Source of the DNA: Desulfonatronum sp.
Lineage (GTDB): Bacteria > Desulfobacterota > Desulfovibrionia > Desulfovibrionales > Desulfonatronaceae
NCBI GenBank assembly: GCA_011049455.1
Contig: DSBL01000114.1
Span: 1 to 32,379, forward strand
Direction: 5' to 3'
DNA length: 32,379 nucleotides
Part shown: piece by piece, positions 1-32,379 of the stretch
Numbering within the stretch: the first letter of the stretch is position 1
Layout: each line of letters begins with the position of its first letter
Notes under the pieces: generated by a model
What the model saw: the letters and a program-made list of their open reading frames with translations, nothing else
What the model was told of the DNA's origin: nothing
The model's database searches: none
Translations under genes and position numbers: made by a program

Positions 1-63
1 AAATTTGAATAAGGTTTTCATGGCTGGCCCTCCTTTGTTTGCAGCATAGACTGCGTTGAACAC

Positions 64-1017
64 TTGAGCATGACATTACTCATAGCTCGTCAGGTGGGCC
101 AGCCTTCTCATCCTACCTTGAGCCCCAATTCGCTTTGGTTGCGTTCCAGTCTTTTGGTGATAGGTCTTTTCGGAGGGTTGTATTTCCCCTCTGGCTTTGC
201 CGTGCTTACCTCCCTGGTTCCTCCGAGCAATTGGGGCAAAGCCATCGCCATTCATGAGCTTGCGCCGAACATCAGTTTTGTGGCTGCGCCCCTGATTGCC
301 GAACTGATGATCAGCGTCGGGTTGAATTGGCGCATGGCCTTGGCCGGAGTGGCTGGGCTTGCTCTGGTGGCCATCTTTTTTTTCTTGCGATTTTGTTCAT
401 GCGGGCGGGAAAAGAGCCTTGCGCCACAACCCAAACTTTACCTAAAGACTCTCGGCCGAAAGGAGTTTTGGGTTTTGGCGGTTTTTTTTGCTCTGGCCAT
501 CGGAGCCACCCAGGGTGTCTATTCCCAGACACCGTTGTATCTTGTCAGTTCCAAAGGCATGGAGCCTGACTGGGTCAATTATCTGCTTGCGGCTTCCCGC
601 ATTTCGGGCATTTTTTTGGTTTTTTGGGCGGGAATGATTGTGGATCGACTCGGTCCGGTGCGCGCCTTGCGCATTTTTGTCGCGCTGACCGGTTTGGCGA
701 CCCTTTCCTATGGATGGCTTCCGGGGGGATGGGTCATCCTCGCAGTTCTGGTTCAACCAACCATGGGAGGCTGTTTCTTCCCGGCGGGCTTTGCTGTATT
801 GTCCAGTGTTTTTCCGGCAAAAAGCCGCCCCATGGCCATTTCCCTGATCGTTCCCCTGGCCGTCTTGACCGGTGGAGGAGCCATCCCGGCCGGCCTTGGC
901 CTGTTCGGGGATCAAGGGCTTTTCTCACTGGGGTTCATGATCCTGGGCGTCATTATTTTCATGAGCACGTTTTTGACCGCAGTGTTTGCCTTATCCGGAG
1001 ACAGCAGGTCGGCCTGA
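64..1017 (+). CDS. MFS transporter lacking its N-terminus (probably a broken gene)
   Basis: The protein is a major facilitator superfamily permease of the inner membrane; the substrate cannot be told. I count about nine or ten hydrophobic segments against the usual twelve. The stretch FPSGFAVLTSLVPP (about residues 47-60) recurs in related form as FPAGFAVLSSVFPA in the second half. This is the TM4/TM10 internal symmetry of MFS proteins, so the missing part is roughly TM1 to TM3. The length of 317 residues is short for a family usually near 400. The frame opens at a TTG at 64 with no good ribosome-binding site, and all three plus frames carry a stop between 6 and 60 (for example TAA at 10-12). 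The first residues do not resemble an MFS N-terminus. I read this as a 5'-truncated or frameshifted gene, although a functional short form cannot be excluded. No terminator is seen after the stop. Confidence 0.6.
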   Translation: MSMTLLIARQVGQPSHPTLSPNSLWLRSSLLVIGLFGGLYFPSGFAVLTSLVPPSNWGKAIAIHELAPNISFVAAPLIAELMISVGLNWRMALAGVAGLALVAIFFFLRFCSCGREKSLAPQPKLYLKTLGRKEFWVLAVFFALAIGATQGVYSQTPLYLVSSKGMEPDWVNYLLAASRISGIFLVFWAGMIVDRLGPVRALRIFVALTGLATLSYGWLPGGWVILAVLVQPTMGGCFFPAGFAVLSSVFPAKSRPMAISLIVPLAVLTGGGAIPAGLGLFGDQGLFSLGFMILGVIIFMSTFLTAVFALSGDSRSA

Positions 1018-1092
1018 GCCCAACTTTTTTCACCAGCCGCATGGGGACGCATTTTTTTAATTTTTGAAGCAATTGGTTCTGTCTATTGATCC

Positions 1093-1121
1093 TTGACACG
1101 ACTTGTTGCAGGACATATTTT
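1093..1121 (+). promoter_or_regulatory. Sigma-70-type promoter for the 120-residue hypothetical gene
   Basis: A perfect -35 box TTGACA (1093-1098) is followed after 17 bases by TATTTT (1116-1121). It lies about 40 bases upstream of the start codon at 1160, in the gap after the MFS gene. The position and spacing are those of a standard housekeeping promoter. Confidence 0.65.
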
Positions 1122-1159
1122 TTATTGTTTTGATCACTTTTTGGGAAGGAGTGGAAACC

Positions 1160-1522
1160 ATGGCATATGACATTCGTCTTGTGAAACTGATTACCGGCGA
1201 TCTGGCACTGGGCAAATGGGATGAAGGGGAGCGTAAGATCAAGGATATTGCAGTGATTCAGACTCTTCCGACGCAAAGCGGCGGGGTGCAGATGATGTTG
1301 CTGCCCTTTGGGTATCCTTTTGAGAATGAGATTACCGGGGAAATTTCCCTGGATCACGTGATCTACGTCTACAAGGCATTTCCGGAGGAACTCAAAACAA
1401 AATACATGGAAGCCGCAAGCAATCTTACCTTGTCCACGCCGGAGGACCTGCGTCGCTTGCAGAACATGGCGGGTGCCGCTGGCAAGGCCGCTGGCCCGGG
1501 AATTTCCTTGATCAAAAAATAG
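1160..1522 (+). CDS. Conserved hypothetical protein, 120 residues
   Basis: I do not recognise a named function. The start chosen is ATG at 1160, preceded by a good Shine-Dalgarno (GGAAGGAG, 1145-1152). A longer frame from 1103 has no such site and overlaps the promoter. The product has no signal peptide or membrane segment. The N-terminal half (MAYDIRLVKLITGDLALGKW, then strand-like alternations ending near YPFENEITGEISL) looks like a small beta-barrel reminiscent of LSm/SH3-like folds. The C-terminal part is helical (KTKYMEAASNL) and ends in a Gly/Ala-rich tail, AGAAGKAAGPG. It is a single-gene transcription unit with its own promoter and terminator, and it uses clean, well-expressed-looking codons. 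I recall similar short proteins in other Desulfovibrio-type genomes but cannot confirm this without a search; the fold suggestion is inference. Confidence 0.75.
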   Translation: MAYDIRLVKLITGDLALGKWDEGERKIKDIAVIQTLPTQSGGVQMMLLPFGYPFENEITGEISLDHVIYVYKAFPEELKTKYMEAASNLTLSTPEDLRRLQNMAGAAGKAAGPGISLIKK

Positions 1523-1549
1523 GGTTGCGTCCATTGGAGACAGCGCAGG

Positions 1550-1587
1550 GGCGGCGGGGAACTACTCACCGCCGCCTTTTGTTTTTT
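1550..1587 (+). terminator. Rho-independent terminator
   Basis: Perfect 8-bp GC stem GGCGGCGG (1550-1557) and CCGCCGCC (1569-1576), then TTTTGTTTTTT. It lies 28 bases after the stop of the small hypothetical gene and closes its transcript. Confidence 0.85.
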
Positions 1588-1742
1588 GATAAGGTTATGG
1601 AAAAGTTCTGCATTGTTGTTTAATTCGTTTTGCCACTGCCGTTATTTTTTCTCGATGTCGGCATGGCGAACGGCGACAGGAGTTGGGAGTCTTGCACTTT
1701 TGTAAAATTTTGAACCGCTGAGTCCCCTCCCCCAATTCCGTC

Positions 1743-4286
1743 ATGCATCATCTGCTCCCACTGCTGCCTCGACCCAGCCAATATCTGGGCACAGAGCCCA
1801 ATTCCGTGCACAAGAATCCAGCCGAGGTGCTGGTGCGCGTGGGTTTGGCCTTTCCGGACCTTTACGAGGTGGGCATGTCCTACCTGGGGGGACGGATTCT
1901 TTACCACCAGGTCAACGCCCATCCACGGTTTTGGGCTGAGCGTGTTTTTGCCCCGCCGCGGGAGGCTTCTCAGGTGCTGCGGGACTCGGGCACGTTCTTG
2001 GGCACCCTGGAGTCCGGCACTCCGTTGCGCAAGTTGGATGTTGTGGCCTTCAGCCTGACCCACGAATTGTGCTATTCCAATGTGCTCTACATGCTCGATT
2101 TGGCAGGCATTGCCCGTCGTGCAGCCCTGCGCGACTGCGGCGATCCGCTGATCATCGGGGGAGGGGGCGTGGTTTTCAACGCCGAGCCTATGGCCCCATT
2201 TTTTGATGTCCTGGTGGCAGGGGATGGAGAAGAAGTTCTGCCGGAACTTTTGGAAGTGGCTGGAACATGCAAGAACGAAGGTCGCTCCAGGGAGGAGCTC
2301 CTGCGTGCCATCAGCCGGATCACCGGCTGTTACGTGCCGGCTTTTTTCGTTGCAGGATCAACCCAGTCCGTGCGGCCAGTTTTTGCGGATTATGCTTTGG
2401 TGGAAAAGCGGATTGTCACGGACTTGAATCAGGTTGCGTTTCCTTCTGAACAGGTGGTGCCCTTTGGGCCGGTGGTGCATGACCGTTTGAGCATTGAGAT
2501 CGCCAGGGGATGCACCCGGGGGTGCCGGTTCTGCCAGGCCGGGATGATTTATCGCCCGGTGCGAGAACGCAGTCTGGACGCCCTGGAGGTCATTACCAGT
2601 CACGGCCTGGAACAAACCGGGTTTGACGAGCTTTCCTTTCTCTCCTTGAGTACAGGGGACTATTCATGCCTAGAGGAACTTTTTGCCGACAGTTTTCACT
2701 TGTGCCGACAGCGGCAGGTTTCAATCTCCCTGCCTTCGTTGCGTGTGGGATCGGTCAGCGGCCAGATCCTGGATCGCATTGCCACGATCCGGCGCACCGG
2801 GATCACCTTGGCACCTGAGGCTGGCAGCCAACGGCTACGGGACGTGATCAACAAGAACATCACTGAAGAAGCCCTGCTGAACCACACTTCCGAATTGTTC
2901 GACCGGGGCTGGTCCTCCGTGAAGCTCTACTTCATGATCGGCCTGCCCACGGAAACCGACGAAGACTTGCTAGCCATTGTGGATTTATGTCTCAAGGTGG
3001 CGGCCACAGCCGGGGCAAAGGCCAAGCGCCTGCAGATCACAGCGGCCATCTCGCCTTTTGTACCCAAGCCGCATACGCCTTTCCAGTGGGAGGGACAGAT
3101 GTCCCTGGAAGAGACCGGCCATCGACTCAACCGACTGAAAGACTTGTTCAGGCCGCACAAACATTTGTCCATACGCTGGCACATGCCGGAGATGAGCTTC
3201 TTGGAGGGCGTTTTTTCCCGCGGCGACAGGGCTCTGGCCGAAGTGGTGGAGCGTGCCTGCGACAAGGGTGCGATGTTTTCGAGCTGGTCCGATTCCTTGG
3301 AGCTGCCCTTGTGGCTGGAGGCCTTTCGCGAGTGTGGGTTGGAACCGGAGCGATATTTGCGTCCCAGAGACCCGGATGGCCCCCTGCCCTGGGATCACAT
3401 TTTCAGCGGTGTGCGCCGGGAGTTTTTGCTCCGGGAGCGGCGTCTGGCCTTAGCAATGCAGACCACGCCGGACTGTCGGAAGGGGCAATGCATGGGCTGC
3501 GGCGTATGTACAACCACCGGCGTGCCCACAGCCCTCAAGGAGCAGGCCTCACTGGACATCCGACCCAGGCTCAGCCAGTATCCAAAAAGGGATCATGAAC
3601 GATCCAAAGCGTTGGATCCGGCCGATACTTCGGAGGACAACCTGGCGTTCAAGGCTGTGACCCTTCGCGTGGCCTATCGAAAACTCGGTCCTGCCGTATA
3701 TTTCAGCCAGCTGGAACTAACCAAGCTGTTTGAGCGGGCCATGCGCCGGGCCGGAATGCCCATCAGTTTTTCCCAGGGCTTTCATCCCATGCCCAGGATG
3801 TCCTTTGGCCGGGCTCTGCCTGTGGGCGTGGGCAGCGTGCGTGAAGAAATGGTCGTGGTGCTGCGTCAGGTCTGGAACGCAGCCGAGGTGTTCCGTGCTC
3901 TCGGCGAGCAGACACCCCTTGGGTTGGAACTCCTTGACGTGGCCGCGGTTCCATCCGGATCCCGTGCAGCACAGCCAAGCTACGAAGAATATCTCCTGCA
4001 GTATTTCGTTACTGGTCAAAGAGCAACGCAGTGGCAGGAGAATTGGCGCTCATTTTGCGCCGCCAACATGGTTGATTTTCATAAGAAGACCAAACGCGGT
4101 GCACGGCAAATAAATATACGCGGGCTGTTCAGGGATATCCGGTTTTTGGGGCAACGCCGTTTGCGGCTTATTTTTGATTTCAGGGAGGAGTATCTGAACC
4201 CCTGGGCAGCAGTTCAAGCGGTCACGCCAGGCCTAAGTTTCGACCAGGCCCGGTTGACCAAGATCCGGAGTTTTGAGGAGACATGA
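1743..4286 (+). CDS. TIGR03960-type B12-binding-like/radical SAM protein fused to DUF2344
   Basis: This is an 847-residue cytoplasmic radical SAM protein whose reaction is not established. The N-terminal third (for example FPDLYEVGMSYLGG, then GDPLIIGGGG, then VAGDGEE) is the degenerate cobalamin-binding-like domain of the TIGR03960 family. The radical SAM core follows with ARGCTRGCRFCQAG, giving the CxxxCxxC that binds the 4Fe-4S cluster. A later cysteine cluster (CRKGQCMGCGVC, about residue 580) may hold another metal centre. From about residue 640 onward, KLGPAVYFSQLELTKLFERA and FSQGFHPMPRMSFGRALPVG mark a DUF2344/TIGR03936 domain, which in many genomes is a separate gene. The ATG at 1743 is the first start after the in-frame TGA at 1719 and fits the usual family start (LLPL..PSQYLG), but no Shine-Dalgarno is visible. 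The gene stops one base before the M16 peptidase start, so the two are co-transcribed. Confidence 0.9.
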   Translation: MHHLLPLLPRPSQYLGTEPNSVHKNPAEVLVRVGLAFPDLYEVGMSYLGGRILYHQVNAHPRFWAERVFAPPREASQVLRDSGTFLGTLESGTPLRKLDVVAFSLTHELCYSNVLYMLDLAGIARRAALRDCGDPLIIGGGGVVFNAEPMAPFFDVLVAGDGEEVLPELLEVAGTCKNEGRSREELLRAISRITGCYVPAFFVAGSTQSVRPVFADYALVEKRIVTDLNQVAFPSEQVVPFGPVVHDRLSIEIARGCTRGCRFCQAGMIYRPVRERSLDALEVITSHGLEQTGFDELSFLSLSTGDYSCLEELFADSFHLCRQRQVSISLPSLRVGSVSGQILDRIATIRRTGITLAPEAGSQRLRDVINKNITEEALLNHTSELFDRGWSSVKLYFMIGLPTETDEDLLAIVDLCLKVAATAGAKAKRLQITAAISPFVPKPHTPFQWEGQMSLEETGHRLNRLKDLFRPHKHLSIRWHMPEMSFLEGVFSRGDRALAEVVERACDKGAMFSSWSDSLELPLWLEAFRECGLEPERYLRPRDPDGPLPWDHIFSGVRREFLLRERRLALAMQTTPDCRKGQCMGCGVCTTTGVPTALKEQASLDIRPRLSQYPKRDHERSKALDPADTSEDNLAFKAVTLRVAYRKLGPAVYFSQLELTKLFERAMRRAGMPISFSQGFHPMPRMSFGRALPVGVGSVREEMVVVLRQVWNAAEVFRALGEQTPLGLELLDVAAVPSGSRAAQPSYEEYLLQYFVTGQRATQWQENWRSFCAANMVDFHKKTKRGARQINIRGLFRDIRFLGQRRLRLIFDFREEYLNPWAAVQAVTPGLSFDQARLTKIRSFEET

Positions 4287-4287
4287 A

Positions 4288-6927
4288 ATGAGGAAAATCA
4301 GCATGTTTTTTCTCGCTGCATTCACCCTTTTGCCAGGAGCTTTATGCATGGTCATGGCTGATTTTGTTGCTGCCCGCGCGGCCCAGGTCACGGTCTTGCC
4401 CAACGGCTTGACCTTGCTTGTCCATGAGGACCGACGCTTTCCGCTGGTTTCCATTCGTTTGTTCGTTCGTGCCGGATCGGCGCACGAACTCCCTGAACAG
4501 GCTGGAATCAGCCACATGCTGGAGCATATGGTCTTCAAGGGAACGGCCACGCGAGGCCCGGGAGAGGTGGCTGCGGACATAGAGGGTGTTGGCGGGGAAC
4601 TCAACGCGGCCACGGGGTTTGACGCCACCATGTACATCATGGACGTGCCCGACGAACATTGGATATTGGCCTTGGAGGTGCTCCAGGACATGATCTTTCA
4701 GGCAACCATTGATCCTGGGGAGCTGGAATCCGAGCGGCAAGTGATTCTCTCCGAGTTGGATCAGGGTCAGGACCAGCCCCAGCGCCGTTTATTCGAAGCC
4801 GTACAGAAAGCCCTATGGCCCGGGATTCCTTACGGTCGGCCAATCATTGGTTTTCGAGAAACAGTACAAAACATCAGCCGTGAAGACATTCTGGAGTACA
4901 TCCACCGCAATTATCAGCCCAACGCCATGCTCCTGGTGGTCTGCGGCAATGTTCGTTACGAGGAAGTAGTGGATCAGATCCAACGGCTATTCGGTGATTT
5001 GGACAATCAGGAACTCATTGAACCGAAAGCGCCCCTGCACGTCATGCCGTCAGGCGGCGTTCCACAGCTCATCATAGAACAGGGACCGTGGCGCAAGGTT
5101 CACTTCGCCATGGCTCTGCCAATCCCCGGCTTGAGATCGATTCAAAGCGTCGGACTTGATGTGCTGGCTCAGATGTTGGGTGGGGACAAAACATCTCTGT
5201 TGTATCGGACGTTCAAACATGATCAGGGCATTGTGGATGCCATATCAGCCTCGGCCACATCCCTTGAGCGGGGAGGGATGCTCTCCATTCAGGCCCAATT
5301 AGATCCGGCGAATATGCCGCGCCTGTGGAGAGGCCTGATTGACGTTCTGGCGAACCTGAATGGGGACTCCTTTACTCCGGAAGCTTTGGAACGGGCCAAA
5401 TTGAACTTGGAGGACAGTCTTTTTCAGGCCAAGGAAACCATTCCCGGTCTGGCGAATAAACTCGGGTACTTCCAGTTTCATGAACAGTCCCTGGCCGCTG
5501 AGCAACGCTACCTGTACGTGGTCAGACACATGAACAAGACGCAAATTGATGATTTGATTAAGGAGTATATTCGGCCGGACGGCTTGGTCGGGGCCGTGTA
5601 CACACCTGAACCTGCAGTCTTGGACGGCGTCGAGATGACAGCTTGGCTGAATGAACACTGGCCACGGAGGGAGGTTTATGCGCAAGGTCTGCAGGCAGAA
5701 ACAGCGGCGGCGACACAACAAGAGATCATCCGTCTTGCCCCGGACAGGACGCTGGTGCTCTTGCCGGATCCCTTCCTGCCTTACATTGCCTTGAACTTCA
5801 CCTGGTCCGGAGGGGATCTCCTGCTCACCCCCGAAGAGCAAGGGTTGTCCGAATTGACGGCCCGGGTGTGGACAAAGGGAACAATCCGGAGAAGTTCCCT
5901 GGAAATCCAAGAGTTCCTGGCGGACAGGGCCGCGCGGGTGGCGGCGGGTGCGAAGTTGGAAAAGTTTTCCTTGAGTGCGCATTTCCCCGCCCGCTTCGAG
6001 CAGGACATGCTGTCTTTTCTCCTGGAGATGATCGAGGAGCCCTCCTGGGCGCTTGAGGAATTGGCGCGGGGCAAGCAGGAACAGATTTCATCCATCGTCC
6101 GATCGGAGGATCATCCTGTAGGATTGGCCTTCCGGCGCATTTTCCCTTTCTTGTTTCCCGATCACCCGTACGGATATCAACGCGCTGGCGATCCCGAGAT
6201 CATAGAGACGTATTCCAGGGAGCAGGTGTTCGCATTTTGGAAGCGGCAAAAGGACATGCCCTGGGTGCTTTCGGTTTGCGGCGACTTTAACCGGCAGGAG
6301 ATCATTGACTTGGCCCAACGCATCGCGGCCAGTGACGCCAGTCCTGCGATCGTTCTTCCGGTCCCGGTCTGGAATCAGGACAGGGAAGAGATCCTACGCT
6401 TGGTGGATCGCAATCAGGCCCACATGTTAATGGTCTTTCCCGTTCCGGGACTGGATCATAAAGATACTGCCGGGTTGCGAGTGCTGCGGGAGGTTCTGGC
6501 CGGACAGTCAGGCGTGCTTTTCCAGGACCTGCGGGATGCCCAGGGGTTGGCCTATGCCGTATCCGCTTTTTTGTGGCAGGACTCCCTGGCGGGTTTTTTG
6601 GCCTTTTACATTGCCACATCACCGGATCTTGTGGACCAGGCTTTGGATGGGTTTCAGGCCGCGACGTTGCGGCTGAGTAAAGATCCTTTGTCCGAGACCG
6701 AGCTCAACCGGGCCCAAAACCTGCTTTGGGGGGACTATCATCGGGAGCGTCAGCCTCTCATGGCTCGGGCTCAAGAAGCCTCGGACGCTGTGTCCAGCGG
6801 TCTGGACATGGATCACGAACTGCATCTTTTGGAACAGGCCCGTCATATCACGACGGAAGATCTTTCGGTTTTGGTCAGAACCTACCTGCAACGGGAAGAG
6901 GCATACGTGCTCAAGGTCTTGCCGTAG
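4288..6927 (+). CDS. Secreted M16-family zinc metallopeptidase (two-domain)
   Basis: 879 residues. The start is ATG at 4288, preceded by GAGGAG (4275-4280) and one base after the stop of the radical SAM gene; a TTG at 4273 is less likely. The N-terminus is a signal peptide (KISMFFLAAFTLLPGAL, with possible cleavage near ARA|AQ), so the enzyme should act in the periplasm or at the outer membrane. The inverted zinc motif HxxEH is present as H76-MLE-H80, with the third ligand likely E156 in ILSELDQ, the standard spacing for M16 peptidases (pitrilysin/insulinase, PqqL/YmxG-like). The protein has the usual duplicated layout: an active N-terminal pair of domains and a C-terminal M16 repeat (from about residue 490) without the zinc motif. 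It degrades peptides; the natural substrate is unknown. The full length looks intact. Confidence 0.9.
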   Translation: MRKISMFFLAAFTLLPGALCMVMADFVAARAAQVTVLPNGLTLLVHEDRRFPLVSIRLFVRAGSAHELPEQAGISHMLEHMVFKGTATRGPGEVAADIEGVGGELNAATGFDATMYIMDVPDEHWILALEVLQDMIFQATIDPGELESERQVILSELDQGQDQPQRRLFEAVQKALWPGIPYGRPIIGFRETVQNISREDILEYIHRNYQPNAMLLVVCGNVRYEEVVDQIQRLFGDLDNQELIEPKAPLHVMPSGGVPQLIIEQGPWRKVHFAMALPIPGLRSIQSVGLDVLAQMLGGDKTSLLYRTFKHDQGIVDAISASATSLERGGMLSIQAQLDPANMPRLWRGLIDVLANLNGDSFTPEALERAKLNLEDSLFQAKETIPGLANKLGYFQFHEQSLAAEQRYLYVVRHMNKTQIDDLIKEYIRPDGLVGAVYTPEPAVLDGVEMTAWLNEHWPRREVYAQGLQAETAAATQQEIIRLAPDRTLVLLPDPFLPYIALNFTWSGGDLLLTPEEQGLSELTARVWTKGTIRRSSLEIQEFLADRAARVAAGAKLEKFSLSAHFPARFEQDMLSFLLEMIEEPSWALEELARGKQEQISSIVRSEDHPVGLAFRRIFPFLFPDHPYGYQRAGDPEIIETYSREQVFAFWKRQKDMPWVLSVCGDFNRQEIIDLAQRIAASDASPAIVLPVPVWNQDREEILRLVDRNQAHMLMVFPVPGLDHKDTAGLRVLREVLAGQSGVLFQDLRDAQGLAYAVSAFLWQDSLAGFLAFYIATSPDLVDQALDGFQAATLRLSKDPLSETELNRAQNLLWGDYHRERQPLMARAQEASDAVSSGLDMDHELHLLEQARHITTEDLSVLVRTYLQREEAYVLKVLP

Positions 6928-7105
6928 TGGGAATGATGGGAGAGAGAAAAAAAAGTGATGGCCTTGGACCATGGACTGTGTTATTCAATAATCATAACTG
7001 TAGAGCTGAAATAAATCATCAGCACGGTGTTCTCGGCAGGGAATTTGTTTATTTTTTAAGATATTTCAAATAGTTTTCGCATGTCCTCTTTCATCGAGGC
7101 GTCCG

Positions 7106-8338
7106 ATGCGTATTGATCAGTGCCGGGAAAAATATCAGGACAGCCTGCAAGATATTTTGAGTATTTTCAGCAGATTGCGTGAATTGCGCGGAATGGACGC
7201 CATCCTGGATCGCATACTGCTGGAAGCCCGCAAGCTCTGCCGTGCTGAGGCCGGTTCCATCTTTCTCGTCAAGGGCGATCATCTGGTTTTCAGTATTGTC
7301 CACAATGATTCTCTGTTCGACGCACAAGGCATTGACAAGCATATCTACCATAAATCAACTCTGCCCGTGGACGATTATTCCATTGCCGGCTACACCGCCA
7401 ATCGTGGCAAAACACTTGTTATCGACGATGTCTACACCATTGATCCATCTTATCCATTTTGCTTTAATCCCGCGTTTGACAAGCTAACCGGGTACCTTAC
7501 CAAGTCCATTCTTTCTTTGCCCTTGATCAACTTCCAGGGTCATGTCTGCGCCGTGCTCCAACTGATCAACGCTCTTGACGAACACGGCAGTTCAAAACCC
7601 TTTTCCCCCGGATGCGTTTCCATGGTCAGCCTGCTGAGCAATCACGCCGCGGCATGCATTGAGACGGGCATGACCAACAATGAGTTGATACTGCGCAGCA
7701 TACGGATGTCCGAATTGCGAGATCCGGCGGAAACGGGTCCGCACGTCGAGAGGGTTGGAGCCTATTCCGCTGAAATTTATCATCGGATCGCTCAAGGCAG
7801 CGGTCTGGAGGCCTCGGAAATCAAGCGCAGGAAGGATTTGATTCGTTTGGCCGCAATGCTTCACGATGTCGGCAAAGTGGGGATTTCGGACGCCATTTTG
7901 AAGAAACCCGGCAGACTGACGTCTGCGGAGTATGTGATCATGAAGCGCCACACGCTTTATGGCGGACATCTTTTTCGCAATGCAACATCCGAACTGGACA
8001 TCCTGGCCGGCACCATAGCCTTGAACCATCATCAGCGTTTTGACGGCAACGGATATCCGGGTCGCATCTCCGATGTTGGGAGTCTCGATGCTCAGACGGT
8101 CGGGGTGTTGAAAGGGGAAGACATCCCCTTGTCTGCCAGAATCGTCGCTTTGGCCGATGTTTTCGACGCCCTGACCTCCAAGAGGGCCTATAAGGAGCCG
8201 TGGCCCCTGGACAGGGCCGTTGAATTCCTCCGCTGCGAGTCCGGCAAGCAGTTTGATCCCATTGTGGTCGACGCCTTTTTATCCATCCTGGACGTTATCG
8301 GGGCTATTCAAGCAAAATATCAGGAGACCTCGACCTGA
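7106..8338 (+). CDS. GAF domain/HD-GYP domain protein (putative cyclic-di-GMP phosphodiesterase)
   Basis: 410 residues with no membrane segments. A GAF sensor domain covers about residues 25-190 (LCRAEAGSIFLV is the typical entry), followed by an HD-GYP domain from about 205 to 400. Key HD-GYP residues are visible: H263-D264 in MLHDVGKVGI, K275-K276-P in the following helix, H308-H309, and the signature DGNGYPG (313-319). The family hydrolyses cyclic-di-GMP to pGpG or GMP. The ATG at 7106 has GAGG a few bases upstream and is preferred. About 180 bases of AT-rich sequence separate it from the M16 gene, suggesting its own promoter, though no convincing box was found. It lies directly before the kinase/phosphatase relic, so it may have belonged to a larger signalling locus (inference). 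Confidence 0.9.
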   Translation: MRIDQCREKYQDSLQDILSIFSRLRELRGMDAILDRILLEARKLCRAEAGSIFLVKGDHLVFSIVHNDSLFDAQGIDKHIYHKSTLPVDDYSIAGYTANRGKTLVIDDVYTIDPSYPFCFNPAFDKLTGYLTKSILSLPLINFQGHVCAVLQLINALDEHGSSKPFSPGCVSMVSLLSNHAAACIETGMTNNELILRSIRMSELRDPAETGPHVERVGAYSAEIYHRIAQGSGLEASEIKRRKDLIRLAAMLHDVGKVGISDAILKKPGRLTSAEYVIMKRHTLYGGHLFRNATSELDILAGTIALNHHQRFDGNGYPGRISDVGSLDAQTVGVLKGEDIPLSARIVALADVFDALTSKRAYKEPWPLDRAVEFLRCESGKQFDPIVVDAFLSILDVIGAIQAKYQETST

Positions 8339-8524
8339 TTCATTGGCTTTACCAAAGCGCAACCATTCGGGAAATATTTGAAACAGTACCGGGAAGTGGT
8401 TGGGTGCCATGTTTTAGCCCTGTTCCTGTCTGAATCCGGGTTCATGGGTAGTTTTCTCTTTGATTGGCATCATTTGTTGCTGAGCAGTTCCCGCTGTCTT
8501 CGAACCACTGCGACCTTACGATGA

Positions 8525-9234
8525 AACAGGGAGGTTGGAACATGCCAAATCGCCAAACTCAGGCAGGGCGACGTGGTCGGCGAGATGGCTGTGCTCACGG
8601 GCGAACCGCGCGCGGCCAATGTTGACGCGAAAACCGACATGGTCCTCTGGAAACTCGCAGGCAGGCAGTTTGACGCTCTTGCTGAATCCCACCCGGACTT
8701 GAGGCTGTTCTTGACGGGGATCATGTCCAACCGTTTTGACAGCAGCGTTTTCGTCGGGGATCGGACCATCGGCAAGTATTTGCTCAGCAAAAAGATCGGC
8801 AGGGGCGGCTGGAGAATCGTCTATCGGGGCCTGCACAGGCTGCTGAAAAAGCCTGTTGCCATCAAGATGATGAAGCATGACATGGCCACGGAACAGGTCA
8901 CCAGGGACCATCGATTTCTCCAGGATTTGATTGACGCCGGGGAGATGACTCCGGAAGAAGCATTGGAGCATCCCTTGCGTAGCCGTCTTGATCAATGCGT
9001 TGGCACACCCGCTGTTCAGCCGGGGATTGTGGGAGTTTTTTCCTTGAGCAAGGAGACGTTCTGCTCGTGACCACCGACAGCCTTCACGATTATGTCCATC
9101 TCGAACGGATGATCGTCGTGCTGGATTCTTCCAAAAGTTTGCCGGTAAACGTGGACCTCCTTGTCAATGAGGCCATCAACTCCGGGAGCGAAGACAATAT
9201 TTACGTTGTCCTGGGCAAAATGGATCAGGTTTAA
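8525..9234 (+). pseudogene. Relic of cyclic-nucleotide-binding, Ser/Thr kinase and PP2C phosphatase domains
   Basis: Three unrelated domain pieces are welded together. First comes the end of a cNMP-binding domain (LRQGDVVGEMAVLTGEPRAA, about 8558-8620). Next is the start of a protein kinase (IGRGGWRIVYRG glycine loop, then VAIKMMKHDMA with the ATP lysine), which stops after about 45 residues. It runs straight into the C-terminal part of a PP2C phosphatase (LIDAGEMTPEEALEHPLRSR). The PP2C reading then shifts frame at a run of six T (9036-9041): GDVLLVTTDSLHDYV and NSGSEDNIYVVLGKM continue in the next frame to the TAA at 9232-9234, and one extra T would restore the frame. Upstream, the same frame continues across an in-frame TGA (8522-8524) into sequence faintly like a cNMP barrel (LLLSSSRCLRTTATLR), so decay probably starts further left. 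Most of the kinase and of the phosphatase is missing, and no working product is expected. Confidence 0.75.
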
Positions 9235-9239
9235 CAGAC

Positions 9240-9887
9240 ATGCCCGCCAGGTCATCAATTCCCACGACAGGCTGCCGCCGTTGCGGAACCTGTTGCAGCA
9301 AGGGGGGGCCGGCTTTGCATTTCGAGGACTTGCCGCTCGTGCAAAGCGGGGTCCTGTCCACAAGGGACCTCTGCACCTACAGGGTCGGGGAGCCGATGCA
9401 CGACCAGATACGCGGAGAGGTGAGGCTTCTGCAAAAGGAATGTCTGAAGATTCGACCAATCGTCGGAGAAAGCGCCTGCATTTTCTATGAGCCGAGAAAG
9501 TCGTCCTGCAGGCTGTATGTGCACAGGGCCCTGGAATGTCGAGCCCTGAAGTGCTGGGACACTGCAGAGCTGGAAAATGCCTTGCGGCAACCGCGGCTGA
9601 GCAGAAGGGACTTGATTGAGGAACAATGCGCCCTGGACGAGCTGATCCTTGAACACGAAGCGCGGTGCGGTTGTCCGAGACTGCTGGAATGGCTGGACCT
9701 AGGCACTGCCCAAGCCCGGATGGCGCTACAGGAGGCCCGATCTTTCGATTCGGCCCTGCGCGCCGTGCTCGTGGAGCGCGATCTCCTTGATCCGGAAGAG
9801 CTGGACTTTCTGCTGGGGCGGCCTCTGGATGTGGTGATTCAGGGACTGTTGCGCTGGCGAAAGCTTTGTTCGACCGGCTCGAGGTGA
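9240..9887 (+). CDS. YkgJ-like CxxCxxCC cysteine-cluster protein
   Basis: 215 residues, cytoplasmic. The N-terminal motif CRRCGTCCSKGGPAL (from residue 12) is the CxxCxxCC signature of the YkgJ/UPF0153 family, annotated as zinc- or iron-chelating. Further cysteines at CIFYEPRKSSCRLYVHRALECRALKCW complete the family's metal-site pattern. The rest (LLDPEELDFLLGRPLDVVI) is helical and not recognised. The biochemical role of the family is not well defined. The ATG at 9240 lies 5 bases after the relic's last stop and has only a weak ribosome-binding site. It converges with lon, whose stop is 12 bases away, and no terminator is visible between them. The reading frame is intact, unlike its upstream neighbour. 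Confidence 0.8.
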   Translation: MPARSSIPTTGCRRCGTCCSKGGPALHFEDLPLVQSGVLSTRDLCTYRVGEPMHDQIRGEVRLLQKECLKIRPIVGESACIFYEPRKSSCRLYVHRALECRALKCWDTAELENALRQPRLSRRDLIEEQCALDELILEHEARCGCPRLLEWLDLGTAQARMALQEARSFDSALRAVLVERDLLDPEELDFLLGRPLDVVIQGLLRWRKLCSTGSR

Positions 9888-9899
9888 TGTTGACGGCCG

Positions 9900-12368
9900 T
9901 CAGTGGGTGCGCGGCTGGAATTCCTCTTTGAACAGCCGCCGGGAGAGGGGCGTCAATTCGCCTGTTTGGACGCAAAAGATGTCCTCCCGGACACTGGCGT
10001 TGAGCGCCCGACAGAGCACATCGTCCATGTGATCAACGGTGATGATTTCCAGGTCCTTCAGGATGCTGGCGGGAACTTCCTTGAGATCCTTGGCATTTTC
10101 TGCGGGAATGATCACCCTGGAGATGAGACCACGATGGGCAGCCAGCAATTTTTCCCGTACTCCGCCGATGGGCAAAACCCGGCCGCGCAACGTGATTTCA
10201 CCGGTCATGGCCAGGTCGTTGCATACCGGCATGTTCAAGATAGCCGAAGTCAGGCTGGTTGCCAGGGTGATGCCCGCTGATGGACCATCTTTTGGCGTGG
10301 CGCCTTCTGGAACGTGGATGTGGATGTCGATTTCCTTGTAAAAGTCCGATTTCAGGCCGAACAGTTCGGATCGGGAACGGACATAACTGAATGCGGCCTT
10401 GGCTGATTCCTGCATCACGTCGCCGAGCTTGCCCGTGATTTCCACCTTGCCCGTGCCGGGCATGAGGGAGACTTCCACCAGAAGCAGTTCGCCGCCCATT
10501 TCCGTCCAGGCCAGGCCGGTGGCTACTCCGGGCAAAGGGTTCTCCTCGCGTTCTCCGTAACGGTATTTTGTTGCGCCCAAATAGTATGCCACCCCGGTCT
10601 TATGCACGGCCACCGCCTTGTCTGAGCGGCCTTCCTCCACTATTTTGCGAGCCACCTTGCGGCAGATGGAGGCCATTTCCCGTTCCAAATTGCGCACCCC
10701 GGCTTCCCGTGTATAGCGACGTATGACTTCGAGGATCGAGCCGTCGGAAAAGTTCAGATCCGCATCCTGCAGACCATGCTGGCTTAAGAGTTTGGGGAGC
10801 AAGAAATTCTTGGCGATCTTCATTTTTTCCACTTCCAGATAGCCCGGCAGGCGGATGATTTCCATGCGATCCTGAAGTGGTATGGGGATGGAATGCAGGG
10901 TGTTGGCCGTTGTTATGAAAAAAATTTTGGAGAGGTCGTAATCCAGGTCCAGGTAATGATCGTTGAAAGAGTAGTTCTGTTCCGGGTCCAGCACTTCCAG
11001 AAGAGCCGAGGAGGGATCGCCCCGGAAATCCGTGCTCATTTTGTCCACTTCGTCGAGACAAAATACCGGATTATTATGCTTCACCCGGCGCAATGACTGA
11101 ATGATTTTGCCAGGCAAGGCACCCACATACGTCCGGCGATGACCACGAATTTCCGCCTCGTCGCGCACTCCCCCAAGGGATATGCGCAGGAATTCTCGGC
11201 CCATGGCCCTGGCCACGGATTTGGCCAGGGAGGTTTTACCCACGCCAGGCGGTCCGACAAGACACAGGATCGGGCCTTTGAGTTTTTCTACCAGGCTTTG
11301 CACGGCCAGGTATTCCAGAATGCGTTCCTTAGGCTTTTCCAGGGCGAAATGATCTTCGTCCAGGATGGCTTGGGCTTTCTTCAGATCAAGAGTCGTCGAC
11401 TGGATGGTGTTCCAAGGCAGGGCCAAAATCCAGTCGACATAATTGCGCACCACGGTGAATTCGGCTGACGAAGGCGGCATTTGGCGTAGCTTTTTGATTT
11501 CCTTTGCACATTTTTCTCTGGCATCGTCAGGGAGGTCCTTGCTCTCAAGCTGCTTGGCCAGTTCGTCGATTTCTTCGCCGGGTTCCTCATCCCGGCCCAT
11601 TTCCTTGTGAATGGCCTTTAATTGTTCGTTGAGATAGAAATCTTTATGGTTGCGCTCCATCTGTTCTTTAACTCTGGTTTTGAGCTGTTTTTCCAAAGAA
11701 AAAATTTCGATTTCCTTGAGCAGAAGCTCATAAGTATTTTCCAGACGGACAAAAGGGTCGGGTTCTTCAAGAACCGCCTGTTTTTCCGTGAACGGAGCCT
11801 TAAGATGGGGCATCAGGCTGTCCGCCATGCGCCCTGGGTATTGCAGAGAAGTGATGGCCGCCATAGTCTCCGGCGCCATTTTTTTGTTGATCTTCGCATA
11901 TTCCTGCAACGATTCGTTTACTGCCCGGATCAAGGCATGGGCTTCAGGGGATTTGCAATCCTTCGACTTCACCCCTTGCACCTGCACCATGGGGCACCCC
12001 TTGACGTGTTCCCGTATGCCGTACTCGTTGGACCAATGGGCTCTGTACAGGCCTTCAAAGAGCACCTTTATGGTGCCGTCGGGCAATCGCAAAAGCTGCA
12101 GGATGCGGCTGACCGTTCCCATGGCATAGAGATCATCTGGGCCGGGCTCTTCAACTTCCGGATTTTTTTGGGTCACGAGAAAAATCTGCCGTTCAAAGCT
12201 GTTCAAGGATTGTTCAATGGCTTTGATGGAGGTATCTCTGCCGACAAACAAGGGAACAATGGACCTCGGGAACATGACTACTTCCCGCAGGGACATCATC
12301 GGCAGGCTTCTTTCCAACATTGTCATGGCAGGTTCTTTTGGGGGCTCTTTAGGATTATATTCGCTCAT
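9900..12368 (-). CDS. lon: ATP-dependent Lon protease
   Basis: 822 residues, a full-length LonA. It unfolds and degrades damaged and regulatory proteins in the cytoplasm as a hexamer. The N-terminal LON substrate-binding domain is at about 20-230. The AAA+ module follows with Walker A GPPGVGKTS (372-380), Walker B FCLDEVDKM (437-444) and a sensor region near residue 487. The protease domain carries the catalytic serine S697 in PKDGPSAG and the catalytic lysine K740 in GGVREKLLAAHR. The ATG at 12368 is preceded by AAGGAG. The C-terminal tail is slightly extended and hydrophilic. It is the last gene of the tig-clpP-clpX-lon block, but a 409-base gap separates it from clpX. A possible promoter there suggests separate control. 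The C-terminal end nearly abuts the converging YkgJ-like gene. Confidence 0.97.
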   Translation of the reverse strand: MSEYNPKEPPKEPAMTMLERSLPMMSLREVVMFPRSIVPLFVGRDTSIKAIEQSLNSFERQIFLVTQKNPEVEEPGPDDLYAMGTVSRILQLLRLPDGTIKVLFEGLYRAHWSNEYGIREHVKGCPMVQVQGVKSKDCKSPEAHALIRAVNESLQEYAKINKKMAPETMAAITSLQYPGRMADSLMPHLKAPFTEKQAVLEEPDPFVRLENTYELLLKEIEIFSLEKQLKTRVKEQMERNHKDFYLNEQLKAIHKEMGRDEEPGEEIDELAKQLESKDLPDDAREKCAKEIKKLRQMPPSSAEFTVVRNYVDWILALPWNTIQSTTLDLKKAQAILDEDHFALEKPKERILEYLAVQSLVEKLKGPILCLVGPPGVGKTSLAKSVARAMGREFLRISLGGVRDEAEIRGHRRTYVGALPGKIIQSLRRVKHNNPVFCLDEVDKMSTDFRGDPSSALLEVLDPEQNYSFNDHYLDLDYDLSKIFFITTANTLHSIPIPLQDRMEIIRLPGYLEVEKMKIAKNFLLPKLLSQHGLQDADLNFSDGSILEVIRRYTREAGVRNLEREMASICRKVARKIVEEGRSDKAVAVHKTGVAYYLGATKYRYGEREENPLPGVATGLAWTEMGGELLLVEVSLMPGTGKVEITGKLGDVMQESAKAAFSYVRSRSELFGLKSDFYKEIDIHIHVPEGATPKDGPSAGITLATSLTSAILNMPVCNDLAMTGEITLRGRVLPIGGVREKLLAAHRGLISRVIIPAENAKDLKEVPASILKDLEIITVDHMDDVLCRALNASVREDIFCVQTGELTPLSRRLFKEEFQPRTH

Positions 12369-12777
12369 GATTGTGCTCCTTCACCAGGGCAGTGGCACTG
12401 CATGGGCTTGCCAGCGCATTTGGAATAATGCTGAAAAGCATAACTCATAACTTGCAGCGGGGGAGGTGAATCGCCCGCATATTTTTGTTTCTTTTTGTAT
12501 GATATTGGAATTGTTTGCTTTATTTTCATGCCTTGTCCGCAGATATGGATTTGTTTTTCTGTCAGATTTTTTCTTGGCTGAGCCATGAAGCCGAAAAAAC
12601 AAAGTCCCTCCCCGGCGGTAACTATGCTGGAGAGCGCTTATCTGTAAAAATAAGCAATGGCCGACATATGTCAATGGGACGAAAAAACAAGAATATTCCC
12701 TGGTTGCACGGCAAGACAGCCATTAGAGACTCGCGGTCTGCAATGCAGACTTTGATAACTCGGCCTTGGTGAAAGGC
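12369..12777. other. 409-base gap between clpX and lon; no gene recognised
   Basis: The stretch is AT-rich in its middle (12480-12560) and holds only short spurious frames. Visible structure: a palindrome GTCTGCAATGCAGAC (12736-12750) just after the clpX stop without a U-tract on either strand; a hairpin GCTTAT...ATAAGC around 12636-12655; and a probable minus-strand promoter (12647-12674). If that promoter is used, lon mRNA has an untranslated leader of about 270 bases. No heat-shock sigma-32-type site was seen. Confidence 0.6.
12647..12674 (-). promoter_or_regulatory. Possible lon promoter far upstream
   Basis: On the minus strand a perfect TTGACA (12669-12674 complement) is followed after 16 bases by TATTTT (12647-12652 complement). 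It points at lon, about 280 bases before its start codon. It is the best promoter-like pair I found in this gap, but the distance is unusual. Confidence 0.4.
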
Positions 12778-14025
12778 TCAGGCCGTTTTCACCTCTTGCT
12801 CATAGATCAGCAAAGGCTCGACTTCGTTTTCAACCACGGACTTGTTGACCACGCATTCCTTCACTCCGCTTAGGGATGGCAGGCGGTAGGAAATATCCAG
12901 CATGATGTTTTCCAGGACGCTGCGCAACCCTCTGGCTCCGGTCTTGCGCAAGACAGACTGACGGGAGATGGCCCGCAGTGCGTCCTGTGTGAAGCGCAGG
13001 CGGACACCCTCCATTTCGAAGAGTTTCTGGTACTGTTTGACCAGGGAGTTTTTGGGTTCGGTTAATATGCGGACAAGATCATCTTCCTCGAGATCCTTAA
13101 GCGTGGCAAGAATGGGCAGACGTCCGACCAGTTCTGGAATGAAGCCGAATTTGATCAGGTCCGTTGGCTGAACCTGGTTCAAAAGCGCAGGGGTTTCCTG
13201 GTCGCGGTTCGAGGTCAGGGTGACGCCGAATCCCATGGACTTGCCCTGCACGCGTTGCTGGATAATCTGCTCCAGGCCAATGAACGCCCCGCCGACGATG
13301 AACAGGATGTTGGAAGTGTTCAGTCGGATGTATTCCTGCTGCGGATGCTTACGGCCCCCTTTAGGCGGGATGTTCGCCTCCGTGCCCTCGATGATTTTCA
13401 GCAGGGCCTGTTGCACGCCTTCTCCGGAGACATCGCGGGTGATGGACGGGCTGTCCGCTCTTCGGGCGATCTTGTCAATTTCATCAATATAGATGATGCC
13501 CTTGGATGCGGCTTCCAGATCGAATTCGGCATTCTGGAGCAATTGAACCAGAATGTTTTCCACATCCTCGCCCACATAGCCGGCCTCGGTCAGAGTGGTG
13601 GCATCGGCAATGGCAAAGGGCACTTTGAGGATTCGAGCCAGGGTTTTTGCCATCAAGGTTTTGCCGGATCCGGTGGGACCGATCAGCAGGATGTTGCTTT
13701 TATCCAGTTCCACGCCGTCGGATGTCTGCGATGCGTAAAAAACACGTTTGTAATGATTGTGCACAGCCACGGATAAGATTTTTTTGGCTTGGTCCTGACC
13801 AATCACGAATTCGTCCAGAAGCCGGTGCAATTCCACAGGCGGAAGCAGTCTGCCGTCCTGGGCCTCCGTGCTCATGCTGTCTTGGGCAATGATCTCGTCA
13901 CATAAGATGACGCATTCGTCGCAGATATATACATCAGGCCCTGCAATCAGCCGGCGGACCTGTTCCTGATTTTTGCCGCAAAAAGAGCAACAGAGTTCTG
14001 AAGTGCTGGATTTTCTTCTGGCCAT
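12778..14025 (-). CDS. clpX: ATP-dependent Clp protease ATP-binding subunit ClpX
   Basis: 415 residues, normal length. ClpX is the hexameric AAA+ unfoldase that feeds substrates to ClpP. The N-terminal zinc-binding domain has paired cysteines C13/C16 and C35/C38. The AAA+ core shows Walker A GPTGSGKT (116-123), Walker [12 protein letters not shown] (D181, E182) and the pore motif GYVGEDV (149-155). The loop that docks on ClpP reads MGFG near residue 275 in place of the usual IGF, a conservative change. The ATG at 14025 has AGAGG upstream and lies 11 bases after the clpP stop, so the two are co-transcribed. The TGA is at 12778-12780. Confidence 0.97.
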
Positions 14026-14036
14026 GGATAAAACCT

Positions 14037-14645
14037 CTATTTTTCAGGGGACGCCAGTTTTGACCTGGATGTGAGTATCTTATCGATCAGTCCGTAATCA
14101 ATGGCTTCTTTTGCACTCATGAAATAATCCCGCTCTGTGTCGTGGCGCACTTTTTCCAGGTCAGCGCCGGTGTGCGTTGCCAGGATTTCGGAGAGCTTTT
14201 CCTTGAGACGAATGATCTCCCGGGCCTGGATGTCAATATCAGTGGCTTGGCCCTGAAAACCGCCCATGGGTTGATGGATTAAGATTCGGCTGTTGGGCAG
14301 GGCATAGCGCATCCCCGGGGCTCCGGCGGCCAACAAGAGCGCCCCCATGCTGGCCGCCTGACCGAGGCACAAGGTGGCCACAGGAGCGGCGATGTACTGC
14401 ATGGTGTCATATATGGCCAAACCGGCGGTCACGGAACCGCCCGGCGAATTGATATACATGTTGATTTCCTTTTCCGGGTTCTCGGACTCCAGAAAAAGAA
14501 GTTGAGAGCAAATCAAATTGGAGACATAATCGTCTACGGCCGATCCCAGAACAATGATTCTATCCTTGAGCAACCGGGAATAAAGGTCATAGGCCCGTTC
14601 TGTTCGACCCGTGGTTTCAATGACTATTGGCACGCCCATGGGCAT
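14037..14645 (-). CDS. clpP: ATP-dependent Clp protease proteolytic subunit ClpP
   Basis: 202 residues, typical of ClpP. It forms the tetradecameric serine-peptidase chamber that degrades proteins delivered by ClpX. The catalytic triad is visible: S99 in [12 protein letters not shown]124 in [10 protein letters not shown] and D173 in [11 protein letters not shown]. The N-terminus [14 protein letters not shown] is the family's usual start with a very short or absent propeptide. The ATG at 14645 is favoured over the ATG two codons later because AAGGAG sits 8 bases upstream. It lies between tig (86 bases away) and clpX (11 bases away) on the same strand, the standard bacterial arrangement. Confidence 0.97.
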
Positions 14646-14731
14646 GGGTTGAACTCCTTGTTATCATACATGGCTGAACATCATGGCATGGTAGCAGTTT
14701 CCATGCCATGTGGATCGCGGCAAAAACCGAC

Positions 14732-16081
14732 TTACTCGGAAGATGCGGGATCCTTCTCCTCTTGTGCCTGCTTTTCCCTTGCTTCCGGAGCAACAGGATC
14801 GATCTCGGTGATTTCAGCGGACCTGTAGATATGTTCCATGGCCTTGTCCGCGAGAATTCGATCCTTGACAGCGCTCATCAGGTTGTTCTGTTCGTGAAAG
14901 TGCTTCAGGCCATGGAAATCCTGGTTGGTTTTTTTGGCCATATCCCGAAAAAAATCATCGATTTCCATGGGTGAGACCTGGATGTTTTCCTTGGTTGCTA
15001 CAGCCAAGAGAAAAAGCTGGGATTTGACCAAGGACTCGGCCTGCGGGCGATGTTCATCCCGAATTTCTTGCGGAGTTTTGCCCAGTGCGTCCAGCCGTTT
15101 GCCCATGCGCTCCAGTCGTCCCTTCAGTTCCATGATCATCCTGTCGATTTGTTCGTCCACCATGGAATCAGGCAAAGGAAAATTCACTTGGGCGGTGAGC
15201 GAATCCAACAGTTTTTTTTGGGCCGCGGATTTGTTCACCTGGGCTCTGGACTCCACATAGGACTTTTGAATGGCTTCTCGAAGTTTGTCCACGGATTCGA
15301 AGTTGCCCGCCTTCTTGGCGAATTCGGCATCCAGGGCGGGCAATTTTTTCTCCTTGATTTCCTTCAAGGTGATCCGCATCAGGACTGTTTTTCCAGCCAG
15401 GGCTTCGTTCAGGAAATCGCCGGGAAAGGTGATTTCTGATTCAGTGGAGTCCCCAGCCTTGATGCCTTGGATCATGGCTTCAAATTCAGGCAAGGCTTGC
15501 CCCTGTCCCAAGGCGAGTTGGAAATTTTCGGCTTTCACGTCAGACAACGGTTCTCCATTCTCAAAGGCCTGAAAATTCACAACCACTACATCCGTGCCCG
15601 AAGCTGGTCGATCTTCTTCCAGTGTCGTAAATTCAGCCAAATTGTCCCGAATACGATCCAGAACAAGCTGGATTTCAGGTTCACTGGCCTGGGCCCGTTC
15701 CAGGTTCACGGCAAGACCCTCGTAAGAAGGGAGTTCGAATACGGGAGCCACCTCGAAGTTGAAGCTGTATTCAAAGGGTTGATCCTTGACAATGTCGCCG
15801 GCATCCACGTCGATACGCGACAACGGCGTCAACTGGAGCTCATTCATGATATCATTGATGTGGTAATTGATTAAGTCGTTGGCGGCTTCTTCGTAGATCT
15901 GCTTTTTGAACATGCTTTCCACGATGGATGAAGGAACCTTGCCCTTGCGAAAACCCTTGATTTCGGTTGTTCTGCGGCGCAGAGCAACCGTGGCGGCCAA
16001 GGCGGCATTTATCTCTTCCTTGGGTACCGCAACTTTCACGATCCGCTTGATCGGGCTTGGTTCAAGAACTTCATATTTCAT
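14732..16081 (-). CDS. tig: Trigger factor (ribosome-associated chaperone and prolyl isomerase)
   Basis: 449 residues. Trigger factor binds nascent chains at the ribosome exit tunnel. The ribosome-docking signature GFRKGKVP is at 43-50 in the N-terminal domain. The central FKBP-type prolyl isomerase domain (about 150-245) includes TFPGDFLNEALAGKTVLMRI. The C-terminal helical arms follow (LPDSMVDEQIDRMIMELKGRL and downstream), with a charged tail ending EEKDPASSE. The start has a strong AAGGAGG site 9 bases upstream. It is preceded on the same strand by tRNA-Leu with no visible terminator, so the two probably share a transcript, followed by clpP. Confidence 0.97.
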   Translation of the reverse strand: MKYEVLEPSPIKRIVKVAVPKEEINAALAATVALRRRTTEIKGFRKGKVPSSIVESMFKKQIYEEAANDLINYHINDIMNELQLTPLSRIDVDAGDIVKDQPFEYSFNFEVAPVFELPSYEGLAVNLERAQASEPEIQLVLDRIRDNLAEFTTLEEDRPASGTDVVVVNFQAFENGEPLSDVKAENFQLALGQGQALPEFEAMIQGIKAGDSTESEITFPGDFLNEALAGKTVLMRITLKEIKEKKLPALDAEFAKKAGNFESVDKLREAIQKSYVESRAQVNKSAAQKKLLDSLTAQVNFPLPDSMVDEQIDRMIMELKGRLERMGKRLDALGKTPQEIRDEHRPQAESLVKSQLFLLAVATKENIQVSPMEIDDFFRDMAKKTNQDFHGLKHFHEQNNLMSAVKDRILADKAMEHIYRSAEITEIDPVAPEAREKQAQEEKDPASSE

Positions 16082-16154
16082 GTTTGATGGTCCTCCTTGG
16101 GGATTATTGTCATACTATTGTCATTATGTGTTCGCGTCGGTGCATACCTTCCGC

Positions 16155-16238
16155 TGGTGCGAGAGGGGGGAGTCGAACCCCCACAGCCAGGCCGCCAGAT
16201 CCTAAGTCTGGTGCGTCTACCAGTTCCGCCACTCTCGC
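16155..16238 (-). tRNA. tRNA-Leu (anticodon UAG)
   Basis: On the minus strand the sequence folds as a class II tRNA. The acceptor arm GCGAGAG pairs with CTCTCGC. The D-loop contains GGTAGACGC. The anticodon stem-loop is CCAGA-CTTAGGA-TCTGG with TAG at the anticodon position. A long variable arm follows, then a T-arm GGGGG-TTCGACT-CCCCC. A73 is followed by an encoded CCA (16155-16157 on the complement). The long variable arm and the anticodon identify leucine. It lies 73 bases before tig. Confidence 0.95.
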
Positions 16239-16252
16239 GACACAAAAAAAGA

Positions 16253-16282
16253 AAAGTAGGCAGGTCCTGGCGCCACTGTCAA
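16253..16282 (-). promoter_or_regulatory. Promoter for tRNA-Leu (and probably tig)
   Basis: On the minus strand TTGACA (complement of 16277-16282) is followed after 18 bases by TACTTT (complement of 16253-16258). This places the start of transcription about 7 bases before the tRNA 5' end, as expected for a tRNA gene. With no terminator between the tRNA and tig, it likely serves both. Confidence 0.65.
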
Positions 16283-16368
16283 TGTATCCATGTGCAATGT
16301 GCAAAAAAATGCGGCGAGGTTTCACGATGGGAAAGCTTGGCATGATTTTGCGAATGTCTTCAAAAAAA

Positions 16369-17178
16369 TCAGCAGGACGAAATAAGCACTTCCAGCTTCG
16401 CCAGCGCTTGACGTCCGCACTGTCCCATGTTCCGACTCATCTCGTTGACATAAGCCTGAATATGGGCATCCAGAACGCGGTCGTCAACCTCTTGGGCCAT
16501 GGCTTTGATCAAAGGCCGAATGCTTTCCGGGTGTTCCTGGGCGTGATCCAGACTGGACCGAATCTGACGTTCCACGAGTTCCAGGATTTTTGTGGCCAAG
16601 GACCGACGTCCCAGGATGCATCCTAGAGGCAGGGGCAGGCCATTGGTCTGATCGGACCACCACCGGCCCATGTCCAGCAGGCAGTGCATCCCATATTCGT
16701 CCAGTAGCAAGGCGCTTTCGTGGATAAGCAGGCCGGCGTCCACCCGGAATTGTTGCACGGCGTTGACGATCAGGTCGTAACGCATGGGAATCAATTCGAC
16801 CGTCGCGGGCATGGCCCGGCGCAGAAGAGTCGTGGCAGTGGTCATCAAACCAGGAACCGCAATAGTGCGCGGAATTGTCCGGGGATTCAGGGAGACGAGT
16901 TTAGGACCGTGTTTGACGCCAAAGGCTCCGCCGCTGGAAAGGATGGCGTAGGAGTCTTGCAGCCGCAAGGCTTGGGCCGCGGAAACCTTGATTACGTCGT
17001 ACTTTATCTGGCTTGCGGCTTGATTCAGTTCCTCCACGTCTGCCCAGACAAACGAGGAGACGATGTCTGGCATGGGAGGAACCTGCCCCATGATCCACCC
17101 CCCCCAAATGAAGGTGTCGTTGGGACACGGGGAGATGGCTACTCTCAAATGCATAAGCTGACGCACAGCGAAACTCAT
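16369..17178 (-). CDS. mqnD: 1,4-dihydroxy-6-naphthoate synthase (futalosine pathway)
   Basis: About 269 residues. MqnD converts cyclic dehypoxanthine futalosine to 1,4-dihydroxy-6-naphthoate, the late futalosine-route precursor of menaquinone. The family hallmark SPCPNDTFIWGG is near the N-terminus. The body has the periplasmic-binding-protein-like fold of the MqnA/MqnD family, including SSGGAFGVKHGPKLVS and DAGLLIHESALL, the region of the proposed catalytic histidine. The start chosen is the ATG at 17178, which overlaps the mqnB stop as ATGA, a sign of translational coupling. An ATG at 17154 (MHLRVAIS) is a real alternative, and neither has a strong Shine-Dalgarno. It could be confused with chorismate dehydratase MqnA, but the SPCPNDTF start favours MqnD. 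Confidence 0.9.
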   Translation of the reverse strand: MSFAVRQLMHLRVAISPCPNDTFIWGGWIMGQVPPMPDIVSSFVWADVEELNQAASQIKYDVIKVSAAQALRLQDSYAILSSGGAFGVKHGPKLVSLNPRTIPRTIAVPGLMTTATTLLRRAMPATVELIPMRYDLIVNAVQQFRVDAGLLIHESALLLDEYGMHCLLDMGRWWSDQTNGLPLPLGCILGRRSLATKILELVERQIRSSLDHAQEHPESIRPLIKAMAQEVDDRVLDAHIQAYVNEMSRNMGQCGRQALAKLEVLISSC

Positions 17179-17909
17179 GTTTTTTGTTTTGGCTGAATAA
17201 GGACTTGAATTGTTTTTCCAAGGAAGCGCAAAGCGCCCTGCAAATTCCAATGTACCTGCTCGCGGGACCCCACAAGGTTGGAAATTGTCCTGATTTCCAG
17301 AAATGGAATCCCCAGGCGGGCACAGGTCCAGGCCAAGGCGAATCCCTCCATGTTTTCAATGGCTGCGCCATACGTTCGGCGCAGGGCATTTGCCCGATCA
17401 GCCGTCCCGGTTGCTCCAGCCACTGTAAGGCTGATGGTTTGAGGAATATCGGGCAAGACAAGCCCCATTGCCCGGGCATGTGCTTGCGGTTTCAAAGGCA
17501 GTCGGTCCCAGACTGGGCGGCCATGTATTTTACCCAACGGCAGCCCGAGACCTTTGGGGTCAATGCCGTTTTTTTTCACAAGACCATATTCCGGCCATAT
17601 TTCCTCGTGCACCAGTACAGGTTGTCCCAATGGCAGTTCCTCAAGATTAAAAGAACCGGCGACACCCAGGTTAAGAACCCCCAAGGGTTTGGGAAATTCC
17701 CCCAAAAGGCCGGACAAGGCAATGCCGGCGTTAATGGGGCCGATGCCTGTGACCAGAAGCAGCATGGACCGGCCTTGGATGTTGGCTTGCAAATGGTCGC
17801 TGTTGTCCGTGATGGACTGACCCAAATGGGAAAAAGCCGCTCGCATTTCCATGGGCGTTGCCGAGGCTATGACCAGTGGAGGAGACGATGCAGGAAAGTG
17901 GGGGGGCAT
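17175..17909 (-). CDS. mqnB: Futalosine hydrolase
   Basis: About 244 residues. MqnB removes hypoxanthine from futalosine to give dehypoxanthine futalosine in menaquinone synthesis. It belongs to the nucleoside phosphorylase/MTA-SAH nucleosidase fold: IASATPMEM at the start, VTGIGPINAGIAL, the GVAGSF loop, and ENMEGFALAWTCARLGIPFLEIRTISN near the end with the substrate-binding ENMEG. I chose the ATG at 17909 (MPPHFPAS) because the family begins just there. Longer in-frame starts to 18122 would run into the divergent DUF2065 gene and read as non-protein-like sequence. The Shine-Dalgarno is poor. Its last codons overlap the mqnD start by 4 bases. Confidence 0.87.
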   Translation of the reverse strand: MPPHFPASSPPLVIASATPMEMRAAFSHLGQSITDNSDHLQANIQGRSMLLLVTGIGPINAGIALSGLLGEFPKPLGVLNLGVAGSFNLEELPLGQPVLVHEEIWPEYGLVKKNGIDPKGLGLPLGKIHGRPVWDRLPLKPQAHARAMGLVLPDIPQTISLTVAGATGTADRANALRRTYGAAIENMEGFALAWTCARLGIPFLEIRTISNLVGSREQVHWNLQGALRFLGKTIQVLIQPKQKT

Positions 17910-17965
17910 GATGAATGATCGGGCGGATCTGGACAAGATGACGATATCAAGGGTATTTTGTATGG

Positions 17966-18166
17966 ATGACCTTTGACTGGAACCTTTTGTTGTGCGCTCT
18001 GGGCTTGGCGTTGATTCTCGAAGGAACACCCTACTTCCTCTGGTCTGAAAAGATGCCGGGGTTCTTGCGTTTCCTTTCCGAACGTCCACCTTCTTTATTA
18101 CGCAAAATCGGCTTGGCCGCAATTTTTTCGGGGCTTATCCTTTTGGTTCTGGGACGCTATTTGTGA
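17966..18166 (+). CDS. DUF2065 family small membrane protein (YjeT-like)
   Basis: 66 residues with two predicted membrane helices, at about 5-25 (LLLCALGLALILEGTPYFL) and 46-63 (IGLAAIFSGLILLVLG). Between them is a conserved basic linker with LSERPPSLLRKIG. The pattern GLALILEG...P..LR..GL matches DUF2065, whose function is unknown. It is the only plus-strand gene between 9900 and 25000 that I support. It diverges from mqnB (56 bases) and converges on ubiE, whose stop is 6 bases away with no room for a terminator. An AAGGG about 10 bases upstream can serve as ribosome-binding site. Confidence 0.75.
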   Translation: MTFDWNLLLCALGLALILEGTPYFLWSEKMPGFLRFLSERPPSLLRKIGLAAIFSGLILLVLGRYL

Positions 18167-18172
18167 TCAATC

Positions 18173-18919
18173 TCAAGTGGGTGTCAGGGAGTTTTTTTGT
18201 GCAGGAATTCGTCCTTTTTCCGCCACATGGATCTGGACAATCCCCGCTGTAAGCGGAAAACTGTAAACTCTTGAAAAACCGGCCGCCAGCAGTTCCCGGG
18301 AAAGTGCCCGGGCATCGGGAAAGGCCTTGATAGTCTTGGCCAGATAGCGATAGGCGCGGGGGTCCCCGGAGAAGATCCGGCCAATCCACGGCAAAATTCG
18401 ACTCAGATAAACATTGTACATCCCACGCAGGATTTTTCGTCGACCAGCCCCAAACTCCAGAATACAGAAGCGCCCCCCCGGGGTCAGTACCCGGAGAACC
18501 TCCCGGTAGGCGTCATGACGGGGCAGAATGTTACGGATTCCAAAGGCAATGGTTGCACAGTCCACGCAATGGTCCGGCAAGGGGAGTGCACGACCGTCTG
18601 CCACCACGGGCACGATGGATGCCTGTTTAGTGGCCCTGATTTTTTTTTGGCCGTGCGCCAGCATGGGCAGGGAAAAGTCCAGTGCCAGCACACAGCAACA
18701 AGGGTGTTGCCTGACAACCTCCAGGGAAACATCCAGGGTGCCGGCAGCCAAGTCCAAGAGTCGGGTTGTACGATGCATCCGCACACAGCGGACAAGTTGT
18801 TTTCGCCATACAATATCCCAGCCCAGGCTCAGCAGGTGATTCAGAAAATCGTACCATGGGGCGATGCGACGAAAAAGCCCGGACACCTGCCTGCTGTGAT
18901 CATCTTGTTGGGTTATCAT
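18173..18919 (-). CDS. ubiE: Demethylmenaquinone methyltransferase
   Basis: 248 residues (also called menG). The enzyme uses S-adenosylmethionine to methylate demethylmenaquinone, the last step of menaquinone synthesis. Motif I for SAM binding reads LLDLAAGTLDVSLEV, with L in place of the usual second G. The family signatures IAFGIRNILPRHDAYREVLRVLTPGG and LEFGAG follow, and the entry FRRIAPWYDFLNHLLSLGWD is typical UbiE. The C-terminus ITAGIVQIHVAEK also matches, here read as LTAGIVQIHVAEK. The ATG at 18919 has only a weak site upstream. Its closeness to mqnB and mqnD makes this a menaquinone neighbourhood, although the genes are split by DUF2065 on the other strand. Confidence 0.92.
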   Translation of the reverse strand: MITQQDDHSRQVSGLFRRIAPWYDFLNHLLSLGWDIVWRKQLVRCVRMHRTTRLLDLAAGTLDVSLEVVRQHPCCCVLALDFSLPMLAHGQKKIRATKQASIVPVVADGRALPLPDHCVDCATIAFGIRNILPRHDAYREVLRVLTPGGRFCILEFGAGRRKILRGMYNVYLSRILPWIGRIFSGDPRAYRYLAKTIKAFPDARALSRELLAAGFSRVYSFPLTAGIVQIHVAEKGRIPAQKNSLTPT

Positions 18920-18975
18920 TCAGTTTCCCGGGGGGCAGGGAATTTACGGCTTGTGTGCAAATCGTCGAACAAGGA

Positions 18976-19170
18976 TTAACCCGAGGAGTCCGGTTTGCAA
19001 CCATTTTCCTGGATGTTTTTGTTTTCCTCCCATCGGATGGTTAGCAGCACCGCTTGGTAGATGTCCTTGAACAGGTCAGGAAAATTGGTCGGAGAAATAC
19101 GGTTGGTTTCAATGAATTTGACCACGATTTCCTTGGTCACCTGCAGGGCCTGCTTTTGGGTCTGATCCAC
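18976..19170 (-). CDS. Small protein resembling the N-terminus of MucR/Ros regulators
   Basis: 64 residues from a GTG start at 19170, preceded by GGAG with 8-base spacing; a TTG two codons earlier is less likely. The core (VTKEIVVKFIETNRISPTN, then FPDLFKDIYQAVL) resembles the helical oligomerisation part of MucR/Ros proteins (pattern: aEIV..Y...N.v....lp.Li..v...L). The C-terminal C2H2-type zinc finger that binds DNA in that family is absent, and only one cysteine is present near the end. No membrane segment is seen. It lies between the coiled-coil gene and ubiE, both on the same strand. Its ribosome-binding site begins shortly after a strong terminator-like hairpin (19189-19252). The function is unknown and the family link is a by-eye match. 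Confidence 0.6.
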   Translation of the reverse strand: MDQTQKQALQVTKEIVVKFIETNRISPTNFPDLFKDIYQAVLLTIRWEENKNIQENGCKPDSSG

Positions 19171-19188
19171 GTGCAATTCTCCATGTGC

Positions 19189-19252
19189 AAAAAATAATAA
19201 AAAACCCGCCCTGGGGAAATGGCCTTGACCACCATGATCAAAACCGGGCGGG
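19189..19252 (-). terminator. Terminator hairpin downstream of the coiled-coil gene
   Basis: Read on the minus strand: CCCGCCC (complement of 19246-19252), a 34-base loop, GGGCGGG (complement of 19205-19211), then TTTTTTATTATTTTTT. It follows the stop of the coiled-coil gene by about 107 bases and precedes the start of the MucR-like gene by only 19 bases. It could therefore be a plain terminator or an attenuator in that small gene's leader. Confidence 0.75.
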
Positions 19253-19358
19253 AAAAGCAGAGTAACCGGAAGGCCACCCCACTTTTTAATAAATTACTCC
19301 GCCAATCTTCCCCAGTAAAGAGAAGGAATGGCCAAGACAAGTATCTTCCGGAGGATGG

Positions 19359-20612
19359 CTAGTCATTCTCCAGGGCCAAAGCCTGGATTTCTTCCCGGAT
19401 AACCTTGGCTGCCTCGCCGGGTATTGCCTTTTGCAGCTCCCGAAGCAAGTCGGTGCGCAACTGCTCAAAATGGACGGGCAAGGAGTCGGCGATGTTTTGG
19501 TTTTCGTTTTTCACTTGTTCCTGGAAAGAGCGCCATTCGGCCCGCATGTCTTGTGTTTCTTTTTGCAATGTCGCCTGGGCCCCCTTGAATTCTGCGAGCC
19601 TGTTTTTTTCTGTTTCCCATTCTGAATGCAAATTATCAATTGTGGGGCGCAAATGTTCCATGGTTTGTTCCCGCACCCCGGAGAGCAATTGATCCCGGGT
19701 TATTGGCTGTTCCAAGGCTTCATTTGTGGGTTGCAATTCCATGATCCGCGAATCCACCAGTGCGGTCACTTGAGCCGCCTGTGTTTCCAAAGCCTGCGCC
19801 AATGTCTCCTGATGGCGAAGGTCGGCTTCTTCTCCGGCGGTGCGCAACATTTGCTCCACCTGATCCTTCAGTTCGGATCGAATGCTCTGGTGCAGTGTCG
19901 CCAACTGTTGTTCTTGTTTGCCGGCGATCTCCTCCACAAGGTTTTCCAAGCGGGTTTCAAGACGATCGAAAAAAAGCTGTTCCAGATTTTCCATCTGCGT
20001 GATCTTTACTTCCATGGCTTCCAAGCGTTCCATAAAGGAGTCAGCCTGATCGGATTGCATGGGCGCAGGGGAAGCGGTTAATTCAGAAACGCTGTCTGGC
20101 GGGGCCGTCGACACACCTGACGCGTTCATGGGATGAGGTTCCAAGAGATCTGCGGTGTTTTCCTCGTTTTGGTTCAGGGTCTCTTCTTGTTCACTGGTCA
20201 TGGATGCGCTTTCAGAGTGTTCAAGCTCGGAAGGTTCCACGGAAGCCGTGTCTGGCAGCTGTTCCTGAGATGCCTGGATTTCTTCTTTTTGAACCTTGAC
20301 GTCTGAGTCCGGTGTGTCGAAAAGGTCCTTCATATCCAGGGAATCTTCAGCGGTTTTGTCAGGACGCTCAAATCCCTCGTCGGTGGAGGATGGAGCGCCG
20401 AGATCTGCGAAAATCTGATCGATTTCCTTTTCCAGGGCAATATCGTCCAGGGCTTCGTTTGCCTCTGGGGATGCGCTTTGCGGGGAAAGATTAGGGCGGT
20501 CCGGATGGCCTTCCTCAACTACATCGGTCAATTCGACGATTTCTTCCTTGGTGCTGGGCATGGCTTTTCCTTGGTCTGGGTTGGCCTCCGAAAGGGCATG
20601 ATCAAGGGACAT
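19359..20612 (-). CDS. Acidic coiled-coil protein of unknown function
   Basis: 417 residues, strongly acidic, with no signal peptide or membrane segment. Three zones are visible. An N-terminal disordered zone (1-205) is rich in E, D, S, P and Q and holds short conserved-looking motifs: KEEIVELTDVVEEG (22-35), KEIDQIFADLG (61-71) and MKDLFDTPD (93-101). A coiled-coil zone spans about 195-370, starting FMERLEAMEVKITQMENLEQ, then long runs of heptad-like L/E/Q/R. A C-terminal helical tip reads LRTDLLRELQKAIPGEAAKV then IREEIQAL. That tip loosely resembles the C-terminal oligomerisation region of the polar organiser PopZ, but this is only a pattern match. The ATG at 20612 has a weak ribosome-binding site and begins just 24 bases after a strong inverted repeat, leaving little room for a promoter unless it overlaps that repeat. 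Confidence 0.75.
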   Translation of the reverse strand: MSLDHALSEANPDQGKAMPSTKEEIVELTDVVEEGHPDRPNLSPQSASPEANEALDDIALEKEIDQIFADLGAPSSTDEGFERPDKTAEDSLDMKDLFDTPDSDVKVQKEEIQASQEQLPDTASVEPSELEHSESASMTSEQEETLNQNEENTADLLEPHPMNASGVSTAPPDSVSELTASPAPMQSDQADSFMERLEAMEVKITQMENLEQLFFDRLETRLENLVEEIAGKQEQQLATLHQSIRSELKDQVEQMLRTAGEEADLRHQETLAQALETQAAQVTALVDSRIMELQPTNEALEQPITRDQLLSGVREQTMEHLRPTIDNLHSEWETEKNRLAEFKGAQATLQKETQDMRAEWRSFQEQVKNENQNIADSLPVHFEQLRTDLLRELQKAIPGEAAKVIREEIQALALEND

Positions 20613-20635
20613 GAATCTTCATAAACCACGAAGTC

Positions 20636-20687
20636 CACAAAAAACAAGAGGGACTGCGGGTACCCGCAATCCCTCTTGTTTTTTGTG
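20636..20687 (-). terminator. 52-base near-perfect inverted repeat, likely (bidirectional) terminator
   Basis: Outer arms of 18 bases match perfectly (20636-20653 and 20670-20687), one mismatch follows, then inner arms TGCGGG and CCCGCA around a TA centre. The A/T-rich outer ends supply a U-tract on either strand. It sits 11 bases after the cytochrome c3 stop and 24 bases before the next gene's start, so it should end the cytochrome transcript. Confidence 0.85.
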
Positions 20688-20698
20688 AACAAAAAAAA

Positions 20699-21100
20699 TT
20701 ATTCTTTGGGGTGACAGCCGGTGCAGGCAACAGGGCCAGTGGGTTTTTGTTCCTTCCGCAGGTCCCGATGGCACCCGATACACTGATCATGGAACGCCTT
20801 TTCCCAAAACTTGATGTCCTTGCGATCATCAGGCGTTGCGGCAACGTAAAGATCGTGGCAGCCGGCTGCGGTACAGGCCTGAATCTCACCAGCGCCGTCC
20901 CAGGTGTGATGGCACTCGGTGCATTCGTACTCGCCATGCTTGCTATGGGAGAACGGCAAGGATTTGTTCTTGATCTCCACGCCCTCTGGCTTCGGAATCA
21001 TGTAGTCATCTCCAGGGACGTCAACGGCGTAAAGATTCGGCAGCACAAATGCCAGGACCAGGGCCACAACGGTCAGCGACAGAATCATGGACTTCTTCAT
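20699..21100 (-). CDS. Periplasmic tetraheme cytochrome c3
   Basis: 133 residues. Cytochrome c3 carries electrons from periplasmic hydrogenases and formate dehydrogenases to membrane complexes in sulfate reducers. A Sec signal peptide is clear (KKSMILSLTVVALVLAFVLP, cleaved near LYA|VD). Four heme-attachment motifs are present: CTECH (60-64), CTAAGCH (76-82, the longer CxxxxCH spacing), CIGCH (107-111) and CTGCH (126-130). Candidate axial histidines are H52 and H55 in FSHSKH, H65 in CHH, and H104 in AFHDQ. The start ATG at 21100 has a near-perfect AGGAGGTGA ahead. A strong promoter lies upstream and a strong terminator downstream, so it is an independent, probably highly expressed unit. No hydrogenase gene is adjacent. 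Confidence 0.95.
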   Translation of the reverse strand: MKKSMILSLTVVALVLAFVLPNLYAVDVPGDDYMIPKPEGVEIKNKSLPFSHSKHGEYECTECHHTWDGAGEIQACTAAGCHDLYVAATPDDRKDIKFWEKAFHDQCIGCHRDLRKEQKPTGPVACTGCHPKE

Positions 21101-21149
21101 GGGTTTCACCTCCTTTTCTGTTTGTGTAAAAAAGCACATGGGTGGTTTC

Positions 21150-21177
21150 ATTATGGCAGGAGTTTTTGTGGTGTCAA
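21150..21177 (-). promoter_or_regulatory. Strong promoter for cytochrome c3
   Basis: On the minus strand a perfect TTGACA (complement of 21172-21177) and CATAAT (complement of 21150-21155) are 16 bases apart. The predicted transcript has a leader of about 40 bases that ends in the AGGAGGTGA ribosome-binding site of the cytochrome gene. Confidence 0.75.
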
Positions 21178-21220
21178 GGTTGTTTGCAAATAACGTCTCC
21201 GCATGGCCCGAGGCATTTTG

Positions 21221-21964
21221 TCAAATCATGGAATCAGGTCCGTTCAGCCTGTATCCGCGGGGTGTGAGCATCCGATTTCCAGAAAAGGATGTTTGCGTGT
21301 TGCCGATGAAAACTATGCTGAGCATGTCCACCCGTTCCAAAGGCAAGGATTCCAGAGAGCCGAGAAAAATTTCCTGCTCGGTCCGATACGCGTTGCGCAC
21401 CATGCCCACGGGAGTTTTTGTCGATCTGTACCGGGACACGATGTTTATGGCCCGGGCAAGGTGTTGAGTTCTGCCTCGCGATCTGGGGTTGTAAATCACC
21501 AGCACGAAGTCTGCCTGGGCGGCCAGATCAAGACGTCGGAGAATTGTTTCCCAAGGAGTGAGCAGATCGCTCAAGCTGATTACAGCAAAATCATGCATCA
21601 GCGGTGCACCAAGCAGGGCCGCGGCCGCGGCCAGGGCCGGGATGCCCGGGATGATCTCGCAGTCCAAACTTTGCAGTCCATGTTGTTCCAAGATTTCCAG
21701 GCATAGACCGGCCATGCCGTAGATGCCCGGGTCACCGCTGCTTACCAGGCAGGTGGCAAAGCCGCTTCGAGCCAGATCAACGGCTTTTTTGCATCGTTCC
21801 ACTTCCCGTCGCATTCCGGAGGAGGCAATGATTTTTCCAGCCTTTATATCCGCTGGAATAAGATCAAGATATGTCGCGTATCCGACAATGGCATGACACC
21901 GTTTCAAGGCCAAGCGGGCCTGGGGCGTCAAAAGTTCGGGAGAGCCTGGTCCCAGGCCAACCAC
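21221..21964 (-). CDS. cbiH: Precorrin-3B C17-methyltransferase
   Basis: About 247 residues. CbiH/CobJ uses SAM to methylate C17 and contract the ring in anaerobic cobalamin synthesis. Family features are clear: VVGLGPGSPELLTPQA at the start (SAM-binding glycine loop), then SSGDPGIYGMAG, IPGIPALAAAAALLGAPL, and PVGMVRNAYRTEQE near the end. The family start falls at a GTG at 21964, two bases after the cbiG stop. A longer frame to 22066 lies wholly inside cbiG and reads like a shadow. There is no strong ribosome-binding site, so translation is probably coupled to cbiG. It is the last gene of the ahbB-hemL-cbiG-cbiH run, and the cytochrome c3 promoter follows 43 bases later. Confidence 0.9.
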   Translation of the reverse strand: MVGLGPGSPELLTPQARLALKRCHAIVGYATYLDLIPADIKAGKIIASSGMRREVERCKKAVDLARSGFATCLVSSGDPGIYGMAGLCLEILEQHGLQSLDCEIIPGIPALAAAAALLGAPLMHDFAVISLSDLLTPWETILRRLDLAAQADFVLVIYNPRSRGRTQHLARAINIVSRYRSTKTPVGMVRNAYRTEQEIFLGSLESLPLERVDMLSIVFIGNTQTSFSGNRMLTPRGYRLNGPDSMI

Positions 21965-21966
21965 CT

Positions 21967-23025
21967 TTAGACCGCCAGGGCTACGGCCAGGGTCATGGTG
22001 CTGGCCTTGGTCTTGGGCACCAGCAGGGATTGATTCCCGCTGGCCAGCATTGCCGCTGCTTCGCATACGCTGTGGGTTCCTATGAGCCGCGCCAATGTCG
22101 GCGAGGGGTTAGGGGGGAATACGCCTGCCAATTGTTTTGTGGTGAAAAAAACGACCTTTACACCCAGGCTGTTTGCCATTTCCTGCAAACCCGGCTCATT
22201 GGCGCGGGACGTGATCGTGGCGACAATTCCAAGGCTGGCCAGCGCCAGCCCATTGTCCTGGAAAATGTTTTTGATGAACGAAACAAGCGCATGACCTGCA
22301 ATGCCGCGGTGCAATCCCAAACCGGCGACCAGGCACCGCGGGTGCAGCACGATCCTGTCCCGCAGGGACGTTTCGTTTCTCCAGGAAACCCACAACCCCG
22401 GGCGATCACTTTGCCAGTCATCACCTTGTGGCACCTGACAAAACAAATTTGCATGTCCCAATGCCTGAAGCGTCGGGAGAAGACGCAAGTCCGGGTCCCA
22501 AATCTGGATTCTGTCCCCCGCCAGCAGTTTGGAGGCAATAATTTTCAACCCCTCTCGGGGATCGGGGACAAGACGCAAATCCTTGGCCAGAACATCAATG
22601 GCAGGCAGACCCGCAACGTCGGTGGCCGTAGTGATTACCGGCTGCCCGTTGGTCTCTTCGGCGACCTGTCTTGCCAGGGTATTGGCCCCGGCAGCGTGGC
22701 CGCCCACCAAGCTGATTGCGAAACGTCCGTCCTGGTCCAGGACCACAACCGCCGGATCCTGGGTTTTGCCTTTGAGTAACGGTGCGATGCACCGCACCAC
22801 AATCCCTGTCGCTGCAATGAAAATATGTTGAGAAAAGACATGAAGTCGGGCAGCGAGCACTTCTTTGAAATTGGAAAACCCATATTCGTCTTGTCCGGTC
22901 CGATATTTTGTCGGGACAAAAAGTTGAGCTCCAAAAGCCCTGGCCACCTTTCGGGCCATATTACACCCTTGGGGCGTCAGAGCCCAGACTGCGATAAACG
23001 CGGGGGGAGCTTTTTTCGCCGGCAA
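21967..23025 (-). CDS. cbiG: Cobalt-precorrin-5A hydrolase
   Basis: About 352 residues. CbiG opens the delta-lactone of cobalt-precorrin-5A, releasing acetaldehyde, in the anaerobic cobalamin pathway. The N-terminal and central parts show IFIAATGIVVRCIAPLLKGK, DPAVVVLDQDGRFAISLVGGHAAGANTLA and ATDVAGLPAIDVLAK. The C-terminal CbiG domain begins LVAGLGLHRGIAG and contains ASLGIVATITSRANEPGL. I chose a TTG at 23025, one base past the hemL stop, because the match to the family begins there (FIAVWALTPQG). The ATG at 23142 would give an N-terminus copied from hemL in another frame. No Shine-Dalgarno is visible, and coupling to hemL is likely. The start is the least certain point. Confidence 0.88.
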   Translation of the reverse strand: MPAKKAPPAFIAVWALTPQGCNMARKVARAFGAQLFVPTKYRTGQDEYGFSNFKEVLAARLHVFSQHIFIAATGIVVRCIAPLLKGKTQDPAVVVLDQDGRFAISLVGGHAAGANTLARQVAEETNGQPVITTATDVAGLPAIDVLAKDLRLVPDPREGLKIIASKLLAGDRIQIWDPDLRLLPTLQALGHANLFCQVPQGDDWQSDRPGLWVSWRNETSLRDRIVLHPRCLVAGLGLHRGIAGHALVSFIKNIFQDNGLALASLGIVATITSRANEPGLQEMANSLGVKVVFFTTKQLAGVFPPNPSPTLARLIGTHSVCEAAAMLASGNQSLLVPKTKASTMTLAVALAV

Positions 23026-23026
23026 A

Positions 23027-24295
23027 TCAGAATTGTACGGTTCGGGCGGCGTCCAGGGTTTTTTCAAAGTCTTCTTCAGTATGAGCAAAGGAGGTGAAGG
23101 CGCATTCAAAAGCAGACGGTGCCAAGGCAATCCCTGCTTCACGCATCTGACGGAAAAAGCTGGCGTAGGCCTTTCCGTCCGTCTTTGAGGCGGTAGTAAA
23201 ATCCGTGACCGGGTCCGGACCGAAAAAGAGCGTGAACATCGAGGCCATGCAGTTTAATTGGACCTGCACGCCGCGCTCTTCCAGGATGTCCTTGAGTTCA
23301 CTTGCCAACATCTTGGTTTTAATTGTTAGATTCATATAGTCGCACTGTTGCAAAGCGCGTAAAGTGGCCACGCCCGCAGCCATGGCCACCGGGTTTCCGG
23401 ACAGGGTCCCGGCTTGATATATGTCGCCGCAAGGTGCGATTCTGGACATGATCTCCCGCCTGCCGCCGTAAGCGCCCACTGGAAAGCCGCCGCCGATGAT
23501 CTTTCCCAGACAGGTCAAATCCGGAATGATCCCGAAAATATTCTGGGCGCCGCCATAGGCCAACCGGAAACCGGTGATTACCTCGTCAAAGATGAGCAAG
23601 GCTCCATGGCGTTGGGTCAAAACGCGCAAGGTGGGTAGGAAACCGGGTTGCGGCAGAACCACGCCCATGTTCCCAGCAATGGGCTCGACAATAACCGCCG
23701 CGATGTCTTGACCATGGGTCGCGAACAATTCTTCCACAGCGTCCAGATCATTGTAAGGGGCCAACAATGTGTCATCCACCACAGATTGGGGAACCCCCGG
23801 GGTGCCTGGAATGGATAAGGTCGCCACACCGGAGCCGGCGCTGGCCATAAAGGCATCGGCATGGCCGTGGTAGCAACCATGGAACTTGATTACCTTGTTT
23901 CGCCCCGTGAAGCCGCGGGCTAGTCGCAGTGCACTCATGGTCGCCTCGGTGCCGGAATTGACCATGCGGATCATGTCCAGTCCTGGGAGGGCGGCAACCA
24001 GCATTTCGGCTAATTCCACCTCGGCCGGGCAGGGAGTGCCGAAGCTTGTGCCCTGATCCACGGCATGGTGCACGGCCCGAAGCACTTCCGGATGGGAATG
24101 GCCAAGAAGCATCGGACCCCAGGACATGACGTAGTCGATGAATTCTTGTCCATCCACGGTCCACATTCTGGCCCCTTGGGCCTTAGCGATAAACAGCGGA
24201 TCGCAGCCGACGCTCAGGCAGGCGCGTACGGGACTGTTCACACCGCCGGGAATAAATTCCTGGGCCTTGGCAAACAGTGTTCGGGAATCAGACAT
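23027..24295 (-). CDS. hemL: Glutamate-1-semialdehyde 2,1-aminomutase
   Basis: 422 residues, full length. HemL makes 5-aminolevulinate from glutamate-1-semialdehyde, the committed entry to tetrapyrroles by the C5 route. The PLP-binding lysine is K265 in [17 protein letters not shown], and D237 in [12 protein letters not shown] contacts the cofactor ring. Other signatures are [11 protein letters not shown] (15-25), [16 protein letters not shown] (112-127) and [10 protein letters not shown] (138-147). The ATG at 24295 has GAGGAG upstream. It is followed without a gap by cbiG and preceded at 47 bases by the ahbB-like gene, so it appears to belong to one tetrapyrrole operon. Confidence 0.96.
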
Positions 24296-24310
24296 GACAC
24301 TCCTCGTGAT

Positions 24311-24333
24311 GATTATGGATTATATGGATTATG
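24311..24333. repeat. Short imperfect tandem repeat in the ahbB-hemL gap
   Basis: Three tandem copies of GATTAT(AT)G lie at 24311-24317, 24318-24326 and 24327-24333 in the 47-base spacer before hemL. They may be only low-complexity drift; no function is evident. Confidence 0.45.
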
Positions 24334-24342
24334 TTGGTAATA

Positions 24343-24834
24343 CTAAAAATACGCCATGGAAGTTTTTTTCAGCTCAGATCGGCTGAATAGAATCTGGTAT
24401 CGGGGTACCCGGCTGACTTTGGCCAGTTCGGCCACGAGATCAAGGCATTCCTGACGGCTGCGGGCGTGAACCATGGTGTACAGATTGAAGGGCCATGCCT
24501 GGCAATTGCGTCGCTGATAGCAATGGGAAATCTCGAGACGCGAGGCCATCAGCTTTCCGATTGCGTCCAAATCCTGATCTTGATCCACGTGCCAGGCTAC
24601 CATGGCGTTGTCTCCATAACCGGCTTGCTGATGGCGCAATGTTGCTCCAAAGCGGCGGATTACGCCTTGATCCTTGAGCTGTTGGAGGAGTGTCAGGACC
24701 TCGGCTTCAGTCAAACCAATGCGACTGGCGATTTCCGCATACGGGTCGGAACAATCGGGAAGATCGCCCTGAACCATGCGCAGGGCTGCTTTTTCCGCAG
24801 CGGTGAAAGGAAAGAGGCCTTGATATTCTTGCAT
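24343..24834 (-). CDS. ahbB: Siroheme decarboxylase subunit, AhbB-like (Lrp/AsnC-type fold)
   Basis: 163 residues. AhbA/AhbB together decarboxylate siroheme to 12,18-didecarboxysiroheme in the alternative heme pathway of sulfate reducers and archaea. A helix-turn-helix of Lrp/AsnC type is at about 35-60 (YAEIASRIGLTEAEVLTLL). The family core follows: VIRRFGATLRHQQAGYGDNA (58-77), ISHCYQRR (102-109), WPFNLYTMVHARSR (114-127) and the C-terminal KKTSMAYF. The RRFGA..RH and KKTSM.YF signatures fit the beta subunit better than AhbA, but the subunit call is by eye. These proteins were long annotated as NirD/L-like regulators. The ATG at 24834 with GGAG upstream is preferred over a TTG at 24888. It heads the run ahbB-hemL-cbiG-cbiH. 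Confidence 0.85.
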   Translation of the reverse strand: MQEYQGLFPFTAAEKAALRMVQGDLPDCSDPYAEIASRIGLTEAEVLTLLQQLKDQGVIRRFGATLRHQQAGYGDNAMVAWHVDQDQDLDAIGKLMASRLEISHCYQRRNCQAWPFNLYTMVHARSRQECLDLVAELAKVSRVPRYQILFSRSELKKTSMAYF

Positions 24835-25155
24835 AATGGGGTGCTCCACGTGAATTCGGGGTGGCAATACGCCCGTGATGGTCCGCAACTCTAAAGATTT
24901 ATGGACCGCATCGCAACTTTATAAGATTTTGATGCTCTTTTCGTCATTATCAAAATGTGTTCCGCCTGCTTCTGTTTTCTTGCGAGTTTTTGTGAAACGT
25001 CTGTTTCGTCCATCACATGGAGTTTTTATTTAATTGTTATTACAGGTTAAAATTCAAGAGCAAGAAATTTGCGCTTCTTTTCATTTCTCATTAAAAGAAC
25101 AATAGGTGAAGCGGGTGCGATCGACTTCCATTCATTATATCTCAGGGTTGTGTAC
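24835..25155. other. 321-base divergent spacer between ahbB and gpsA
   Basis: This AT-rich spacer must hold the promoters of the minus-strand tetrapyrrole run and of plus-strand gpsA. I found no box pair good enough to call. A small inverted repeat GAAAC-GTCT-GTTTC is at about 24996-25009. No coding frame, RNA gene or terminator is evident. Confidence 0.5.
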
Positions 25156-26154
25156 ATGATGCAGACGGCAGTTTTCGGGGGCGGCAGCTGGGGAACGACG
25201 CTGGCCGATCTTTTGGCCCGCAAGAATGGCTCGGCCAAGCTGTGGGTTCGAGAGCGGGAGCTGGCTTCTCTGATCCGCTCGGAACGGCGAAATCCATGGT
25301 ATCTCCCTGGTGCGGAGCTTTCCAAAAATCTGGAGGTCAGTGAGGATTTGGCTGAGGTGACAAAAAACGTGGACAGTTTTCTTTTCGTCGTGCCCAGCCA
25401 ATTTTACGGGGGAGTGTTACGGACTGTCAGGGAGCACTTGCCCAAGAAACCCTTGATCATTTCCGCCAGCAAAGGCATCACCCTGGATACTTTGCAAACA
25501 ATGTCCGAAGTCACCCAAGACGTGCTCGCCGGTCTAAAGCCGGTTTTTGCCATGCTTTCCGGACCTTCTTTTGCCAAGGAAGTTTGCTTGGGCTTGCCCA
25601 CGGCCGTCACCCTGGGCTGCAAGGACAAGAGTGCAGCCCGCAAAGTGCAGGAGTTGTTTTCCACGGACACATTTCGCGTTTACACCAGTACGGATGTGCG
25701 CGGCGTGGAATTGGGCGGCGCCTTGAAAAATATAATCGCCATAGCCGCCGGTATTTCCGACGGGTTGGGTTTTGGTGCCAATGCTCGGGCCGCTTTAATC
25801 ACCCGCGGACTGGCTGAAATGTCTCGCTTGGGCGTGGCCATGGGAGCTCAGGCCCAAACCTTTATGGGGCTCTCCGGCATGGGTGACTTGGTTCTTACCT
25901 GTACCGGGGACCTTTCCCGCAATCGGCAAGTTGGGCTGAAATTGGCGCAGGGTCATAAGCTTTTGGATATCCTCGGTCAGATGAAAATGGTGGCCGAGGG
26001 AGTGAAAACCACGGAATCAGTTCATGCGCTTGGCCGTCGCCACGAGGTGGTCATGCCCATTACCGAGCAAGTATTTCAGGTTTTATACGAAGATAAGGAT
26101 CCGGCCTTGGCAGTGCGTGAGTTGATGCAGCGAAAACTCAAAAGCGAACAGTAA
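25156..26154 (+). CDS. gpsA: NAD(P)-dependent glycerol-3-phosphate dehydrogenase
   Basis: 332 residues, the normal length. GpsA reduces dihydroxyacetone phosphate to sn-glycerol-3-phosphate, the backbone of phospholipids. The N-terminal Rossmann motif is FGGGSWGTTLADLLA. The usual family blocks follow: SASKGITLDTLQTMSEV, LSGPSFAKEVCLGLPTAVTL, and the catalytic lysine in VELGGALKNIIAIAAGISDGLGFG. The C-terminal domain has LSGMGDLVLTCTGDLSRNRQVGL and AEGVKTTESVHAL. The start is one of two adjacent ATG codons at 25156/25159; frames extending further left are not family-like. The Shine-Dalgarno is weak. No clear terminator separates it from the lipoprotein gene 77 bases on. Confidence 0.95.
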   Translation: MMQTAVFGGGSWGTTLADLLARKNGSAKLWVRERELASLIRSERRNPWYLPGAELSKNLEVSEDLAEVTKNVDSFLFVVPSQFYGGVLRTVREHLPKKPLIISASKGITLDTLQTMSEVTQDVLAGLKPVFAMLSGPSFAKEVCLGLPTAVTLGCKDKSAARKVQELFSTDTFRVYTSTDVRGVELGGALKNIIAIAAGISDGLGFGANARAALITRGLAEMSRLGVAMGAQAQTFMGLSGMGDLVLTCTGDLSRNRQVGLKLAQGHKLLDILGQMKMVAEGVKTTESVHALGRRHEVVMPITEQVFQVLYEDKDPALAVRELMQRKLKSEQ

Positions 26155-26231
26155 TTTTTGAAAGCCTTTTGTTCACGATTCGGTCGTGTTTCCAATAATC
26201 GCGACACTGCAACCTTGTGGAGGGAATTGCT

Positions 26232-26711
26232 ATGTGGAAGAAAAACAAGACAATGGCGATGCTGGCTCTTATAACTCTGTTGGCAGCTGGTTGCGGCAGT
26301 ACGCAGGGAGCTGGGTCGTATCAGGTCAATCAGATCGGCGGCGGTTTGCTTGGCGGCATCGCGGGCGGCATTGCCGGAGCACAGATCGGTTCCGGGAGCG
26401 GTCGGGTGGCCGCGATCATCGGTGGGACCATCCTGGGGGCGGCTCTGGGCAGTTACGTGGGAGGATACATGGACCGCATGGATCAACAACTTGTTAATAA
26501 AACCTTGGAAACCCAGCCCACCGGACAGTCAGCGCAGTGGAGAAATCCCGACACAGGCTATCAGTATCATGTCACTCCCGTAAATACTTACCAAAAACCT
26601 TCCGGCGAGTATTGCAGGGAGTTCGTGACGCAAGTTGAGGTAGGGGGCAAGACGGAACAGGCCTACGGCACGGCCTGCCGCATGCCCGACGGTTCATGGA
26701 AGATGCAGTAA
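26232..26711 (+). CDS. Glycine-zipper (17 kDa antigen-like) lipoprotein
   Basis: 159 residues. The N-terminus is a lipoprotein signal with lipobox LLAAGC, giving C21 as the lipidated residue, so the protein should be anchored in the outer or inner membrane. A glycine-zipper stretch of about 45 residues follows (GGGLLGGIAGGIAGAQIG, then IIGGTILGAALGSYVGGYMD), as in the 17 kDa surface antigen/SlyB-type 'glycine zipper 2TM' family. The C-terminal domain (YQYHVTPVNTY, EYCREFVTQVEVGGKTEQAYGTACRMPDGSW) has the paired cysteines and the usual family ending. Its precise job is not known; relatives affect envelope integrity. The ATG at 26232 has GGAGGG upstream. It is probably co-transcribed with the pentapeptide gene 53 bases downstream. 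Confidence 0.88.
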   Translation: MWKKNKTMAMLALITLLAAGCGSTQGAGSYQVNQIGGGLLGGIAGGIAGAQIGSGSGRVAAIIGGTILGAALGSYVGGYMDRMDQQLVNKTLETQPTGQSAQWRNPDTGYQYHVTPVNTYQKPSGEYCREFVTQVEVGGKTEQAYGTACRMPDGSWKMQ

Positions 26712-26764
26712 CCGTAAGGTTCCGACCCATACTTCCCATTCATTATTGAGTAAGGAGAAGCGCG

Positions 26765-27097
26765 ATGATCAGATCCATCCTTTTGTTTTTTTGCCTGTTT
26801 TCCCTGGCAGTTCCGGCATGGGCTCAACAAACAATCAATAATTGCCCCATCCAGCCGTATACACGTTGTCCGGGAGTCAACCTGCGCGGGGCCGATCTCT
26901 CCGGAGTGAATTTACAGGGAGCGTATTTGAAAGGCGCTGATTTGCGGGCAGCCAATTTGAAGGGGGCCAATCTTGTGGATGCCTATCTTTACGATGCCAA
27001 ACTGGAGGGAGCTGACTTGTCCGGGGCCAATTTGAGCATGGCTGTATGGACGGATGGACGTACGTGCGGTTTCGATTCCATCGGCTATTGCAAATAA
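26765..27097 (+). CDS. Secreted pentapeptide-repeat protein
   Basis: 110 residues. A Sec signal peptide (IRSILLFFCLFSLAVPAWA, cleaved before QQ) sends it to the periplasm or outside. Residues about 38-93 form about eleven pentapeptide repeats of the A(D/N)LxG type (GVNLRGADLSGVNLQGAYL, then GADLRAANLKGANL and on), which fold as a right-handed quadrilateral beta-helix. Four cysteines, two before (NCPIQPYTRC) and two after (RTCGFDSIGYC) the repeats, could make disulfides that cap the helix. The function is unknown. The start has TAAGGAG upstream. A long GC-rich hairpin follows the gene (27152-27180). Confidence 0.88.
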   Translation: MIRSILLFFCLFSLAVPAWAQQTINNCPIQPYTRCPGVNLRGADLSGVNLQGAYLKGADLRAANLKGANLVDAYLYDAKLEGADLSGANLSMAVWTDGRTCGFDSIGYCK

Positions 27098-27151
27098 CTT
27101 CCGCGTCACAACAGACTGGCATTGCTTGATGCCTTGTCTTGGTTGTTTTGA

Positions 27152-27180
27152 TTCAGGCCGCCCTGGATGGGCGGCCTGAA
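27152..27180 (+). terminator. Strong stem-loop after the pentapeptide gene
   Basis: A perfect 12-bp stem TTCAGGCCGCCC / GGGCGGCCTGAA with a 5-base loop, 55 bases after the pentapeptide stop and 25 before the first glycosyltransferase start. There is no T-tract on either side, so it is a weaker terminator candidate or an mRNA-protecting hairpin. Confidence 0.6.
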
Positions 27181-27204
27181 TAGTTTGGACGTGTGCAGGA
27201 TACA

Positions 27205-28344
27205 ATGACGCGTTTGACCATCGTGCATACCGAGGCTTCGGATGCCTGGGGCGGACAGGATATTCGCGTCTACAACGAAGCGCTCTGGTTTCTCAGGCAT
27301 GGACATCGTGTTTTTCTCTTTAACCCAGCACGAGGCCATATTTATCGACGCGCAAAAAGAGATGGTCTGGAGTGCACAGCGGTTTCCTTTTCCAGCAAGG
27401 CCAGGTTTCAAGACTTTGCACGCCTGGTCGTACGGTTGCATCACATCAAACCGGATATTCTTTGCACACACAGCAGCGTGGACAGCTGGGTCGGGCTGCT
27501 TGCAGCCAGATTCTGCAGGGTTCCGGTTTCGGTTCGTTACCGGCATGTCAGTACATCGGTTCAGGCCAACTTTATGAACCGGTGGCAGTATCAAAGCCTG
27601 TGCGACCATGTCGTGACCACGGCGAGCATGATTCGTCACGACCTGCGTAAAACATTTGTCCTTCCTGAAAACAAAGTCAGCATCGTCCCAACGGGCATCG
27701 ATTTCCCGGACATGCCTTCCAGAACTGAAGCGAAAAGACATTTGCTGCAGCGGCTGGGCCTGCCTTCAGACGCGTTGCTTGTGGGCCAAGTTTCCGTGCT
27801 GCGCAGCTGGAAGGGGCAGTATGTTTTGATCGATGCCTTTGAACGTCTTGCTTCCCAAATCCCTCAAAGTTATCTTTTGCTGGTCGGCGAAGGTCCGGTG
27901 CGCAATGATTATGCGCGGCGGATTCGAAGAAGCCCCGTGGCTCACCGGATGCTTCTGGTTGGGCATCAGGAGGATGTCTGGCCTTTTTTTCGGGGCATGG
28001 ACGTGGCGGTGCTCAGCAGTAGAAAAAATGAGGGCATTCCCCAGGTGGGTTTGCAGGCCATGTTTGCCGGATGTTCTTTCGTGGGAACCAACATCGGGGG
28101 GATTCCGGAGATCGTGTGCCACGAACAAACAGGGCTGTTGGCACGTCCCAGCGACCCGGACGACCTGGCCGCAGCGATCACCCGCCTGTTGTGGAATCCC
28201 GGATTCAGAAACCATCTGGCGGAGAATGCCCTGAACATGGTCAAGGATCACTATACATTGGACCACATGGGGCAAAAAATGGAATCCCTTTTTCAAAAGC
28301 TCGTGGCAGCAAAAAGAGCAGTCAAGGGTGGCAACAGTGAGTGA
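27205..28344 (+). CDS. Glycosyltransferase family 4 protein
   Basis: 379 residues, GT-B fold, cytoplasmic face of the inner membrane. The N-terminal acceptor domain begins MTRLTIVHTEASDAWGGQDI and has DILCTHSSVDSWVGLLAAR. The C-terminal nucleotide-sugar domain has VSIVPTGIDF, GQVSVLRSWKGQYVLIDAF, LLVGEGPVRNDY and SSRKNEGIPQVGLQAMFAG. In the usual E-x7-E donor motif the second glutamate is replaced by Q (EGIPQVGLQAM), a variation seen in some GT4 enzymes. The donor sugar is unknown. The ATG at 27205 with AGGA close by is preferred over a GTG at 27193. It opens the surface-glycan cluster. Confidence 0.9.
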   Translation: MTRLTIVHTEASDAWGGQDIRVYNEALWFLRHGHRVFLFNPARGHIYRRAKRDGLECTAVSFSSKARFQDFARLVVRLHHIKPDILCTHSSVDSWVGLLAARFCRVPVSVRYRHVSTSVQANFMNRWQYQSLCDHVVTTASMIRHDLRKTFVLPENKVSIVPTGIDFPDMPSRTEAKRHLLQRLGLPSDALLVGQVSVLRSWKGQYVLIDAFERLASQIPQSYLLLVGEGPVRNDYARRIRRSPVAHRMLLVGHQEDVWPFFRGMDVAVLSSRKNEGIPQVGLQAMFAGCSFVGTNIGGIPEIVCHEQTGLLARPSDPDDLAAAITRLLWNPGFRNHLAENALNMVKDHYTLDHMGQKMESLFQKLVAAKRAVKGGNSE

Positions 28345-28461
28345 CGGAAATATTTCTGAACAATGTCGGCTGCCGGACAAATCGCGCATCTGTGAGACAT
28401 TCCATACGCATTTTCGCACGTTGACGCGATAAACGCCGGCTCCGAAGACCTGACGGTTTTG

Positions 28462-29475
28462 ATGAAATTTCTGTTTATAAAATTAAAGCATATTGGTGAC
28501 TCATTGCTCTTGACTCCGGCTGTACATGCCGTGCGCCAAGCTTATCCGAATTCGGTGATCTGGGTGGTTGTACGCAAGGGATGTGAAGGTATTTTGGCTG
28601 GATGTTCGGACATTGATCAGGTTTTGACCGCAGCCGCCCCTGAGAAGGAGCGGCGCAGCCTGTGGAACTGGTGGACTGACTTGGTTTTGGCTGCGTCAAT
28701 TCGCCGGGAACATTTTGACTACGCCTTTGAACTGGGGGATGGAGATCGCGGCCGCTGGTTGACATTGCTATGCGGGGCCAGAAGGCGATGCGCCAATGCA
28801 GCGGGGAAACCCCTGCACTGGTGGTGGCGAAAAACATTCACCCACTTTTCCGATTTTTATTGGTACGCAAGCCACCAAGTGGAAAAAGATTTTTTCACGG
28901 TCAGCGATTGTTTGCCTTCTCCTTTCCCAGGCTCGCCGTCACGTTTGTGCTTTTCTCCCGAGCATACAGAAGAATGGCCGCAGACATCGTGTCTCAAGGA
29001 GTTTGCGGTTTTGCATCCGGGAACTCGTTGGGAGCGCAAACGCTGGCCTCAAGAGCGCTGGGAAGCTCTCTGCATCCAATTGCTGGAACGCTTGCCATCC
29101 ATTGTGATCAGTGCGGGGCCGGATCTCGGGGAAGTTTGTTTGGCTGAAAAACTTCGTGCAATTGATCCAAAGCGGATATTAAGCACTTCTGGTCGGGCGT
29201 CCTGGGCTCAACTGGCAGGCTTGCTTTACAAAGCCAAGTTGTTCGTGGGTGTAGACACTGCGGCCATGCACATGGCCGCGGCTTGTTCCTGTCCGGTCGT
29301 GGCTCTGTTCATGGGATCAAGCCCGGTGGAATGGGCGCCGTGGAAATCGCGTCACGTGGTGGTTCAGCCTGAAGCAAAAGGCGAGGCTGCCGAGGGAAGG
29401 CCTGCCGGGAGGATTTCCGTAGAGCATGTGGTGCAAGCCTGTGACACCATGCTTGGGAGGTTGCCAGGGCCATGA
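28462..29475 (+). CDS. Glycosyltransferase family 9 (heptosyltransferase-like)
   Basis: 337 residues. GT9 enzymes transfer heptose from ADP-heptose in lipopolysaccharide core synthesis (WaaC, WaaF, WaaQ). The N-terminus FLFIKLKHIGDSLLLTPAVHAVRQAYP is the classic GT9 start, and WVVVRKGCEGIL follows. The C-terminal donor site has VLHPGTRWERKRWPQERWEAL, FVGVDTAAMHMAAACSCPVVALFMGSSP and EWAPW. It looks nearest to the WaaQ-like branch but the exact acceptor is not inferable. The ATG at 28462 is taken; a TTG one codon earlier adds nothing. The stop overlaps the start of the next gene as ATGA (29472-29475), so they are translationally coupled. A 117-base gap separates it from the upstream GT4 gene. 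Confidence 0.92.
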   Translation: MKFLFIKLKHIGDSLLLTPAVHAVRQAYPNSVIWVVVRKGCEGILAGCSDIDQVLTAAAPEKERRSLWNWWTDLVLAASIRREHFDYAFELGDGDRGRWLTLLCGARRRCANAAGKPLHWWWRKTFTHFSDFYWYASHQVEKDFFTVSDCLPSPFPGSPSRLCFSPEHTEEWPQTSCLKEFAVLHPGTRWERKRWPQERWEALCIQLLERLPSIVISAGPDLGEVCLAEKLRAIDPKRILSTSGRASWAQLAGLLYKAKLFVGVDTAAMHMAAACSCPVVALFMGSSPVEWAPWKSRHVVVQPEAKGEAAEGRPAGRISVEHVVQACDTMLGRLPGP

Positions 29476-30626
29476 GGAACCTTTTTTTTGTCGTCAACCA
29501 GGACCTTGGCGACGGCTCGGCTCATGCCCTGTATTGCCTGCGGCATTGTTGGTGGCTGGCTAAGACAAACAGCCAAGCCATGGTTCATTTGATCCATTCC
29601 GGACGCTTAGCGGAAAGGGAGGCCCTGGGCGCGGCGGGACTTGTTTCGGCGGCCAACCTGCGGGTGCGGTCCCTGCCCAGTATCCGCAAGCCGCGCGATG
29701 GCCGGGGCGTGACCATCAACGCCGTGTTTTTCTGGGCCATGGTGTTGGATCTGCGCAAACAGCAACATCCGGGCGACATCCTGGCCTGCGCCAGTTTTCC
29801 CAAGCTCTTTCAGTTTCTTTGTCGACGCAAGGGCCTTCTGCGGGACATGCGCACCGTGTACGAAGTCCATCAGCTTGCGGCCTTGGAACATGGGCCCCAG
29901 GCCCGGCAAACCGCAGTGGAGCGCGAGGTTCTGGAGTGCGCTGATGTGGTCGTGACCACGACGAACGCCTTGCTGGACCAGGTGCGTGCGTCTTTTCCGG
30001 GCAAACCGACGGCCGCCCTGGGGTTGGCCTGCGGTTTTGATCCGAGGGCCGCGCCCGAGCGAAGCGGGACCTCCGGAGAGCCGTTCACGCTGGCCTATGT
30101 CGGCTCGCTCTATGAGGAACAGGGAGTGCGCTGGCTGCTTGCATCCTGGCCGGAAATCGTCGCTACGGCGGGTCGCCCGTTAAAGCTTGTGGTCATCGGC
30201 GGCCCGGCCTCGGCCTGCGAACGATTGCGGGTTGAATACGGAGCGTCTGACAACACGATGGAACTGCGCGGGCCGATACCGCCGGGGCGATTGCCCGAGC
30301 AATTGCGCAGGGTGGACGCCCTGGTCATCCCGGCCCTGAAGATGGGTCGCATGCCTTACGTGGCCATCACCAAGGCCTATGACTACCTGGGTTTGAACCG
30401 GTCCATCGTGGCTGCGGATCTGCCCTCCATTCGAGAGGTGCTGCGGCCTGGTCAGGAGGCCCTGCTTTTTGCTCCGGGCGATTGTCGGGATCTGGCCGCG
30501 TGCATCCGAACCCTTGTCGACGACGCCGACCTTGTTTTTGCGTTGACATCCCGGGCACGTGAGCGCTGCGCAACCCTTTCCTGGACACAGCGGGCCAAAC
30601 GCTGGTGGGAGGCGGTTCAGCCTTGA
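29472..30626 (+). CDS. Glycosyltransferase family 4-like protein
   Basis: 384 residues, GT-B fold. The N-terminal half is divergent (LGDGSAHALYCLRHCWWLAK, then ILACASFPKLFQFLCRRKGL and RTVYEVHQLAALE). The C-terminal half carries the GT4 donor elements: ACGFDPRAAP, TLAYVGSLYEEQGVRWLLAS, LVVIGGPASACERL, ALVIPALKMGRMPYVAITKAYDYL and a final LVDDADLVFALTSRARERC. The usual E-x7-E is replaced by the region around KAYDYLGLNRSIVA, so donor binding may differ. The substrate is unknown. The start ATG overlaps the GT9 stop by 4 bases with GGAGG upstream, and the end overlaps the TTG start of the GT2 gene. It reads as more GC-rich than the GT9 gene before it. Confidence 0.88.
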   Translation: MRNLFFVVNQDLGDGSAHALYCLRHCWWLAKTNSQAMVHLIHSGRLAEREALGAAGLVSAANLRVRSLPSIRKPRDGRGVTINAVFFWAMVLDLRKQQHPGDILACASFPKLFQFLCRRKGLLRDMRTVYEVHQLAALEHGPQARQTAVEREVLECADVVVTTTNALLDQVRASFPGKPTAALGLACGFDPRAAPERSGTSGEPFTLAYVGSLYEEQGVRWLLASWPEIVATAGRPLKLVVIGGPASACERLRVEYGASDNTMELRGPIPPGRLPEQLRRVDALVIPALKMGRMPYVAITKAYDYLGLNRSIVAADLPSIREVLRPGQEALLFAPGDCRDLAACIRTLVDDADLVFALTSRARERCATLSWTQRAKRWWEAVQP

Positions 30627-31468
30627 AAATATCCATTGTCACCCCGACCTGGAATAGGGCCGACATGCTTCGGTTCTGTCTGGATAGCGTAAAATCCCAG
30701 AATACATCGCCGCACGAGCACATCATCGTTGACAACATGTCCACGGATGACACGACCAACGTGGTCCAGGGCTATGCGCGGTCCGTGTCCTATCCTGTGC
30801 ATCATGTCCGCGAGAAGGACAACGGTATTTATCAGGCCATGAACAAGGGGATGCGACGGGTTTCTGGAGATGCCCTGCATTTTCTCAACGACGACGACAT
30901 GCTCTGCGACGACAAGGTGCTCCAAGTCATGGGACGATGCCTGGCGCATTACCAAGTGGACATTGCCTTTGGCGACGTGATCCTGCTTAGCGGCGACCCA
31001 TTGGCCCATAACTATCGCCGGCACCGGCAGGTCAACCGACTGACTTTGGTGGAACGGACCATTACCCAACAAGCTGTGTTCTACCAACGTTCAGTATTTG
31101 ACCTCTGCGGCCTGTTCGACGCACACCTGCACATCGCCGCGGATCATGAATGGCTGTTGCGAGCCTTTTTGCGCCACGATATCCACGCAGCGTATATCAA
31201 GTATCCGGTGGCCTTGTTCCGCACGGGCGGGGTTTCCAATGACATGCAGACCAGAGAAGCGCATCGCCTGGAGCGGGAAAGGATCACCGCCACGTATTTC
31301 ACCAAGCGGGAGATCAGGGCGGCTAAGCTGTATCGAAGGCTTTTCCGCAAGATTCCGTTCGGGGCCACGATGCTTGGGCTGTTTGTTCCCCTGAGACTGC
31401 ACGTCAAGAACCTCAAAGTGCGCAAAAAAGGTTTTTCAACCGATCCCATGGCCTGGGTCGACCTGTGA
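30623..31468 (+). CDS. Glycosyltransferase family 2 protein
   Basis: 281 residues, GT-A fold (WcaA/colanic-acid-type GT2). The N-terminus KISIVTPTWNRADMLRFCLDSV is the standard start. The pattern DNGIYQAMNKGMRRVSGDALHFLNDDDML gives the metal-binding acidic triplet (DDD, about residue 92-94). HIAADHEWLLRAFLRHD contains the conserved D-x-E/W region of the active site. I chose the TTG at 30623, which overlaps the previous TGA as TTGA and has GGGAGG 10 bases upstream. A GTG at 30605 would add six unsupported residues. A basic, mildly hydrophobic C-terminal end (ATMLGLFVPLRLHVKNLKVR) may touch the membrane. The sugar is unknown. Confidence 0.9.
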   Translation: MKISIVTPTWNRADMLRFCLDSVKSQNTSPHEHIIVDNMSTDDTTNVVQGYARSVSYPVHHVREKDNGIYQAMNKGMRRVSGDALHFLNDDDMLCDDKVLQVMGRCLAHYQVDIAFGDVILLSGDPLAHNYRRHRQVNRLTLVERTITQQAVFYQRSVFDLCGLFDAHLHIAADHEWLLRAFLRHDIHAAYIKYPVALFRTGGVSNDMQTREAHRLERERITATYFTKREIRAAKLYRRLFRKIPFGATMLGLFVPLRLHVKNLKVRKKGFSTDPMAWVDL

Positions 31469-31499
31469 GTCTTGTCATCAAAACGGCATTGTCGAACAC

Positions 31500-32306
31500 A
31501 TGTTATCGAAAATCCGCAAGAAGTATGAAAAATTCATCCGCAAGCGGATGGACGCCAGGATCCCCGCGTATCTTGGTCTGACTCCCCGGACTGAGGTGTC
31601 AGATCAGGACGTGTTCATCGTCGGGTATCCCAAGTCCGGCAACACCTGGTTTCAAAACATTATCGCGGGCATGGTGTTCGGCGTGGACCCGGAACTTGCT
31701 CCGGACGCCCTGATCCAGGAAATCGTCCCGGACGTGCACCGCAAGAAGTTCTACAAGCGAATTCGCGAACAAATGTTCTTCAAAAGCCATCACCTGCCCC
31801 GGCCGGAATACAGGAAGGTAATCTATTTGCTGCGCGACGGCCGGGACGTGATGGTTTCCTATTATCATTATAACAAGGCGATTTACGGCGACAGTGCAAA
31901 CATGGACTTGATGATCGAAACCGGACAGTTTCTTTTTCCGTGCCTCTGGCATGAACATGTTCGGCAATGGCGGCAAAACGCCCATGGCGCGGATATGATC
32001 ACCGTGAAATATGAAGATCTGCTGCATGATCCATTGCCGGAATTGGAAAAGGTCTGTCGGTTCGCCGGGCTTGTGCGAAGCCTGGCAGCATTGCGGACAG
32101 TGTACGAAAAATGTTCGTTTACGACGCTGCGGCGCAAGGAACAGGCAGTTGGTCTGGACGATCCGACCTGGCCGCGGGACAAGGCGTTTTTCCGCAGGGG
32201 CAAGCAAGGCAGTTACAAGGACGAAATGTCTTCCCAGTCCCTGCAAAAATTTTTGGCCGTGGCCGGCAAGACCTTGCGCCAATGCGGTTATAGAGACGAG
32301 GCCTGA
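31500..32306 (+). CDS. Sulfotransferase (PAPS-dependent, Sulfotransfer_1 type)
   Basis: 268 residues, with no signal peptide or membrane helix. It should transfer sulfate from 3'-phosphoadenylyl sulfate (PAPS) to an alcohol or amine of a glycan or lipid. The 5'-phosphosulfate loop is PKSGNTW (44-50). The likely catalytic histidine is in KSHHLP (H97/H98). The 3'-phosphate site is VIYLLRDGRDVMVSYYHYNK with R112 and S120. The C-terminal PAPS loop is RRGKQGSYKDEM (about 230-241), matching the RKGxxGDWK motif. All three cofactor motifs look intact. It lies 31 bases after the GT2 gene, so it is probably part of the same glycan operon. The Shine-Dalgarno is weak. Its 3' end may overlap a converging gene on the other strand. 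Confidence 0.92.
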   Translation: MLSKIRKKYEKFIRKRMDARIPAYLGLTPRTEVSDQDVFIVGYPKSGNTWFQNIIAGMVFGVDPELAPDALIQEIVPDVHRKKFYKRIREQMFFKSHHLPRPEYRKVIYLLRDGRDVMVSYYHYNKAIYGDSANMDLMIETGQFLFPCLWHEHVRQWRQNAHGADMITVKYEDLLHDPLPELEKVCRFAGLVRSLAALRTVYEKCSFTTLRRKEQAVGLDDPTWPRDKAFFRRGKQGSYKDEMSSQSLQKFLAVAGKTLRQCGYRDEA

Positions 32307-32379
32307 GCCAGCAGATCATCGATGCGCCGGGCCACGGTTGGAACAACTATGGCGTTGATGTCCAGACGGGAAGTGTACT
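32288..32379 (-). CDS. Possible C-terminal end of a converging gene (partial)
   Basis: On the minus strand an open frame enters from the right edge and ends in TAA at 32288-32290. It encodes about 29 residues (TSRLDINAIVVPTVARRIDD then LLAQASSL) that could be the last helix of an enzyme such as a glycosyltransferase. It overlaps the last 19 bases of the sulfotransferase gene. Too short to identify; the other two minus frames carry stops in this stretch. Confidence 0.35.
   Translation of the reverse strand, partial: YTSRLDINAIVVPTVARRIDDLLAQASSL

Follow-up and report, generated by a model that had tools for sequence, protein, structure and literature searches.

The gene and its surroundings

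The window, by which we mean the whole 32,379-nucleotide stretch of Desulfonatronum DNA that was analyzed, carries on its reverse strand a gene for an acidic, coiled-coil protein, located between the genes for a class III cytochrome c3 and a UbiE/MenG methyltransferase (Table 1). The reading frame was confirmed as real, and it reads as described in the first-pass annotation. It is under selection because orthologues are found across the genus and the order (here, ‘order’ and ‘phylum’ are the groups assigned in the genome collection searched). The start of the gene is probably the ATG at 20561, because orthologues begin at Met18 of the listed frame, with AAGGA just upstream. Neither the protein nor its C-terminal tip had a relevant match above chance in Pfam, NCBIfam, or the PDB.

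Table 1. Features of the putative scaffold gene, its product, and its conserved neighbors (window coordinates; residues counted from the ATG at 20561).
Feature	Position	Strand	Basis
Putative PopZ-like scaffold CDS, likeliest true start, 400 aa	19359..20561	-	Met18 invariant column in orthologue alignment; AAGGA
Listed ORF, upstream ATG at 20612, 417 aa	19359..20612	-	ORF list
Ribosome-binding-site-like AAGGAA before the ATG at 20561	20567..20572	-	direct sequence reading
ELTD box EEIVELTDVVEEG, residues 6–18, common to PopZ	20508..20546	-	orthologue alignment, motif search
Conserved amphipathic motif LEKEIDQIFADL, residues 43–54, within predicted helix 32–55	20400..20435	-	
Repeat of the LF motif, SLDMKDLFD, residues 74–82	20316..20342	-	
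Acidic, mostly disordered N-terminal region, residues 1–168	20058..20561	-	composition, AlphaFold model
Long helical coiled-coil region, residues 170–379, length varying among orthologues	19425..20054	-	AlphaFold model
C-terminal tip, residues 360–400, helix/Pro turn/helix, aligning with PopZ H3–H4	19362..19484	-	profile comparison
Class III cytochrome c3, conserved neighbor	20699..21151	-	
UbiE/MenG methyltransferase, conserved neighbor	18173..18919	-	

Orthologues are present in all eight genomes of the genus, and a family profile search found members in 198 of 297 genomes, covering 50 of the 55 genera of the order. Wherever both flanks were readable, the gene sits between a cytochrome c3 (or cobJ) gene and ubiE, within a neighborhood, hemL-(cbiG-cobJ)-cytochrome c3-X-ubiE-mqnB/mqnA (X being the gene studied here), that is preserved across the order.

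Downstream of the cytochrome c3 gene, direct reading revealed a near-perfect palindrome with a T-run (AAAAAACAAGAGGGA..GCGGGTACCCGC..TCCCTCTTGTTTTTT; positions 20638–20686), which a scan did not list. It is probably the terminator of the cytochrome gene and leaves little space for a separate promoter ahead of the putative scaffold gene. On the other side, a small frame of 64 residues with a GTG start (positions 18976–19170, reverse strand; VDQTQKQALQVTKEIVVKFIETNRISPTNFPDLFKDIYQAVLLTIRW...) separates the gene from ubiE. It is about 42–83% identical across some 38 loci of the order, and its product has what we take to be a vague likeness to the N-terminus of MucR. The bacterium resembles a sulfate reducer, and its gene content, which includes cytochrome c3, tig-clpP-clpX-lon, mqnA/mqnB, cobJ, cbiG, and hemL, suggests that it belongs to the Desulfovibrionales. 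Further along the window (positions 27193–32306, forward strand), the translations of a run of reading frames resemble glycosyltransferases and a sulfotransferase; the run is probably a cluster for surface polysaccharide.

Protein layout and conserved motifs

The first-pass annotation had proposed an acidic, disordered N-terminus followed by a long coiled coil and a short helical tip, a layout borne out by composition and by an AlphaFold model. Residues 1–165 are 26% acidic, with a net charge of -0.21 per residue, and the single-sequence model is disordered over residues 1–168, except for a helix at 32–55, and helical over residues 170–379 and 383–399. Family members range from about 258 to 1350 amino acids, and only three parts are constant: an N-terminal box (EEIIELTDVVEEG), an [FL]xxE[LI]xx[LI]F motif, and the tip LRxELxxEIxKAVPxAAARIIREEIxAL. 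All three short motifs singled out in the first-pass annotation are strongly conserved in orthologues, counter to the loss that it had named as a refutation, and so is the tip, whose columns P, A, A, I, R, E, and I are invariant.

The N-terminal box follows the pattern [DE]-E-I-I-[ED]-L-T-[DE]-V-V-E-E-G. Of 70 family members, 52 have its strict ELTD form, and variants such as IIDLSE, ILELSE, or FELTE are seen in most of the remaining 18. Two genomes of the collection carry repeated boxes, three at 90-base spacing in one (G095:C2:84717-84922) and two at 30-base spacing in the other (G055:C2:76085-76140), which suggests a multivalent candidate docking motif. The LF/IF-type motifs are more frequent than chance: across 70 orthologues, which are not independent of each other, the N-terminal 60% contains 73 instances of the [LIF]xx[DE][LIF][DE]x[LIF][FL] type, versus a mean of 1.8 and a maximum of 6 in shuffles. 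Docking of the beta-clamp or FliM type is one conceivable role for these motifs.

The ELTD box in PopZ and across genomes

PopZ sequences were taken from Caulobacterales records and, with the DUF2497 profile, from the class as a whole. Many have the same box in the acidic region (for instance, EEEIVELTDVVEDE, compared with KEEIVELTDVVEEG in the Desulfonatronum protein). It is present in 63 of 109 PopZ sequences, and it is not a published criterion for PopZ. With a DNA pattern for the box that was fixed after PopZ had been seen, its fourth position being relaxed to admit PopZ, a scan of 76 alphaproteobacterial genomes gave 12 matches, ten of them inside popZ. Within Alphaproteobacteria, the box is thus nearly exclusive to popZ. 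Across 398 genomes of the Caulobacter phylum, the pattern matched 14 times, four times in popZ and otherwise in unrelated or antisense frames.

In the order of the Desulfonatronum protein, the pattern matched in 78 of 120 genomes, as a rule once per genome, and all 30 matches whose locus was retrieved looked like members of the same family, many of these loci ending before the C-terminus. The scan of 395 genomes of the phylum added 38 matches outside the order. Twenty of these lie in acidic proteins that have a PopZ-like tip and whose genes stand immediately upstream of valS; the rest, where followed, were mostly chance hits in unrelated or antisense frames.

Relatives linked to valS

The valS-linked PopZ-like proteins are described here and are so far without a name. 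They were seen in 20 genomes, which belong to at least seven other families within the phylum, and the downstream gene was identified as a valine-tRNA ligase by TIGR00422 in all four cases tested. In Alphaproteobacteria, valS lies directly downstream of popZ in 105 of 112 loci, an adjacency already reported for Caulobacter and Magnetospirillum (PMC6414705). In a genome of the Desulfonatronum order (1.7 Mb), valS was not met in the roughly 0.7 Mb read. The tips of the valS-linked proteins, such as LPGIVEKVIREEIEKLKKL, are intermediate between LPxIVERLVREEIERL of PopZ and VPxAAARIIREEIxAL of the family. Some of these proteins also have weak matches, below cut-offs, to DUF2497 (E-values of 0.033, 0.12, and 0.72) and to PopZ_fam (E = 0.31).

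Six of the loci (L335, L336, L382, L333, L334, and L381) encode an N-terminal receiver domain, matching PF00072 with an E-value of 1.9e-20 in L382. In Caulobacter, the response regulator CpdR is a partner with which PopZ interacts (PMC11519897). Tip-like matches (E = 0.002) were also seen in 420-residue frames of one other genus of the phylum (L243, L244, and L245, from G450, G379, and G415), which have no ELTD match.

Comparison of the C-terminal tips

Profiles of the tips were compared with hhalign. The family aligned to the valS-linked proteins with a score of 36.9 (P = 5.8e-9), and the valS-linked proteins aligned to PopZ with a score of 30.3 (P = 4.2e-7), neither alignment having gaps in the reported range. 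Both scores lie far above the controls: no natural window among 434 passed 16.8, upstream windows taken from the family itself reached 16.9 at best, column permutations peaked at 21.6, and reversed profiles scored 9–11. The direct comparison of the family with PopZ gave a score of 18.2 (P = 6.4e-4) over a tip of about 40 residues, equalled by one of 300 permutations, and this comparison, taken alone, is weak. All three alignments share one register.

A DUF2497/PopZ profile search, suggested as a check in the first-pass annotation, returned no direct match: the protein matched neither PF10691 (DUF2497) nor NF052660, both of which did match popZ controls. Over 150 genomes of the order, PF10691 produced weak matches only, the best of them in other genes. 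In the reverse direction, the family tip profile searched over alphaproteobacterial genomes yielded a single popZ match, with an E-value of 0.14, among others due to chance; over the phylum, it gave few matches beyond the order, and the one in G442 fell in a gene that the ELTD search later picked up as well. The AlphaFold models, monomers only and one of them built without an alignment, disagree at the turn, with PopZ forming a continuous helix over residues 133–171 and the Desulfonatronum tip being broken at IPG.

A probable divergent relative of PopZ

Taken together, we think that the gene very probably encodes a distant homologue of PopZ. Its assignment to a PopZ superfamily follows from the ELTD box and the tip, which are common to PopZ and to the valS-linked proteins of the phylum. 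The first-pass annotation had likened the protein to PopZ by its design and not by clear sequence; its idea of a PopZ-like scaffold holds up, and its restriction to design does not, given the ELTD box, the tip connected through intermediates, and the valS synteny of those intermediates. Our overall reading, which we consider likely, is a divergent PopZ-superfamily scaffold forming a cytoplasmic hub, most likely polar.

The protein probably self-associates and recruits clients. Self-association of the tip, which corresponds to PopZ H3–H4, is expected because it is homologous to the oligomerizing helices of PopZ; the tip and the coiled coil would together drive assembly, the coiled coil (residues 170–379) adding valency or length. 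The acidic region may maintain the fluidity of the assembly. As candidate docking sites, the ELTD box and the repeated LF/IF motifs would recruit client proteins. The protein may thereby act as a cytoplasmic hub whose most likely seat is the cell pole, although for the polar location itself we put the chances at about even.

An unrelated coiled-coil scaffold could instead have converged on the PopZ design. In that case, the ELTD box would be a short linear motif of wide occurrence, and the likeness of the tips would come from helical composition. The weak direct tip comparison (P = 6.4e-4, with one in 300 permutations equal), the lack of a PopZ H1 box, and the lack of a DUF2497 match speak for convergence. 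Yet within Alphaproteobacteria the box hardly occurs outside popZ (10/12 matches lie in that gene), valS-linked intermediates connect the two profiles above all controls, and two independent ends of the protein match PopZ with their order kept, all of which make convergence rather unlikely. The preserved gene order, from hemL to mqnB/mqnA, is what would suggest a cytoplasmic factor with an organizing or regulatory role in the synthesis of cytochrome c3, tetrapyrroles, or menaquinone, its PopZ-like parts only clustering those enzymes locally. Gene order by itself is, however, no proof of a functional link. Class III cytochromes c3 are periplasmic, whereas the protein has no signal-peptide-like start by direct reading; between the two genes lies a strong palindrome with a T-run, and homologues elsewhere adjoin valS, not cytochrome c3 or ubiE genes. 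We regard such a neighbor-linked role as improbable.

The receiver-domain fusions among the valS-linked relatives, and the build of RomR, which combines a receiver with an unstructured linker and a helical, Glu-rich tip (PMC3441718), bring to mind a hub for motility or polarity comparable to RomR or HubP/FimV, in which the LF motif would be an acidic docking peptide and kinship with PopZ would lie in layout only. Profile searches found no receiver, LysM, or TPR domain in the protein, and we hold this reading to be very improbable.

A PopZ-superfamily scaffold remains our preferred reading, and it can be extended, with about equal chances of being right or wrong, to an evolutionary proposal. 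PopZ would be part of an old valS-linked superfamily present both in Alphaproteobacteria and in the phylum studied here. An ELTD box at the N-terminus and a helix-turn-helix at the C-terminus would define it, and some receiver-bearing members may shade into RomR. In the order, the gene would have been relocated next to cytochrome c3 and have acquired a coiled coil, and ELTD, not the alphaproteobacterial H1 helix, would be the ancestral client-docking site.

PopZ, which builds the organizing center at the Caulobacter cell pole and binds ParA/ParB among other clients, is the model bacterial polar condensate. The literature has placed it in Alphaproteobacteria only (PMC5703909), which is why a homologue in a second phylum would matter. 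Among open-licence papers, no homologue appears in the titles or abstracts on PopZ with Desulfovibrio, deltaproteobacteria, or Geobacter. A homologue bearing the ELTD box would be a candidate gene for polar organization in that phylum, and in PopZ, too, the shared box is a conserved candidate docking site. The natural variants (without H1, with a coiled-coil spacer, or with receiver fusions) allow tests of each part of a condensate scaffold.

Comparison with known systems

DivIVA and bactofilins are self-assembling polar scaffolds (PMC5703909), and the protein has no Pfam match to either. RomR of Myxococcus xanthus, polar and carrying an invariant Trp and Pro in its tip (PMC3441718), was compared by its published description. 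By that description, its unstructured linker and Glu-rich helical C-terminus are like those of the receiver-fused valS-linked proteins; unlike RomR, the Desulfonatronum protein has no receiver domain. The valS-linked proteins share with it the ELTD box, an acidic region, and a homologous tip (hhalign P = 5.8e-9), but they are encoded upstream of valS, are mostly shorter (about 140–520 amino acids), and in some cases carry a receiver domain.

The closest comparison is with PopZ, which consists of an N-region, an acidic disordered region, and a helical oligomerization domain whose last helix-turn-helix is highly conserved; in Caulobacter, the C-terminal helices oligomerize the protein, and the acidic disordered region tunes fluidity (PMC9512792). 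The Desulfonatronum protein likewise has an ELTD box in an acidic N-terminal region, an acidic disordered linker, and a C-terminal helix-Pro-helix tip in the same register, and the popZ locus shares with the phylum relatives its place directly upstream of valS. By contrast, the PopZ H1 box, (M)EEILASIRRII, is present in 107 of 109 PopZ sequences and in none of 70 family members, and proline makes up 9% of the acidic region versus 23% in PopZ (the latter value from PMC9512792). The tip reads AAARIIREEI in the family and WLDxxLPxIVERxVxxEI in PopZ, a long coiled coil is inserted, and the gene adjoins cytochrome c3 and ubiE instead of valS. Because it is without H1, without valS beside it, poor in proline, and missed by PopZ models, the protein is best viewed as a divergent member of the superfamily and not as PopZ itself.
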